Part shown: piece by piece, positions 1-64,000 of the stretch
Layout of the letters: each line of letters starts with the position of its first letter
Position numbering within the stretch: position 1 is the first letter of the stretch
Assembly: GCA_012798695.1 (NCBI GenBank)
Contig: JAAZMR010000074.1
Location: forward strand, 1-64,000
DNA: 64,000 nt
Source: Bacillota bacterium
Lineage (GTDB): Bacteria; Bacillota; Limnochordia; DTU087
Direction: 5' to 3'
The notes under the pieces: model-generated
Told to the model about the DNA's origin: nothing
The model's input: only the letters and a program-made list of their open reading frames with translations
Database searches by the model: none
Position numbers and translations under genes: made by a program

Positions 1-477
1 AGCTTGTCCGCTAGCCGCAAGGAGTTTACCAAGTTTCTTTTCCGCCGCTACGGTGATGTGCTTGTCAGTACCGAATCTGGTGGTGAAGGCATTAACCTTC
101 AGTACTGCAATAATGTGATCAACTTCGATCTCCCCTGGAATCCGATGCGTCTGGAGCAAAGAATCGGGAGAGTACATCGATTAGGTCAGATCAAGAATGT
201 ATATGTGTTCAATCTCGCTACTCAAGGCACCATAGAGGAACACATATTGCGGCTGCTGCATGAGAAAATCAACATGTTTGAGATGGTAGTCGGCGAGCTA
301 GATGCCATCCTCACCCATCTCCATTTGGACAAATCCTTTGAGAGCCGTCTGATCGACATCTTCGTCCGATCAGAAACCGAAAGGGATCTGATGCGCGAAT
401 TTGATCGTCTCGGTGATAGCATCCTAAAAGCACGCAGTTTGCAGAGCGAGGGAACTATGCTTGATTTGCTGCCATGA
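1..477 (+). CDS. SNF2/RapA-type helicase, C-terminal part (gene enters from the left edge)
   Basis: This is the 3' end of an ATP-dependent SNF2-family DNA translocase; the 5' part lies outside the window and the frame is open from base 1. The visible part is the helicase C-terminal (RecA2) lobe, with STESGGEGINLQ (motif V) and QRIGRVHRLGQ (motif VI, arginine finger). A helical tail follows. It closely resembles the matching part of the SNF2 helicase at 5328-7067: both read LPWNPxRLEQRIGRVHRLGQ, then IEEHIL/IESHIL and a VxGELD segment. The next gene on the same strand encodes a coiled-coil protein related to the one that follows the second helicase. The role is probably DNA or protein-DNA remodelling in repair or defence, which is inferred. 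The family call is firm. Confidence 0.93.
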   Translation, partial: SLSASRKEFTKFLFRRYGDVLVSTESGGEGINLQYCNNVINFDLPWNPMRLEQRIGRVHRLGQIKNVYVFNLATQGTIEEHILRLLHEKINMFEMVVGELDAILTHLHLDKSFESRLIDIFVRSETERDLMREFDRLGDSILKARSLQSEGTMLDLLP

Positions 478-593
478 CCTTGCCTTTTGGTTTTCACCAC
501 GAGATCCACGATACGGTCCTACACCATTACTGACGGGAGGTTGGTCTCATCCAATCCGTTTCTAGTCAAACTACTACATCAGAGCTACAGCCA

Positions 594-1511
594 ATGCCCG
601 ACATGTCGCCAATTCAACTATCGGCAGACTCCCTATCAAGCCTAAGGGCTTTTCTGGAGCAGTTTTGCCACAACTCACATGTAGATTATTACTGGATAGA
701 GAATGACATTGCGGTTCTCCAACTCAGTGACGAGTTGGCTAGTCTCATGGATGGGCCCCGGACTCCTGGCTACATATGCAAACTAGCTCTCTCACCGGCA
801 TCAGCCCAGGCGCATACAGATGCAGAATTATTCATACCTGGAAGCTACCGCTGGGATAGGTTCCTAGAGATTACTCTCGATCAGGCCAGAGTCTCTTGCC
901 AATATGTGGTGGGAATACCGGGTTTCCTAGATGGTAACTCAGCGGAGGCACCTGAGGAGGAGAGCGGGCACTTAGTGTATGAACCCCATATTCTCTCACA
1001 CTGGCGCCTTAGCTACCGTACTGAACATGTCACTCGCCGCCAAGTGCTGGATCTTGCAGTGAATTTGGTGACCGGACACCTGCAGTCGGGGTACTATCAG
1101 AATCTCTTGAGATGCAATCTCGCTGACAAAGCACTACCATTACTGCCCCGAGCTAAGCGTCAACTGAGCTTCAAAGCTGCCTATCGCGTAATGTCCGACG
1201 AGATCGAGCATATCCTAGCACAAGAGGATTCCACCTGGGCCAAGACTGCCCAAAGCCAGCTGGCTGATGAGATACAGGCACTAGAGAAGTATTATCGCGA
1301 TCGCCTGGCCGCAAATGCCGCCAATGAGTCCTTACTATTCGAAAAAGAGAAACGTATACAGGAGCTTAAGCAGCGCTCACATCCGAGGGTGCTAGCCAGT
1401 CCGTTTGCTACAACTCTCGTTTATATACCCATGATTTGCTACCAGGCATCGATCGGCAAACAAACCCTATGCCTCCGGTTTGATCCCATATCCGGGCAGG
1501 CCCTATACTGA
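594..1511 (+). CDS. Coiled-coil partner protein of the SNF2 helicase (YqhG-like, function unknown)
   Basis: A 305-residue protein of unknown function, 116 bases downstream of the SNF2 gene on the same strand. The N-terminal half looks like a mixed alpha/beta domain. Residues about 200-265 are charged helix/coiled coil, with ALEKYYRDRL and then KEKRIQELKQR, followed by a short beta-rich end (TTLVYIPMICYQA). The same order (xxYYRxL, then RLGELDARY, then VACIWAPYVEF) occurs in the protein at 4067-5341, so the two appear distantly related. Bacillus places a YqhG protein beside the YqhH SNF2 helicase, and a similar pairing is likely here by context. The ATG at 594 is the only standard start after the in-frame stop at 531-533. 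A GGAGG at 536-540 lies too far upstream, so the start is uncertain. Confidence 0.75.
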   Translation: MPDMSPIQLSADSLSSLRAFLEQFCHNSHVDYYWIENDIAVLQLSDELASLMDGPRTPGYICKLALSPASAQAHTDAELFIPGSYRWDRFLEITLDQARVSCQYVVGIPGFLDGNSAEAPEEESGHLVYEPHILSHWRLSYRTEHVTRRQVLDLAVNLVTGHLQSGYYQNLLRCNLADKALPLLPRAKRQLSFKAAYRVMSDEIEHILAQEDSTWAKTAQSQLADEIQALEKYYRDRLAANAANESLLFEKEKRIQELKQRSHPRVLASPFATTLVYIPMICYQASIGKQTLCLRFDPISGQALY

Positions 1512-1534
1512 TCTACTAATGCTCCAATTCACGG

Positions 1535-4000
1535 TCATTTCTTGTTATTTAGTCTCTGAATCTGTTGCCTGATCCTCAGTTCGACCCGTTCTGGTAACGG
1601 TGAACTAGGGGGACGTACCACTTCCGATACGGCAGCTGCCTCTGGCATTGCCGAAGGATAGCTCTTAACAGGTAGGGGGATATAAGGCTCTCTACCCAAC
1701 AGATCATGCAAAACCAACAGAGCTGCTTCTTTGTCGGGGATGGTGCCCTTGATGTCGCTATCCGGATCTGTAGCAGCATAGGGAGGTAGAGGTGAGCCTA
1801 CGCAAGAGGGGCAACCTGTAGAGCAACTGCAATCCTCAATCAGCTGCAGGCAAGCTTCGAGTATCTGGCTGATTAGTTCATACCCTTTGTTGGCATAACC
1901 AATACCACCAGGAAATCGATCAAAAACAAAAACCGTGGGCACACCCATGTTACTTGAATCCACTACTGAGCCAATATCCATGGAGTCACACATAGCGTAA
2001 AGCGGCAGTACAGCCGTAATCACATTAGCAATCCCCAATAAGCCATCCTGAGGATTACGGCCCCACTGCCTTAACCGAGCGAGTGTCTCCAATGCAGGAG
2101 AAAGCCAGAAAGCACAGGTTTCCAGAGTACAAGGAGGCAAGGATACTTTGCCAAAACCAATACTATCCTGGCTGTAAAACTTGATCTTCTTGAACATATA
2201 GGTGATGTAGGTAACGCTCACTTCCCCAAACTGTGTCTTGCCCGTCTCTTGGTCTTTTTCGGTTTCCACGGTCTGGATCTGTACACGGCGATCAGTGATC
2301 GCTTGGGTGAAGTAATCTAGTTCCGCTCTGTGTACATAGGCAACCTTTTCCGTAAGGTTTAGCTCCGAGACAAAATACGTATCACCTTCATGGATATACA
2401 CAGCTTCTGTGTGCAACTGCATAAAAGCACTAAGCTCATCAGTACTGCCAATAACCTTATTACTTTCCGTAGTATCGATGATGGTATACGTGTTTTCGCT
2501 CATATTCCTTAGATTGACATCATCTGCCGGATAGCCACGCCCTGTCCAGAACCAACGGTCTCCACGGTATACTAACTGACGATCTTCACCTAGGATATCA
2601 AGCAGTGCTGGAGCCGATGGGCCGAAATTACTCTCTTCATCTACACGAATTGGCAATTCAAAGGCAGCCGCTCTCAAATGGCCCAGCGCTATGTATGGAT
2701 TGTCTGGATCTACAATGGCGTTTTCCGGACTTTGCTCAAAAAAGTATTGTGGATGCTGCATAAGGTACTGATCAATGGGGTTATTATGCCCGATGAGAAT
2801 AACCAGCGAATCAGCACTTTGCCGACCGGCTCGGCCTGCCTGCTGCCATACACTGGCAATGGTCCCGGGAAAACCTACGATCAGACAAGCATCGAGGCTG
2901 CCGATGTCTATCCCCAGCTCAAGAGCATTGGTGCAGCTTACACCCAATAGCTCACCGGAAAAAAGCTGTCTTTCAATCGCCCGACGCTCTTCTGGCAAAT
3001 AGCCTCCTCGATATGCTCTGATGGAATTGGCCAGCCCGCTGCCATATCGCGCCAATTCTTCCCGCACATATCGGTAAATCAGCTCCGCTACCACCCGAGC
3101 TTTGGTAAAGGTAATCGTCTGGATGCGCTGCCTTAAGAGCCGTACCATTAGATCCTTGGCTTCGCTATTAGAGCTGCGCCGCTCCAACCCATCAGACAGG
3201 AGAGGCGGATTCCAAAGCAAGAAATGTTTCTGCCCTTTGGGAGAACCGTCGTTTTCCACTAATACCATCTCTTGACCGGTCAGATCCCGGGCCAATTCTG
3301 CCGGATTGGCAATAGTGGCAGAACAACAGATAAACTGTGGACTAGCCTGGTAATGACGGCAAATTCTGTGCAGGCGTCGGAGAACATTGGCCACGTTGCT
3401 ACCGAAAATACCACGATAGGTATGGATTTCATCAATGACGACAAACCGCAGATTGGCAAAGAAATGACCCCAGCTCGGATGATGTGGCAAGATGGCACCA
3501 TGCAGCATATCAGGATTTGTCAGGATAACATTACCCTGATCACGCAGTTTGCGTCTTAGGTCCCTGGGTGTATCACCATCATATGTCCCAGCTACCAAAG
3601 GTAAGGACGGAATCAGTGACTGCCAACGCAGCAGACCCTGTAACTGGTCTTGGGCGAGAGCCTTGGTTGGAAACACATAGAGAGCCTTGCTGTTGGGATC
3701 CTGCAGCAGAGTCTCTAAAACTGGCAGGTTGTAGCATAATGTCTTTCCACTGGCTGTCGATGTAACGATCACAGTATTACTGCCTGCCCTGATGGTGTCT
3801 AGAGCAGTGGCTTGGTGAGCATAAAGCCGCTCTATGCCCATTTCGGACAAAGCTGCCTTCAACTCGGGCAACATGCCAGCTTTGGGATGGCCAAAAGCAG
3901 CCTCTCGGGCCGGTAATCGCCTAACAGCTACAGCTTGTCCCCTATAACCACTGCCATTGAGCAATTCTTGCAGGAACGACTCTATCATCATTGGTTGCAC
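1535..4000 (-). CDS. DEAD/DEAH-box helicase with C-terminal DUF1998 zinc domain (MrfA/YprA-like)
   Basis: A superfamily 2 DNA helicase of 821 residues. Visible motifs are TSTASGKT (Walker A, about residue 82), VIDEIHTY (DEIH Walker B, about 190), CSATIANP (motif III) and QQAGRAGRQ (motif VI, about 390). The C-terminal DUF1998 region carries the four-cysteine cluster CSCSTGCPSC near residue 728, which binds metal in this family. Bacillus MrfA (YprA), a 3'-5' helicase for mitomycin-type lesions, has this architecture and is slightly shorter; it works with the nuclease MrfB, which is not seen here. The ATG start has a GAGGGGTG Shine-Dalgarno. It follows the Cys-rich gene on the same strand with a 66-base gap, and meets the gene at 594-1511 tail to tail with 23 bases between stops. 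A DISARM-like function is an alternative but is not supported. Confidence 0.88.
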   Translation of the reverse strand: MQPMMIESFLQELLNGSGYRGQAVAVRRLPAREAAFGHPKAGMLPELKAALSEMGIERLYAHQATALDTIRAGSNTVIVTSTASGKTLCYNLPVLETLLQDPNSKALYVFPTKALAQDQLQGLLRWQSLIPSLPLVAGTYDGDTPRDLRRKLRDQGNVILTNPDMLHGAILPHHPSWGHFFANLRFVVIDEIHTYRGIFGSNVANVLRRLHRICRHYQASPQFICCSATIANPAELARDLTGQEMVLVENDGSPKGQKHFLLWNPPLLSDGLERRSSNSEAKDLMVRLLRQRIQTITFTKARVVAELIYRYVREELARYGSGLANSIRAYRGGYLPEERRAIERQLFSGELLGVSCTNALELGIDIGSLDACLIVGFPGTIASVWQQAGRAGRQSADSLVILIGHNNPIDQYLMQHPQYFFEQSPENAIVDPDNPYIALGHLRAAAFELPIRVDEESNFGPSAPALLDILGEDRQLVYRGDRWFWTGRGYPADDVNLRNMSENTYTIIDTTESNKVIGSTDELSAFMQLHTEAVYIHEGDTYFVSELNLTEKVAYVHRAELDYFTQAITDRRVQIQTVETEKDQETGKTQFGEVSVTYITYMFKKIKFYSQDSIGFGKVSLPPCTLETCAFWLSPALETLARLRQWGRNPQDGLLGIANVITAVLPLYAMCDSMDIGSVVDSSNMGVPTVFVFDRFPGGIGYANKGYELISQILEACLQLIEDCSCSTGCPSCVGSPLPPYAATDPDSDIKGTIPDKEAALLVLHDLLGREPYIPLPVKSYPSAMPEAAAVSEVVRPPSSPLPERVELRIRQQIQRLNNKK

Positions 4001-4066
4001 CCCTCGCCCTTCTCTGTGACCTTTTGATCACATGCTAGGGTTCTCCCCTAATTCCATAATTACCTG

Positions 4067-5341
4067 CTAAGCCCACCGCCATCCATAGTTGGTCAGAGAC
4101 ATGCAGGCATGGCAACTGGTGTCAAAACAATGGGTGCAAACCTCCTTTGTCCGGGCTAATGACTCCGATTCGCTGGGAAGAAGGCAGCTAGCACTTGCAT
4201 CCCAAGGGCAGGAAGCGGTGCATTCATCACAAACATAAGCTTCACAGATATGACACTTCGACTGAGCACATCCCCGACAAACCTTCTGACCACAACCAGG
4301 GCAAATATCGTGACAGCTCCGGCAAACCACGTTGCCGCATGAACAGAGAATCAGCCCATCCGCCAATTCGTGACAAGCATCACAAAGCGTGTCGGCAAAT
4401 CGATCAGCCATGCAATTGTATAGATATGTATGGTCTTCGGCTAGTTGCGGTATATGGAAGGTGAATTCGACATATGGAGCCCAAATACAGGCTACACCTA
4501 CCAGGGACACCTGTAACCGAGCGGCGTAGCGAGCGTCTAACTCACCTAACCGCCAGGTCATATCCTGCTTGATCTCCTCAAGATACGCCTGATACCTGGC
4601 TTCTGCCTCTCCAATCTCCTGCTTGAGGGAGGAGATCTGACTGGCGTAGGCTGCCTGTGTATTTAGTGAACGGGCCAAATCTGCCCTGACTGAAGCCACG
4701 GCTAATCTGCGAAAAAGTTTGCGCAAAGGGTACATAGCTTCTTGACCTAACTGCCGATAGTACTGCTGTAGGCGCTCCTGCTCTTGCTTATACCGAGACC
4801 GCACCCCCGCCTCGATACTACGCGCAGCCTGTGGTAACCTGTCCTGCAAATACTGACAGGCTTTCACATATAGACGGCATAACTCATAATCTTCACTATG
4901 GAACGCCAACTGATCTTGATGGTCTCCCCATGGCTGCCATCTGGGCCCTTTTTGCCACCCGGAGTTGAGCTGGCGCTTGCCTTGAGACTTGACTACGTCT
5001 TTCCTTCCCTGGTTTCTTCTCTGAGAAAAACGCAGCCCAGGAATAGAACCTGTCTTGAGCAATGTCAGCTTCTGGGATAGGTTTACCACAGGCATAGGCC
5101 GCTCTTCACAAGGATCTAGCAAGATCGACCAAAGGCTAGACATTTTTGTGTCAGCCACCAAAGTAACGCCAAAACTAAACAATACCAACCTTTTGTAAAG
5201 AAAACGCTTCTCTGTCGGGAAAGCCTTGTCATTTACCCATAGTCTTTTTGCCCGTCTCTGGGCTCGATCAGGACAATACTCATTCCATAAAATAAACTCA
5301 GTAATATGACCCTGGTTCTTGACGTGATCACTTGTCAACAC
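4067..5341 (-). CDS. Coiled-coil protein with cysteine-rich zinc-binding C-terminus, SNF2 partner (function unknown)
   Basis: About 424 residues, not a family I can name with certainty. The N-terminal 150 residues are probably globular, the middle is a long charged coiled coil (QEQERLQQYYRQL to TWRLGELDARYAARL), then comes a short beta segment (VACIWAPYVEF). The last 100 residues hold about 24 cysteines in CxxC pairs (CDAC, CSC, CRSC, CPGC, CRGC, CHIC, CDEC, CTHC, CHAC), typical of several treble-clef or RING-like zinc sites. The coiled coil and beta segment resemble the protein at 594-1511, which lacks the cysteine part. I chose GTG at 5341: it lies after a GAGGAAG Shine-Dalgarno and overlaps the helicase stop by 14 bases, suggesting coupled translation. 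TTG at 5338 is equally possible; an ATG at 5392 would force a 65-base overlap. Confidence 0.75.
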   Translation of the reverse strand: MLTSDHVKNQGHITEFILWNEYCPDRAQRRAKRLWVNDKAFPTEKRFLYKRLVLFSFGVTLVADTKMSSLWSILLDPCEERPMPVVNLSQKLTLLKTGSIPGLRFSQRRNQGRKDVVKSQGKRQLNSGWQKGPRWQPWGDHQDQLAFHSEDYELCRLYVKACQYLQDRLPQAARSIEAGVRSRYKQEQERLQQYYRQLGQEAMYPLRKLFRRLAVASVRADLARSLNTQAAYASQISSLKQEIGEAEARYQAYLEEIKQDMTWRLGELDARYAARLQVSLVGVACIWAPYVEFTFHIPQLAEDHTYLYNCMADRFADTLCDACHELADGLILCSCGNVVCRSCHDICPGCGQKVCRGCAQSKCHICEAYVCDECTASCPWDASASCLLPSESESLARTKEVCTHCFDTSCHACMSLTNYGWRWA

Positions 5342-7067
5342 TTTGCCAGCTTCCTCTCGTGGCACCCCCAGGCACCTCTGGCTCGACCCCATCCAGAACA
5401 GCCTGGTTAAGTAGGTTCACTTGGTCATATCGTCGCCTGCTGGCTGAAAGCTGAGCCCCCAAGTTTTCAATCTGCCGAGCAAGGACAGAGTTATTGTCAC
5501 TACCTAGAAGCGCATGGGCCAGCTCCATTTCCAAAGATCTCCTGTTCACTGGTAGAATCAAGTCTAGTTCGCCTATCACCTGTTCAAACATGCGAATCTT
5601 CTTTTCCAATAGATAGAGGATATGTGATTCGATTGTATCTTCAAGCACCAGATTGACCACTAGCACATCTCGCGTTTGCCCTAAACGGTGCACCCTACCT
5701 ATGCGCTGTTCCAGTCGCAACGGATTCCATGGTAGGTCATAGTTAATTACTCTCCGACAGAATTGAAGATTCCGGCCTTCCCCACCTGCTTCCGTAGAAA
5801 CGAGGATTTGAGCATCTTGGCGAAATGCTTCGATGGCGACATCCTTGGCCTTGCGGCCTAGTCCACCATGGTAAACCGCCACCCGTAGGTTCCTTTTTCT
5901 CAATCTCTCGACAATTTGCTCCTGCGAACGGCGAAACTCTGTGAAAACGATTGCTCTTTCATTCGTGTTGCCAATGGCCTCCATGAGATGATTCAACTTA
6001 CTACCGGTCACATTCTGCAGCCGATCTCTAATCTCTATAGCATCCTCTTCGGCAAGATAACGAGACTGCTTGTTGGCAATCATGTGGGCAAGGGTGGCGA
6101 GTACGGCTCCGGTGCTGCTGCATAGTTCCCGAAGCAGCACTACCATTGGCAGGATATTTCTCTCCTGGGCGGATAATCTGAGATATGCTTGATGAAGTTT
6201 CTGCCACAGCACCAGGTAAGCTTCACGTTCGGCGAGAGAGGGGCTCACGAGAATTGTGCTTACTTGTCTACGGGGAAACTTGAGCTGGGTAGCCTGGCGA
6301 GTGGAGCGGACCATCACCTCGGAAAGCCGCCTACGCAGCTCACTGACATTTTTGGGAGTATGCTTATCTAGCATGAATGCCTGCTTAAACTGTGTGAAAG
6401 TCTGTAGTTTCCCTGGCCAGAGTAAGGTAACTAGATTGTAGAGCTCCCGCAGATCGTTTTGAACTGGTGTCGCTGTTAGGAGCAGAAGATAGGTCTTCTG
6501 AACCTGATTGACAAACTTCCAGGCGAGGGTAGCACGGTTTTTCAACCGATGAGCTTCATCAACAATGACCATGTCCCAAGGGGATGACTGAATCTTGGTG
6601 GCATGCTGTGGTCGCTTAGCAGCATCTAGCGAGACAATCACCCTTGTTGCCTGCTCAACGTCTGCAAACTGATTGACCGTAAAAGATAAGTTCAACTTCT
6701 CCCTGAGTTCGGTCTGCCACTGTTTGACCAAAGCCGGAGGTGTGAGAATCAGGCATCGCTGCACGAGGCCCCAATGCATGTATTCACGCAGGATTACCCC
6801 TGCTTCGATCGTCTTGCCGAGACCGACCTCATCAGCCAAGATGGCTCGGCCCTTCATCAATCGAATTGCCTGTAGTATGGCTTTCTCTTGATGGGGATAA
6901 AGCTGCAGGTCCGGCAGTGCACGCAAAGACTCAAGTCCTCTTTGCTGTTCCAAGCGCAGCAATAGCTCTGCCTCTCGACCAATGAGCGGCCATGGTAGGG
7001 GGACAGGCAAGCCACGAGCAGCCTCCTGCAGGAGCTGAAGTCCCCGGGAGTCAAATAAGATCTCCAA
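5328..7067 (-). CDS. SNF2/RapA-type helicase
   Basis: A complete 579-residue SNF2-family ATPase. Motifs: ADEVGLGKT (Walker A, about residue 80), VDEAHRLKN (DEAH box, about 169), LLTATPVQN (motif III), STEAGGEGRNLQ (motif V) and QRIGRVHRLGQ (motif VI, about 454). The compact form without extra N-terminal domains resembles RapA/HepA and Bacillus YqhH proteins, which remodel nucleic-acid complexes using ATP. The start is TTG at 7067 after GAGGTGAGG. It lies 27 bases downstream of a murC paralogue and overlaps the partner gene, so murC, helicase, partner and the DUF1998 helicase look like one minus-strand operon. The helicase at the left edge is a paralogue in the opposite orientation. Confidence 0.93.
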   Translation of the reverse strand: MEILFDSRGLQLLQEAARGLPVPLPWPLIGREAELLLRLEQQRGLESLRALPDLQLYPHQEKAILQAIRLMKGRAILADEVGLGKTIEAGVILREYMHWGLVQRCLILTPPALVKQWQTELREKLNLSFTVNQFADVEQATRVIVSLDAAKRPQHATKIQSSPWDMVIVDEAHRLKNRATLAWKFVNQVQKTYLLLLTATPVQNDLRELYNLVTLLWPGKLQTFTQFKQAFMLDKHTPKNVSELRRRLSEVMVRSTRQATQLKFPRRQVSTILVSPSLAEREAYLVLWQKLHQAYLRLSAQERNILPMVVLLRELCSSTGAVLATLAHMIANKQSRYLAEEDAIEIRDRLQNVTGSKLNHLMEAIGNTNERAIVFTEFRRSQEQIVERLRKRNLRVAVYHGGLGRKAKDVAIEAFRQDAQILVSTEAGGEGRNLQFCRRVINYDLPWNPLRLEQRIGRVHRLGQTRDVLVVNLVLEDTIESHILYLLEKKIRMFEQVIGELDLILPVNRRSLEMELAHALLGSDNNSVLARQIENLGAQLSASRRRYDQVNLLNQAVLDGVEPEVPGGATRGSWQSVDK

Positions 7068-7094
7068 GCCTCACCTCACCCACTATCTCCACCG

Positions 7095-8537
7095 CTACAT
7101 ACTTCGTGCATCCTTCTGGGGCAGGCGTTTCACCAAAGCATGGGCAGTCTGCCAGATATCACCAGCTCCCATAGTAATTACCAGATCATTTTGCTGCAGA
7201 TGGGGAAGCAGGCTATCCGGAATATTACTCTTGTCTCCGATGTAGAGCACTTTCTCTGGGCCGATCTCCTCACCAACCAGTTCTGCCAATAGTTCAGCAG
7301 TGACTCCCGGTAATGGCTTTTCTGGTGGTGGCGCATAGATATCTGTAATCACCACTAAATCCGCGTCTCCAAAAGAACGACCGAATTCTTCCATCAAGAG
7401 CTGGGTGCGACTGTATCGCTGTGGTTGAAAAATTGCTACTACCCGGCGGCCGAACTCTCTGGCTGCTTGCAGTGTCTTTTTGAGTTCAGTGGGATGATGC
7501 GCGTAATCGTCATAGACAACAACCCCGTCTCCGGCACCGATCCACTCGAAGCGGCGGTGAGCTCCGTGAAAATCATCGAGGACATCTACGATACGGTCAA
7601 ATTCCAGGCCCACCTCCTGGGCTACCGCTATCGCAGCCAATGCGTTCTCTACATTATATGCACCGGGCACCACCAGCCTAGCTTTCCCCAAAAGCTTGTC
7701 ACTACAGTATACTGAAAAACTCGAAGCTGAACCGGCCAGGTAAATATCCTCTGCTCGGTAGTCCCTGCTCAGGTCAGCTCTTGGCTGAGGTATTGCTTCC
7801 GGCATACCACGGGATTCCTGCCCTATCCCGTAAGTCACTACCGAGAACCGATCTTGGGCTTGCTCGATACAGTCCTTAAGAGCTGCATAGGCTTGGTGGC
7901 TGATGATAAGCATGCCCCCATCCTTAATATTAGCCAAGAAATCTCCGTAGCTTGCCACTAGCTGACCGGCCCGACCGCCATAGTTCTCCAAATGATCAGC
8001 TTCTACACTGGTGACTATCGCTATGAGCGGATAGTATCGCAAAAACGAACCATCACTCTCATCAGCCTCTGCCACTACATATCTGCCGCGGCCCCAGCAG
8101 GCATGCACACATTGGTTTTGCATTTCTCCCCCGGCCAAGACAGTCGGATCTAGCCCGAGGCTGCTGAGGATATGAGCAATCATCCCAGTTATGGTGGTCT
8201 TGCCATGGGCACCAGCCACCGCAATCCCATCATGGCTGTTGATAATACGAGCCAGCATTTCCGAACGATGCAGGATCGCTATGTCAAGCCGCTTGGCCTC
8301 TTGAATCTCAGGGTTGTGTCCGGGAATCGCTGAGGAAAAGACTACCATGTCAGCACCAGCCACATGAGCAGCAGCATGGCCAACATATACTTCCGCCCCT
8401 GCCCTCTGCAAAGATCTCACTACATCAGAATCTTTCAGATCCGAACCACTGACTTTGTATCCCATCTGCAAAAGAACGGTCGCGATGGCACTCATTCCTA
8501 CCCCACCGATCCCGATCATATGAATATGCTGTACCAA
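7095..8537 (-). CDS. murC: UDP-N-acetylmuramate-L-alanine ligase, paralogue 1
   Basis: A full-length Mur ligase of the MurC type, adding L-alanine to UDP-MurNAc in the cytoplasm with ATP. It shows the N-terminal GIGGVGMSAIA loop for UDP-MurNAc, the ATP loop AGAHGKTTITG, EADESDGSF, VEADHLENYG (metal site), DDYAHHPTELK and FQPQRYSRT. The dcw cluster at 27.4 kb holds a second intact murC, so this organism has two. This copy precedes the SNF2 helicase operon rather than cell-wall genes. I chose TTG at 8537, ten bases after GGAGG, giving an N-terminus MVQHIHMIGIGG; an upstream TTG at 8576 is less likely. Nothing points to a lost active site. Whether it is redundant, conditional or specific to another substrate cannot be told from the sequence. 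Confidence 0.93.
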   Translation of the reverse strand: MVQHIHMIGIGGVGMSAIATVLLQMGYKVSGSDLKDSDVVRSLQRAGAEVYVGHAAAHVAGADMVVFSSAIPGHNPEIQEAKRLDIAILHRSEMLARIINSHDGIAVAGAHGKTTITGMIAHILSSLGLDPTVLAGGEMQNQCVHACWGRGRYVVAEADESDGSFLRYYPLIAIVTSVEADHLENYGGRAGQLVASYGDFLANIKDGGMLIISHQAYAALKDCIEQAQDRFSVVTYGIGQESRGMPEAIPQPRADLSRDYRAEDIYLAGSASSFSVYCSDKLLGKARLVVPGAYNVENALAAIAVAQEVGLEFDRIVDVLDDFHGAHRRFEWIGAGDGVVVYDDYAHHPTELKKTLQAAREFGRRVVAIFQPQRYSRTQLLMEEFGRSFGDADLVVITDIYAPPPEKPLPGVTAELLAELVGEEIGPEKVLYIGDKSNIPDSLLPHLQQNDLVITMGAGDIWQTAHALVKRLPQKDARSM

Positions 8538-8670
8538 GGCAGGGGCACCTCCAGTCTTACCACTAATATCCCCCAAGTTGAATCATGATATTACCCTCTA
8601 GGCTTTATCCGCCTAGCCCACCCTTTTCGCCGTCATACTCTCATGATCCTGCCGAGGGTGCTTGCCATCA

Positions 8671-8714
8671 CCAAAAAAACTCCCACCCCAGAGGCCTTAA
8701 CATCTAGGGGTGGG
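8671..8714 (-). terminator. Intrinsic terminator after spoIIP
   Basis: On the minus strand a stem with arms CCCACCCC and GGGGTGGG (8682-8714) is followed by a run of seven T (complement of 8673-8679). It lies about 100 bases past the spoIIP stop and separates that run of genes from murC paralogue 1. The rest of the gap 8538-8808 shows nothing I can name. Confidence 0.8.
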
Positions 8715-8808
8715 TCTTAAGATCCAATGAACCGGATATGCAAGCCGGACCTTCTCTCCACGAACAGCTATACGCTCAGCATTACCCGGCGAAGGGGGTT
8801 ATGTCACC

Positions 8809-9660
8809 TTAGGGCGTTGTTGTAGGCAATACTAACATACCTTCCCGGGCCTGTTCTAGCAACACTGCGGCCACGATGTCGGCGAGAACTCTAGCTGAAG
8901 CTTTGGCTTCGACCAATGCGTTTCCATGATAATCACCGAGGTAAGGAACCAAGATATTCGGATGCAAACTACCGTTTACATTGCGATGCTGGACTCTGAT
9001 TCCTCGGCTGACGCCACTATAATTGGCTTCCAGACGGGCTTTCACCATTTCTGCAAACGCCATGTTGCTTTTGTGATTGGGATTCGCAACATCACCAACC
9101 ACGAACAGGATCTTCCCCACCCTTTGCCCAGCCACAATCGCAGTCGTATAATCCTTGTCCTTATTCTTGGGCAAACCATCCCGGTGAATATCAATTACAG
9201 CCTTGATATTGGGATTTTCAGCCAGAGTCTTGGCCACGGCTTCTCCGGCCTTACGAAACGCGTCACTGTATTGGGGAGTATCAAATCCTGCTTTCAGATG
9301 AATGGCCTTAATGCCTTTCTCACTAATGGCCTGGCAGAATTCGGCCCCCACTTGCAGGATGTCTCCTTTGCCATTCTTGTCATGAGACGGGTTCGGTGAG
9401 TAATTCTCACTAGTATGAGAGTGGAATACCAGTACTGTGACTGGTTCCATACTCCCCAAATTATCTTGTTCTCCTATCGTTACCGGTATTCCCGTGTCCT
9501 GTGCCACCCACTGAGGACCCAAGGTCGGCTGTTCAGGTGCATAAAAGCCTAGGTATTTTGCACCTGCTGCGGCCACAACTACCAAAGCGATGAGAATGAA
9601 CAAAAGCCCCGGACCGTTCTTCTGACGAGTTCTCCAAGCTCTGCGAGCCAAAGTGATCAA
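8809..9660 (-). CDS. spoIIP: Stage II sporulation protein P
   Basis: SpoIIP is a membrane-anchored amidase/endopeptidase of the sporulating mother cell that works with SpoIID and SpoIIM to thin septal peptidoglycan and drive engulfment. This 283-residue protein has one N-terminal membrane helix (about residues 19-39, GPGLLFILIALVVVAAAG) and the family motifs FHSHTSENY, DIHRDG and a late histidine/glutamate region (DYHGNALVEAK). It is shorter than the Bacillus protein, mostly in the linker after the helix. The gene ends the minus-strand series that includes spoIIIE and is followed by a terminator. Mother-cell sigma-E control would be expected from the family, but I could not identify the promoter. 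Confidence 0.93.
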   Translation of the reverse strand: MITLARRAWRTRQKNGPGLLFILIALVVVAAAGAKYLGFYAPEQPTLGPQWVAQDTGIPVTIGEQDNLGSMEPVTVLVFHSHTSENYSPNPSHDKNGKGDILQVGAEFCQAISEKGIKAIHLKAGFDTPQYSDAFRKAGEAVAKTLAENPNIKAVIDIHRDGLPKNKDKDYTTAIVAGQRVGKILFVVGDVANPNHKSNMAFAEMVKARLEANYSGVSRGIRVQHRNVNGSLHPNILVPYLGDYHGNALVEAKASARVLADIVAAVLLEQAREGMLVLPTTTP

Positions 9661-9769
9661 CCCCCTTCGCCATAATAGATATTCGCGGTGTCTCTAAGAT
9701 ATTCCGCAAGTATGCCATTATGCCGAAGAACTTGTCACCTTTCAGCTGACGGGCTGTGCAAAACCCCTG

Positions 9770-12511
9770 TCACCAAGATTGTTCCGGTCTGGCTAGTTCC
9801 TCAAGCAGCATTTCCAATTCATCCAGGATTTCACCATATCGAGCCCAATCACCGCTCTGGCTGGCGCTTTGTGCCTCCTCAAACAGCTGCAAAGCCGCCA
9901 GCGCCTTTTCTTGTACACTCGGTAAAGATCGCTTCTTTGACAAGGGTTCTGGCTCCAAAGGCTGAGGCTTCTCCGTTAAGGATGCTGCTGGAGGTGCTAA
10001 TGAGTCGCCCCCACAAAGCTCCTGTAGTGCTTCTTGCACGGTCTCAGCCATGACGATCTTGCCCCCTAGCGAAGCGATTACTCGGCGCAGCTCCGGCAAT
10101 TTACCCTGTTCGGCCTGCAAATACAGTGGTTCGATATAGAGAATGGACTCACCCAAAGGTAGTACCAGAAGATTTCCCCTCACAACCCGCGAACCTCGTT
10201 GATCCCACAGGGCTAGCTGACGCGATATTTCAGCATCCTGATCGATGCGGGCTTCAATCTGCATCGGGCCATAGGTAAGCATCTGTTTCGGGAACTTATG
10301 GAGTACTAGCTGGCCATAGTGCTCACCATCATGGCGAGCTGCCAGCCAGGCGACCATGTTGGCCTTGTGGGCAGGTGTAAAAGGCAGCATCAAGACAAAT
10401 TCGGCATTCTTTTCTGAGGCGGAATCTGCCATCTGGCCGGGCAATGTCATGATCGTATAGTAAGCCTGCATATCTATTCTCTCATCACCATAGATTTCCT
10501 CAGGCAGGCTCCAGAGATCCTCTCGGTTATAGAAGACCCGCGGATTACCCATATGATAAGTCGCGTAGATGCGAGCTTGCAGCAAGAACAGCTCCTCTGG
10601 ATACCGGATATGGGCTTTAAGAGCCTCTGGCATCGCTGCAAACGGTTGAAATAAGCCAGGATATGTCTTTCCTAAGGTAGCAACTAATGGATCGTCTTCC
10701 ATCATGGCATAGAAATCAACCGTGCCATTGTAGGCATCGATGATGACTTTCACTGAGTTACGGACATAGTTGCCCCAACCAGGGACAGGTTCTACGTAAG
10801 GGTACCTGTCTGACGAAGTATATGCATCGAGGATCCAAAAAAGCCGGCCATTGGCTACTACCATATACGGCTCTTTGTCGTAACGCAAAAACGGAGCGAT
10901 CTTACGCACTCTATCGTGAATGTTGCGATAGTACATTACCCGACTCTTATTCGTGAAGCTCTGAGACCACATAATCTTGCTATCACCAAATCGCAAGGCA
11001 AACAACAATCGACGGCTCAGTGAACCCATGGGCACACCACCTGTACCCTCGTAAAAGGTCTCTGCGTTTTGGTCTCCCTGAGGATAGTCGAATTCCGCCA
11101 CTTCAGTTTGCACAAAAACATAATGGTCTGTGAGTTCACCGTAATAGATTTCTGGCCGGGTAACAGCCAAATCTGGCCCCACTTTGCTCTTTGGAGGGAT
11201 ATCATATACCCACAAATCCGGGAGACCCTCGGGTGTCACCCGATTCACCGGACTCATCACAATCCCGTAACCATGTGTATACTGGAGCCGTTCATTCACC
11301 CATGTACGGTTCTGCAGCTGGTCAATGGCTAGTTCCCTGGGAGCAAGCATGACCTGGCGATACTCTCCATCAATTAAGTATCGATCGGTATCCACTCGCG
11401 TGAAATCGTAGTATAGCCTAAATTCCTGCAACTGACTATAAGTCTCTAAGAGTGGCCGCCAATCCCAGAGTCGGATATTGTTAACCGTCTCACTTTCCAA
11501 AGCTGATGCTGAAAGCAATTCTTCCTGTGGAGTGAACTCTTCTTCTGTTATTTCATCTAGGCCAAATGCCCGCCGAGTGGCTTCAATATTATACGTGATA
11601 AACCGCTCTTCCTTGGCCAGCTCGTTCGGTTCTACTACATAGCGCTGCACCAGATCTGGGTAGAATCCGCCTAAAAGGATCGACTCAACCACTAGCAAAA
11701 CAGCTCCAGTGACGATCCAACGCCAGCGAGGCTGAAAAGCACTCCACAAAACAGAGATCGCTACAAACCCCATCGTAATAGCCATGACCTTAGCAGCTAA
11801 TATTTGAGTATGTACATCTGTGTAGCTAGCGCCAAATACCGCACCCCGGGGCGAATAGACCAGGCGGTACATTCCTAAGACATAGTCTCCTGCCTTTAGG
11901 GCCAGGATCGATGTGAGAAGAAGTGATAAGTGCACTCTAGCCCGTGACGCGATCACAGGCCTTCCCGCGGCAACACTCACAACTCGGGTAACAAGATACG
12001 TTACTCCTACGATAAGGAGAGTTACAATAAGCAGCCCCTGCAAAGGCAAGTAAAGCTGCTCCAAAAAGGGCAAGGAAAAAATGTAGAAACCGATATCTTT
12101 GTGGAAAACCGGATCCACAGAACCAAAGGATGTCCGATTGACAAAACTAGCTATAACCTCCCAGTTCATCCCCAGACCCGCACTAACCAGAAATCCTAAG
12201 ATGAGGCTGCCTATGTAAAGGCCGAAATTGAAACCCGGTCCATCTAGTAACGGCTGTTCCTGCTGACGCCGCCATAGTGCCTGCTCGAAGGCCCACCGGG
12301 TAGCCTTAACATTGACCAAAATGAAGATGGAAAACAGCAGACCCAGGCCCAGCCGAACTATCCCCAGCCAGGCCAGCCGAGTCCTGAACACAGATGCATA
12401 TCCCACATGCTCAAACCAGAGCCAATCGGTATGAAGACCGAATCCCCATGGGACTAGACCGGCGAGCATAATCCCCACAGCTAGCAATAGCAAAATCAGC
12501 CGCCTATTCAT
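9770..12511 (-). CDS. UPF0182 family large membrane protein
   Basis: A 913-residue protein of the UPF0182 (COG1615) family, whose function is not established. The N-terminal third has about seven hydrophobic segments, beginning with RLILLLLAVGIMLAGL. A long extracytoplasmic domain rich in aromatic and acidic residues follows (PWGNYVRNSVKVIIDAYNG, DPLVATLGKTYPGLF). The end is a charged, proline-rich tail with a helical stretch (ALQLFEEAQ to ELEMLLEELA) of the kind seen in this family. ATG start at 12511. It lies 41 bases after the rodZ-like gene on the same strand, so co-transcription is likely. Confidence 0.9.
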   Translation of the reverse strand: MNRRLILLLLAVGIMLAGLVPWGFGLHTDWLWFEHVGYASVFRTRLAWLGIVRLGLGLLFSIFILVNVKATRWAFEQALWRRQQEQPLLDGPGFNFGLYIGSLILGFLVSAGLGMNWEVIASFVNRTSFGSVDPVFHKDIGFYIFSLPFLEQLYLPLQGLLIVTLLIVGVTYLVTRVVSVAAGRPVIASRARVHLSLLLTSILALKAGDYVLGMYRLVYSPRGAVFGASYTDVHTQILAAKVMAITMGFVAISVLWSAFQPRWRWIVTGAVLLVVESILLGGFYPDLVQRYVVEPNELAKEERFITYNIEATRRAFGLDEITEEEFTPQEELLSASALESETVNNIRLWDWRPLLETYSQLQEFRLYYDFTRVDTDRYLIDGEYRQVMLAPRELAIDQLQNRTWVNERLQYTHGYGIVMSPVNRVTPEGLPDLWVYDIPPKSKVGPDLAVTRPEIYYGELTDHYVFVQTEVAEFDYPQGDQNAETFYEGTGGVPMGSLSRRLLFALRFGDSKIMWSQSFTNKSRVMYYRNIHDRVRKIAPFLRYDKEPYMVVANGRLFWILDAYTSSDRYPYVEPVPGWGNYVRNSVKVIIDAYNGTVDFYAMMEDDPLVATLGKTYPGLFQPFAAMPEALKAHIRYPEELFLLQARIYATYHMGNPRVFYNREDLWSLPEEIYGDERIDMQAYYTIMTLPGQMADSASEKNAEFVLMLPFTPAHKANMVAWLAARHDGEHYGQLVLHKFPKQMLTYGPMQIEARIDQDAEISRQLALWDQRGSRVVRGNLLVLPLGESILYIEPLYLQAEQGKLPELRRVIASLGGKIVMAETVQEALQELCGGDSLAPPAASLTEKPQPLEPEPLSKKRSLPSVQEKALAALQLFEEAQSASQSGDWARYGEILDELEMLLEELARPEQSW

Positions 12512-12552
12512 GCTACTCCCGCTCCCTTCCCCCGACCCGAAAACTGATCCAG

Positions 12553-13644
12553 TTAGTCAGCATCGGCTGTGAAGACTCTGGTCACAACCCCTTCGCCTGC
12601 AGGCCCTAATTCCTGATCATTGAGTCTTAACTTTACACCAGCCGCATTGCCCAACCGTACTCTAATCTCCTGCGAAGCGTTCCAGATATAATGTTCACCT
12701 GGTTCCAGAGTCCGGGAGACCAACAACTCCCCGTCACTGCGTACCTCAACCCAGCATCGATCGGTAACCATTGCTTCCAAGATTAAGGGCCAAGCATCAT
12801 CGGCTAGCTCCATAGTAGGCAGGCGATACACCTGATCATCTGGTAGGGTAACTTCTACGTCAGTTGTGGTCAACTCACCGGCCGAAAACGGTTCGGGTTC
12901 TTCCTGAGATTCCCGCTGAATCGTAGGTTCTTCCGCTTCAAGTGCTATTTCAGGTGCCATAGGTGCTGAGATTTCTGGGTCAACCGCAGCCATCTCCCCA
13001 ATATCACTACTGAGCTCGGACCCCGTCCTCCCCTCGGGCACTCCATCTACCGATGGGTCCGCTGCTGCCTCTTCATCCATGAACAGCTCAGGCCCGTTTG
13101 CTGAACTGTCATCGATGACCTCCAATTCCGGCAGTTGGGGCACTTCATGATCGGCGATACCCGCCTCGTTGGGCGGAGTGGGCTCCAGGCCCGTATCCAG
13201 AAACGGTTGCTTCCACGTCAGAAAAATGTATGCCGCCAATGCCACCACTAATATGAGAATTACCACCAAACCTCGATGAATCTTGCGGCGCCGACGGGTT
13301 TTCCCTTGGTCTTTAGCACTAAGCTGGAAAATCCCGGCATCAGTCTGCAATTCCTTGGCTCTGGTAAAAACACCTACAGGTGGTTCGTCTGCTATAGTGT
13401 CAATCCCCTGGAGCTCTCTCCAATACTTGTATTCCTCTACCAGATCATCACCTGACAGCCCCAAGTATTCACCATAGGTTCGCAGGAAACCGGTTGCATA
13501 AGCATAGCCAGGAAGCTCTTCCCAGCGTCCCGCTTCCATAGCCAAAAGGTAGTGTTTGCGTATTTTGAGTTCAGCTTCCACCCTATCAAGGGTGATGCCC
13601 TTCCTTAACCGGGCTTCTTCCAGCATCCGCCCCACTTCAGTCAC
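12553..13644 (-). CDS. RodZ-like protein: N-terminal helix-turn-helix, membrane helix, C-terminal DUF4115 domain
   Basis: RodZ-type proteins link the MreB cytoskeleton to the envelope through a cytoplasmic HTH_25 domain. Here residues 1-75 form this domain (MLEEARLRKGITLDRVE, HYLLAMEAGRWEELPGYAYA). A basic patch (KTRRRRKIHRG) and one membrane helix (VVILILVVALAAYIFL) lie near residues 125-150. A long acidic, proline-rich spacer of about 120 residues follows, and a C-terminal DUF4115 domain (CWVEVRSDGELL, GEHYIWNA, VKLRLNDQEL). The GTG start follows a purine-rich AGAAGGGG. It is 32 bases from spoIIIE, a common pairing in Firmicutes. The acidic spacer is longer than usual. Confidence 0.88.
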   Translation of the reverse strand: MTEVGRMLEEARLRKGITLDRVEAELKIRKHYLLAMEAGRWEELPGYAYATGFLRTYGEYLGLSGDDLVEEYKYWRELQGIDTIADEPPVGVFTRAKELQTDAGIFQLSAKDQGKTRRRRKIHRGLVVILILVVALAAYIFLTWKQPFLDTGLEPTPPNEAGIADHEVPQLPELEVIDDSSANGPELFMDEEAAADPSVDGVPEGRTGSELSSDIGEMAAVDPEISAPMAPEIALEAEEPTIQRESQEEPEPFSAGELTTTDVEVTLPDDQVYRLPTMELADDAWPLILEAMVTDRCWVEVRSDGELLVSRTLEPGEHYIWNASQEIRVRLGNAAGVKLRLNDQELGPAGEGVVTRVFTADAD

Positions 13645-13676
13645 GCTCTACCCCTTCTCTCATAGAAAATCAGATA

Positions 13677-15989
13677 TTAGGATTCCCTATCCATGCCTAG
13701 GTTTTCATATTCATCGATCAGCACTTCTCGGGGCTTACTCCCCTGATGGGGCCCTACAATCCCCTTTAGCTCCATAGTATCAATCAGTCTAGCAGCCCGG
13801 GCATAACCAATACGGAAGCGCCGTTGCAGCATGGATATGGATGCTTGGCCAGAGTCAATTACTAACTGGACAGCATCATCAAAGAGTTCGTCATCAACCA
13901 TCACTTCATGGTCTATTGATTCCTGCAACTCAACTATGTTCTCCTCTTTGGCGTCAGGATCTGCCTGTTGGGCCCAAAATTCTACCAATTTCTCAATATC
14001 TTTCTCCAACACCAATGCACCTTGAGCCCGAATGGCCTTCGCCGCCCCCACCGGGAAGTAAAGCATATCTCCCTTGCCTAAGAGCCGTTCTGCCCCTCCC
14101 ATGTCCAAGATAGTCCTGGAATCCACCTGTGAAGACACTGCAAACGCAATGCGGGATGGTATGTTGGCTTTGATCAAACCAGTAATCACATCCACAGATG
14201 GTCGCTGGGTCGCTATGATTAGATACATGCCCGCTGCCCTGGCCATCTGAGCTAAACGACAGATAGCATCTTCCACTTCGGCGGCAGCAACTAGCATCAA
14301 GTCAGCCAATTCATCGATGAGGATGACGATATAAGGCAAGACTTCTCCCTCACCATCCTCGTTAGGGTTGTCTGTCACCCATTCATTGTAGGAATCCATA
14401 TTGCGGGCCCCGGCATCCGCAAACAGCTCATAACGGCGTTCCATCTCCTTTACCGCCCAACGCAGTGCCGTAGCCGCCTTTTTCGGATCTGTGACGACCG
14501 GGGAGACGAGGTGAGGAATGCCATTATATACCGTAAGCTCCACCCGTTTGGGGTCAATCATTAAGAGCTGTACTTCTTCTGGAGAAGACTTATAAAGCAA
14601 GCTGGCGATTATCGTATTGAGGCAAACACTCTTCCCCGAACCGGTTGCTCCTGCCACCAACAAGTGGGGCAATTTCTTTAAGTCTGCAACCACCGTCTTA
14701 CCGGCTATGTCTTTACCTAAAGCCATGGCCAAACGGGAGGGATGCTTCTGAAATTCGGGGCTAACCAATACGTCCTGCAAATATACCGTGCTGGGCTCCT
14801 TGTTGGGGACCTCGACTCCTACCACCGATTTCCCTGGTACTGGCGCCTCAATCCGCACATCTGGTGCCGCCAAAGCTAAGGCCAGATCATCAGCTAAGGC
14901 CACAATGCGGCTTACCTTGATACCCGGTGATGGCTGCATTTCATAGCGAGTCACTGTTGGGCCTTGGCAGACATCCACAACACGAGCCTCAATACCAAAA
15001 CTGGCTAAAGTCTCTTCCAATAGGCGCGTCTGATCACTACTCTGCCTGCGAGATCGACGGGTGCGGGCAGGTGTTATTAGGTCCAGACCTGGCAATGTAA
15101 AGGGACCCACTCGCCGCGGTCGCTGAAAAGACATAAGGGCTGAGGCCTCTTTTGGGTTACTAATCTCGTTTCTTCTATCTCGGCGTTGCGGTCCGTCCTC
15201 ACTGGACACTGCCACTTCCTGCATGACCACTTGGGTTTGGCTTTTTGGCTTCACATCAGCGCTTTTGGCATCAGAAACAGTTCGCTGCTTGCCCCCATCG
15301 GCCTGACGGCCCCCCGCCGGTGTTTTCCGCTTCCCCGAACCAACCAGGGCGAATGCATCAAGCCATAGTCCCCTTAGACTCTGCCAGAGGGAGACACAGC
15401 CGCGGCCCAGCCATTGCCCAAACCCGAGAATGGCTTTAGATAAGGGTACATCGAATAGTAAGATGATAGCAATTAGCAAGAAGGCTATAGTAAACACATA
15501 TGTACCCGCCAACCCTAGTGCCCTGAGGCATATTCCGGTGAAAAACTGACCGACCAACCCGGCTCCTTGGGGGTGGGTCACCCACGGACCAGCTCGTTGT
15601 ATGTAAAGTACGGCCGTAATATCGGTAGTCTGTAGATGGAGCAAGATCAGAAGCACTGTGACCAAAATGGTAGCTCCGATCACCAGTCGAGCAAGGACCG
15701 CCTGCTTTCTTATCCCCCGTAAGCACAGGTAACCTGCCAGGAAAAACAGCAAAACGGGGAGATCGGCAGCTAAGCCCAACAGCCACCGCGTGTATCTGGC
15801 AACCCACATCCCCACAACCCCCACACTTTCAGTATGGAGGCTAAGCCATGTAAACACACCCACGGCAAAGAGCAGCACTGCCAGAATTTCCCGGGGCCTG
15901 CGCCTAGTTGCAAGAGGCCGTTTACCCTCTCTTGCCTGTTCACCCATCCTCGCCAAGAAACTCACTCCCGTTCTTTTCAGATTCCCCAT
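13677..15989 (-). CDS. spoIIIE: DNA translocase FtsK/SpoIIIE
   Basis: A membrane-anchored, ATP-driven pump that moves chromosomal DNA through the division or sporulation septum. The 770-residue protein has four N-terminal membrane helices (about residues 30-190), a linker, and a RecA-like motor with AGATGSGKS (Walker A, about residue 446), [10 protein letters not shown] (Walker B) and [18 protein letters not shown]. The C-terminal winged-helix gamma domain ([16 protein letters not shown]) reads the polar DNA signals in this family. ATG at 15989 has AAGGAG ten bases upstream. With spoIIP and several sporulation genes in the window, SpoIIIE is the likely role, but it may also serve in vegetative division. 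Confidence 0.95.
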
Positions 15990-16035
15990 CCAAAGGCGAA
16001 ACTCCTTGTTGCCCTAAAGGTAACTGCGGAAGCAA

Positions 16036-16872
16036 TTACCGCTCCCGCAGTCCGACAATGCCCACCATCCTGCCTGTGGGACTTTTATCCCGTCTATGTG
16101 AAAAGCAGAGATCTGGTTGACAGGCAGTGCACAACCTGCTCACCAATATCTGGTCTGGTGGGATCCCACCCTTAATGAGCAGCTCTCGGTTAACTGCCCG
16201 CAAATCGAGATGAACTCGGTCGCCGTATTGGCACAGGAACTCCCCATCAAATCGTTCTCTGAAAACTGCAGCCACGTCCTCACCCACAGAATAACAGCAA
16301 ACACCGATGGCCGGCCCGATCAGTACATACAGATCTTTTGGTTCAGAGCCTAGATGCCTCGCCATTACTTCCACTGTCGCCAACCCTATACTAGCCAGAG
16401 TTCCACGCCATCCGGCATGTGCAACTCCCACCGCCCGCCCCCGCATATCCCAAAAGACAAGCGGTACGCAATCTGCATAATGACAGACCAGCCAAACACC
16501 CTCATCCCGTGTTACTAGCCCATCAGTCCTCGAAATCGCTGTATCTTGAGAGAAAGCGCCTAACCCCCGTTGCTCTCGACCCACCACAGCCACATGGCAG
16601 CCATGTACCTGTTCTGCGGTTATCCAGTGGCTGAGATCCATCCCAAGAACCTGGGAGAATCTGGCGCGGTTTGCCAATACACGATCAAGCTGGTCACCAA
16701 CATGCAATCCTAGATTCAAGGAGGCAAAGCTGCCTTCACTGATGCCACCCTGGCGGCTGGAAAAGGCACAAACCAATCGGTCCGGCTGTGGTATGTCCAC
16801 TGGTGCCCAGTACCCCACCCCATTGCTCAAACGAAAACTCAATATGTCTTTGCTAGGCCGGTGCTCCTGCAA
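16036..16872 (-). CDS. Laccase-domain protein (YlmD/YfiH family, peptidoglycan editing factor or purine nucleoside phosphorylase)
   Basis: A 278-residue member of the multicopper-oxidase-like YfiH family. Members show purine nucleoside phosphorylase/adenosine deaminase activity or remove misplaced residues from cell-wall precursors. Characteristic motifs: SSRQGGISEGSFASLNLGLH, EQVHGCHV, YADCVPLVFWD and VGVAHAGWRGTL with its zinc ligand histidine, and GPAIGVCCYSVGEDV. The TTG start at 16872 follows AGGTGGGAG. It sits 11 bases after nrdR and 46 before spoIIIE. In Bacillus the relative ylmD lies near sigE-sigG, and here both lie a few kilobases away. Confidence 0.9.
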   Translation of the reverse strand: MQEHRPSKDILSFRLSNGVGYWAPVDIPQPDRLVCAFSSRQGGISEGSFASLNLGLHVGDQLDRVLANRARFSQVLGMDLSHWITAEQVHGCHVAVVGREQRGLGAFSQDTAISRTDGLVTRDEGVWLVCHYADCVPLVFWDMRGRAVGVAHAGWRGTLASIGLATVEVMARHLGSEPKDLYVLIGPAIGVCCYSVGEDVAAVFRERFDGEFLCQYGDRVHLDLRAVNRELLIKGGIPPDQILVSRLCTACQPDLCFSHRRDKSPTGRMVGIVGLRER

Positions 16873-16883
16873 TCGACTCCCAC

Positions 16884-17342
16884 CTAATCAGTTTCCTGGC
16901 GCAGTTTCTCCAATTCTTCCATAAAGCGTCCAATATCTTTAAACTGTCGGTATACTGAGGCAAAGCGTACATAGGTGACCTCATCGATTTGGCGTAAGCG
17001 CTCCATGACCATCTCTCCAATGATCTTTGAGGACACCTCCCGATCCATACGATTGCGCAAATCTCTCTCTATATCCCGGGCTAAATTCTCGATAACCTCG
17101 TAGCTGATGGGGCGTTTTTGCGATGCCTTCAATACTCCGGTTATGATCTTCTCACGGGAGAAAACCTCCCGGCGCCCATCTTTTTTCACCACCATCAAGG
17201 GGATCTCGTCCAGCCGCTCATAGGTGGTAAAACGTCGCCCACACCTGATGCACTCTCGGCGCCTGCGTATAGAGCTACCTTCCTCTGTGGCCCGGGAATC
17301 TACTACCTTGGTATCCATGTAACCACAAAAGGGGCACTTCAC
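16884..17342 (-). CDS. nrdR: Transcriptional repressor NrdR
   Basis: NrdR represses ribonucleotide reductase genes when dATP is high. The protein has a zinc ribbon ([15 protein letters not shown] and [13 protein letters not shown]) and an ATP-cone domain ([16 protein letters not shown] to [14 protein letters not shown]). GTG at 17342 gives the usual N-terminus (M)KCPFCG and lies about nine bases after AGGTGG; a GTG four codons upstream would place the Shine-Dalgarno on the start. No ribonucleotide reductase gene is in the window. A clear TATAAT promoter and a large inverted repeat lie just upstream. Confidence 0.96.
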
Positions 17343-17381
17343 TGATGATCCCACCTAACTAGTTGAAAGCCAACTGCTTCC

Positions 17382-17410
17382 ATTATACTACAGCGGTCTT
17401 AGGGGGTCTA
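17382..17410 (-). promoter_or_regulatory. Probable sigma-A promoter of nrdR
   Basis: Minus strand: TATAAT at 17382-17387 and TAGACC at 17405-17410 as a weak -35, with 17 bases between. The -35 lies in one arm of the inverted repeat at 17395-17440, so that repeat may be an operator. Confidence 0.6.
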
Positions 17411-17440
17411 CCTTGCCTTCACCTAGACCCTCCTAAGACC
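17395..17440. repeat. Long inverted repeat in the fprA-nrdR gap
   Basis: Arms GGTCTTAGGGGGTCTA (17395-17410) and TAGACCCTCCTAAGACC (17424-17440) pair over about 16 bases with one bulge, across a 13-base spacer. No T-run follows on either strand, so it is not a standard terminator. One arm covers the -35 of the nrdR promoter. It could be an operator or an RNA hairpin that ends the fprA transcript without a U-tract. Confidence 0.75.
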
Positions 17441-17474
17441 ACCGTATTGCCGGCCTTTTTTCCCATACTCCATA

Positions 17475-18698
17475 CTACCTACTATACTTTTTGGCCAGCA
17501 CCGCTCCTACCTCGCGGGCAAGCTCCCGGCTAGCCTCCAAATCTTCAGCATTTGGTACCCATTGGACCATTAGCCCGTCTCCCACCAGCTCAATCCCCGC
17601 ATCAGCCATCTTGTTGGCAATCTGGCTTACAGCTCCACCTTTCCATCCATGTGAACCAAAGGCTGCACCCAGTTTCCCCTTCGGCTTGAGACCTACCAGA
17701 TCCTCCATTAGGGGACTAAGTGAAGGCAACATGGCATTATTGATCGTCGATGACCCAATAATAACTGCCTTGGCCTCCAATACTTCTCTCATTATGTCAC
17801 TGTAGTCGCTTTTTCCGATACTGTACAGATTTACTTTCCAGCCCTGTCTCGATAGCTCGTCAACCACAGCCTCTGCCATCTTCTCGGTACTGCCCCACAT
17901 GGTATCAAAGACGACCACGATTTCCGGAGATACTCGACCTGGCGTCTGCCGCCCAGTCGCCCAATTTTGGTATGCTGTGATGATCTGCCCTGGGTCCTGG
18001 CGCCAAATCAGACCATGACTGGGGGCAATAGTATCGATCTCAATCCCCAACTCACTGATCTCTTCTAGTTTCCTAGCCACCAATGTGCTAAAGGGCATAA
18101 GGATATTAGCATAGTACTTAGCAGCTTCCTCCATCAGTATGGCATTATCCACTTGATCGTCAAACCGTTGAGAGGAAGCCAAATGCTGCCCGAAAGCATC
18201 ATTGGGCAATAGAAGTTTATCCTCCGCGACATAAGAGAACATGCTATCTGGCCAGTGAAGCATAGGCGCTTCGATAAACTGAATAGTCTTTCCGCCTAGG
18301 TCTAAGATATCACCGGTCTTGACTGCGGTAATATCCCATCCATGCTCACCAAAATGCTTTTTGATCGGGTTCACTGCTCTTTGGCTGCAATATATCTGCG
18401 CCTGGGGACACAGCTCCATAATCCGGGGCAGAGCTCCCGAGTGGTCGATTTCTACATGGTTTACCACTACATAGTCAATATCCTTCAGGTCAACCAGCTC
18501 TCTCAAGTGAGACACTAGGACATCACTAAAAGGTGTATACACCGTGTCAACCAGGGCCTTATGCTGCTCGCCTATCACCAAATAGGCGTTATAGGTTGTT
18601 CCCCGGCGGGTAGTGTATGTTACGCCATGGAAATGGCGACTATCCCAATCCACTGCCCCTACCCAATATATCCCACTCTTGACCTCTACAACTGCCAT
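17475..18698 (-). CDS. fprA: A-type flavoprotein (FprA/flavodiiron protein)
   Basis: A soluble cytoplasmic enzyme that reduces O2 to water or NO to N2O at a di-iron site, using electrons from rubredoxin through FMN. Residues 1-250 form the metallo-beta-lactamase-like domain with the iron ligand motif HVEIDHSG near residue 82 and later ligands (LHWPDSMFSY, IAPSHGLIWR). From about residue 255 there is a flavodoxin domain with the FMN loop FDTMWGSTEKMAEAV. ATG at 18698 follows GAGGAGG with six bases between; the ATG two codons earlier touches the Shine-Dalgarno. A rubredoxin gene is divergently placed 211 bases away, which fits a shared role in oxygen or nitric oxide defence. The gap 18699-18909 shows no promoter I would stand by. 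Confidence 0.94.
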   Translation of the reverse strand: MAVVEVKSGIYWVGAVDWDSRHFHGVTYTTRRGTTYNAYLVIGEQHKALVDTVYTPFSDVLVSHLRELVDLKDIDYVVVNHVEIDHSGALPRIMELCPQAQIYCSQRAVNPIKKHFGEHGWDITAVKTGDILDLGGKTIQFIEAPMLHWPDSMFSYVAEDKLLLPNDAFGQHLASSQRFDDQVDNAILMEEAAKYYANILMPFSTLVARKLEEISELGIEIDTIAPSHGLIWRQDPGQIITAYQNWATGRQTPGRVSPEIVVVFDTMWGSTEKMAEAVVDELSRQGWKVNLYSIGKSDYSDIMREVLEAKAVIIGSSTINNAMLPSLSPLMEDLVGLKPKGKLGAAFGSHGWKGGAVSQIANKMADAGIELVGDGLMVQWVPNAEDLEASRELAREVGAVLAKKYSR

Positions 18699-18909
18699 CG
18701 TCATCCTCCTCTACAAATCTCTCACCTGTAATACATACCCCATAACGCAAGAATCTAGTAATGGCTTGGCACAGTGCTTTTGAAATCCCTGCCAACTGTA
18801 TCGATATTTCCCTGCGGACCGCAGGAAATGACCAGCCCTTGGGGAAAATAGAAGATGCCCTACTGATGACAAATCATCGAGCAAAAAGCCTAAAGGAGGG
18901 GTACAGTAA

Positions 18910-19053
18910 ATGGAGAAATGGGAATGTACGGTATGTGGGTATATCTATGATCCGAGTGAAGAAGGAGGCGTGGCCTTCGAGGATCTGCCAGATGACTGGG
19001 TCTGCCCCCTGTGCGGAGTGGGGAAAGAGGACTTTGAGCTTCTAGAAGATTAA
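18910..19053 (+). CDS. Rubredoxin
   Basis: A short gene for a 47-residue electron carrier holding one iron between four cysteines: CTVCGY (C6, C9) and CPLCG (C32, C35). Around them are the usual aromatic and proline residues ([18 protein letters not shown]). The start ATG has a very strong AAAGGAGGGG eight bases upstream. It is divergent from fprA, whose product takes electrons from rubredoxin in the studied systems, so the two probably work together. The length is slightly below the usual 52-54 residues but the fold elements are complete. Confidence 0.96.
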
Positions 19054-19065
19054 TCAAAATCATGA

Positions 19066-19090
19066 GTCCCCGGCAGCGATGTTCGGGGAC
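19066..19090 (+). terminator. Hairpin between rubredoxin and ylmC-like genes, probably a shared terminator
   Basis: Arms GTCCCCG (19066-19072) and CGGGGAC (19084-19090) around an 11-base loop, followed on plus by TATTTAG and on minus, a little further away, by a T-rich stretch. It lies between two convergent genes and may stop both. The U-tracts are weak. Confidence 0.55.
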
Positions 19091-19098
19091 TATTTAGG

Positions 19099-19362
19099 TC
19101 ATCTTCCTCGCTTGGGCTCTCGTAAAGAAACCATCTCTACCAGTATTACATCAATGCCGATCAAGTGCACTTTCTCCCAAGGGATGATGATATCATGCCC
19201 TCGCCTGAATAGGCCCAAGAAACCACTAGCCTCACTGAGAATGAGTGCATTGATTCTGCCACTAGCCAGATCGATATCTAGATCGGTGATATTCCCTAAC
19301 CTCTGACCATCCACTGTGTTGATCACATCTAGGATCCACAGTTCTGATGTCTTTACCAGCAA
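19099..19362 (-). CDS. YlmC/YmxH-family PRC-barrel protein
   Basis: A small PRC-barrel protein of about 87 residues. The motif KTSELWILDVINTVDGQRLG followed by ITDLDIDLASGRINALIL matches the YlmC/YmxH group, found next to sporulation sigma genes in Firmicutes. The molecular role is not established. I prefer the TTG at 19362 (MLVKTSELW) after GGGGTGAGG; a GTG nine bases upstream is possible. Neighbours are spoIIR and sigG on the same strand. Confidence 0.85.
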   Translation of the reverse strand: MLVKTSELWILDVINTVDGQRLGNITDLDIDLASGRINALILSEASGFLGLFRRGHDIIIPWEKVHLIGIDVILVEMVSLREPKRGR

Positions 19363-19504
19363 GGCCCTCACCCCCCGACACACCCTACCACTACATTTAC
19401 ATTATATGTGCCGGTATAGCCAAATGTACTGCATCTCAATACAGCACCAGTTGAGATACCCCACTGTTCTGGTCACACAACCAACCGACCGAAATCGTGT
19501 TTTT

Positions 19505-20212
19505 CTACTGTCTGAGCAATACCTGGGCTGGCAATTGTGCAGTGGACAGTAAGCGCCTTCCCCAAACTGAACCGAGCACCGCTGCCAGCTTTTCCCCATA
19601 CTCTCGATAGAGGCCATCCAAATATTTCAAGCGCCACTCCACTACAACTTGTTGTGCCTGATCTGTGTCATTGGACTTTCGCCTCACTATGGCTTCCTCT
19701 GTCCCAGCCCCCTCCATAAAACACAGGGGTGGAAAGAGCACACACCACCAGTTCTTGCCTTTGCCTTCACCGATGACAACTTGCATAGCTTGATACTCAC
19801 CAGCAGGCACCAATAGATGCCTATAGGTTCTTTCAGGAAAATCATACTTGCCCAGTCTAATCTCCACTGAGTAATCCTGACCAGACTGCTCAACGATATT
19901 CTGTGCAACCGTACGTAGTGCATCTTTGTGGAGGTTGAGCTGCTGCCAGGCCTCAGCCTTTGTGGTAATTCCCGCAAACAAATCACTGGTTTGTGCGATG
20001 ATGGCATCCCGTACCTGTAGCTTCAATTCTTGATCACTAGGCAAGTCACTGTGAGCTAGAACATGTAGGCGTATGAGACTTTCAGTATTATAAGCCATTT
20101 CTACAGGCAACAGATGACTGGATACCTGTATACCGAAACACCCTAAGAGTAATGCCACCACCAGTATGATACTAGAAATGAGTAAACGACTGCGCAGCGT
20201 TCTTGCTATCAC
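19505..20212 (-). CDS. spoIIR: Stage II sporulation protein R
   Basis: SpoIIR is made in the forespore, secreted into the space between the two membranes, and triggers SpoIIGA to cleave pro-sigma-E in the mother cell. The protein has a basic start and membrane/signal helix (LLISSIILVVALLLGCFG), then the family signature IRLHVLAHSDLPSDQELKL and VRDAI, and the late motif WWCVLFPPLCF. The GTG at 20212 (VIARTL) lies eight bases after GGAGG and is preferred over a GTG at 20221. It follows sigG on the same strand, and its target system spoIIGA-sigE is next beyond that. In Bacillus spoIIR lies elsewhere in the genome. Confidence 0.94.
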   Translation of the reverse strand: MIARTLRSRLLISSIILVVALLLGCFGIQVSSHLLPVEMAYNTESLIRLHVLAHSDLPSDQELKLQVRDAIIAQTSDLFAGITTKAEAWQQLNLHKDALRTVAQNIVEQSGQDYSVEIRLGKYDFPERTYRHLLVPAGEYQAMQVVIGEGKGKNWWCVLFPPLCFMEGAGTEEAIVRRKSNDTDQAQQVVVEWRLKYLDGLYREYGEKLAAVLGSVWGRRLLSTAQLPAQVLLRQ

Positions 20213-20260
20213 CTTTGCCACCTCCTGCGGTAACTAGTTGACTGCATGCCTGTATGTATG

Positions 20261-21058
20261 TCATTGATTAATCGATTCCGCTTCATGGACCGCCATGTGC
20301 CGGCGCAGGTGCTTGAGAGCAGCTTTTTCCAGACGGGAAACCTGGGCTTGTGAAATGCCGATCTCGTCAGCGACTTCCATCTGTGTTCTACCATCAAAAA
20401 ACCTCATCGTGAGAATCAGCCTTTCCCGTTCTCCCAATTTGCTCATGGCTTCTCGAATTGAAATGCCTTCTAGCCAGGTGGTGTCCTCATTTTTCTCGTC
20501 ACTGATCTGGTCCATAACAAAAATCGGGTCTCCCCCATCATGGTATATGGGTTCAAAGAGCGAAACCGGCTCTTGTATGGCATCAAGTGCATACACTATC
20601 TCTTCGCGGGGCATCTTCAATGCTGTGGCTATCTGGCCTATGGTAGGCTCACGCGAGTGTTTGGCCACGAGAGAATCCCTCACCTGTAACGCCCTGTAAG
20701 CTGTATCCCTTAAAGAACGGGAGACACGGATGGCGTTATTGTCCCTTAGATAGCGGCGAATTTCCCCTATGATCATAGGTACTGCATAGGTAGAGAACTT
20801 GACGTTCTGATTCAGATCAAAATTGTCGATGGCCTTCATCAAGCCTATGCAACCTACTTGAAACAGATCGTCAACAGGCTCGCCTCGATTATTGAATCTT
20901 TGAATCACGCTGAGGACTAATCTCAGGTTCCCTTGAATAAGCTGCTTACGAGCGGACTCATCGCCATCTCGCATGGCCCGTAACAATTCTCTCATTTTCT
21001 CGTTGGAGAGGACGGGCAGTTTCGATGTATTGACACCACAGATCTCAACTTTGTTCAA
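20261..21058 (-). CDS. sigG: RNA polymerase sporulation sigma factor G
   Basis: Late forespore-specific sigma factor, 265 residues. The N-terminus NKVEICGVNTSKLPVL is the hallmark of sigma-G, where anti-sigma control acts. Region 2 (NLRLVLSVIQRF, DDLFQVGCIGLMKAIDNFD, FSTYAVPMIIGEIRRYLRD), region 3 and region 4 (SKLGERERLILTMRFF, TQMEVADEIGISQAQVSRLEK) are intact. The start is TTG at 21058 after GGGGGAG. It is divergent from spoIIGA-sigE, unlike Bacillus where spoIIGA, sigE and sigG are in line. Confidence 0.97.
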   Translation of the reverse strand: MNKVEICGVNTSKLPVLSNEKMRELLRAMRDGDESARKQLIQGNLRLVLSVIQRFNNRGEPVDDLFQVGCIGLMKAIDNFDLNQNVKFSTYAVPMIIGEIRRYLRDNNAIRVSRSLRDTAYRALQVRDSLVAKHSREPTIGQIATALKMPREEIVYALDAIQEPVSLFEPIYHDGGDPIFVMDQISDEKNEDTTWLEGISIREAMSKLGERERLILTMRFFDGRTQMEVADEIGISQAQVSRLEKAALKHLRRHMAVHEAESINQ

Positions 21059-21218
21059 ACCATTCTCCCCCTATACAGTCAGGTGTCTGTATAATTCAGT
21101 ATTGCCACAGGCGAATGGCTTTATTCCGACGGCACTAGGCATTAATCTTTATATCTACTCAATACAGAAGGAGCTGGCAATTTGCCCAAGTAATATGAAT
21201 TAGAAGGAGACCGATGAG

Positions 21219-22199
21219 GTGAGGCAAATGGGGTTTGATTACATAATCTATGTGGACGTCCTCTTGCTCTATCTAGCAGCCAATTTTGCCTGTGATTATC
21301 TCCTGCTGTGGGCTACCGCCGCTGTTACTCTGGCAAAGACAACTTGGCAGCGCTTATGTTGGGGGGCAATTATTGGCACTGGGCATTTTCTTTTTCTCTA
21401 CTTGTCTAGTCTCCGCATCATTCCTTACTATGGAATCTTACGCTTCATACCCACTGTGTTAGGAGTCACGATCACTATGCTATTAGCTGCCTTCTATCCC
21501 ATATCACCACGCCACTTAGCCAGGCTGCTTGTCCATTTTCTGGCTATAGGCTTAGGCTCTGGGGGTGCTGGTCTGGCGGCTGCCTATCTTTTGGGTACAC
21601 CCGCTCAGCCCAACACTTTCTTGGGGGTACTGGTAGCCATGGCAACTATCTTGATCATAGCTGAGCTTGGGTGGGGAGTTGTCCAGCACAGAATGGTACG
21701 ACATATCTACCAGCTGCCGGTGCATATCCAATTTGGCCCTACTACCATTCGGGTAATCGGACTGATCGATACAGGTAACCACCTTACCGATCCCCTGACT
21801 GGCGTGCCTGTCATCATTCTGGAGCAGGTTCTGATGGCCAAGTTACTGCCCCACGAATTGGCAAAGAGTATAGGTCAACTGGAGGCAGGAGCTGAAACGG
21901 CCCTTGCCCAACTGCTGACATCATCCCAATGGTCCAGTCGCTTTCGAATGATACCCTATACATCTCTGGGCAAGAAGAACGGAATGCTAGTCGGGTTTCG
22001 GCCAGACAAGGTGACACTGGAAATCTCCGGACAATCTGTACCCACCCGTGAGGCTATTGTCGCCATCTGTAACCACCAGCTGGACTCAGCCGGGGAATAC
22101 CAGGCATTAATACCCCCCTCTATCGTGCAAGGCGCCTTGGATGCCATTTCTGCGTCACCTGCAGTCAGCCCCGCAACCTTGGGAGGAGAGCGACAGTGA
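21219..22199 (+). CDS. spoIIGA: Sigma-E processing peptidase SpoIIGA
   Basis: A membrane-embedded aspartic protease that removes the pro-sequence of sigma-E after the SpoIIR signal. About five N-terminal membrane helices (from VDVLLLYLAANFACDYLLLW to about residue 150) are followed by a cytoplasmic protease domain with the catalytic motif LIDTGNHLTDPLTG near residue 188. The end (YQALIPPSIV) is typical. The start GTG at 21219 follows GAAGGAGA. The stop overlaps the sigE start by four bases, so translation is probably coupled. The 160-base gap to sigG holds both promoters, which I cannot pin down. Confidence 0.95.
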   Translation: MRQMGFDYIIYVDVLLLYLAANFACDYLLLWATAAVTLAKTTWQRLCWGAIIGTGHFLFLYLSSLRIIPYYGILRFIPTVLGVTITMLLAAFYPISPRHLARLLVHFLAIGLGSGGAGLAAAYLLGTPAQPNTFLGVLVAMATILIIAELGWGVVQHRMVRHIYQLPVHIQFGPTTIRVIGLIDTGNHLTDPLTGVPVIILEQVLMAKLLPHELAKSIGQLEAGAETALAQLLTSSQWSSRFRMIPYTSLGKKNGMLVGFRPDKVTLEISGQSVPTREAIVAICNHQLDSAGEYQALIPPSIVQGALDAISASPAVSPATLGGERQ

Positions 22200-22924
22200 A
22201 GCAAAAATGGATCCACCTATCGGTACATTTGCGCATGATCGCTATTCAGTTGTGCCAGAGAGTGGGATTGCGACCTGCGGCTGTATACTATATTGGCAGC
22301 AACCAAGTGCTGCCACCTCCCCTAGAAGCACATGAAGAAAGCCAACTGCTGCAAAGGTTGGGCTCCGGCGATAGTGCAGTCAAAAATACGCTGATCGAAC
22401 GCAACCTGCGGTTAGTTGTCTATATAGCTCGAAAATTTGAAAGCTCTGGAGTTGGCATTGAGGACTTGGTATCTATCGGTACCATAGGGTTGATTAAGGC
22501 CGTGAATACCTTTGATCCCCACCGCAATGTGAAGCTAGCCACCTATGCCTCTAAGTGTATAGATAACGAGATTCGCATGTTCTTGCGACGCAATAGCAAG
22601 ACTCGCGTAGAGGTATCTTTGGAGGAACCCCTCCATACCGATTATGATGGTAATGAAATCGGCTGGATCGACATTCTGGGGGTCGAAAGCAATGTCAGCA
22701 AAGGGATAGACGAAGAAGTTGATCGGGCACTATTGACCAGTGCCCTGAAGCGGCTGAGCCCGCGGGAAACACGGATCATGAAACTGAGATTTGGGTTAGA
22801 AGATGGTGAGGAAAAAACCCAAAAAGAAGTTGCCGATTGCCTGGGTATCTCGCAATCCTATATTTCCCGTCTTGAAAAACGGATCTTGAAGAAACTAAGG
22901 CGGGAGATCAAGAAGCTTGAATAA
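22196..22924 (+). CDS. sigE: RNA polymerase sporulation sigma factor E (pro-form)
   Basis: Early mother-cell sigma factor made as an inactive precursor. The first 30 or so residues form the hydrophobic/basic pro-sequence, with the conserved stretch YYIGSNQVLPPPLE at the processing region. Region 2 (NLRLVVYIARKFE, DLVSIGTIGLIKAVNTFD, LATYASKCIDNEIRMFLRR) and region 4 (LSPRETRIMKLRFG, TQKEVADCLGISQSYISRLEKRI) are complete. GTG start overlaps the spoIIGA stop. The gene runs tail to tail with ftsZ, leaving only 22 bases without an obvious terminator. Confidence 0.97.
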   Translation: MKQKWIHLSVHLRMIAIQLCQRVGLRPAAVYYIGSNQVLPPPLEAHEESQLLQRLGSGDSAVKNTLIERNLRLVVYIARKFESSGVGIEDLVSIGTIGLIKAVNTFDPHRNVKLATYASKCIDNEIRMFLRRNSKTRVEVSLEEPLHTDYDGNEIGWIDILGVESNVSKGIDEEVDRALLTSALKRLSPRETRIMKLRFGLEDGEEKTQKEVADCLGISQSYISRLEKRILKKLRREIKKLE

Positions 22925-22946
22925 CCGACTCCCCCCGCCCCTATCT

Positions 22947-24011
22947 TTATTTCCGCCGTAGAAATGCCGGAATATCCAGATCATCAGTGGCAAATGGCTT
23001 AATCTCAAACTCCTCCTTAATGCTCTGGCGATTGGCCTGATCGGCTCTGGTATCGGTACGCTCACCGAAACCGGTGGCGATCACAGTCACGCGAATTTCT
23101 TCTTTCAATGATTCGTCAATTACCGCTCCAAAGATAATATTGGCATCGGGATCGGCTGCGGCGGCGATCAGCTCTGCTGCCTCGTTAACCTCAAATAGTC
23201 CTAAGGACGAATTACCGGTTATGTTCAGCAAAATCCCCTTAGCTCCCTCTATGGAAGCTTCCAATAGCGGACTGGAAATCGCCATATTAGCCGCCTTGGC
23301 TGCTCGATTTTCCCCAGTGGCATAACCCAGTCCCATTAGGGCCGAACCTGCATCAGTCATGATCGTCCGTACATCGGCAAAATCAAGATTAATCAGACCT
23401 GGAACCGTGATCAGGTTCGATATACCTTGTACTCCATGCAAAAGGACATCATCAGCCATCCGAAAGGCTTCGATGATTGAAGTTTTCTTCTCTGCCACCT
23501 GTAACAGTCGATCATTAGGGATGGTGATCAGAGTGTCTACCTTGTCCTTGAGCTCGGCAATACCCTGTTCTGCCTGTTTCATCCGCCGTTTGCCCTCAAA
23601 ACTGAAAGGCTTGGTCACTACCCCCACGGTCAAAGCCGCAACCTCGCTGGCTATTTCTGCCACTATGGGTGCCCCACCAGTGCCAGTTCCGCCGCCCATT
23701 CCGGCGGTGATGAAGATCATATCCGCACCCGCGAGCAGAGCCTTCGTCTCATCTCTGCTTTCTTCCGCCGCCTTCTGGCCGATATCGGGGTTAGAACCTG
23801 CCCCTAGACCTCTGGTCAGTTTCTCACCCATCTGTATCTTATGACTGGCGTTGGATAGCAGCAAAGCCTGGGCATCGGTATTTAGAGCAATAAACTGTAC
23901 ACCCTGCAATTCGGCCTCAATCATGCGATTTACCGCATTACTGCCGCCCCCCCCAACCCCAACCACTTTTATGTTGGCAAACTGTCCAGCTTGCGTATCG
24001 AATTCGAACAT
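22947..24011 (-). CDS. ftsZ: Cell division protein FtsZ
   Basis: Tubulin-like GTPase that forms the Z-ring at midcell. The GTP-binding part is plain: [14 protein letters not shown], the tubulin signature [10 protein letters not shown] and the T7 loop [10 protein letters not shown] short linker leads to the conserved tail [11 protein letters not shown], which binds FtsA and other partners. ATG at 24011 (MFEFDTQ) has a strong GGGAGGTAAGG upstream; an in-frame ATG at 24071 lies inside the end of ftsA. It is the last gene of the dcw cluster, 44 bases after ftsA, and meets sigE tail to tail. Confidence 0.98.
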
Positions 24012-24055
24012 GTCCCTTACCTCCCAAGAACCGGAACCCACCGGCATATCTCTTG

Positions 24056-25258
24056 CTAAAACTCGAGCCAATCACGTACTTTTTGCCACAGAACTGTCCA
24101 AGACGCGGGTTTACTTGCCTGGGCTTCCGATAGCGCTATGAGCTGCTTTGTTCTGTGCCGGGTTAATCCCGTTACTGCTGCATAGGCAGGGTTCTGACAA
24201 GCTTCAGGCAGGCCATCCATTTCAACTGGAAGTGCTGCATCAACTGACAAGTCCAAAATGCTCGATCCCAGGTCGACTAATCCGGGAGTCATTACTCCTC
24301 CGCCGACCATCCTCACTCCTGCTTGCAGATTAGCACCACCGCCCACCTTTGCTACCTCATTTCTGACCAGCTGCCAAATCTCTTCAGCCCTGGCCATGAA
24401 GATCTGGTTGTACTGATCCAGGCAGTGAGCCAGGAAATCCTCGTCTTCGCATTCTTCCCACTGAGCCGGGAGATTCTCTGGCGACGGATTACATCCCAAC
24501 TGCCGCACCAAACGTTCTGCTTTGGCAAAAGAGATATCCATGCCCACCATTAGGTCGCGGGTTAGGTTCTCCGTACCGATGGGTAGGCACGCCATATGCT
24601 GCAGCCGACTATTGCGAAAAACCACGACATCAGTTAATCCTGCTCCTAGATCAACCAAAACGACTCCCAACTTCTTATGGCTGGGAGCCAGCGCCATGTC
24701 TAGTGTCGCCAGGCACTGCACTATTACTTCCTGGATTTCTACACCCGCTTGCTCAAGACACTGCAGGAGTTCCTCCAGACCTGGCAGAGATGCTGTGATG
24801 AACTGAACATCAACCTCTAGACATCGCCCTACCAAACCCAGTGGCTCTCCATCCAGGTGCCGACCATCCAGCCAAAAAGCATGCACCAACCTATGGATCA
24901 CTCGCCGTCCCGGTGGAATCGCAACGGCCTCGGCTGCATCCAGAGCCCTCTCGACATCCTCAGCCTGTACGCGGTGATTGGATCTACTAATCACTACTGT
25001 GCCTCTGGCACTAAAGGATGAACAAAGAATCCCGGGTATTCCAATTACCGCCGGTGGCATGGGCACCTGTGCCATCCTTTCCGCCTTGATGACAGACTCC
25101 ATTACCGCTTGCACAAAAGTATCTGCATCACTAACCATGCCTCGGTGTAAGCCGTTGTGGAAACCGGTACCTACCCCGATAGTCCTTCGCACACCCATAG
25201 GGTCCATTTCAGCTATCATTACAGCCACCTTAGATGTACCTACATCCAAGCCTGCCAT
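24056..25258 (-). CDS. ftsA: Cell division protein FtsA
   Basis: Actin-like ATPase that ties FtsZ to the membrane. It opens with [16 protein letters not shown] (phosphate 1 loop), has [15 protein letters not shown] (phosphate 2) and [10 protein letters not shown] (adenosine loop). The C-terminus [11 protein letters not shown] is the amphipathic membrane-targeting helix. I chose ATG at 25258 after GAGGA; a TTG 33 bases upstream is less likely. Placement between ftsQ and ftsZ is standard. The 147-base gap to ftsQ shows no clear signal. Confidence 0.95.
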
Positions 25259-25405
25259 CAGGTGTTCCTCTACTGAGTGGATCACTCCCAATAATCTTCA
25301 CCTTGGCTTTTTCAAGCTCCTGCTTTCGTTCTGGAGCAGTTTACCTTTGCTTCCTAATTTCCACAATCTATTTGGATTCCCTCTTTGAGCAGAAAGTTTT
25401 CCCCA

Positions 25406-26122
25406 TCACGGTAACTTGCGAACCACAGGGCGTTTGGGATTAGAGACATCTACAACCGTGTAGGCGGGAGATGGCACTGACTCCAATCTGGGCAGAAAAG
25501 CTGCAACTACCTCTAGCTTCTCAGTCAGGCGTCCCGGCCCCCCTAGGTGAAACTCTACTAGGTTGCGACTAATCACCTTTAGACCATCCCGGTCCCTAAC
25601 ATTTACTTCAGAGACACTGTCTCTAACCACAGCTGGCAGGCCACCGACAATGCTGCTGGCCATCACCAGTTCGCTGACATTACTACTGCCCACCATCAAA
25701 TGCTCATTATCGATACCGGTGATGATCGGTAAACTGACACCACCTTCATCCACTCTGCCCAAGACTGTACCATCAAGAGCCACTCCCCAGAATCCTGAAC
25801 CAGACGGAACCATGGCTATAGGTCTACGCTCTTCTACCTCTATGTAGACAGTATCAGGTAAATGGCGACGGATAATCGCCCTTGATATGATAGGTTCCAG
25901 CTCCAGACGCCGAACGGCCATATCCACATCCAGCTTTAAGAGGCTTGTCCCTTTTTCAATCCCAGCAATATCTGCTAACTTCTCTACCGTATAACTAGAA
26001 CCATGGGCTTGAATAATCTGTACTGTAAAGAAAGGGGAGTGCAAAAATCCATAGAGACCTAGAACCAAGAGTAAGACGGCCATTGAAATGCCAAGCGAGT
26101 AGCTGGTCCGCCCCTTGGGCAT
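25406..26122 (-). CDS. ftsQ: Cell division protein FtsQ/DivIB
   Basis: A single-pass membrane protein of the divisome. It has a short basic N-terminus, a membrane helix (LGISMAVLLLVLGLYGFL), the POTRA domain (FTVQIIQAHGSSYTVEKL, ADIAGIEKGTSLLKLD, VYIEVEERRPIAMV) and an FtsQ beta domain. ATG at 26122 follows GGAAGGGGGA; a GTG six codons upstream overlaps that site. It lies between murA and ftsA, as in many Firmicutes. Confidence 0.92.
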   Translation of the reverse strand: MPKGRTSYSLGISMAVLLLVLGLYGFLHSPFFTVQIIQAHGSSYTVEKLADIAGIEKGTSLLKLDVDMAVRRLELEPIISRAIIRRHLPDTVYIEVEERRPIAMVPSGSGFWGVALDGTVLGRVDEGGVSLPIITGIDNEHLMVGSSNVSELVMASSIVGGLPAVVRDSVSEVNVRDRDGLKVISRNLVEFHLGGPGRLTEKLEVVAAFLPRLESVPSPAYTVVDVSNPKRPVVRKLP

Positions 26123-26156
26123 GAGAGATCCCCCTTCCACCCGGTCTTATCTTCAA

Positions 26157-27428
26157 TTATAGCACAGCTTGACCGGTTGCATGGAGAAGAATTATGTCAG
26201 CCCCTACTCCCTGCAATTTCCCAACGAAATTATCATAACCACGACCGAGATGACCACCATCTTCGATGATGGTGCTTCCCTCTGCGGCCAGTGCAGCCAA
26301 GACCAACGCAGCACCTGCCCGTAGATCTGGCACAACAACATCCGCTCCCGTTAGGTGGGTTACTCCTTGAACAACGGCAGTCCTATCGGCAATGATGATA
26401 TTGGCACCCATGCGCCTTAGCTCACTTACGTGTTTATAGCGATTGGTGTATACCGTTTCTCGGATCACACTCGTCCCTACAGCCAAGGTCATCATAGCCA
26501 TGATCTGGGGCAGTAGATCCGTAGGAAAGCCCGGATACGGTAGTGACTGAAAGTTCATCGCCTGGTATTCACCGTTAGAATGCACCATGATTTTGTCTTC
26601 GCCAACCAGTACCTCAACCCCTGTTTCCTTGAGCTTGGCGATGAGACTGGCCACATGTTGAGGTATTGTCGGCTGAAGAGTCACATGACCCCCAGTCATG
26701 GCGGCTGCTATCAGATAGGTTCCCACCTCGATTCGATCAGGTATGACTGTGTGTTCTGCAGGTCGCAGGCCTTCCACACCATCAATGCGGATCACATCAG
26801 TCCCCGCTCCTCTGATCCGAGCACCCATCTGATTGAGAAAGTTCTGTATCTCGATGATCTCGGGTTCTCTTGCTGCATTGCGAATCTGTGTAACCCCATC
26901 CGCTAAAGCAGCAGCCATCATCAAGTTCTCAGTAGCACCTACACTAGGGTAATCCAGTTGAATATCTGCACCTTGGAGTTGGCTCGCTTCGGCGTAGATA
27001 TAGCCATGTTCTTCCCGAATAGCTGTTCCCAACTGACTAAGCCCCTTGAGATGAAAATCTATGGGGCGTTCTCCGATGGCACACCCACCCGGCAAGGATA
27101 CTCGCACCCGCCCCAGCCTGCCCAAGAGCGGCCCCATCACCTGGATAGAAGCCCTCATCTTACGCACTAGTTCATGGGGTGCCTCTTCGCCGATCTGATC
27201 TCCTACAGATAACTTCAAAGTGTTGACATCAAATTCAACACCTACACCCAAAGTCCTGAGCAACTCGATCATCGTGGAAACATCCTGTATCTGAGGTACG
27301 TTGTGGATCACTGATTCACCGGGAGCCATTAAGGCTGCCGCCATCAATTTCAACACGGCATTCTTTGCCCCACTAATGGGAATAAGGCCGCGCAGCGGCT
27401 TGTGGCCATCGATGCGTATTCTTGGCAC
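26157..27428 (-). CDS. murA: UDP-N-acetylglucosamine 1-carboxyvinyltransferase
   Basis: First committed enzyme of peptidoglycan synthesis, transferring enolpyruvate from PEP to UDP-GlcNAc in the cytosol. ISGAKNAVLKLMAAAL holds the conserved lysine and asparagine, and the catalytic loop GGCAIGERPID has the cysteine at about residue 115 that is the fosfomycin target. The end DNFVGKLQGVGADI is typical. The GTG start at 27428 lies 56 bases inside the end of murC. An upstream GAGTGGGTGAT could serve as Shine-Dalgarno. The usual partner MurB is not in the cluster. Confidence 0.97.
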   Translation of the reverse strand: MPRIRIDGHKPLRGLIPISGAKNAVLKLMAAALMAPGESVIHNVPQIQDVSTMIELLRTLGVGVEFDVNTLKLSVGDQIGEEAPHELVRKMRASIQVMGPLLGRLGRVRVSLPGGCAIGERPIDFHLKGLSQLGTAIREEHGYIYAEASQLQGADIQLDYPSVGATENLMMAAALADGVTQIRNAAREPEIIEIQNFLNQMGARIRGAGTDVIRIDGVEGLRPAEHTVIPDRIEVGTYLIAAAMTGGHVTLQPTIPQHVASLIAKLKETGVEVLVGEDKIMVHSNGEYQAMNFQSLPYPGFPTDLLPQIMAMMTLAVGTSVIRETVYTNRYKHVSELRRMGANIIIADRTAVVQGVTHLTGADVVVPDLRAGAALVLAALAAEGSTIIEDGGHLGRGYDNFVGKLQGVGADIILLHATGQAVL

Positions 27429-28806
27429 TTGATATCACCCACTCTTTCCGCTGATTTAGGAGATCCACCCCTACTTCCCGGATATTCCCCGCCCCCATTA
27501 CCAGTACTACATCTCCTCGGCATACCGAATGCACGAGAAAACTCGGCACATCTCGTTGGTCAGGTATATACGTGACGTTAGAATACCCCGCGTCATATAC
27601 TGCCTGAGCCAGCACTGCCCCGGAGATGCCTGGGATGGGTTTTTCTCCAGCTGAATAGATGTCGGTGAGGATCAGTTGATGGGCATCGAAGAAACAAGAG
27701 GCAAAATCCTGCAGTAATCGGTTCACTCGAGTATACCGGTGAGGTTGAAAAACAGTTACTATTCGCCTATTCAAATGCCGCGCTGCGGCCAATGTCGCCT
27801 TAATTTCAGTAGGATGGTGAGCGTAATCATCAATTACGAGCACACCTTCGCATTCGCCAACTATTTCAAACCGCCGGGCAACGCCTCGAAATTCGCCCAG
27901 TATAGCTATGGCATCATCTACAGGCAAGTTCAATTCATCTGCTACAGCCAGCACAGCCAAGGCGTTGGAAACATTATGCCTGCCCGGAACCTGTAAGTGC
28001 AGGCGGCCCATTTTTTCTTTGTCTCGCCAGATTGTACTCTGGGAACCAAAAGGAAAGAACTGAATATCCGTAGCTCGCCAACGGCCTCCATTCTGTAATC
28101 CGTAGTCTACATGACGACAGGCAATCTGAGCAGCTAGCTTGGCTAAGCCCTGATCATCAGCACATGTCACCACTGTTCCATTAGGCGGTATCTGCTGCAT
28201 AAAATCCAGGAACGCCGCGCTGATAGCCCCTAGATCACCATAATGGTCCAAATGGTCAGCATCAACATTGGTGATTACGGCGATCCGAGCCGGTAGTGCT
28301 AGAAAAGAACCATCGCTTTCATCCGCCTCCACTACCAAGTGCGGCCCCTGGCCTAATTTGCCGTTGCCCCCAATATCCAAGACCTCTCCACCCACCACTA
28401 CACTGGGTTCACACCCCAGTTTCTCCAGCACCAGAGATATCATGGAGGTAGTCGTTGTCTTGCCATGAGTGCCCGCGACGGCAATGCCATATTTCCCCAG
28501 CATCAGTCGGCCCAGCATCTGGGCCCGAGTCACTACCGGGATCCCATTATCACGGGCAAAAACTACCTCACAATTGCCCGTAGGAACCGCAGCTGAGACT
28601 ACTACCAGTTCAGCGCCTGCAGCATTTTCTGCCCTATGACCTATATGTACAGCAACTCCGGCTGCTGCCAAGGACTCTGTCTTCTCTGAGGCGACCAAAT
28701 CAGAGCCAGATACCTGCCATCCCATTTCTACCAGGATCCTGGCTATGCCACTCATTCCAATACCGCCAATTCCTACGAAATGAACACGCAAAGGCCCCTG
28801 CTCCAT
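27373..28806 (-). CDS. murC: UDP-N-acetylmuramate-L-alanine ligase, dcw-cluster copy (paralogue 2)
   Basis: Standard MurC, adding L-alanine to UDP-MurNAc. Motifs: HFVGIGGIGMSGIA, AGTHGKTTTTSM, EADESDGSF, VDADHLDHYGD, DDYAHHPTEIK and FQPHRYTR. The C-terminus runs about 24 residues past the usual end into the murA overlap. ATG at 28806 is preferred, with a GTG four codons upstream as the alternative. It differs clearly from the copy at 7095-8537, so the two are old paralogues rather than a recent duplication. The 163-base gap 28807-28969 to murG shows no clear feature. Confidence 0.96.
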   Translation of the reverse strand: MEQGPLRVHFVGIGGIGMSGIARILVEMGWQVSGSDLVASEKTESLAAAGVAVHIGHRAENAAGAELVVVSAAVPTGNCEVVFARDNGIPVVTRAQMLGRLMLGKYGIAVAGTHGKTTTTSMISLVLEKLGCEPSVVVGGEVLDIGGNGKLGQGPHLVVEADESDGSFLALPARIAVITNVDADHLDHYGDLGAISAAFLDFMQQIPPNGTVVTCADDQGLAKLAAQIACRHVDYGLQNGGRWRATDIQFFPFGSQSTIWRDKEKMGRLHLQVPGRHNVSNALAVLAVADELNLPVDDAIAILGEFRGVARRFEIVGECEGVLVIDDYAHHPTEIKATLAAARHLNRRIVTVFQPHRYTRVNRLLQDFASCFFDAHQLILTDIYSAGEKPIPGISGAVLAQAVYDAGYSNVTYIPDQRDVPSFLVHSVCRGDVVLVMGAGNIREVGVDLLNQRKEWVISSAKNTHRWPQAAARPYSH

Positions 28807-28969
28807 GTGTATCCCCACGCTCTTTGCCCTCCCTACTCTTTTTAGACTATCAGGGCAAGGATACTACATAGTATGCAGAGGCCAAAGAATGTGCGCCCCT
28901 AGTCAGGTGCCATGTTCCTGGTCCTCAAATTCATCAATCTTGATTCACGGTAAGGCGTCACGAGTGTAA

Positions 28970-30109
28970 CTAGCACCACCCGGCGAGTTCTGCAATCCGA
29001 TCGACGATTACGTGGGTAGCATTGACTTTTCCTAACTTCTGGCTATTTGCAGCCATTCTGCTGAGTAGGTTTCTATTTTGCAGGAGCTGAAAAATGAGAT
29101 CACCCAAGCTCTCCCCGGTGACTGCTTCATCTAGCAAGACTCTGGCAGCACCTGCTTCTTCCAACACTCTGGCATTCTTCTCCTGATGGTTTTCAGCAGC
29201 ATAGGGAAAGGGAATGAGAATTGCCGGTAAGCCCCTCGCCGTAATCTCGGCTATAGAAAGAGCACCGGCTCTGCCTACTACCAGGTCCGCTGCTGCTAGA
29301 GCCGCCGGCATATCATGTATGTAGGGAACTATCCTAATGCATCCATCTTGGACTATCTCTGGCAGACCACTTGCTGTTTGGTCCAAGCCCTTACCTAATG
29401 CTTGCCGGGCAATCTCATCATAGCTTCTCTTTCCCGTCTGATGAATCACTTGAAGTCCATCCTCGGCATTCAGCCTAGGTGCCAATTCCCGCATGGCTCT
29501 GTTGATACTCAAACCTCCTTGGCTGCCGCCAAACACAACGACTGTTCTGTAGTCAGGGTGTAACTGCAAGCGCTGCACAGCATCTGCTCTGTTCATAGCC
29601 GTAATCTCACTGCGAATAGGATTGCCGGTGACCATCACTCGCCCATCTCTGGGAAAATATCGAGCTGCTTCCGGATAACCCAGTGCAATACTCTGGACAA
29701 AGCGACTCAAGATCCGGTTAGTAATCCCCGGCAAAGCGTTTTGCTCCTGAATGAGAGTCGGGACCCTACGCAATGCGGCAGCTAAAAGTACCGGCCCAGC
29801 CACATAGCCTCCGGTACCCACCACAATATCCGGCCGTAACCTCTTGATGAGCCTAGATGATTGCCGTAGGCCTCTCCAAGCAACCAAACCCGTCCTCAAC
29901 AGATCCAAAGATATGGCTCTGCGGAAATACTGTACTGAGACCATCTCTAGGGGATATCCGGCCCTCGGTATGATGTCTTTTTCTAACCCGTGCCCGGTCC
30001 CGACAAAAACGATCTCGGCACCGGGGTAACGGGCCTTAATCTCATTGGCGATGGTTAAGCCAGGATATATATGCCCACCGGTACCCCCAGCAGCAATCAA
30101 CGCACGCAT
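28970..30109 (-). CDS. murG: UDP-N-acetylglucosamine-N-acetylmuramyl-(pentapeptide) pyrophosphoryl-undecaprenol GlcNAc transferase
   Basis: GT-B glycosyltransferase at the inner face of the membrane that turns lipid I into lipid II. The first glycine-rich loop AAGGTGGHIYPGL, the second motif GTGGYVAGPVLLAA, the third VVFGGSQGG and the donor-site region LVVGRAGALSIAEI and PYAAENHQEKNA are present. ATG at 30109 gives the usual start MRALIAAGGTGGH; a further ATG lies 18 bases upstream. It lies 25 bases after ftsW. Confidence 0.97.
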   Translation of the reverse strand: MRALIAAGGTGGHIYPGLTIANEIKARYPGAEIVFVGTGHGLEKDIIPRAGYPLEMVSVQYFRRAISLDLLRTGLVAWRGLRQSSRLIKRLRPDIVVGTGGYVAGPVLLAAALRRVPTLIQEQNALPGITNRILSRFVQSIALGYPEAARYFPRDGRVMVTGNPIRSEITAMNRADAVQRLQLHPDYRTVVVFGGSQGGLSINRAMRELAPRLNAEDGLQVIHQTGKRSYDEIARQALGKGLDQTASGLPEIVQDGCIRIVPYIHDMPAALAAADLVVGRAGALSIAEITARGLPAILIPFPYAAENHQEKNARVLEEAGAARVLLDEAVTGESLGDLIFQLLQNRNLLSRMAANSQKLGKVNATHVIVDRIAELAGWC

Positions 30110-30134
30110 GTTCTCTCTCACTCCCATAAAGCTG

Positions 30135-31229
30135 CTAGCGAGTTTGCTTCGAAATATTCAGCAAAATGCCCACACCAGCCAGAGTCACCACCATTGAAGA
30201 ACTGCCAAAGCTAATAAGAGGTAGCGTCACACCGGTTACCGGCAATATGCCGCTAACTACACCGATGTTCAATATAGCTTGCAAGATGATCATTGAGGTA
30301 ATCCCCACAGCTAGAAAACATCCAAACAGATCAGGGGAACGCAAGGCGATCCGAAAACCTCGCCACGCCAGAACGAAAAACAGCACCAAAGTGACGATAC
30401 TGCCCAGAAAGCCGAGCTCCTCACCGAGAATCGCGAAAATGAAGTCCGTATGCTGCTCAGGTAAGTAGAAAAACTTCTGACGGCTGCTGCCCAAACCTAG
30501 ACCAAAGAGTCCTCCGGAACCGATGGCTAGAAGTGATTGGATGATATTCCAACCCGTATTCATGGGATCCGCCCAAGGATCAAGAAAGGAAAGAATCCTT
30601 TCCATCCGATATGGCTCTAACCAAATCATTGCCCCAAAGAGTGGCAGAGACATGATGCCCACCAAAACCAGATGACCGAGCCGGGCTCCGCAGGCAAACA
30701 GCATGATCACCGCTGTTCCAGCCATTGATATTGCAGTACCGAAGTCAGGTTCCAGTATGATCAGTCCAAAAAAAACAGCCGCTACTAACAAGGGTGTGGC
30801 CACACCCTTCCAGAAATTCTTCATCTCGTGGGGACGTGATGCCGCATAGGCTGCGACGAAATTGACCAAAGCGAGTTTGGCTAGTTCGGAAGGTTGCAGA
30901 TTGATCACTCTAAGATTGATCCAGCGTCGAGAGCCGGAGATATCAGTCCCAATTACCAGAACGGCTATGAGCAGTATATAGGCTACAACCACCGCCAAAA
31001 TGGCGAACCGCTGATATATATGGTAATCTATCTGCATGATCACCAGCATGGCTATCATTCCGACAGCGACACCGATCAGCTGGCGCTTAAGATAGAAGAA
31101 TGCGTCTCCGGTTTCAGCCATGGCTAGAACCGAGCTGGAACTAAATACCATCACCAGCCCCAGACTCACCAACAGTAAAGCCGCGGCGAACAAGATCAAA
31201 TCAGGCATGCGGTCAGTCTCCCGGGACAT
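30135..31229 (-). CDS. ftsW: Lipid II polymerase FtsW (SEDS family)
   Basis: Multi-pass SEDS peptidoglycan glycosyltransferase of the divisome, with about ten membrane helices. Conserved sites include the region NLQPSELAKLALVNF, ILEPDFGTA and GLGLGSSRQKFFYLPEQHTDFIFAILGEE, and the end LPLISFGSSSMV. ATG at 31229 (MSRETDRM) follows GGAGGGAG and leaves 20 bases to mraY. A start further upstream would overlap mraY by almost 100 bases. The place between mraY and ftsW, where murD usually lies, is empty. Confidence 0.96.
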   Translation of the reverse strand: MSRETDRMPDLILFAAALLLVSLGLVMVFSSSSVLAMAETGDAFFYLKRQLIGVAVGMIAMLVIMQIDYHIYQRFAILAVVVAYILLIAVLVIGTDISGSRRWINLRVINLQPSELAKLALVNFVAAYAASRPHEMKNFWKGVATPLLVAAVFFGLIILEPDFGTAISMAGTAVIMLFACGARLGHLVLVGIMSLPLFGAMIWLEPYRMERILSFLDPWADPMNTGWNIIQSLLAIGSGGLFGLGLGSSRQKFFYLPEQHTDFIFAILGEELGFLGSIVTLVLFFVLAWRGFRIALRSPDLFGCFLAVGITSMIILQAILNIGVVSGILPVTGVTLPLISFGSSSMVVTLAGVGILLNISKQTR

Positions 31230-31249
31230 CGTTCTCTCCCTCCCTACTC

Positions 31250-32227
31250 TCAAAACCCTAGTGCCGCAGGCAAACCGGCCAATCCCAACACGGCAAACAC
31301 GAAGGCCATGATCCAAAAGCGAAACACCACTTTGGTCTCCGGCCATCCCTTCAACTCAAAATGATGATGCAGTGGAGCCATGCGGAATATGCGACGGCCA
31401 CCGGTTAAGCGAAAATACAACACTTGCAGGATCACAGATAGGGTTTCCAATACAAACACTCCACCGATAATTACTAGAAAGAGCTCTGTACGAGTCAAAA
31501 CCGCCAAGGCCCCAAGGGCCGCCCCCAAACCCAGTGATCCGGTATCTCCCATGATTACTTGCGCAGGATGGGCATTAAACCACGTGAAACCCAAACAAGC
31601 TCCGGCAATGGCAGCTGCAAAGGCAGCTAGCTCCCATTCGCCTAGACTAATACACAGCAATATATAGGCAACGGCGGCCACTGCTGTAGTACCTGCCGCT
31701 AGGCCATCAAGGCCATCGGTAAAGTTGACCGCGTTTGCGCTTCCTACCATAGCAGCTGTGGCTGTGAGCACAAACAGCCAAGGAGGCAGGATCATTGCCT
31801 GATGACTAAACGGTATGAGGATGACTGGGCCAAGCTCCGGGGATGCCAGGGCATATAGACTGATGACCAAACCCAGTACTATCTGACCCAATAGTTTATA
31901 TCGAGCCCGCAAGCCCAATGACCTTTTGGCTACAACGATAATGAAATCATCTACCAGGCCAATCAGTGAAAAACCAAGTGTAGCCAAAAGACAATAGAGT
32001 ACCGCCACATGCCCCTTGCTCAAGAGCAGTGTGCTGATAGCAGTTGCAGCCACAATCAAAATGCCGCCCATAGTCGGTATGCCCGCTTTTTTGAGGTGAG
32101 ACTTAGGACCATCCACTCTGATGCTCTGGCCGAACTTTAATCGACGCAGAAATTCGATCAGTGGCGGCCCGCTCACCAATGCTATGAGAAAGGCTAAGAG
32201 TGCCGCATAAAGAACCGGAGTGATCAT
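31250..32227 (-). CDS. mraY: Phospho-N-acetylmuramoyl-pentapeptide-transferase
   Basis: Integral membrane enzyme that joins UDP-MurNAc-pentapeptide to undecaprenyl phosphate to form lipid I. Ten membrane helices and the family motifs are present: KKAGIPTMGG near residue 47, DDFIIV (metal-binding aspartates), NAVNFTDGLDGLAAG, GDTGSLGLGAALG and the histidine loop RMAPLHHHFELKGWPE near the end. The 325-residue length is normal. It lies 18 bases after murF. Confidence 0.97.
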   Translation of the reverse strand: MITPVLYAALLAFLIALVSGPPLIEFLRRLKFGQSIRVDGPKSHLKKAGIPTMGGILIVAATAISTLLLSKGHVAVLYCLLATLGFSLIGLVDDFIIVVAKRSLGLRARYKLLGQIVLGLVISLYALASPELGPVILIPFSHQAMILPPWLFVLTATAAMVGSANAVNFTDGLDGLAAGTTAVAAVAYILLCISLGEWELAAFAAAIAGACLGFTWFNAHPAQVIMGDTGSLGLGAALGALAVLTRTELFLVIIGGVFVLETLSVILQVLYFRLTGGRRIFRMAPLHHHFELKGWPETKVVFRFWIMAFVFAVLGLAGLPAALGF

Positions 32228-32245
32228 GCCTTCCTCTCCTTCCCA

Positions 32246-33712
32246 TTATCGCTTTGAGCCAGCGCAAAGTGCCTGAACCACATTCTCAAGGGCAATTCCA
32301 CGAGACCCTTTGACCAGAACAACATCCCCGGGCCTGGCGACCTGAAGTGCTGTTTCTTGAGCATCTTCGTGGGTTGCACATTCTACTATTTTTTCGTCCG
32401 GCATACCCGCCTCCCTGGCCCCCTCGCCGAACCCTCTGGCCGCGGTCCCCACAGCAATCAAACAAGCTGGCTCTACGTCAGCTGCCTGGCGACCGATATC
32501 TTTGTGGGCCGCCTCTGATATGTGCCCCAGCTCCAGCATATCTCCCAGCACCAAAACCAGGGGACGTCCGGCAGCAATCTCATGGGCGGTAGCCAGTGCA
32601 CTCGCCATGGAAGTTGGGTTCGCGTTATAGGCATCATTGATCACAACACCGCCACCTGCCCAGGGAATGAGTTCCATGCGCATACTGGAGAGAGAGAGTT
32701 CGGCAAGCCCTGCCTGTACGTCTACGAAATCGGCTCCCACAGCCAAAGCCGCAGCTGCCGCCCCTAAAGCGTTGCTAACCTGGTACTCACCCGGAACCGG
32801 CAGCTCTATCTCGATAGATTTACCGTCATAACACAGCTGGAAAGAGACCCCCTTGGCTCCATGAGTAACCACCTGACTTGCGGTGACATATTCTACATCT
32901 GTCATTTCTCGCTGCTCGGCAAGATCTGTCTGCCACCCATAGTATATAATCCGCTTATCTGAAGCAATGGCGGCCATATCCTTGACCAGTGCGTCATCGG
33001 CATTGAGCACTACAACACTGCCCGGTGCCATAGTCGCCACTAACTCCTGCTTAGCGCGTTGAATCGCTCTCTGCGAACCCAGTAGTTCGAGATGAACAGT
33101 ACCCACATTGGTGACTACACCGACATTAGGTTGAGCAATCTGTGTGAGTGCTCGAATTTGCCCCAAACCCCGCATTCCCATTTCCACCACCACTGTCTTG
33201 TGCCAAGTTTCCAGTTGCAGCAAGGTCAAGGGCAATCCAATCTCATTATTATAGTTCTCCTGAGTTTTCAGTACCGGTCCTAGCTGTCGGACTATGCTTG
33301 CAGTCATATCCTTGGTTGTCGTCTTGCCAGTGCTTCCCGTCACTGCGATCACCGGTCGATCACATAAGCTTCGATAAGCCCTAGCGATCCTTTGCAGAGC
33401 CAACAATGTGTCCGATACTGCAATAATGCCAGGAGATGGTCGCTGGAAGCTGGCCCCATCTAGCCCATCTAGTATCATGGATAACTCATTTACCCGGCTT
33501 TCTTCAATGAGAACTGCAACAGCTCCCCGATCAAGAGCCTCCTTCAGAAAATCATGTCCATCAAACCGCTCACCCCGCAGTGGCACGAACAAATCCCCTG
33601 GTCGCAGGGTGCGGCTATCGATAGAGACTCCCGTGATCCTTGTTGAGATAGGGCCCTCTATGTATTGGCCACACGTCCACTTGATCAGCTGTGCTATCGG
33701 TATAGGCTTCAT
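32246..33712 (-). CDS. murF: UDP-N-acetylmuramoyl-tripeptide-D-alanyl-D-alanine ligase
   Basis: Cytosolic ligase that adds the D-Ala-D-Ala dipeptide. Visible motifs: TGVSIDSRTLRPGDLFVPL, ATP loop VTGSTGKTTTKDM, the glutamate motif VVEMGMRGLGQI, NVGTVHLELLGS, NDAYNANPTSM and LVLGDMLELG. Its ATG overlaps the murE stop by four bases (ATGA). The 488-residue length is slightly above average. Confidence 0.97.
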   Translation of the reverse strand: MKPIPIAQLIKWTCGQYIEGPISTRITGVSIDSRTLRPGDLFVPLRGERFDGHDFLKEALDRGAVAVLIEESRVNELSMILDGLDGASFQRPSPGIIAVSDTLLALQRIARAYRSLCDRPVIAVTGSTGKTTTKDMTASIVRQLGPVLKTQENYNNEIGLPLTLLQLETWHKTVVVEMGMRGLGQIRALTQIAQPNVGVVTNVGTVHLELLGSQRAIQRAKQELVATMAPGSVVVLNADDALVKDMAAIASDKRIIYYGWQTDLAEQREMTDVEYVTASQVVTHGAKGVSFQLCYDGKSIEIELPVPGEYQVSNALGAAAAALAVGADFVDVQAGLAELSLSSMRMELIPWAGGGVVINDAYNANPTSMASALATAHEIAAGRPLVLVLGDMLELGHISEAAHKDIGRQAADVEPACLIAVGTAARGFGEGAREAGMPDEKIVECATHEDAQETALQVARPGDVVLVKGSRGIALENVVQALCAGSKR

Positions 33713-35202
33713 CTTGACTCCAGGCGCTCTTCCAGGGCCCTGGCTGCCTCCTCTCGGTCATCGAAGGGAATGGTTGCATCTTTAAGGATCTGGCAGGATT
33801 CATGACCTTTGCCAGCAATCAATACTGTATCACCCGCTCGGGCAATCTCTACAGCACGTACGATAGCCTGGCGCCGATCAATAATCATCTCCCAAGGTTT
33901 ATCGCCAATGGTCTGTCTGACACCGGCTCCTACCGCTTCACAGATCAATTCTGGTGCTTCACTGCGGGGATTATCAGACGTAACTATGACGACATCTGCC
34001 AACCGGCCAGCTATCTGACCCATCAAGGGCCGCTTAGTCTTATCCCGATCACCACCACAGCCAAATACCACAATACTGCGTCCTTGGGTAAGGCTATTGA
34101 CTGCTTTTAGCACATTTTCCAGGCTAGCAGGGCTATGGGCATAGTCCACCAAGACGGCAAAATCCTGGCCCTGGTCTACTGGTTCTAATCGACCTGGTAC
34201 CGGCTGGGTCTCTCTTAGACCCCTGACTGCTGCGGATGGAGTAATCCCCTCGTTGAGACATGCAGCCAGAGCCGCTAGTGAGTTGTAGACATTGAAGCTG
34301 CCGGTGAGGGGCAAACCAACCAATGTCTCGCCTCCCGCATACTCCATCCGATAGGTCAGACCATCACTCCGGATATTAATATCCCGAGCCCGATAAGCGG
34401 CGCCCTGCTTGGTGCCATAGGTTACCACCGGCACCGATGTTTTTTTGCTTATGTGATCACTATGCTGATCATCAAAGTTGAGAATCGCTTTTTTCCCCTC
34501 TTTGGTCGCCCCAACGCCTAGAGCCTCAAAGAAGCTCGCCTTGGTATCAAGATAATCCTGGAAGCTGGGATGAAAATCAAGATGATCCTGGCTGAAGTTG
34601 GTAAATACCCCAACATCGAACTCACTGCCGACCGTGCGTTCCAGCTTGAGCGCGTGTGAGGAAACCTCCATTACGCCAAAACTGCATCCGCTGGCCACCA
34701 TTTGACTAAATAAAACCTGCAAGTCGATCGACTCCGGTGTAGTTCGTTCGCTTGGCAATACCATATCTCCGATCATGTTCTGAATAGTACCGATCAAACC
34801 AACCCGATGACCCGCTGCTTCTAGAATTGACTTGATCAGGTAGGTGGTGGTTGTCTTACCTTTGGTACCAGTAACACCGATTAGCCGCAGCTTACGTGAG
34901 GGGTAATCATAGAAATGTGCACCTAATAGTCCCAGAGCCTTACGCGTGTTTTCAGCGTAGATAAACGGTATGGGTAAAGAGATCGGATCACGCTTGCTCT
35001 TTTCTACCACCACACCCGCTGCTCCCCGCTCTATCGCATCATTGATGAAGGCATGGCCATCAAAACGGAAACCTTTAATACAAACAAAGAGATCTCCCGG
35101 CCGCACCCGTCGGGAATCATAGGTAATACCGTGAATTCTTACCTCGGCATCACCACGCAAATCTGCCTGTGGCAAGCAACCTGCCAGTTCTCCTATTCTC
35201 AC
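33709..35202 (-). CDS. murE: UDP-N-acetylmuramoyl-L-alanyl-D-glutamate-2,6-diaminopimelate ligase
   Basis: Adds the third stem amino acid. The motif SDNPRSEAP near residue 410 is the DNPR signature of the enzymes that use meso-diaminopimelate rather than lysine, so the wall is of the DAP type. The ATP loop GVTGTKGKTTTTYLI, VMEVSSHAL, FTNFSQDHLDFH, VDYAHSPASLENVL and the tail IAGKGHESCQ are all present. ATG at 35202. The 104-base gap to the PBP gene contains a weak hairpin (CCCATAA/TTATGGG) without a U-tract. Confidence 0.97.
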   Translation of the reverse strand: MRIGELAGCLPQADLRGDAEVRIHGITYDSRRVRPGDLFVCIKGFRFDGHAFINDAIERGAAGVVVEKSKRDPISLPIPFIYAENTRKALGLLGAHFYDYPSRKLRLIGVTGTKGKTTTTYLIKSILEAAGHRVGLIGTIQNMIGDMVLPSERTTPESIDLQVLFSQMVASGCSFGVMEVSSHALKLERTVGSEFDVGVFTNFSQDHLDFHPSFQDYLDTKASFFEALGVGATKEGKKAILNFDDQHSDHISKKTSVPVVTYGTKQGAAYRARDINIRSDGLTYRMEYAGGETLVGLPLTGSFNVYNSLAALAACLNEGITPSAAVRGLRETQPVPGRLEPVDQGQDFAVLVDYAHSPASLENVLKAVNSLTQGRSIVVFGCGGDRDKTKRPLMGQIAGRLADVVIVTSDNPRSEAPELICEAVGAGVRQTIGDKPWEMIIDRRQAIVRAVEIARAGDTVLIAGKGHESCQILKDATIPFDDREEAARALEERLESR

Positions 35203-35306
35203 TACCGATCATCCCCTGGACTAGTATCAGATTTCTGCCGTAACATGTATTTTATCCCATAACGACGCTTTTTATGGGCACTATCTTCCAGCAGGTCTAT
35301 TCTTAC

Positions 35307-37430
35307 TCAGTTGGAACCTGGTGACTCAAAAAAGACTTTCACGATAAACTCCGCGGGCACTGTGGTTCCCGGTGCCGGATCCTGCTTAACAGAAACACCT
35401 GAGCCATACACCTGTAGTCTCAAACCGACCTGAGCCAGTTTCGCGGCCACCTCTCGCATGCTCAAACCAACAACTTTGGGAACAGTGACCCGTTCATCTC
35501 CCGCATCATATACAACTTCATCATGAGCCAGCAATTGGACGATCGTCCCCCAAGGGACTTTTGTCCCTGGGGCCGGGACCTGATCAAACACGATCTCGCC
35601 TTCACCATGCAGCTGATACTTCAAGCCGGCCTGACGGAGTATGTTCTCTGCTTCTCGCTGAGGGAAATTGATCACATTAGGCACACTGATTTCATCCTGC
35701 TGTAAGATATTGCCGTGCAGCTTAGGCGCGGGTTCCTGTCGCCGAGGCACACCTAATCTTTCCAGGCCATCCTCTACTACCGCCTGGAATACGGGCGCAG
35801 CAATGACTCCCCCATACATCTGACCTTTGGGATGATATAATACCACAAGTGCTGCGATACGAGGATCATCGGCTGGTGCGAACCCCACAAACGAGGAGAC
35901 CCGCTTTTCGGTATAACGTCCACCTTCCGCCACCTGCGCAGTCCCGGTTTTCCCTGCTACCCGATAACCGGGGATATCTGCCCTGCTCCCCGACCCGTTC
36001 ACCACTACCGACCGCAGGATCTGGGTGAATTCGGCAGCAGTCTCCTCTTTGAGCACTCTCGTGGCAGTGATCGGATACTGCTCAATCAATCTGCCATTAC
36101 CATCCCGGATCTCACTCATGAAATGTGGGACCACCTTCATACCACCATTAGCGATGGTAGCCATGGCACTCAGCAGCTGTAGAGGTGTGACGCCAATGCC
36201 TTGACCAAAACCCACATTGGCCCAACGGGCGACTTCACCCCACTGTATCTTTCCTGGTACGGGCACTATCCCCTTTGCTTCTCCGGGAAAGTCTATCCCC
36301 GTCTGATCACCGAAACCATAGAGGTTAATGTACTTGTAGAAGCGTTCGCCCCCCAACCGTTCGGCTCCTATTTGAGCAAAAACCGGATTGCACGAGTTTT
36401 CTACAGCCTCTATGAAGGTCTGCGAACCATGTCCCCCTGCCCGCCAACAGCGAACAGTGACTCCTCCGATCTTGATATGCCCTGGATCATAGAATCGTGT
36501 CATAGGGGCTACTACCCCCTCGTCTAGGGCAGCACTGGCCGTCACTATCTTGAAAGTCGAACCAGGTTCATACTGATCAACGATAGCAACATTCCTCCGG
36601 TTTTGAACAGGGTAAGCTCCATATTCATTGGGGTCATAAGAAGGATAGACAGCAAGTGCCAAGATACCACCAGTTTTCGGATCCATGGCAATGAAGACAC
36701 CTTGATCAGAGCCGGTTTCCTGAACAGCCTGGGCCAGCTCTCTTTCTGCTGCATATTGGATCACATGATCCAGAGTAAGTACCAGATTGGCACCATCTAC
36801 AGGGGGCACAAACCGTCTAATCCCGTCCGGAATCTGGCGTCCGGCAGCATCCTTTTCCATTACTACCCGCCCTGGCGTCCCACGCAGATATTCATCATAG
36901 AAGAATTCTAGACCTTCTAATCCTTGGTTGTCGATGCCGGCTATTCCCAGGACTTGGGCGGCCAGCTCGCCGTGAGGGTAGTACCTTTGGGGCCGCTCCA
37001 CCAGACCTATCCCAGGCAGGTCCGCTTTTCTAATCGCCCGGGCGGTCTCAGTATCCAGCTTCCGCGCCAACCACACAGTTGCTTGCTTCTTTGTCAGTCT
37101 CTCCTCCAAAGCAGCTGTATCTGTGTTAAGCAGAGAAGCTAAAGCTTGAGCGGTTTGAACCGGGTTTTCCACTTCAGCCGGAACTGCATATACAGCATCG
37201 GAACTCACACTCACAGCTAGCTTCTGCAAGTTACGATCATAAATAACACCCCGTTTAGCATCTACTGGGACAGGGCGCATTCTTTGATGCAGAGCTTTCT
37301 CTTGATACCAATGATTTTGCACGACCTGCAGATAGGCCAAGCGGAAGAAGAGTACCGCAATACCGATCATGACACCTAGGAATACCACCGCGATCCGTTT
37401 CCGGACTTGCATTGCCGTTAACCTGACCAC
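35307..37430 (-). CDS. Class B penicillin-binding protein with two PASTA domains (FtsI/SpoVD-type transpeptidase)
   Basis: A membrane-anchored D,D-transpeptidase. Order: N-terminal membrane helix (VRKRIAVVFLGVMIGIAVLF), dimerization domain, transpeptidase domain with EPGSTFKIV (catalytic serine, about residue 290), ENSCNPVF (SxN) and GKTGTAQVAEGG (KTG). Two C-terminal PASTA repeats follow (VPNVINFPQREAENIL; VPKVVGLSMREVAAKL). It is the only class B PBP in the cluster; Bacillus has both pbpB and spoVD here. GTG at 37430 lies seven bases after GGGAGG; an ATG at 37451 precedes that site and is less likely. A terminator-like hairpin sits between ftsL and this gene. Confidence 0.93.
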   Translation of the reverse strand: MVRLTAMQVRKRIAVVFLGVMIGIAVLFFRLAYLQVVQNHWYQEKALHQRMRPVPVDAKRGVIYDRNLQKLAVSVSSDAVYAVPAEVENPVQTAQALASLLNTDTAALEERLTKKQATVWLARKLDTETARAIRKADLPGIGLVERPQRYYPHGELAAQVLGIAGIDNQGLEGLEFFYDEYLRGTPGRVVMEKDAAGRQIPDGIRRFVPPVDGANLVLTLDHVIQYAAERELAQAVQETGSDQGVFIAMDPKTGGILALAVYPSYDPNEYGAYPVQNRRNVAIVDQYEPGSTFKIVTASAALDEGVVAPMTRFYDPGHIKIGGVTVRCWRAGGHGSQTFIEAVENSCNPVFAQIGAERLGGERFYKYINLYGFGDQTGIDFPGEAKGIVPVPGKIQWGEVARWANVGFGQGIGVTPLQLLSAMATIANGGMKVVPHFMSEIRDGNGRLIEQYPITATRVLKEETAAEFTQILRSVVVNGSGSRADIPGYRVAGKTGTAQVAEGGRYTEKRVSSFVGFAPADDPRIAALVVLYHPKGQMYGGVIAAPVFQAVVEDGLERLGVPRRQEPAPKLHGNILQQDEISVPNVINFPQREAENILRQAGLKYQLHGEGEIVFDQVPAPGTKVPWGTIVQLLAHDEVVYDAGDERVTVPKVVGLSMREVAAKLAQVGLRLQVYGSGVSVKQDPAPGTTVPAEFIVKVFFESPGSN

Positions 37431-37453
37431 CGGTTTACCTCCCGACACCATTC

Positions 37454-37492
37454 AAAAAATCAAGCCACCAGACCTCCGGCCGGAGGGGTGGC
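37454..37492 (-). terminator. Terminator-like hairpin between ftsL and the PBP gene
   Basis: On minus: outer arms GCCACC and GGTGGC enclose the 14-base palindrome CCTCCGGCCGGAGG (37464-37492), followed by TTGATTTTTT. The hairpin is strong and GC-rich with a fair U-tract, and lies inside an otherwise tight operon, just before the PBP Shine-Dalgarno. It may be an attenuator that lowers PBP expression compared with rsmH-ftsL. Confidence 0.7.
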
Positions 37493-37515
37493 CCCAGTCC
37501 ATGATAGCAGATTAT

Positions 37516-38043
37516 CTAGCGTTGTAAAAGCCCAGCTTCCGCTGTTCCCAACGCGGGAAGCCGTGCCCCTACCCACTGATAGATGGCAGTCCACAGGCGT
37601 TGGCCTTGCTTTGCCAGAACCGTGCGAACAGCGGGCTTTTCTTCTGCTCGCTGGTCGCCAGGCCAGGATTCCCAATCTACCAACACCAATACCTTAGCTT
37701 CTTGTGGCTCCACCATGCCCAGACGGCTGCGGGCCAAACTGTCAATGCGAGTCAAAGATTGAAGTTGCTCCACCTTAAGATGGAGCTGTTGCCCTTCACG
37801 CTGCACCTGCGTAAGCTCAGCCTCGATAGATTGCAGCCGGTACTCCAATTCGATAGCCTTGATTTTCTGACCGATTCCCAAAGCCGTCAGTGCCACGATC
37901 AAAATGGCTAGAGAAGTCAGCAGGATCATGGGATGTAGGCGCACCCTTCGGCGCCGACCACGCTTTCGGACAGGTTCTTGAGGAAGGGAGTGCATCTCCC
38001 ATGCTTCCTCGTAGGCCTCTTGACGCTTAGCTGCCAGTACCAT
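37516..38043 (-). CDS. ftsL: FtsL-like septum formation protein
   Basis: Small bitopic divisome protein. It has a long basic cytoplasmic N-terminus (RKRGRRRRVRLHP), one membrane helix (MILLTSLAILIVALTALGIG) and a coiled coil (IEAELTQVQREGQQLHLKVEQLQ), then RIDSLARSRLGMVEP, as in FtsL/DivIC proteins. Its place between rsmH and the PBP gene supports ftsL. The ATG at 38043 overlaps the rsmH stop (TGATG); a TTG one codon upstream is possible. The C-terminal 60 residues beyond the coiled coil are not conserved in a way I recognise. Confidence 0.88.
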   Translation of the reverse strand: MVLAAKRQEAYEEAWEMHSLPQEPVRKRGRRRRVRLHPMILLTSLAILIVALTALGIGQKIKAIELEYRLQSIEAELTQVQREGQQLHLKVEQLQSLTRIDSLARSRLGMVEPQEAKVLVLVDWESWPGDQRAEEKPAVRTVLAKQGQRLWTAIYQWVGARLPALGTAEAGLLQR

Positions 38044-39002
38044 CAATATTCATCCCCTTCATCCGGTAGAACCTTCTGTGCCACCCTGAGTTTGGCACTG
38101 CGGGCTCGAGGGTTCTGGGCGGTCTCCGTAGCCGCCGGTACTATGGGCCTGCGGGTAAGAATCTCGATCTCTGCCTGCTCACCACAAACACAAACAGGCA
38201 AGTCCCTTGGACACCGACATGGAGCAGCCAATTTACTGAAAGTCTTCTTGACGATTCTATCCTCTAAAGAATGGAAACTGATGACTGCGATGCGGCCTCG
38301 CGGCACAAGGATCTTTACGGCATCAACTAGAGCCTTCTCCAAAAATTCCAGTTCTCGATTGACAGCGATTCTCAATGCTTGAAAGGTTCTGCGAGCCGGA
38401 TGCGGTCCCTCTCGACGAGCCCCGGCCGGTATCGCTGCCTTAATGATGTCTACCAGGTGTCCTGTTGTCCTGATGGGTGATTGGATGCGCTCTTGCACTA
38501 TGAAATTGGCTATGCGTTTTGCCCAACGCTCCTCACCATAATCGAAAATCACCTTGGCCAATTCTCCTTCTGAGAGAGTTGCGACCAGATGAGCTGCTGT
38601 TACCGGTGAGTCTGGATCCATCCGCATATCCAGAGGTGCATCATGTCGGTAGCTAAAACCTCGCTCGGCAACATCCAATTGAGGTGAGGAGACACCCAAG
38701 TCAAAAAGCACGCCATCTATAGGTACAAGCCCTCGCTCGGTCAAGATGCTGGATATATGTACGAAATTCGAATGAATAAACGTAACCTGGTCAGCCTTAT
38801 CCTGCAATGCCTTGCTGGCGGCATCTAAGGCTGTAGGGTCTTGGTCAAAGGCGATCAGCTTGGTCTCGGCTCCCAGAGCTTCCAGCAGCAAGCGAGCATG
38901 GCCTCCCCCACCTACCGTGGCATCGACAAAGACACCACCCTGCCGCCAGCAGAGCAATTCGACCACTTTCTGGGCTAACACCGGTACATGCTGATAATCC
39001 AA
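38043..39002 (-). CDS. rsmH: 16S rRNA (cytosine-1402-N4)-methyltransferase
   Basis: SAM-dependent methyltransferase that modifies the ribosomal decoding site. It has QHVPVLAQKVVELL at the start, the SAM loop VDATVGGGGHARLLLE, LFDLGVSSPQLD and PLDMRMD, then the family insert (RTFQALRIAVNRELEFLEKAL) and ISFHSLEDRIVK near the end. I prefer TTG at 39002 (MDYQHVPVL), 11 bases after AAAGGA; another TTG at 39023 has no Shine-Dalgarno. It follows mraZ, as usual. Confidence 0.95.
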   Translation of the reverse strand: MDYQHVPVLAQKVVELLCWRQGGVFVDATVGGGGHARLLLEALGAETKLIAFDQDPTALDAASKALQDKADQVTFIHSNFVHISSILTERGLVPIDGVLFDLGVSSPQLDVAERGFSYRHDAPLDMRMDPDSPVTAAHLVATLSEGELAKVIFDYGEERWAKRIANFIVQERIQSPIRTTGHLVDIIKAAIPAGARREGPHPARRTFQALRIAVNRELEFLEKALVDAVKILVPRGRIAVISFHSLEDRIVKKTFSKLAAPCRCPRDLPVCVCGEQAEIEILTRRPIVPAATETAQNPRARSAKLRVAQKVLPDEGDEY

Positions 39003-39110
39003 GACTACATCAATCCTTTGCAAATGCGTGGTCGTACACGGTCGCTAGCTACTTCAGGTATGAGGCAGGTGACCATCCTATCCCGATGTCACCAAATACT
39101 CCTGAGTTTC

Positions 39111-39542
39111 CTAGATCCCAAGATCAACGATTTTTTCAGCTATTTCTTCATAGGATGCGCTGGCTTCCTCCACATATTGCTCCCAGCACTCCTGAGCCCA
39201 GATTTCGACTCGATTGGAAACACCGATAACTGCCACATCTCTATCTAGCTTGGCATAATCCCGTAAGTTGCTGGGAAGAGTGATCCTGCCCTGTTTGTCC
39301 AGTGCACATTCAATAGCTCCAGAGAACAGAAATCGGACAAACCGGCGAGCATCTCCCTGGGTTAGAGGCAATAACTTCAATTTCTCTTCCAATATGGTCC
39401 ATTCCGCAGGGGGATAGGCAAAGAGACAGTGGTCCAGCCCTCTGGTCACCACAAACCGCTCTCCCAGCTGTTCTCGAAATCTAGATGGGATAATCAGACG
39501 GCCTTTCGCATCCAGCGTATGCTGCCATTCTCCCATAAACAT
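39111..39542 (-). CDS. mraZ: Transcriptional regulator MraZ
   Basis: MraZ is a ring-shaped AbrB-like DNA-binding protein that represses its own dcw operon. Two SpoVT/AbrB-type halves are visible, each with the DxKGR-type signature: [16 protein letters not shown] and [21 protein letters not shown] at 39542 gives MFMGEWQH; an ATG two codons later is possible. The region just upstream carries 10-base-spaced GTGG repeats, the expected MraZ binding site, supporting self-control. A coding extension further upstream would read through those repeats and is rejected. Confidence 0.96.
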
Positions 39543-39550
39543 GGCCGCTG

Positions 39551-39597
39551 CCCCACTTTCACCGAAAGTCTCCCCACTTCCCCCCACTTTCCACCAC
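39551..39597 (-). promoter_or_regulatory. MraZ box (direct repeats in front of mraZ)
   Basis: Minus strand: GTGGTGGAAA, GTGGGGGGAA and GTGGGGAGAC follow each other with an exact 10-base period (39597 down to about 39568). A fourth GTGGGG lies at 39551-39556, 21 bases after the third. MraZ proteins are known to bind GTGGG-type repeats separated by five bases, so this is very likely the operator of the dcw operon. Confidence 0.8.
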
Positions 39598-39641
39598 TCT
39601 GCTATCCCTATTCTGCCTGTTGCAGGCGAATTCCTGCCTGG

Positions 39642-39680
39642 TAAAAAAATATTGGCCCTCAAGCTGAGCTGCTGAGGGCC
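39642..39680 (-). terminator. Intrinsic terminator upstream of mraZ, ending the nif3-zinc finger transcript
   Basis: Stem arms GGCCCTCA and TGAGGGCC (39654-39680) followed on minus by AATATTTTTTT. It separates the nif3/zinc-finger genes from the dcw operon. The plus strand also shows a short TTTCT, but no plus gene precedes it. The rest of 39681-39865 shows nothing clear. Confidence 0.8.
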
Positions 39681-39865
39681 TTTCTATAAGGTGTCTAAAA
39701 AAAGAAAAAGCAATGATTGACTAAATCATCGCCATACTACCTAAACCCATTCGTTCTAGGCAATACCAACTAGGGTAGCAGATAAGAAGTGATCTTCGCA
39801 AACAGTCACCATGCGCCTGCACGGCTTGGCCAAACTCCTGCGTAATTCTACGTTAAAGAGCCCAA

Positions 39866-40048
39866 CTAGCTGCGGACAGCCCGGAGCAGGTCCCGGTAAG
39901 TATCCAGGTCCATGCCAATGTCTACACGCTTTGCACTTATGTCAGGACCGTTTTCCCTGGCACAGTCCACACACCGTCGGGTCTGGGGTAAAGCATCCAA
40001 TCTTTCCGGTGGAATAGGTCTTCCACATAGCTCACAATATCTCTCCAC
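39866..40048 (-). CDS. Small DksA/TraR-type zinc-finger protein
   Basis: A 60-residue protein with the four-cysteine finger YCELCG (C5, C8) and CVDC (C26, C29), separated by the RPIPPERLDALPQTRR stretch seen in DksA/TraR fingers. A short helical tail (DLDTYRDLLRAV) follows. It lacks the coiled coil of true DksA, so action on RNA polymerase is uncertain. GTG at 40048 lies nine bases after AAAGGAG, which itself sits in the last codons of nif3; the stop and start are four bases apart. Confidence 0.85.
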   Translation of the reverse strand: MERYCELCGRPIPPERLDALPQTRRCVDCARENGPDISAKRVDIGMDLDTYRDLLRAVRS

Positions 40049-40052
40049 ACCA

Positions 40053-40868
40053 TCAGACTCCTTTCCAAACAGCAGCCAGTGGATCCGTCTCCTCCTGATA
40101 AGCAATCACCCGTAAAGGCCATGCCTGTTTCTTTGCCGCATTCTCTAGAAATACCGCCACTCTTGATGAGAAAATCGCTTCCGTACCATAGTGCCCGGCA
40201 TCAATTAGCGCCAGAGACGTATTAACTACATCTATGGCAGTATGGTATTTTACATCTCCCGTGATCAGCACATCTGCCCCTAGATCTAGAGCTAAAGGCC
40301 ATAGGTGTGAGCCACTGCCACTACATACCGCCGCTTTCTCTATCGGTTTGCCCTGATCTCCAGCATACCGTACTGCCTCAATTCCCAAGGCCTTAGCAAC
40401 ATTTTTTGCCAAAGACACCAGGGTCATCTTGGATGCCAACCGACCGATCCGGCCATACCCGATCCCCTCTTCTTCCTGGGTTTCGAGGATTTCTGCATCC
40501 AATAGATGCAAAGTCTCGGCCAGCCAGTCATTGAGACCACCCTTGGCCTTATCTACATTTGTGTGGACCACATATAATGAAATCTGGTGAGTCAGCAACT
40601 TGCCTATAGTCCGCCCGATCGGCTGCTGTGCGGTAATCGCCTTTAATGGTGTGAAGATCAGGGGGTGATGGGAGATGATCAAATCCACCCCTACCTCTGC
40701 AGCATAGTCAACTGCTGCTTCAGTAGTTGTGAGGCAGGTCATCACTGTCCGACAAGGTAGACAAGTAGAGCCCACCTGCAAGCCCACATTATCCCATTCT
40801 TCAGCTAGCGATTGGGGAAAACTCTGCTCCACATATGACACAACATCTGCTACGGAAAGCACTAACAC
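40053..40868 (-). CDS. Nif3-like dinuclear metal centre protein (YqfO family)
   Basis: A cytoplasmic protein of the NIF3/GTP cyclohydrolase I type 2 family. The metal-binding motifs are visible: EEWDNVGLQVG, IISHHPLIFTPLK, VHTNVDKAKGGLND, and near the end ITGDVKYHTA and IDAGHYGTE. It lacks the long middle insert of some Bacillus YqfO proteins. GTG at 40868 lies after GAGGAGG and gives a family-like start; ATG codons at 40919 or 40907 fall in or next to an inverted repeat and have no Shine-Dalgarno. In many Firmicutes nif3 follows rpoD and trmK; here an accessory block separates it from rpoD. Confidence 0.92.
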   Translation of the reverse strand: MLVLSVADVVSYVEQSFPQSLAEEWDNVGLQVGSTCLPCRTVMTCLTTTEAAVDYAAEVGVDLIISHHPLIFTPLKAITAQQPIGRTIGKLLTHQISLYVVHTNVDKAKGGLNDWLAETLHLLDAEILETQEEEGIGYGRIGRLASKMTLVSLAKNVAKALGIEAVRYAGDQGKPIEKAAVCSGSGSHLWPLALDLGADVLITGDVKYHTAIDVVNTSLALIDAGHYGTEAIFSSRVAVFLENAAKKQAWPLRVIAYQEETDPLAAVWKGV

Positions 40869-40906
40869 ACACTCCTCCTCGGATCCAAGCAAGGCTTTTT
40901 GACTCA

Positions 40907-40926
40907 TTAGAGAAAACATTCTCTAA
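40907..40926. repeat. Perfect inverted repeat upstream of nif3
   Basis: Arms TTAGAGAA and TTCTCTAA around AACA, symmetrical and without a T-run, 39 bases before the nif3 start. The size and AT-rich symmetry suit a dimeric repressor site. No protein can be assigned. Confidence 0.6.
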
Positions 40927-40949
40927 ATGAAAAGAGAGTTCCTTCCCTG

Positions 40950-40981
40950 TAAGAAAAATACCGACCCATATGGGCCGGTAT
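40950..40981 (-). terminator. Intrinsic terminator after the DUF4384/PEGA gene
   Basis: Minus strand: near-palindrome with arms ATACCGGCCCAT and ATGGGTCGGTAT (40958-40981; one G-T pair), followed by TTTTCTT. It ends transcription from the gene at 41035-41838. Confidence 0.8.
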
Positions 40982-41034
40982 CGTTTTGATCAATCGGTGC
41001 ACGCCACTCAACAGCGGTCAGCTTAGCAAAACGC

Positions 41035-41838
41035 TCATAGCTTGATTTCAAAATCAAACCTCAAATCACCTTCGACAGAAGATGAGCGCGGCTGCTTGAG
41101 AGCTTCAAGCCTAACAACCCACCTGCCGCTATCGCTGTATTGATCTACATAGATGTCTCGAATTCCTGCCTTGTATCCACTTTTCAGAGCTACCAACTGA
41201 TGCTCACCAGGGGCTAGCTCGACCTTTTGAGGTAGCTCACCCACATAGGAGCCATCTACATAGAGGGTCACTCCCCAAAGGTTGGAGTCTACATCTAATC
41301 GCACATTCCGGGCCCTCTCGGGCAAAATCCGAAGGGCATAGATATCCATGGCCCAATCCTCACCAGCAAGCGCCAGACGTCGACGCAGTCGGGACAGCAA
41401 CCTTTCCAGACCCTTCTCTCGCAGCAACTCCGGATAGTCTACCGGATTGTTCCTGGTAGCCACAATCAATAGCGTCTCTTCGCCAGTAGGCGGAGCGGCA
41501 TAGATTTCATACCCATCAGGTACTCGGTAAACTCGATTTCTTCTGGCATAACCATTGGGTTGCTGGTAGTTGGGGAAGAGCTGTGTAATATCACCATTGG
41601 CATTAATGTCAAAAATAGTAATATATGCATTCTGGTTCACTTCAAAATACAGCTGTACCCTCTCACCCACTCGGTAGGCCGGATCACTGGTGCCCTTGTC
41701 AGCCCAAAGCCGCACCTGTATATCGCTTTTCGGACTGGGATTAATGATCAAAGACTTTGTCTGAGAGTCTGCACTCACTCCAAGAGCCAAGAGGCTCACT
41801 AGCATGACTGCGACCAGAAGACTGCCCCATCGTCTCAT
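41035..41838 (-). CDS. Secreted DUF4384 and PEGA domain protein
   Basis: A 267-residue exported protein. The signal peptide (RRWGSLLVAVMLVSLLALGVSA) leads into a DUF4384 domain (VRLWADKG, YRVGERVQLYFEV, ITIFDINANGDITQLFPN), a basic helical spacer, then a PEGA domain (WGVTLYVDGSYVGELPQ, LAPGEHQLVALKSGY). Both domains are common in surface proteins of unknown function. ATG at 41838 has GGAGGTG upstream. It is a single-gene unit with its own terminator, divergent from the DUF1538 gene. Confidence 0.88.
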   Translation of the reverse strand: MRRWGSLLVAVMLVSLLALGVSADSQTKSLIINPSPKSDIQVRLWADKGTSDPAYRVGERVQLYFEVNQNAYITIFDINANGDITQLFPNYQQPNGYARRNRVYRVPDGYEIYAAPPTGEETLLIVATRNNPVDYPELLREKGLERLLSRLRRRLALAGEDWAMDIYALRILPERARNVRLDVDSNLWGVTLYVDGSYVGELPQKVELAPGEHQLVALKSGYKAGIRDIYVDQYSDSGRWVVRLEALKQPRSSSVEGDLRFDFEIKL

Positions 41839-41975
41839 ATGTAACACCTCCGGATATTGATAGCCAACCTTGGTTTCATTATACCCTATGTTTTCCCATG
41901 GTACCATGATTTTTCCGGCTCAACGGCTAAAGCTTTGGGCCTGATACCAATGTATCACTTGCCATCAAATGATGT

Positions 41976-42004
41976 TTGACTTTACTTTTGTTAAAGGTTA
42001 CAGT
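41976..42004 (+). promoter_or_regulatory. Sigma-A type promoter of the DUF1538-P-II pair
   Basis: TTGACT (41976-41981), 17 bases, TACAGT (41999-42004). It lies 80 bases before the chosen TTG start of the DUF1538 gene. The rest of the 245-base divergent gap shows nothing else clear. Confidence 0.65.
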
Positions 42005-42083
42005 AAACATATGGTTGCCGTGGAAACGTTGAGGCAATCAAGCGACTGTGTCTGATCGACTGATAAAAGGAGGCCCTAGATCA

Positions 42084-42779
42084 TTGAAGGATGTGTACAA
42101 AACAACTATTGAGGCACTTGCCGGCATCCTCCCTATCGTCCTATTTCTTCTAGCTTTCAACCGGTTTGTCCTGCGTACACCCTTGGAAAATCCTAAGGAG
42201 AACCTAGTGGGGATTGTGGTTGCCGTAATTGGACTTGTCCTTTTTTCTAATGGCTTGCGAATGGGGTTGCTGCCCTTAGGGGAAACCGTCGGGCTGAATC
42301 TTCCCAAGGAATCTCCACTTTGGCTGGTATTGGTTTTTAGTTTCATCCTCGGTTTTGGTGTGACAATGGCTGAACCATCTATGCAGGCTCTCGCGGGCCA
42401 GGTTGAGCAATTAACCGCTGGAACTCTCAAGAAACAGATAGTAATGGTAACCGTGGCGCTGGGTATCGGTACAGGGGCGACATTGGGAGTCCTGAAAATC
42501 ATACTACAGATACCCACAGCAAAGATCATGATCCCTGCCATGGCCCTTTTGGCTGTCCTGGCTTGGCGGGCCCCAGCTGCCATCACGGGCGTAGCCTTTG
42601 ATGCTTCCGGAGTAACGACCGGCCCCGTTACGGTACCATTGATCGTCGCACTAGGGATCGGTATTGCCACAGCCCTGGGTGGCCGTGATCCATTGATCGA
42701 CGGGTTTGGTTTGATTGCCCTTTGCCTTGTCTGTCCGACAGTTTTCATGCTATTGCTAGGCGTAATATATCGACTGTAG
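42084..42779 (+). CDS. DUF1538 membrane protein
   Basis: A 231-residue integral membrane protein with about seven helices. The family-like motif GVTMAEPSMQAL is near the centre, and ITGVAFDASGVTTGPVTVP with TALGGRDPLIDGFGLI near the end. DUF1538 proteins are thought to be transporters, and their genes often neighbour a P-II protein, but no substrate is known. The start is TTG at 42084, ten bases after AAAGGAGG; a GTG at 42048 precedes that site. The P-II gene begins ten bases after the stop. A single DUF1538 gene is present; no second copy is seen in the window. Confidence 0.88.
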   Translation: MKDVYKTTIEALAGILPIVLFLLAFNRFVLRTPLENPKENLVGIVVAVIGLVLFSNGLRMGLLPLGETVGLNLPKESPLWLVLVFSFILGFGVTMAEPSMQALAGQVEQLTAGTLKKQIVMVTVALGIGTGATLGVLKIILQIPTAKIMIPAMALLAVLAWRAPAAITGVAFDASGVTTGPVTVPLIVALGIGIATALGGRDPLIDGFGLIALCLVCPTVFMLLLGVIYRL

Positions 42780-42789
42780 GGGTGAGTTT

Positions 42790-43122
42790 ATGAGCTATGA
42801 AGCGATCTTTGCCGTACTTCCTCGAGGAACTGCAGACTCAGTGATGAATGCTGCCAAGAAAGCTGGAGCCCAGGGTGGTACGATTTTTCTGGCCAGGGGA
42901 ACCGGAGCTCACGAAGCCAAGACTTTTTTTGGCTTGACTGTGGAAGAAGCCAAGGAAATTCTCTTTGTTCTCACTGACAAGACCGATACAGAGAGAATTC
43001 TCCAAGTCATGATCGAGGCAGGCCACCTGCAAAAACCCGGTTCCGGCATCGCCTTCGTATTGGATGTAAGTAAAACCGTAGGGCTAGTCTCCCGTCAGAA
43101 GGGGATTGACCACATGGACTAG
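42790..43122 (+). CDS. P-II family signalling protein
   Basis: A 110-residue P-II-like trimeric sensor. The T-loop area is short, but the nucleotide-site motif GGTIFLARGTG and the later TDKTDTERILQVMIEAG and PGSGIAFVLDV match the fold. P-II proteins bind ATP/ADP and metabolites and control transporters or enzymes by touching them. As the next gene after DUF1538 and followed by a terminator, its target is probably that membrane protein rather than AmtB. No ammonium genes are nearby. Confidence 0.88.
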   Translation: MSYEAIFAVLPRGTADSVMNAAKKAGAQGGTIFLARGTGAHEAKTFFGLTVEEAKEILFVLTDKTDTERILQVMIEAGHLQKPGSGIAFVLDVSKTVGLVSRQKGIDHMD

Positions 43123-43210
43123 ATGTTCTGCCTAACAAGCAGTGCTCTTTTGAGCTCTTTTAGAAGTATCAGTATGTACTAGAGGATGCTTCCCTCAAGT
43201 GCGGAGGCGA

Positions 43211-43248
43211 GGGGCTGACTGAGCTCTCAACCAGTCAGCCCCTTTCTC
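43211..43248 (+). terminator. Intrinsic terminator after the P-II gene
   Basis: Arms GGGGCTGACTG (43211-43221) and CAGTCAGCCCC (43232-43242) with a ten-base loop, followed by TTTCT. It separates the pair from the convergent lacZ. Confidence 0.85.
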
Positions 43249-43274
43249 TGTGTAGATTCACTAAAATCGGCCCT

Positions 43275-46358
<3,084 letters not shown>

Positions 46359-46547
46359 TTATCTCATCCTTTCATTAACTTGATCAGCTTACTAGTAGAC
46401 TTATTTCATCTGCTTATCAAACAAGGGACGGTGCTTTCAATAAATTGGGTACACAGTGTTTTTCTGGACTGAAGACGGTTATTCCTTCTGGATTGCACTA
46501 TGCCAGGGGCTTCAGACTTAACCACAGTGAAAGGTGATTGTGGGGAT

Positions 46548-46585
46548 GAAAAAAGGGCAAAGGGTAACCAAATTCCCTTTGCCCT
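46548..46585 (-). terminator. Intrinsic terminator after the SIMPL gene
   Basis: Arms AGGGCAAAGGG and CCCTTTGCCCT (46554-46585) with a ten-base loop, followed on minus by TTTTTC. Confidence 0.85.
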
Positions 46586-46623
46586 GATATTCGGCTTAAT
46601 GGATTTCTCCCATACCCTTTTGG

Positions 46624-47331
46624 CTATTTGATCGCAAAAGTAGCATGGGCCGTAACACTGATCTGCTTCTGCTTTGTGGAAGTATCGTGGATCCCCATAC
46701 TGGACACTTCGGTGGAATGTGGTTGAGTAATCTGGAATACTCCCTGTCGAAGACTTCTCAGTTTCCCCAAGGACATCTCCGTACCCTTGAGCATCTCCAA
46801 GGCCCGCTCTCTGGCATTCTGAGTGGCATCAGCCACCATATCCTTCTTCAGCTCATCAATATTGGAGTAGAAATACTCTAACTGTGTTCGATATACATCG
46901 ATATCTCTGTCAAGTACTGGAATCACGTTCAGTGCAAGATCATCAATATTCTCAACATCCTTCGAAATAACATAGAGCTGTTGCTCCAAGCGATAACCTT
47001 CCACCCCACTGCTCCCATACAGCTCGTAGACATTAGGAGGTATGATGCTAATCTGCTCGGATTTTACTCCTCGCTCATTCAAAAACGCAATCATCTCCTG
47101 CAAAGATTCATGCAACCTACGCCTGCCACCCGGCAAATCCTCTAAGTCAGTTCGTTCTGTTAGGGTCAGTGACCATTTGACCGTATCAGCTTCATATTGT
47201 TTTGTGGCAATTCCTACTACCGTAATACTCTGCTGTGGTTTCCGGGACTCAAAGAAAAAGAGCCCAAAGATCAATGAGGCCAAAACGATGGATATTCCCA
47301 ATACGACTGCTACTTTGCCATATTCTTTCAT
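46624..47331 (-). CDS. SIMPL (DUF541) domain protein
   Basis: A 235-residue membrane-anchored protein with one N-terminal helix (VAVVLGISIVLASLIFGLFF) and an exported DUF541/SIMPL domain. The domain opens with ITVVGIATKQYEADTVKWSLTL and ends in KQKQISVTAHATFAI, as in this family. The biochemical role is not known for bacterial members; oxidative-stress links have been reported for some. ATG at 47331 lies nine bases after GGAAGG. It is a single-gene unit with its own terminator. Confidence 0.88.
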   Translation of the reverse strand: MKEYGKVAVVLGISIVLASLIFGLFFFESRKPQQSITVVGIATKQYEADTVKWSLTLTERTDLEDLPGGRRRLHESLQEMIAFLNERGVKSEQISIIPPNVYELYGSSGVEGYRLEQQLYVISKDVENIDDLALNVIPVLDRDIDVYRTQLEYFYSNIDELKKDMVADATQNARERALEMLKGTEMSLGKLRSLRQGVFQITQPHSTEVSSMGIHDTSTKQKQISVTAHATFAIK

Positions 47332-47440
47332 ACTCCCCATCCTTCCAAGACACCAATCCTTCTATAGGTTAGCACTATGTCTTACCTACCAGGATATCAC
47401 AAGTACCCTCTTTGATAAATGGAAAATAAGAGTTATTAAC

Positions 47441-47476
47441 AAACCCTCACTGAAATTGGACTTTCAGTGAGGGTTT
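47441..47476 (-). terminator. Terminator directly behind the tRNA pair
   Basis: Perfect 15-base arms AAACCCTCACTGAAA (47441-47455) and TTTCAGTGAGGGTTT (47462-47476) around a six-base loop, three bases after the tRNA CCA end. The U-tract beyond it (TTTGTTAAT, partly in the arm) is modest. Confidence 0.8.
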
Positions 47477-47479
47477 ACT

Positions 47480-47554
47480 TGGTGGGCCCTGCAGGATTCG
47501 AACCTGCGGCCAAGGGATTATGAGTCCCCTGCTCTACCGCTGAGCTAAGGGCCC
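47480..47554 (-). tRNA. tRNA with CAT anticodon (probably Ile2, otherwise Met)
   Basis: 75-base cloverleaf with encoded CCA. The acceptor arm is GGGCCCT/AGGGCCC, the D arm contains AGCTCAGCGGTAGAGC, the anticodon loop is CTCATAA, and the T arm is CGCAGGTTCGAATCCTGCG-like. The body resembles E. coli tRNA-Ile2, where C34 becomes lysidine, more than elongator Met (GGGCCCTTAGCTCAG start, GACTCATAATC loop). It lies six bases after tRNA-Asn in one transcript. Confidence 0.93.
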
Positions 47555-47560
47555 AACAAA

Positions 47561-47635
47561 TGGCTCCCCGGGTTGGACTCGAACCAACAACCACCCGGTT
47601 AACAGCCGGGTGCTCTACCATTGAGCTACCGAGGA
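47561..47635 (-). tRNA. tRNA-Asn (GTT)
   Basis: 75-base cloverleaf with encoded CCA. Acceptor TCCTCGG/CCGGGGA with discriminator G, D arm TAGCTCAATGGTAGAGCA, anticodon loop CTGTTAA, T arm GTTGGTTCGAGTCCAAC. It is the first tRNA of a two-tRNA unit with a good promoter 16 bases upstream. Confidence 0.96.
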
Positions 47636-47651
47636 ACAACGTGACGCTCTT

Positions 47652-47680
47652 ATTATAATGCATATCTACCGGTCAGTCAA
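47652..47680 (-). promoter_or_regulatory. Sigma-A promoter of the tRNA pair
   Basis: Minus strand: TTGACT (47675-47680), exactly 17 bases, TATAAT (47652-47657). This is the best match to the housekeeping consensus in the window. Confidence 0.85.
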
Positions 47681-47799
47681 CCTAGGTTCTCCATATTTCA
47701 TCTATAGTGATCGACGACCCACAGACACCCCAAAGAAACGGGTATCCTACCAGTTCCTTGGGGTCAGCCCAAGGCTCATTCCCTGGGCTAGCCCCTGTT

Positions 47800-48903
47800 C
47801 TATTCTAAGAAATCCTTCAGCTTCTTACTACGACTAGGATGCCTAAGCTTACGCAAGGCTTTCGCCTCAATCTGCCGGATCCGCTCCCTGGTAACACCAA
47901 AAACTTGGCCCACTTCTTCCAAAGTGCGAGACCTACCGTCATCAAGACCAAAGCGTAAACGCAGCACTTGCTCTTCTCGATCAGTTAGGGTATCCAGGAC
48001 ACCCTCAAGCTGTTCCCGCAACATCACAAAGGATGCTGCCTCTGCTGGAGCCGGTGCGTCTTGATCTTCGATGAAATCCCCGAGATGGCTGTCTTCTTCC
48101 TCTCCAATTGGTGTCTCTAAAGAGACCGGTTCTTGGGCTATCTTGAGAATCTCTCTCACACGCTCCTCAGATAGATCCATTTCGGCAGCGATTTCTTCAG
48201 GTGTCGGATCTCGACCTAACTCTTGTACTAGTTGCCTGCTGACCCTGATTAGCTTATTAATAGTTTCTACCATATGAACAGGAATACGAATCGTTCTGGC
48301 CTGGTCAGCAATAGCCCGAGTGATGGCCTGCCTAATCCACCAAGTGGCATAGGTGCTGAATTTGTAACCCTTGCGGTAGTCGAATTTCTCTACTGCCTTG
48401 ATTAGGCCTAGGTTACCTTCTTGAATCAGATCCAGAAACAGCATCCCTCGGCCAACATATCGCTTTGCTATACTAACCACTAGGCGCAGATTGGCCTCTG
48501 CCAACTGCCTTCTAGCCATCTCATCGCCGGCCTCTATCCGCTTGGCCAACTCTACTTCTTCGTCAGCCGTCAATAGGGGTACTCGTCCGATCTCTTTTAG
48601 ATACATGCGGACCGGGTCGTCGAGCCCAACACTTTCCGGGACTGACAATTCCTTGCTGTCCTCTTCATCTGCCCTATCCACATCGTCATCGGCACTCTCA
48701 GCATCGCCATCTTCAGCTTCTGCAACCACATCGATTCCCAAGGTGGAAAACTGCTCATAGATATCATCGATCTGCTCTGGAGATAGTTCAATCTCCTGCA
48801 AGGCATCCATTATCTCTTTATACGTCAGGACACCTCGCTTTTTCCCCTTGTCGATCAACATTCGTAAGTTCTCGATATTGGCCATTCCGTTATCACTACT
48901 CAC
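47800..48903 (-). CDS. rpoD: RNA polymerase primary sigma factor RpoD/SigA
   Basis: Housekeeping sigma factor. The N-terminus has region 1.1 ([23 protein letters not shown]), then an acidic spacer, [17 protein letters not shown] (1.2), [21 protein letters not shown] and [19 protein letters not shown] (region 2), region 3, and [20 protein letters not shown] with [18 protein letters not shown] (region 4). GTG at 48903 follows the purine run AAGGGGGGAG; an upstream start at 48951 is less likely. It follows dnaG in the usual dgt-dnaG-rpoD order. Confidence 0.98.
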
Positions 48904-48977
48904 CGCGCTCCCCCCCTTCCCATTACCTGAATAAAGTCGATCACACCTCAACCCCTTCTATATACTCAAGGTCCTGA

Positions 48978-50861
48978 CTAATGCTCTAGAGGAAACCCCT
49001 CACTAATCTCTTCCCTGACTCGCCGATATCTAACCAACAAACCGTCAAGCTGATACATTAGGTTACTATCTAAAGGCTTACTTTCTACCCGACTGATCTG
49101 TTCCTCCAACCTCTTAAGATCGTCTTTCAGCTGCATCAGCTGCAACCTACGAACGTAATGGATGCACGCCTGTGATGGTGGCAAACTTGTCCTGGAAGAC
49201 AATAAACCCGCAAAAAGCTGGTGGACACTGGCATCCTGAGCATAGTCAAAAATCGCTGCTCCACTTTCGAATTCCCCAGCATCCTGACAGTCAAGCAAGC
49301 ACTCCATCGCTTTCTGTGCCACTGGGTGGCGAAAGTCACTAGGAGATAACACGTCTCTCACCTGATCGATCAGATGTCTGTCATCGAGCAAGAGCCGCAA
49401 TAAAGTAGCCTCAATGACAGACAGCCCGGCAAAGGAATTGAGCCCTGGCCCGCCTTGCCATCGGCCAATCCTCTGTGTACTCGCTTCACTCGACCCCTTA
49501 CCATCTTCCCTATTATTGCTCCTCGTAGAGATTCTATGCCTAGAGCTGCTTTCAATACCTGCTTTTGCCTGATGGGCTGCCAATTCAGCGGCTAAGACAT
49601 CTTCACTAATTTTTAGCATGGCTGCCGCCCAGCGCAGATATTCGTTTTGCTCCACAGGACTATCTATTTCGGTCAACACCTCAATAATCCTTCCCGTGGT
49701 AGCAACTTTTCCATCGACACTAGACAGTTCACCTCGGCGGATGATCGTGCGCAACTTAAACTCCGTCAGCCCCGCAGCTTCACTAAGTAGTTCTTCGAAA
49801 GACTCACGCCCATACTTGCGGACAAACGTGTCTGGGTCTTCGCCTCCAGGCAATTCCAGCACCCGGACTCGCAGACCTTGGCTACGCAAGACATCCAGTC
49901 CTCGCCAAGTCGCAGCCTCACCAGCTGCATCTCCATCAAACGCGATCACTACTTCATCGGTGAACCGCTGCAAGACCCGCGCCTGGGTCTCGGTTAGTGC
50001 TGTTCCCAGTGAGGCAACAACATTGTCCACTCCCGCCTCATAGAGCCCGATTACATCCATGTAGCCTTCAACCACAATGGCAAATCCTCGTTCTCGAAAA
50101 GCAACTCGCGCCAGGTCCAGCCTATACAAGTTATTCCCCTTGCTAAATATCAGTGTCTCGGGTGAATTGAGGTATTTGGGTTGCGAAGCATCCAACACCC
50201 TCCCACCAAAAGCGATCGGCTGCCCTCGCCCATTACAGACCGGAAACATCAAGCGGCCTCGAAAACGATCATAGTATCGAGCATTCCGCCCTTCCAAAGC
50301 AAGACCCGCTGCTAGACAATCAGCCGAACCAAAGCCTTGCTTCTGGAGATAAGTTAGAAGGGTCCTCCACTCGGGCAAAGCAAAACCAAGACCAAACCGT
50401 CGAGCCGTTTCCGCCTTAACACCCCTAGCAGCCAGATACTGCCTTGCCAGAGTCCCTGCATCGCCGAATAGATTTCGCACAAAAAACTCCTGAGCCGCTT
50501 GATGCAGCTCTAAGAGCTTTTCACGCTCTGAGCGTTGGCGTCTCTCCTCGGGGCTAACCGCTTTCGGTGTAAGGTCTATCCCCACCCGCTCCGCCAACCG
50601 TCCCAATGCGTCGCGGAAGGGAAGATTCTCCATCGCCATCACAAAGTTAATTACATTACCACCAGCACCACAGCCAAAACAGTAGTAAAACTGTTCCTCT
50701 TGATTGACATTGAAGGATGGAGTCTTCTCGCTATGGAAGGGGCAAAGTCCCTTCCAGCTTTTCCCGGTTCTGCGCAACTGGACATATTCAGATACAACGC
50801 CAACGATATCATTACGTTCTCTAATTTCGGCGATAAGTTGCTCCGGAATAGGTCCAGACAT
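48978..50861 (-). CDS. dnaG: DNA primase
   Basis: Makes RNA primers at the replication fork. The N-terminal CHC2 zinc site (LCPFHSEKTPSF, FYYCFGCGAGGNVINF) is intact; the TOPRIM catalytic core has VVEGYMDVIGLYEAG and VIAFDGDAAGE. The C-terminal part should bind DnaB helicase. ATG at 50861 (MSGPIPEQLI) is preferred; a GTG three codons upstream is possible. It lies between dgt and rpoD, all on minus. Confidence 0.97.
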   Translation of the reverse strand: MSGPIPEQLIAEIRERNDIVGVVSEYVQLRRTGKSWKGLCPFHSEKTPSFNVNQEEQFYYCFGCGAGGNVINFVMAMENLPFRDALGRLAERVGIDLTPKAVSPEERRQRSEREKLLELHQAAQEFFVRNLFGDAGTLARQYLAARGVKAETARRFGLGFALPEWRTLLTYLQKQGFGSADCLAAGLALEGRNARYYDRFRGRLMFPVCNGRGQPIAFGGRVLDASQPKYLNSPETLIFSKGNNLYRLDLARVAFRERGFAIVVEGYMDVIGLYEAGVDNVVASLGTALTETQARVLQRFTDEVVIAFDGDAAGEAATWRGLDVLRSQGLRVRVLELPGGEDPDTFVRKYGRESFEELLSEAAGLTEFKLRTIIRRGELSSVDGKVATTGRIIEVLTEIDSPVEQNEYLRWAAAMLKISEDVLAAELAAHQAKAGIESSSRHRISTRSNNREDGKGSSEASTQRIGRWQGGPGLNSFAGLSVIEATLLRLLLDDRHLIDQVRDVLSPSDFRHPVAQKAMECLLDCQDAGEFESGAAIFDYAQDASVHQLFAGLLSSRTSLPPSQACIHYVRRLQLMQLKDDLKRLEEQISRVESKPLDSNLMYQLDGLLVRYRRVREEISEGFPLEH

Positions 50862-50912
50862 ACCTCTCACCCCGCCTGATACGTGTTCGGTCTGCGTATG
50901 TAGTATCCTGCC

Positions 50913-51923
50913 TCATAGTGACCACGTCCTCGGTAGGAAAACCCTCTCATATTCCGCTATGGCATAGCGATCGGTCATGCCGGCAATATAATCAGCCACT
51001 AACCGCCAGTCCTCATCTTCTCGGCCTGCACGCCATTCCAAAGGCAAGCGTTCCGTAGGATTAGCCAGATAGAAATCAAAGAGGCTCGCAATGAGGCCAT
51101 GGATTTTCTCCTTTTCTTTTCTGGCATTATCGGTCATATATATATTATGAAAGAGAAACTCTCGCAGTTGGTTAGTTGCATCTGCTACCGGTCGTGACAT
51201 ACTGATCTCCGGTTTTTCCCAACTATTTGTGATCACATCTTTTACCATGCTATCTATGCGCTCGTGTCGGCCAATACCCAATAGTCTCTGGCTTTCGGTA
51301 GGTAGATCTTGCTCTCGCAAAAGGCCTGCGCGGATGGCATCATCAATATCATGATTAATATAGGCGATCCGATCACAAATCCGCACCACTTCACCTTCTA
51401 GAGTGGCAGGCATTTGCGTGCCAGTATGGCATAAGATGCCATCCCTGACTTCGTACGTTAGATTGAGCCCCATCAAGTGATCCCTGGGACGCTCGACAAC
51501 ATCTACTACCCTGAGGCTTTGCTCATTATGGTGAAATCCCGATCCCAACAACTGATCCAAGGCAGACTCGCCCGCATGGCCAAAGGGAGTGTGCCCTAAG
51601 TCATGCCCCAGCGCAATAGCCTCCGTCAAAGCCTCATTCAACCGCAAGGCCCTCGCTACTGTTCGAGAAATCTGAGCGACTTCCAATGTATGGGTGAGCC
51701 GAGTGCGATAGTGATCTCCGGCAGGAGAAATAAACACCTGAGTTTTTCCCATCAGGCGGCGAAAAGCTTTTGAATGCAGCAACCGGTCCCGATCCCGCTG
51801 AAAGACTGTGCGCACTTCGCATTGGGATTCTGAATACACGCGGCCACGACTTGATCCGCTCAAAGCCGCATATGGCGACAAATATCGCCTTTCCCGAGTT
51901 TCTTCTCTGATCCGAATGTGCAT
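50913..51923 (-). CDS. dgt: Deoxyguanosinetriphosphate triphosphohydrolase-like protein
   Basis: HD-domain enzyme that removes triphosphate from dNTPs. Motifs: YRTRLTHTLEVAQISRTVA (first histidine), LGHDLGHTPFGHAGE (HD pair) and RICDRIAYINHDIDDAI. The 336 residues correspond to the short Firmicutes type. The start ATG at 51923 has GGAGGAG upstream. It is probably the first gene of the dgt-dnaG-rpoD operon, after the ppdK terminator. Confidence 0.94.
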   Translation of the reverse strand: MHIRIREETRERRYLSPYAALSGSSRGRVYSESQCEVRTVFQRDRDRLLHSKAFRRLMGKTQVFISPAGDHYRTRLTHTLEVAQISRTVARALRLNEALTEAIALGHDLGHTPFGHAGESALDQLLGSGFHHNEQSLRVVDVVERPRDHLMGLNLTYEVRDGILCHTGTQMPATLEGEVVRICDRIAYINHDIDDAIRAGLLREQDLPTESQRLLGIGRHERIDSMVKDVITNSWEKPEISMSRPVADATNQLREFLFHNIYMTDNARKEKEKIHGLIASLFDFYLANPTERLPLEWRAGREDEDWRLVADYIAGMTDRYAIAEYERVFLPRTWSL

Positions 51924-51989
51924 GTCGCTCCTCCTGCCCGACAGGCTAGGAGTGCTTTCGACACATCATCCAGAATACCTTTTCGCATC

Positions 51990-52026
51990 TAACAAAGAGA
52001 AGCCCATGTGTGAGCATGGGCTTCTC
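51990..52026 (-). terminator. Intrinsic terminator after ppdK
   Basis: Arms GAGAAGCCCATG and CATGGGCTTCTC (51997-52026) around a six-base loop, followed on minus by TTTGTT. Confidence 0.8.
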
Positions 52027-52058
52027 CCTATTTCACTCACTAAGACTCATACATCATC

Positions 52059-54710
52059 TTACCGAGGGAACTTCACCTGAGCCTGCGCAGCAGCTAGGCG
52101 GGCGATAGGTACCCGATAAGGTGAGCAGCTTACATAGTCGAGTCCAGCCTTGTGGAAGAAGATTACAGACGCCGGATCTCCGCCATGCTCGCCACATACG
52201 CCGAGTCCGAGCTTGGTCTTGGCAGAGCGGCCTTTCTTCGCACCGATTTCAACCAGCTGACCCACACCTTCCTGGTCGAGTGTCTGGAAGGGATCTTTCT
52301 CCAGAACACCTTGGTCCAAGTATACTGGTAGGAATTTACCAGCATCGTCTCGGCTATAACCAAAGCCCATCTGGGTGAGGTCATTGGTACCGAAGGAGAA
52401 GAAGTCAGCATGCTCGGCAATCTGGTCGGCCAATAGACAAGCTCTCGGTATCTCAATCATAGTACCGACATGGTATTCGAGCTCCACGCCGGCCTTCTTA
52501 ATAACACCTTCAGCTACCTTGACCGCATTCTCCCTAAGGATCTCCAGCTCTTTCACTGTACCGACCAAGGGGATCATGACTTCCGGTATAACCTTCAAAC
52601 CGTCTTTAACTAGTTCGCAAGCAGCCTCAAAGATGGCCTGAACCTGCATGTCATAGATCTCCGGATAGGTGATGCCCAATCGACAGCCGCGATGACCTAG
52701 CATCGGGTTCATCTCTCGTAGGCTATCAGCCTTTTCCTTAAGTGCTTCTGTATCGAGGCCCATAGCCTTAGCTAGTGCCTCAATGTCTTTCTCAGTATGA
52801 GGCAAGAACTCATGCAGTGGCGGATCCAGTAGACGAATGGTCACTGGCAATCCCTGCATAGCCTTGAAGATCCCGATGAAGTCGCCCTTCTGCATAGGCA
52901 GCAGCTTGGCAAGAGCCTTCTTACGGGTTTCGATGTCATCAGCCAAAATCATCTGCTGTACAACGCCAATCCGATCGGCCGCAAAGAACATATGCTCAGT
53001 CCGGCACAGTCCGATGCCTTCAGCACCGAAGTTGCGAGCCACCTCTGCATCATGAGGAGTATCCGCATTGGTCCGGATCTGCAGGGTGCGGATGCTGTCA
53101 GCCCACTCCTCAATGACAGCAAAATCACCAGTCAACTCAGGTTCAATCAATTCGGCTTTGCCTAAGAGAACCTCACCGGTGGTGCCATTAAGGGTAAGCC
53201 AGTCGCCCTCTTTTGCGACGGTTCCATCTGCAAACGTGATTGTCTTGTCCTGGTAGCGAATCTGAGCAGATTCGAGGCCAGCGACACAAGGTGTGCCCGT
53301 ACCACGTGCTACTACAGCAGCGTGAGAAGTCATACCACCACGAGTTGTCAGGATACCCTGAGCTGCATCCATACCACCAATATCATCTGGGGATGTCTCG
53401 GTTCGCACGAGCAATACATGCTCACCGCGGTCTCTCCACTCTTCTGCGTCCTTAGCACTATAGACTATCCGGCCTACCGCTGCTCCTGGAGAAGCGGGCA
53501 GTCCCTTGCCAAGCACCTTGGCGGTGGCATCAGGGTCAATAGTAGGATGCAAGAGTTGGTCTAGCTGGGCAGGATCAACTCGGGTGATAGCCGTTTCCTT
53601 ATCAATAAGGCCTTCTTCAACCATTTCTACTGCGATACGTACAGCAGCACCTGCAGTCCGCTTGCCAGATCGAGTCTGGAGCATGTAAAGCTTACCACGC
53701 TGAATGGTGAACTCCACGTCCTGCATCTCACGGTAATGATCTTCCAGCTTATGCCGGATGCCATCTAGTTGCCCATAGATCTCAGGCATCTCTTCCTGAA
53801 GAGTTGCGATCGGCAGAGGAGTACGAATACCCGCTACTACGTCTTCACCTTGTGCGTTCATCAAATACTCGCCATAGAAGACATTCTCGCCCGTAGCAGG
53901 GTCACGGGTAAAGGCCACACCGGTACCGGAACCTTTGCCAGTAGTAGGATGGTTACCCATGTTACCGAAGACCATGGTCTGAACGTTAACCGCTGTACCC
54001 CAATTATGGGGAATATCATTAAGCTCCCGATAGCGGATAGCTCTCGGATTATACCAAGACTCAAAGACTGCGTTAATGGCACCCCGCAGCTGCTCAAACG
54101 GGTCCTCGGGGAAGTCCTGGCCAGTCTTCTCTTTGTAAAGGGCCTTGAACTTGACTACTACGTCCTTCCAATCTTCTGCGTCTAGTTCAGTATCAAGGTC
54201 GACGCCCTTTGCCTTCTTCTTCTCATCAATAATTGCTTCGTAAAGATCGTGCTCAACACCCATAACTACATCGCCATACATTTGGATAAAGCGACGATAG
54301 CTATCATAGGCAAACCGCTCATCACCAGAGCCCTCGATCAGACCATTGATCGTCGTATCATTGAGGCCCAGGTTAAGTACAGTATCCATCATGCCCGGCA
54401 TTGATACACGAGCACCGGAGCGAACAGCAAAAAGCAGCGGGTTTTTGGGATCACCGAACTTGGCTCCCATAACTGACTCCACTTTTGCAATGGCTTGCTT
54501 AATCTCGTCTTCGAGACCGGCTGGCCACTGCTGGTCATTCTCGTAGAAACCGATGCAAACTTCGGTGGTAATGGTAAAGCCTGCCGGTACAGGAATACCG
54601 ATGTTCACCATTTCGGCGAGGTTGGCACCTTTCCCACCCAAAAGATTTCTCATATCAGCTTTGCCTTCGGCCTGTTTTCCGCCAAAAAAATAGACGTGCT
54701 TTTGGGTCAT
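52059..54710 (-). CDS. ppdK: Pyruvate, phosphate dikinase
   Basis: Converts pyruvate, ATP and phosphate to PEP, AMP and PPi, or runs in reverse as a PPi-dependent glycolytic step common in anaerobes. The 883 residues show the N-terminal nucleotide domain ([23 protein letters not shown]), the phospho-histidine loop [13 protein letters not shown] (about residue 461) and the C-terminal PEP/pyruvate barrel with GHRGCRLG and [10 protein letters not shown] including the catalytic cysteine. ATG start after GAGGAGG. No separate PPDK regulatory gene is adjacent. The 337-base upstream gap may carry a structured leader. Confidence 0.97.
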
Positions 54711-55047
54711 CTACTGCATCCTCCTCTTTTTATCCCGGAATCCGGGAGGTCCTTCTTACTATGCATACACAGTCTAGGCATGGGGACAAGCGGGTGGTCT
54801 GTCACTTCCCTTGGATGGACGGGTTGGACCGATGTCGACCCACTCGCGCAGCAAACCGTCCCACCCTACACAGACTGAGATGTCGGAATATGTCGGGGTC
54901 ATGGAACACAGTTACTATTTCCTCCAATTACCTACCATGCCAGTAACCGGGTGCCATTCCACCTACTGAGCGACCGCTTAGTAGTATTCGAGATGGCGGC
55001 TCATTATCCTTCCCTATCACAGTTAAATCCTTGTAAACTGAGGAGCG
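54711..55047 (-). other. Long 5' region of ppdK with several predicted hairpins
   Basis: The 337-base gap between the DUF4342 gene and ppdK contains no convincing gene. On minus it can form a nine-pair hairpin with a GACC/GGTC tetraloop (54963-54984). A multi-branch fold is closed by GTCTGT/ACAGAC, with an inner GGACGG/CCGTCC stem (about 54797-54877). A CCCGGAATCCGGG-type hairpin lies near the ribosome site (about 54734-54747). None is followed by a U-tract. It may be a leader RNA; I cannot match it to a known riboswitch class. Confidence 0.35.
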
Positions 55048-55443
55048 CTACAATTCCGATACCGAAGGCTGAGGGCAATCCCGTTCTACTTCTATCCGGC
55101 ACCGACCCAACAAACAGACGGAAGTGGCCAAGAGGGCCAGCTTTGGCATAAGCAAGATACCCGCCACTCCAGCTGTTACAGGAAAAACGAACACCGGTTT
55201 ATCATTATGCAATATCCGCATTTTGGTGATATTACCCTCTCGTAGTATCTCCTGGATTTTGGCGACTACCTCCCGCCCTCTCACTTCCCAACTTGTCTGC
55301 TCTTGGTTTTTTCTCGCCTCCGCCAAAATCAGTGCCTCAACCACTGACCCCTCCGTCACGTGAAGCAGCTCGGCGGCCTCCTGGTAACTAAGGTCCATTC
55401 TTTCCCTAAGCAGATCAATCTTCTGTAATTCATCAGTACTCAT
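55048..55443 (-). CDS. DUF4342 domain protein
   Basis: A 131-residue protein. The N-terminal part (KIDLLRERMDLSYQEAAELL, GSVVEALILAE) looks like a small UBA/TS-N-type helical domain. The C-terminal DUF4342 part has GNITKMRILHNDKPVFVFPVTAG and a hydrophobic helix or hairpin (VAGILLMPKLALLATSVCLLG) followed by CRIEVER. The function is unknown. The ATG start follows GGAAGTGG. It lies 32 bases after recO on the same strand. Confidence 0.85.
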   Translation of the reverse strand: MSTDELQKIDLLRERMDLSYQEAAELLHVTEGSVVEALILAEARKNQEQTSWEVRGREVVAKIQEILREGNITKMRILHNDKPVFVFPVTAGVAGILLMPKLALLATSVCLLGRCRIEVERDCPQPSVSEL

Positions 55444-55475
55444 GGCACCACTTCCTATTATGAGTATGATCTATC

Positions 55476-56234
55476 CTACGAGGTTCCCCGAATAGTGTAC
55501 AGAAATTCCAATGATTTTAACGGCCGCTGCAGATGGAAATTAATGAAATTACGGAGCATCTCCTCAACCTCCTGCTCCACTGGTTTCGGCATCTGTAAAA
55601 CCGTCAATCGATCAATATTGGCGGCGGAGAGCCACCGCATCACCTGATATGCCCCTTGAGAAAGTGACAGAGCATCACTTCGGCCACCCTGACAATTGGG
55701 GCATAAGACTCCCCCTTCTCTAGGGCTAAAACGCAACTGGTTACCAGCGCTCGTGAGCACTGTGTCACACCCTACACAGCGCTCCAGCTGGGGTTTGAGT
55801 CCAATCAAACGCAGGAAATGGAGCTCAAAGAACCTCGTCAGTATGGCCTCCAAATCATCTTTTTGCATCTGGTCAAAGACGGACACCAAAAGCGAATAGA
55901 CTCTCTCATTCGGATCATATTCCTCTGTGAGCTTGTCAACCAGCTCGACTATGTAGCTGGCGTAGGCCATCTTCAAAAGATCCTCTCGTAGAAAGAGCCA
56001 AGCATTGATGATGGACCCTTGGCTGATTGAATCAAGGTTTTTGCCTTTGAAGATTAACATACCGCTGTGAGTAAATAGCTGAGAGACTCCCATCAAGTGA
56101 TTACGTGGACGCCGACTCCCCCTTGCTACTGCGCGGACCTTCCCCCTATTTCTGGTAAAAAGGGTGAGGATCTTATCTGCCTCACCCAGGTTGTGTGTGC
56201 GCAAAACCACGGCTTCTGTCCTATATAAAGCCAT
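55476..56234 (-). CDS. recO: DNA repair protein RecO
   Basis: Recombination mediator that loads RecA on SSB-coated DNA with RecR. It has the N-terminal OB fold (TEAVVLRTHNLGEADKILTLF, GKVRAVARGSRRPRN), the helical part and the zinc site (CVGCDTVL, CPNC). The 252-residue length is typical. ATG start with GAGGAGA. The yqzL gene directly upstream matches the conserved yqzL-recO pair of Firmicutes; era is not present. Confidence 0.95.
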   Translation of the reverse strand: MALYRTEAVVLRTHNLGEADKILTLFTRNRGKVRAVARGSRRPRNHLMGVSQLFTHSGMLIFKGKNLDSISQGSIINAWLFLREDLLKMAYASYIVELVDKLTEEYDPNERVYSLLVSVFDQMQKDDLEAILTRFFELHFLRLIGLKPQLERCVGCDTVLTSAGNQLRFSPREGGVLCPNCQGGRSDALSLSQGAYQVMRWLSAANIDRLTVLQMPKPVEQEVEEMLRNFINFHLQRPLKSLEFLYTIRGTS

Positions 56235-56331
56235 TAACCCATCTCCTCACTATCCCCTCTGCCGAACAGAAACCAGGCAAATCCGCCAGGACTAGCAACA
56301 ATGGGGACCGAGGTCCCGACCCACCTGTATT

Positions 56332-56451
56332 TCACCCCACCATTGGGCTATCCCCTACCACATCGTGGTCGGCATAGATCCTGTAAAGCAAATATGACCC
56401 TATACAACCGGTCATGGTAAATACCTGCCAGAAAGCATCAGATAGCTGCAT
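56332..56451 (-). CDS. yqzL: YqzL family small protein
   Basis: A 39-residue protein that is easy to overlook. The stretch LSDAFWQVFTMTGCIGSYLLYR closely follows the YqzL pattern (W-x-VF-x-TG-xI-x-x-YLL), and yqzL precedes recO in Bacillus and relatives. ATG at 56451 follows GGGAGGTG with ten bases between. The role is unknown. The 97-base gap to recO has a small hairpin (GGGACC/GGTCCC) without a U-tract. Confidence 0.85.
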   Translation of the reverse strand: MQLSDAFWQVFTMTGCIGSYLLYRIYADHDVVGDSPMVG

Positions 56452-56525
56452 ATTGGACAAACACCTCCCGTGGATACTACTCCTGCTAGTGTGTCCGAGG
56501 CCTATCCGCCCTATGCTGACTATCT

Positions 56526-56747
56526 TTAACGGCGAAGGATACGTATTAGCAATGATATGACTAAACTAACCAGAAGACATGTAACTAAAGGAAAATATAA
56601 CACGAATCCTTCCTTCTTAATGATGATATCCCCAGGAAGGCGTCCTAGCCAAGGCACTCTCGGTGCCACACTCAGCCCAATACCGAGCACCACCAAGACT
56701 ATCCCCAGGATAACCAGTATTCTTCCCACAATAGGCAATCCACTCAA
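56526..56747 (-). CDS. DUF2905 small membrane protein
   Basis: A 73-residue protein with two membrane helices (IVGRILVILGIVLVVLGIG and LYFPLVTCLLVSLVISLLI) and the family motif PWLGRLPGDIIIKKEG between them. The function is unknown; the gene is often linked to ruvB in Firmicutes. TTG at 56747 follows GGAGCTGAGGG. It lies 15 bases after ruvB. Confidence 0.9.
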   Translation of the reverse strand: MSGLPIVGRILVILGIVLVVLGIGLSVAPRVPWLGRLPGDIIIKKEGFVLYFPLVTCLLVSLVISLLIRILRR

Positions 56748-56762
56748 AACCCTCAGCTCCCT

Positions 56763-57791
56763 TTAGTCAAAGAGTTTTTCTTGGTTAGCCCGTGTGGGAG
56801 GCGCCATCCCAAGGTGCCGATAGGCACTAATAGTAACTATTCTACCCCGGGGAGTACGTTGTAGGTAACCCACCTGCATCAAGTATGGCTCATAGACATC
56901 CTCTATTGTCTCCACTTCTTCATTGATAGCCGCGCTGAGTGTATCGACACCCACAGGACCACCATCGAATTTCTCCATTATGGTAAGTAAAAGACTGCGA
57001 TCAACCCGGTCTAGCCCTAGTTCATCTACTTCAAAGAGCTGCAGAGCTACCTTGGCCACTTTGCCAGTGATTACCCCATCAGCTCTAACCTCGGCATAGT
57101 CCCGTACGCGTCTAAGCAAACGGTTAGCCACCCTTGGTGTACCGCGTGCCCGCCGAGCTATCTCCCAGGCACCCGCATCATCAATGGCGATCCGCAAAAT
57201 ACCAGCCGCCCGCTGGACTATGGATTTCAAGTCTTCTTGTGAGTAAAACTCCAGACGACTGATCACTCCAAATCGATCACGTAACGGTGAAGTAAGCATG
57301 CCAGCCCGAGTAGTAGCACCGATCAGGGTAAATGGCGGCAGTTCCAGGCGTACAGAGCGCGCCCCAGGTCCTTTTCCGATGATGATGTCTACCACAGAGT
57401 CTTCCATCGCCGGATATAAAACTTCTTCCACTGGCCTTCGCAAACGGTGGATCTCATCAATAAACAGCACATCCCCTGGCTCCAGATTGGTAAGCAGCGC
57501 TACTAGATCTCCCTGCCGCTCGATAGCCGGTCCGGAAGTCGTCCTCATGCCTACCTTCATTTCATTGGCAATGATATTAGCTAGGGTGGTCTTTCCCAGT
57601 CCGGGAGGTCCGTATAACAGCACATGATCAAGAGCTTCACCGCGGTTGAGGGCCGCTTCTGTGAAGATCCTCAAATTCTCTTTGACTTGGTCTTGACCTA
57701 CATAATCGTCAAGGCTTTTAGGGCGTAGGCTCAATTCGATATCTATGTCGGTATCCTGTTTGACCCCAGATATCACGCGTTCGCTAGCCAA
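56763..57791 (-). CDS. ruvB: Holliday junction branch migration ATPase RuvB
   Basis: Hexameric motor that drives branch migration with RuvA. It has [17 protein letters not shown] (Walker A), [10 protein letters not shown] (Walker B), [18 protein letters not shown] (sensor 1 and arginine finger) and the winged-helix end ([19 protein letters not shown]). The TTG start follows GAGGTG. The order ruvC-ruvA-ruvB is kept on minus. Confidence 0.97.
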
Positions 57792-57802
57792 TCCTGATCA
57801 CC

Positions 57803-58408
57803 TCAGATACTTCCAGCCTTTACAAGGAAACCGAGTGCCTTCCGGATTACTACCTCGGTACTTTCTGTGCCATCAAGACGTAAATGAGACAATGCCTCTT
57901 CTGCCTCTAGCCTGGAGTAACCTAATGCTAGTAGGGCTTCTAGAGCTTCGGCAGCCACCTGGTTCCCACCACTGCCCACTCCTTGCACCACACCAGTGGG
58001 CGCAAAACTCTTAGCGATCTTATCTTTAAGTTCAACTATCAGCCGTTCGCCTGTCCGCCTGCCAATACCTGGCACCTCTGTCAGTAGTTTGAGGTTCGCT
58101 TCTAGTATCGATTGGCAAAAGCTATCCGGAGAGAGTGTAGATAACACCGATAAGGCCAATTTCGGCCCCACCCCAGATACGGTATTGAGAAGCTCAAAGA
58201 CTTCTTTTTCCCTGGGGGTAGCAAAACCATATAGGATAATGGCATCTTCTCTTACTTGTGTATAGATCAATAATGTTGCTTCATTGCCATCTGCTAGATG
58301 TGCAGCAGTAGATGCCGGAACACTTACCAGATACCCTACCCCGTGCACATCAATCAGCAGTTGTTCAGTCGATACAAACTGAACCTTGCCTCGCAATCTC
58401 CCGATCAC
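57803..58408 (-). CDS. ruvA: Holliday junction DNA helicase RuvA
   Basis: Tetrameric protein that holds the four-way junction for RuvB. MIGRLRGKVQFV starts the OB domain, two helix-hairpin-helix motifs follow (LLNTVSGVGPKLALSVLS, LLTEVPGIGRRTGERLIVEL), and the C-terminal RuvB-binding domain is AAEALEALLALGYSRLEAEEAL. The start is GTG at 58408. The 107-base gap to ruvC shows no clear signal. Confidence 0.97.
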   Translation of the reverse strand: MIGRLRGKVQFVSTEQLLIDVHGVGYLVSVPASTAAHLADGNEATLLIYTQVREDAIILYGFATPREKEVFELLNTVSGVGPKLALSVLSTLSPDSFCQSILEANLKLLTEVPGIGRRTGERLIVELKDKIAKSFAPTGVVQGVGSGGNQVAAEALEALLALGYSRLEAEEALSHLRLDGTESTEVVIRKALGFLVKAGSI

Positions 58409-58515
58409 ATTCCGCCACCTACCTTCACTACGCTAGTCTCATTAGAAGCTGTCTGTACTCGTTTGTTCCTGGACGAAGCTCGGGACTCATCTGCTACTCG
58501 ACACTGACTGTGCTA

Positions 58516-59016
58516 TCATTTCGCGTGCTTGGCTAATCGATGCAGCATCGAGCCCAAATGAGCATGGCAAATGGCTATAGCCAATGCATCCGACACATCG
58601 TCAGGCCTAGGGACAGTGTCTAGCTTCAGCAGAGCCTTGATCATGAAACCTACCTGTTGTTTAGTCGCTCGTCCATTTCCGGTTACTGTCTGCTTCACCT
58701 GTAAGGGTGTATACTCAGCTAACGGTATGCCAGCTTGCGCCACAGCCAATAGTATGACTCCCCGGGCTTGACCGACCGCCAGAGCAGTAGTGACGTTAGT
58801 GTTGAAAAAAAGCTGCTCAACCGCTACTACTTCTGGGGCAGCTGTCTTGATCAAGGAGCACAAATCATCATGGAGAACAGAAAGTCGAGCTGCTGTCGGC
58901 TCCCTTGCTTGGGTACGAATTGTACCATAATCAATGGGAGTCAACTTGTTCCCCTCGGCTTTGATCAAACCATATCCTGTTGTCGCTGTCCCTGGATCGA
59001 TCCCCAATATCAGCAA
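58516..59016 (-). CDS. ruvC: Crossover junction endodeoxyribonuclease RuvC
   Basis: Dimeric resolvase that cuts Holliday junctions. The acidic catalytic residues are in LGIDPGTATTGYGLI, VAVEQLFFNTN and DDVSDALAIAI. TTG at 59016 lies nine bases after AAAAGGTG and gives 166 residues, the usual length; longer versions reading from 59091 add an unconserved extension. The next gene upstream on minus is the bofC-like gene, 194 bases away. Confidence 0.94.
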   Translation of the reverse strand: MLILGIDPGTATTGYGLIKAEGNKLTPIDYGTIRTQAREPTAARLSVLHDDLCSLIKTAAPEVVAVEQLFFNTNVTTALAVGQARGVILLAVAQAGIPLAEYTPLQVKQTVTGNGRATKQQVGFMIKALLKLDTVPRPDDVSDALAIAICHAHLGSMLHRLAKHAK

Positions 59017-59210
59017 GAGTAACCACACCTTTTCTGAGCGCGCCAAAGAACTTCTGCTGCACTTCTCTTCGAGAGAAATTAAGCTTCCCACTCGAACAGT
59101 TATTCCATATCAGGGAAGTAAATTCCTGCTATCTGATATGGCCTAGCCAACAGAAGAGTACCCAGTCACCGGTGTATAGGCATCGATACCATCTTGCTTA
59201 GGCTGTGAGT

Positions 59211-59843
59211 CTATTCCTCGCGTTCCTTCAAACTCTCAAGCAGCAAGGATAACTCTTCTTCCCCATTGTACGGGATTCCGCGTTCAAAGTTGCGGATTTC
59301 AAATTCCGGCAAACTCGATATGGGAATACTAGTAACTCGCACTAGTTTTCTGTAGACCTCAGGTTTTCCCCGAAATACCGCCACTTTTCCATCGGAAATA
59401 CCCAGAAAAGTAAGGTGACCATAAAGTGTCTCCATATGTGTTTCCGGGATTCTCACCGTAAGCCGTTCCGGTGAGAACCCAACAACTCGCCATTCGGGGT
59501 GGATACTTCTAATCTCTCCTAGTGTTCGCCCCACTAGCTCTTCTGGCAGTGCTGAAGTCGATGTGGTCAGCACTTGTCCGGTATCAGAGATTACCGTCCG
59601 CACCAAGTCAGCCTCTGATAGCAGGCGCAACTGTGGTTCACCGAAATTGTTCCCTGAGAAGGGCGATTCCTGCAACCCCGTCTGCTCAATATCAAGATCT
59701 CGCTCTGCCTCCAACTGGTCCTGTACCTTCACCGGGGCAGGAGAAGTTGGTGCTCCCTGCCATACCCAAACTGTGAAGCAAAAACCGAGACAGAACGAGA
59801 AGACGGCGACACCTAGCAGCAACCACCTATGCCGTGCCACCAT
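59211..59843 (-). CDS. bofC: BofC-like protein (bypass-of-forespore C, C-terminal domain)
   Basis: A 210-residue protein with an N-terminal membrane helix or signal anchor (LLLGVAVFSFCLGFCFTVWVW). A BofC_C-type domain lies at the end (LTFLGISDGKVAVFRGKPE, SSLPEFEIRNFERGIPYN). Bacillus BofC restrains SpoIVB in the forespore and so delays sigma-K activation; its gene also lies beside the ruv genes. A middle segment of about 70 residues is not recognisable. ATG after GGGAGA. The symbol rests on the domain and context, so the role is likely rather than certain. Confidence 0.82.
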   Translation of the reverse strand: MVARHRWLLLGVAVFSFCLGFCFTVWVWQGAPTSPAPVKVQDQLEAERDLDIEQTGLQESPFSGNNFGEPQLRLLSEADLVRTVISDTGQVLTTSTSALPEELVGRTLGEIRSIHPEWRVVGFSPERLTVRIPETHMETLYGHLTFLGISDGKVAVFRGKPEVYRKLVRVTSIPISSLPEFEIRNFERGIPYNGEEELSLLLESLKEREE

Positions 59844-59919
59844 TTATACCATCTCCCGCAAAGAGTCTTTATGGATATGGTTTCCTATTGAGGGAGAACT
59901 TATGCAAGAGGAGGGGATA

Positions 59920-59949
59920 GAAGAAAACCCGCTTCCTAATGCAAGCGGG
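59920..59949 (-). terminator. Intrinsic terminator after yebC
   Basis: Arms CCCGCTT and AAGCGGG (59928-59949) with an eight-base loop, followed on minus by TTTTCTT. The bofC-ruvCAB genes are therefore likely transcribed separately from yebC. Confidence 0.75.
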
Positions 59950-59981
59950 CCTTTGATAGCCAATTCTGAAACACAGGAACC

Positions 59982-60734
59982 CTAGGCACCTTCCGAGAGT
60001 GCCTCCTCGTCGATATCTCCATTAGCATAGACTTCCTGAATGTCATCCAAGTCATCTAAGGCTTCCAACAGCCGTACAGCTTGCTCTGCCTTATCCTGAG
60101 GGATTTCCACAGTATTTGCAGGGACCATGGTTACCTCGGCATCATCGAATGTATACCCAGATGCCTCCAAAGCCTCTTTGACTGCCAGGAAATCGCCTGG
60201 TGCAGTGATGATTTCGACATATTCCTCATCGACTTCTATGTCCTCTGCACCGTTTTCGATCGCTTCTAACATGAGAGCCTCTTCATCCACTGGAGTAGTT
60301 CCTTTATCTATAGCCAACCGGCCCTTCTTCGCAAACATCCATGCCACGCAACCACTTTCCCCTAGGCTACCTCCATGCTTGGAGAAAACATGCCTTACGT
60401 CACTAGCTGTACGATTGCGATTATCCGTGAGTGCTTCTAGCAGAATGGCCATACCCCCGGGGCCATAGCCTTCGTAAATAACCTCTTCTAGATTGACACC
60501 CTCGAGTTCTCCGGTCCCCCGCTTGATCGCTCTGTCAATATTGTCATTTGGCACATTGTTGCTGCGCGCTTTGTCCATAGCCAACCGTAACCGGAAATTG
60601 GTCTCCGGGTCACCACCACCTTCTCGAGCAGCGAGAGTGATCTGTCTAGCTAATTTCGTAAAGAGCTGACCCCGACGAGCATCTTCCTTACCTTTTCGGT
60701 GTTTGATGTTAGCCCATTTGGAATGCCCTGCCAT
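59982..60734 (-). CDS. yebC: YebC/PmpR family regulator or translation factor
   Basis: A 250-residue cytoplasmic protein. It opens with AGHSKWANIKHRKGKEDARRG, continues with NDNIDRAIKRGTGEL and YEGYGPGGMAILLEALTDN, and shows the acidic second half usual for the family. Some members regulate transcription; others (YebC2) relieve ribosome stalling at proline stretches, and the sequence alone does not decide which applies. ATG start with a GGGAAG upstream. It is a separate unit with its own terminator. Confidence 0.96.
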   Translation of the reverse strand: MAGHSKWANIKHRKGKEDARRGQLFTKLARQITLAAREGGGDPETNFRLRLAMDKARSNNVPNDNIDRAIKRGTGELEGVNLEEVIYEGYGPGGMAILLEALTDNRNRTASDVRHVFSKHGGSLGESGCVAWMFAKKGRLAIDKGTTPVDEEALMLEAIENGAEDIEVDEEYVEIITAPGDFLAVKEALEASGYTFDDAEVTMVPANTVEIPQDKAEQAVRLLEALDDLDDIQEVYANGDIDEEALSEGA

Positions 60735-60867
60735 CTAAAACACTTCCCTTCCAATCCCTAGCCGACACCCATGTCTCGTCTTATTCTACCACACAGGTAA
60801 TGATGCTGCCAAGGTATCAGGTCCCTACGGTGCTTTAGGAAGTGCTTCTACCAGAAATGGGACACAG

Positions 60868-61554
60868 CTATTCCTGGTCATCAAGCCTTGAGCGAAAGGG
60901 CGAGAGCAAAGCTGCTTCCTTCAGCCGGCTGAAGAGCGCCCAATACAAGGCTCCCATGAACAGGACAATGCCCATTGGAGACACAAGTTTCAGCATAATT
61001 AAGGTGTTGTAGAGACCGTGTAGAAATGCCGCCAGGGCTAACCCACTGATCACATCCCTGGTTGATCCTTTGGAAGCAAAGCGCGCCAACCCCAGGTGAT
61101 AGCCACCTAACCCTGAAAAAGCTCCATGAGCTAGGGAGCTGAAAAGAGCACGGGCTGGGGCGATTTGAATCCCAAAAGCCAAAGTATAAAGTAAATTCTC
61201 TACCGCCGCAAAACCTAGAGCGCCGGTAATAGCATAAACCATCCCATCGATAACTTCATTGAACTCCACTCTTCGGTAAGCGGCAAGATAGACAGCCAAT
61301 AGCTTGAAAGATTCCTCCCCAAGCCCTACCACCAAGAATGCAATCAGCACTTGGGAAACCATAGTACCTGTTTCCATCGTTACACGGAAAGGTTCTTCCA
61401 ACAAGATCGCCGGTCCAACTGCCAGCATACCGGCAAAAAAGGTGAGCAGTAGCGCCCTAGGCGGCTCTTTTTCATAGATATCCTGTTCCCTGAAAAACCA
61501 GGCCCAACCTATCGATGGGAGCAGAGATACGGTAATTAGCAGAAGCAACTGCAC
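60868..61554 (-). CDS. prsW: PrsW-family intramembrane protease
   Basis: A polytopic membrane protein with about seven helices. Conserved motifs are GLGEESFKLLAVY (two glutamates), EVIDGMVYAITGALGFAAVEN and SSLAHGAFSGLGGYHLG, with a late histidine in FLHGLYNT, as in PrsW proteases. Bacillus PrsW cuts the anti-sigma factor RsiW; the target here is unknown. GTG at 61554 lies seven bases after GGAGGAG; starts further upstream reach into the pgsA gap and look spurious. It is downstream of pgsA in the same unit. Confidence 0.9.
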   Translation of the reverse strand: MQLLLLITVSLLPSIGWAWFFREQDIYEKEPPRALLLTFFAGMLAVGPAILLEEPFRVTMETGTMVSQVLIAFLVVGLGEESFKLLAVYLAAYRRVEFNEVIDGMVYAITGALGFAAVENLLYTLAFGIQIAPARALFSSLAHGAFSGLGGYHLGLARFASKGSTRDVISGLALAAFLHGLYNTLIMLKLVSPMGIVLFMGALYWALFSRLKEAALLSPFRSRLDDQE

Positions 61555-61644
61555 ATCGATTCTCCTCCATATAACCAAGAAAACCATACGGGAAATACCA
61601 TTCCCCGTACGGCCATAATCCATGCAGTTGCCGGACAACCCCTA

Positions 61645-62148
61645 CTACTTCCCTAGTGCCTGCCGCAAGTAATCCAATCCTGCTAACAGCGAGACACCGA
61701 CTCCCAAAACTACCAAATAGATGGAATACGGAACAGAAAGGATGGTTCCTGTAACGCCAATATAGAGCAGCGCGGTAGCAGACTTGCCGAGACTACTAGC
61801 TGGTGTGATTTTGCTTTGAGAAACCAGAAACACACCCGCACCTATCATCAGGGCTACCTCTTTGGCCCCCAGCAGCACTGCCACCCAGACAGGTACGCTT
61901 CCCCGTGATGCTAGGGAGATTATAGCCGCTAACATAATCAGCTTGTCTGCCAGCGGATCGGCAAGTGTACCAAAACGCGTGACCTCATTGCGAGATCGGG
62001 CCAGATGCCCATCAAGGACATCTGTGATACCGGTAAGCACAAACACCAAAGCAATCCAGTGGGGGCTTATTCCTTGTAGGGAAAACATGTAGAGAAACAG
62101 AGGGACAGCTGCTAGACGCAGCATGGTAAGCAGATTAGCAAGAGTCAA
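61645..62148 (-). CDS. pgsA: CDP-alcohol phosphatidyltransferase, probably PgsA
   Basis: Membrane enzyme joining CDP-diacylglycerol to an alcohol, probably glycerol 3-phosphate, for phosphatidylglycerol. The family motif DVLDGHLARSRNEVTRFG with TLADPLADKL carries the metal-binding aspartates. About five membrane helices. TTG at 62148 follows GGGAGG with seven bases between, giving MTLANLLTMLRL. A TATAAT box lies 27 bases further upstream. Confidence 0.93.
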   Translation of the reverse strand: MTLANLLTMLRLAAVPLFLYMFSLQGISPHWIALVFVLTGITDVLDGHLARSRNEVTRFGTLADPLADKLIMLAAIISLASRGSVPVWVAVLLGAKEVALMIGAGVFLVSQSKITPASSLGKSATALLYIGVTGTILSVPYSIYLVVLGVGVSLLAGLDYLRQALGK

Positions 62149-62174
62149 CTCGGCACCTCCCAACAACTATCGCC

Positions 62175-62180
62175 ATTATA
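62175..62180 (-). promoter_or_regulatory. -10 element of the pgsA-prsW promoter
   Basis: A perfect TATAAT on minus, 26 bases before the chosen pgsA start. No good -35 is found at 16-18 bases (GGTTTC/TTTCCC is weak). The remaining gap 62181-62400 towards the divergent plus gene shows no clear feature. Confidence 0.5.
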
Positions 62181-62400
62181 CACCACTTAGGCCACCGGGG
62201 AAACCACTTATTGACGATTACGCGACCACAAGGTTCGGATCTCGGCCTCGTCTCCGAGCTTTCCACCCGCTTCGCCAATTGGATACGCGTCCCGTCTTAT
62301 CACCTATATGGTCCCAACACTAATCAGCAGCATAGTCCCATACCCATCACTGCGTCATACGAGTATTCTGTCAGTGAAAATGAAAGGAGGTGACTCGACG

Positions 62401-62967
62401 ATGAAGCAAATTCTAGAGCAATTCCCCAATAGCTGTACTGACGAGCTGAATGAGCAGATCTGTACCAATTTTGCAGTTACCTTTACCACCGAAGCCACCG
62501 ATGAGGTCGTTGATGTAGTCTGCCTCGGTCCCTGTGCTCCAGAAGTGCTCTGCCGTTTCGAGGTCACTAACCCACAGACTGGACAGACGGCCATCTATTC
62601 CATTGTCTTTGATAGTGTACAACAACTAGGACCCGTTCAGCGCTGGTGCTATAGGGTGAGTGTTCAGGGCGATCCAGCACTCAGCCATTGGGTAATTGAG
62701 CTCTGCAATCCGCCACCCATGGTGACCGCTGTCACACGCAATGGGGTTCCCATCCCGTTTAATGTTGGCGTTCAAGCCGATTTAGGTGGACAGACTGGCC
62801 TCAAATTTGATGCCGGCACAACGCAGGCAGATGGAGTAGTCTTGTACTGCTTTGATGTAATCGGACAGTTTAATCAGGTGTTGCGAGATGTAGCCGCCAA
62901 GGGTGGTCCGGCACCGGCAACCCTCAATCCCGATTGTCAATTGGGGCCTGCTTGCCCATGCCCATAA
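62401..62967 (+). CDS. Unknown protein with N-terminal four-cysteine module
   Basis: A 188-residue protein of a family I do not recognise. Residues 1-45 form a module with C12, C21, C41 and C45 (CTDELNEQIC and CLGPC), repeated in the 49-residue protein of the next gene. The rest is beta-rich with more cysteines (RWCYRVSVQG, IELCNPPPM, VLYCFDVIG) and ends in CQLGPACPCP. There is no signal peptide or membrane helix. The start ATG lies nine bases after AAAGGAGGTG, an almost perfect ribosome site. It could be a structural, metal-binding or disulfide-linked protein, for example of the spore; this is a guess. Confidence 0.8.
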   Translation: MKQILEQFPNSCTDELNEQICTNFAVTFTTEATDEVVDVVCLGPCAPEVLCRFEVTNPQTGQTAIYSIVFDSVQQLGPVQRWCYRVSVQGDPALSHWVIELCNPPPMVTAVTRNGVPIPFNVGVQADLGGQTGLKFDAGTTQADGVVLYCFDVIGQFNQVLRDVAAKGGPAPATLNPDCQLGPACPCP

Positions 62968-63115
62968 TCTCTTAGCCGTCTGGGACACTGTTTCTGATAA
63001 TCGGAGGCAGCTCTTATTGCAGGATACGATCGCTTGACGTAGTCTAGATTGCAGTCAGTTTTCTGTAGAACCCTGAAAGAACCAGCATAATCGACGATTG
63101 AAGGAGGTGAATTAT

Positions 63116-63265
63116 ATGGCAAAGATTCAGCAGCTTGAGATCAATCAGTGTATTGATGAGTTCAATGAGCTGATCTGTGTCACCTTTGAGGTTACCTTTA
63201 CTGTAACGGCAGTGGCCGAGGTAACCAATGTCGAGTGCCTTGGGCCCTGTCCCGAAGTGGGATAA
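63116..63265 (+). CDS. 49-residue protein made of the same four-cysteine module
   Basis: A short gene whose product aligns without gaps to the first 45 residues of the preceding protein. Both have N10, C12, D14, E15, N17, E18, I20, C21, F24, VTFT at 26-29, A32, E35, V36, V39 and CLGPC at 41-45 (24 of 45 identical). It then ends after PEVG. The AAGGAGGTGA ribosome site matches that of the larger gene. Either it is a stand-alone minimal module or a paralogue that has lost its C-terminal part. The function is unknown. Confidence 0.82.
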   Translation: MAKIQQLEINQCIDEFNELICVTFEVTFTVTAVAEVTNVECLGPCPEVG

Positions 63266-63375
63266 GGGCTGCAACTATCAGCGCATGTTGGGTTGTGCTA
63301 GTATAGCTCTCCTTGCTGCAGGGCTCTTGGGCTGCATCCAAAGCCACTGCAAACGCTGCTAACAGAGAGTTACTG

Positions 63376-63406
63376 GGGGGTGCACAGCCAAGAAGTGTGC
63401 ACTCCC
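63376..63406. repeat. Inverted repeat before the last gene
   Basis: Arms GGGGGTGCACA and TGTGCACTCCC pair over 11 bases (one G-T) with a nine-base loop. No U-tract follows. It lies 30 bases before the start at 63437 and may be an operator, an RNA hairpin or a weak terminator for the module genes. Confidence 0.5.
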
Positions 63407-63436
63407 TACATATTACTGTATGCTAGGGGGTAGATT

Positions 63437-63898
63437 ATGTCTTCCAGTAAATCAACAACTGTTAGGCTGCAGCGGTACTATAAAGTGACCAAAGCATCTC
63501 CCAAACCTTTAAGCCCAGAGGACATCCATGTCGACATAAACCAGGCAAGCCACATGCCGTCGCATGTCAGTGATCAACCTAATTCCTTTGCTCTAGCTTT
63601 ACTTTGGTCTTATTATCAGGCATGTCAGCAAGGTAGCCTTGACGAAGCACTACCATCTCCATGGGAAATCATCACTCTGGATGCTCCCGATGAGGAGACT
63701 CTATGGATTAGATTCCTTAAGGAAATGATCACAGATAAGACATGGGTGGACTGGATCCAAGACCCCAAAGAAGTGAAGCGCCGTGCTCTAACAGCTTTCC
63801 AACACTTGACTAATGGAGGTTCCGAAGAAGAGCCTAACCTAGAAGAAAGCGTATTGACATCTGACCAGAAAGAGGTATCGCCAACATGCTCAACTTAG
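63437..63898 (+). CDS. Hypothetical protein
   Basis: A 153-residue soluble protein I do not recognise. It has a basic start (VRLQRYYKVTKA), a central helical region with aromatic residues (SFALALLWSYYQACQQGSLDEA, LWIRFLKEMITDKTWVDWI) and a low-complexity acidic end (GGSEEEPNLEESVL). There is no signal peptide or membrane segment. The ATG lies after AGGGGGT. It follows the two four-cysteine genes on the same strand, but a hairpin lies between, so co-transcription is uncertain. Confidence 0.65.
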   Translation: MSSSKSTTVRLQRYYKVTKASPKPLSPEDIHVDINQASHMPSHVSDQPNSFALALLWSYYQACQQGSLDEALPSPWEIITLDAPDEETLWIRFLKEMITDKTWVDWIQDPKEVKRRALTAFQHLTNGGSEEEPNLEESVLTSDQKEVSPTCST

Positions 63899-63933
63899 TC
63901 CTCCTGGGTTCCAAGACTCATACTACCTGTTAT

Positions 63934-63975
63934 GGCTGAAAAGGTAAAATTCGACCTCAGGCTGAGGTCGCAGCC
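63934..63975 (+). terminator. Possible terminator after the last gene
   Basis: A tight palindrome with arms CGACCTCAG and CTGAGGTCG (63952-63970) inside outer arms GGCTG/CAGCC, followed by TTCTATTTA. The U-tract is poor, so this is tentative. Confidence 0.35.
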
Positions 63976-64000
63976 TTCTATTTACGTCAGCTCAAGCTCC

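Follow-up and report, generated by a model that had tools for sequence, protein, structure and literature searches.

What are two neighbouring genes, one long and one short, whose products begin with the same pattern of cysteines and belong to no recognised protein family? They lie close to the end of the window, as we call the whole stretch of 64,000 nucleotides of Bacillota DNA that was analyzed. The long gene (62401..62967, + strand) encodes a 188-residue protein (P0002) with 11 cysteines, made up of an N-terminal Cys4 module and an all-β domain, and has orthologues at 53–86% identity in G001–G004 and G006. The module occupies residues 1–48 (62401..62544, + strand) and matches the A1 profile at 7.8e-23. 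The short gene (63116..63265, + strand) encodes a protein of 49 residues and 4 cysteines (P0001), which is the Cys4 module alone.

The gene pair and its shared module

An earlier note on this DNA had described a four-cysteine module common to the two proteins, and this is confirmed. Over their first 45 residues, P0002 and P0001 align without gaps at 24 of 45 identities; all four cysteines (C12, C21, C41, and C45) are common to both, as is CLGPC at 41–45. Shifting the alignment by 1–5 residues leaves 7 identities at most, and 100,000 composition-keeping shuffles never gave more than 13. These four cysteines follow the frame C-x8-C-x19-C-x3-C, set around an alternating hydrophobic stretch. The strong ribosome-binding sites that had been noticed on both genes also hold up: AAGGAGGTG precedes each of them, at 62384..62392 (+ strand) for the long gene, where it is kept in six orthologues, and at 63101..63109 (+ strand) for the short gene, where AGGAGGTGA is retained in three of four orthologues. 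GAGTAT, together with a strong ribosome site, is common to the upstream regions of the six long-gene orthologues. As had been stated, there is no sign of export, with neither N terminus containing a signal-like hydrophobic stretch.

The possibility, raised with the original description, that the short gene is an untranslated remnant can be set aside, because dN lies far below dS and substitutions are biased toward third codon positions. Against its orthologues, dN/dS is ∼0.07–0.14 where dS is unsaturated (dN 0.14 and dS 1.03 for G001; dN 0.07 and dS 0.96 for G004), and the majority of substitutions fall at third positions; for G004, the counts at codon positions 1, 2, and 3 are 5, 1, and 19. 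Judged by this pattern of substitution, the short gene is translated and under strong purifying selection.

Neither window protein matches any Pfam or NCBIfam family, even at E 10, or any PHROGs family, and PDB chains provide no match to the two proteins or to the module; sequence matches in the PDB to cathepsin B and a histidine kinase were rejected as chance. Pfam and NCBIfam scans of the relatives gave nothing informative beyond YmaF, in a neighbor gene, and the weak matches of one protein (L058) that is considered below. A literature search found no paper naming the module motif. By the measure of these searches, the Cys4 module is a real, undescribed family, as the earlier note had proposed.

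Distribution and domain architecture

Among the 61 relatives searched, both genes are adjacent in G001, G002, G003, and G004, which belong to other genera of the same family; G006 has the long gene, at a contig end, and the five genomes of genus g6, also of this family, have neither. Synteny of the two genes extends over five genera, all within a single Bacillota family. A profile search of other genomes with the module had been suggested and was productive: across the class (73 genomes), it identified carriers in families f1 (six genomes) and f3 (two genomes), eight in all. A profile scan of GTDB r220 contigs returned only eight loci, all of them in Bacillota MAGs of the series AS23 and AS15, which we take to derive from anaerobic digesters. 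No relative was found in viral contigs, phages, or plasmids, including by searches with the relatives' sequences.

More distant relatives were reached by way of the second domain of the long protein. A search with this domain (residues 51–188; A3) led to a 282-residue protein of G351 with a module-like C terminus, and that C-terminal stretch, followed by a combined profile, was then searched over 399 sampled genomes. Six of these (G139, G196, G320, G351, G432, and G445) contain Cys4 modules, often two per protein, with the patterns C-x8-C-x19-C-x(3-8)-C and [EQ]-x-[ILVF]-C-V. The Cys4 family (A1/A4/A7) conforms to C-x(8-12)-C-x19-C-x(3-9)-C, with [EQ]-x-[ILVF]-C-[VIT] at the second cysteine, and every f1 module preserves the cysteine frame, as do most of the wider relatives. 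Comparison of the f1/f3 modules with the other members from the phylum by hhalign gave an E value of 6.9e-8 (probability 94.6%, 34 columns). When HMMs were made from one group only, most members of the other outscored nearly all shuffles in which the cysteines were held fixed, with the weaker members overlapping the tail of the shuffles. These comparisons make it likely that the f1/f3 and distant modules share descent, although 34 Cys-rich columns could also reflect convergence. The spread is patchy, with the module present in just 1 of 46 genomes of the family to which G445 belongs. Adjacent shorter and longer module proteins are encoded in G351 (186 and 282 residues), G432 (161 and 276), G196 (100 and 265), and G445 (156 and 254), all being open-frame lengths. 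The initial picture of one long and one minimal protein is therefore correct insofar as the pair is real, but the module is not confined to it and has distant homologues phylum-wide.

The module can stand alone, at the N terminus (the long proteins of f1), or at the C terminus of unrelated proteins (L011 in G021; L018 in G006); in L041 and L043, it is followed, in a single frame, by a membrane segment with cysteines. Because it is found alone, at either terminus, and ahead of a membrane tail, the module is, as far as its sequence relationships tell, a mobile unit and more than the N terminus of one protein; the earlier claim that it exists both alone and fused is borne out by the same examples. 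A further architecture is seen in L098:357-950 (G006) and L044 (G004), where a 197-residue β-rich cysteine protein has the module at its C terminus.

Residues 51–188 of the long protein (domain 2; 62551..62964, + strand) form a second family, wider in its spread than the module and with distant homologues. This domain is predicted to be a 10-strand all-β structure and has a C-terminal GPACPCP. AF2 modeling with eight sequences was confident for it, most blocks having a pLDDT of about 90 or higher, the last block excepted, and residues 1–47 of P0002 had a pLDDT of <50. In a Foldseek search of the long protein against the PDB, nothing reached E 0.001, and only generic β-sandwich proteins were returned. 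Domain 2 and the module are combined in f1, where the module comes first; in L011 of G021, where it comes last; and in proteins of G351 and G432, which have their modules last. That the same two domains recur together in different orders suggests that they may work together. In G011, a domain 2 protein (L010:1160-2094) and its 73-residue neighbor share CxxC...GVWCxNxxxLSxxITLPIxG and may be a second long/short pair, built on a different shared module.

A proposed role in the spore outer layer

We put at slightly better than even, about 0.55, the probability that both genes encode Cys-rich proteins that are made in the mother cell, cross-linked by disulfides, and structural in the outer layer of the spore, be it coat or exosporium. 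This reading is favored because the two are a pair of Cys-rich, leaderless, β-forming proteins in a spore former. The absence of a leader and a cysteine content (11 of 188 and 4 of 49 residues) that is high, as in CsxA and CsxB, would fit spore-layer proteins made in the cytosol. That the proteins sit in the spore, form disulfides, add strands to neighbors, and build a lattice is our inference. In essence, the module would act as a cross-linking unit, its hydrophobic stretch adding to neighboring β structure and its cysteines then making disulfides, both inside a subunit and from one subunit to the next. In the long protein, the module would be combined with a β-domain that builds the body of the layer, and the short protein would supply only the cross-linker, as a filler or adaptor. 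The AF2 model of P0001, built from 34 module sequences and of moderate confidence (mean pLDDT 75, pTM 0.21), shows a chain that is extended and does not pair with itself; such a chain would suit, and faintly hints at, a strand added to a partner.

The genome that encodes P0001 and P0002 carries spoIVA, and a BofC-domain protein (Pfam BofC_C, 37.5 bits against a cut-off of 21) is encoded at 59211–59843 on the − strand, 2.5 kb from the pair. The BofC-domain gene sits in a ruvC-yebC-bofC-prsW-pgsA stretch. Gene C (63437..63898, + strand), which encodes a 153-residue protein of no family, lies beside the short module gene as a conserved neighbor in both f1 and f3. In G320, spoIVA is followed on the same strand by a gene for an ACT-domain protein and then by a two-module gene, the full order being der, plsY, gpsA, spoIVA, the ACT-domain gene, and the module gene (der, plsY, and gpsA were named by eye). 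The mere presence of spoIVA carries no weight, since genomes without the module have it too: it was found in 76 of the 80 phylum genomes tested, carriers and non-carriers alike, and in the family of the window genome, the five g6 members have SpoIVA and no module. A scan for sporulation sigma motifs upstream of the six long-gene orthologues revealed no clear sporulation promoter.

The closest likenesses are among known spore proteins. CsxA of Clostridium sporogenes, with 25 cysteines, self-assembles into a disulfide-linked exosporium array; it can assemble inside a cell, and the lattice dissolves only under harsh reduction (PMC7333573). The exosporium of C. sporogenes also contains CsxB (151 residues, 10 cysteines) and an uncharacterized 6.6-kDa protein with four cysteines (PMC4942563). 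CsxA, CsxB, and CsxC are likewise Cys-rich and from spore formers, and the window pair is likened to them by description and not by Csx sequence; the window proteins are smaller, with one module each. CsxB resembles a two-module protein of G445 (155 residues, 10 cysteines) in size and cysteine count only, a similarity that we regard as a lead. ExsY and CotY of the Bacillus cereus group are Cys-rich exosporium lattice proteins cross-linked by disulfides (PMC7333573), a likeness in kind, but the window proteins match no Pfam or NCBIfam model of ExsY, CotY, or CotZ. Similarly, the subunits of the ENA endospore appendages (DUF3992, DUF4183) are β-rich, with Cys motifs in the S-type (PMC11952670), whereas the window proteins are without a match to either DUF. 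The anchors of F-ENA have CsxA-like and DUF11 domains (PMC11952670). The latter recall L058, in which domain 2 is joined to weak DUF7927/DUF11-like matches.

The +1 frame behind the short gene and competing explanations

The short gene ends with TAA at 63263–63265, and directly 3' of it the +1 frame reads KGCNYQRMLGCASIALLAAGLLGCIQSHCKRC (63264..63362, + strand), with a stop at 63362. This tail, a candidate coding sequence, comprises a membrane-like segment and Cys. A matching membrane-like and mostly Cys-containing segment occurs in the same relative frame in G001, G002, and G004 and is absent from G003, so that, with the window genome, four of five genomes have it. In these four, the +1 frame alone is membrane-like (KD 2.0–2.65, a value reached by 0–4 of 400 shuffles). 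In hand-made codon alignments of the tail, pS and pN are 1.0 and 0.38 between G000 and G002 and 0.57 and 0.26 between G000 and G004, and there is no coding signal between G000 and G001. What speaks for translation of the tail is that G000 and G002, at a DNA identity (46%, versus 44% for intergenic DNA) that is background, keep the pattern nonetheless, with synonymous change far above non-synonymous. The tail may extend the short protein by frameshifting, be read as a micropeptide after re-initiation, or be a relic in decay. Between it and gene C lies a GC-rich hairpin, GGGGGGTGCACAGCC..GTGTGCACTCCC (63374..63407, + strand; GGGGGGTGCAC...GTGTGCACTCCC), the arms of which are kept in relatives and which has no clear T-run.

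One might therefore ask whether the working product of the short gene is a membrane-anchored module, arising by a +1 shift or re-initiation and tying the layer to the forespore membrane. The membrane-like character of the +1 frame alone and the excess of synonymous change in two of the comparisons argue for this, as do L041 and L043, where module and membrane-Cys tail are joined in one frame. Against this, and against translation of the tail as such, the tail of G004 is interrupted by TAG, a +1-frame stop in G001 lies two codons ahead of the one place where a shift could occur, G003 is without a tail, the G000–G001 comparison is silent, and across the relatives there is neither a consistent start codon nor a classic slippery site. 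We consider the anchored product unlikely. A variant in which the short gene has two products, a soluble 49-residue cross-linker and, via a +1 shift at the TAA, the same module with a membrane/Cys tail that would anchor a set fraction in the forespore membrane, is more doubtful still. If translated, the tail would be an unusual way to obtain a single protein in both a soluble and an anchored form.

Instead of cross-linking through disulfides, the module could mediate interactions as a small zinc-like fold that binds metal. Metal binding had been among the initial suggestions, and the four cysteines with their terminal CxxxC, invariant in f1, are what such a fold would have. This much of the suggestion stands, but the spacing of the last two cysteines varies from about 3 to 8 residues in the wider family, and C41 is replaced in L041 and L043, where a new cysteine appears in the loop; both argue against a fixed metal site. 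Moreover, there are no CxxC pairs, and AF2 shows no compact fold, all of which leaves this explanation quite improbable.

Elsewhere in the class, domain 2 is found in proteins with signal peptides (L053–L055, in G019, G022, and G048), where it is followed by a domain of ∼100 residues; each of these adjoins a secreted protein of ∼250 residues with the motif N-H-[VI]-S-V-[AG]-Q-W. The signal peptides would be in keeping with a surface or adhesion system of vegetative cells, but these relatives are without the module and the carriers of the module are without a signal peptide, and we regard such a system as very unlikely here. Finally, the early idea of a precursor peptide for a modified natural product, which a small size, cysteines, and a strong ribosome site would suit, is scarcely credible given that the neighbors (pgsA, prsW, yebC, bofC, and gene C) include no maturation enzyme and that the entire module is conserved and fused to other domains.

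We return, then, to Cys-rich structural proteins of the spore outer layer. If that is what its members are, the module family would be ordinary in kind. Cys-rich layer proteins diverge so rapidly that every lineage seems to have a set of its own; a module with a name and a constant cysteine frame, found alone and fused in distant spore formers, would offer a common part to seek in spores. It may thus be of use in considering the spores of uncultured digester bacteria and, at the bench, as a small unit of self-assembly.
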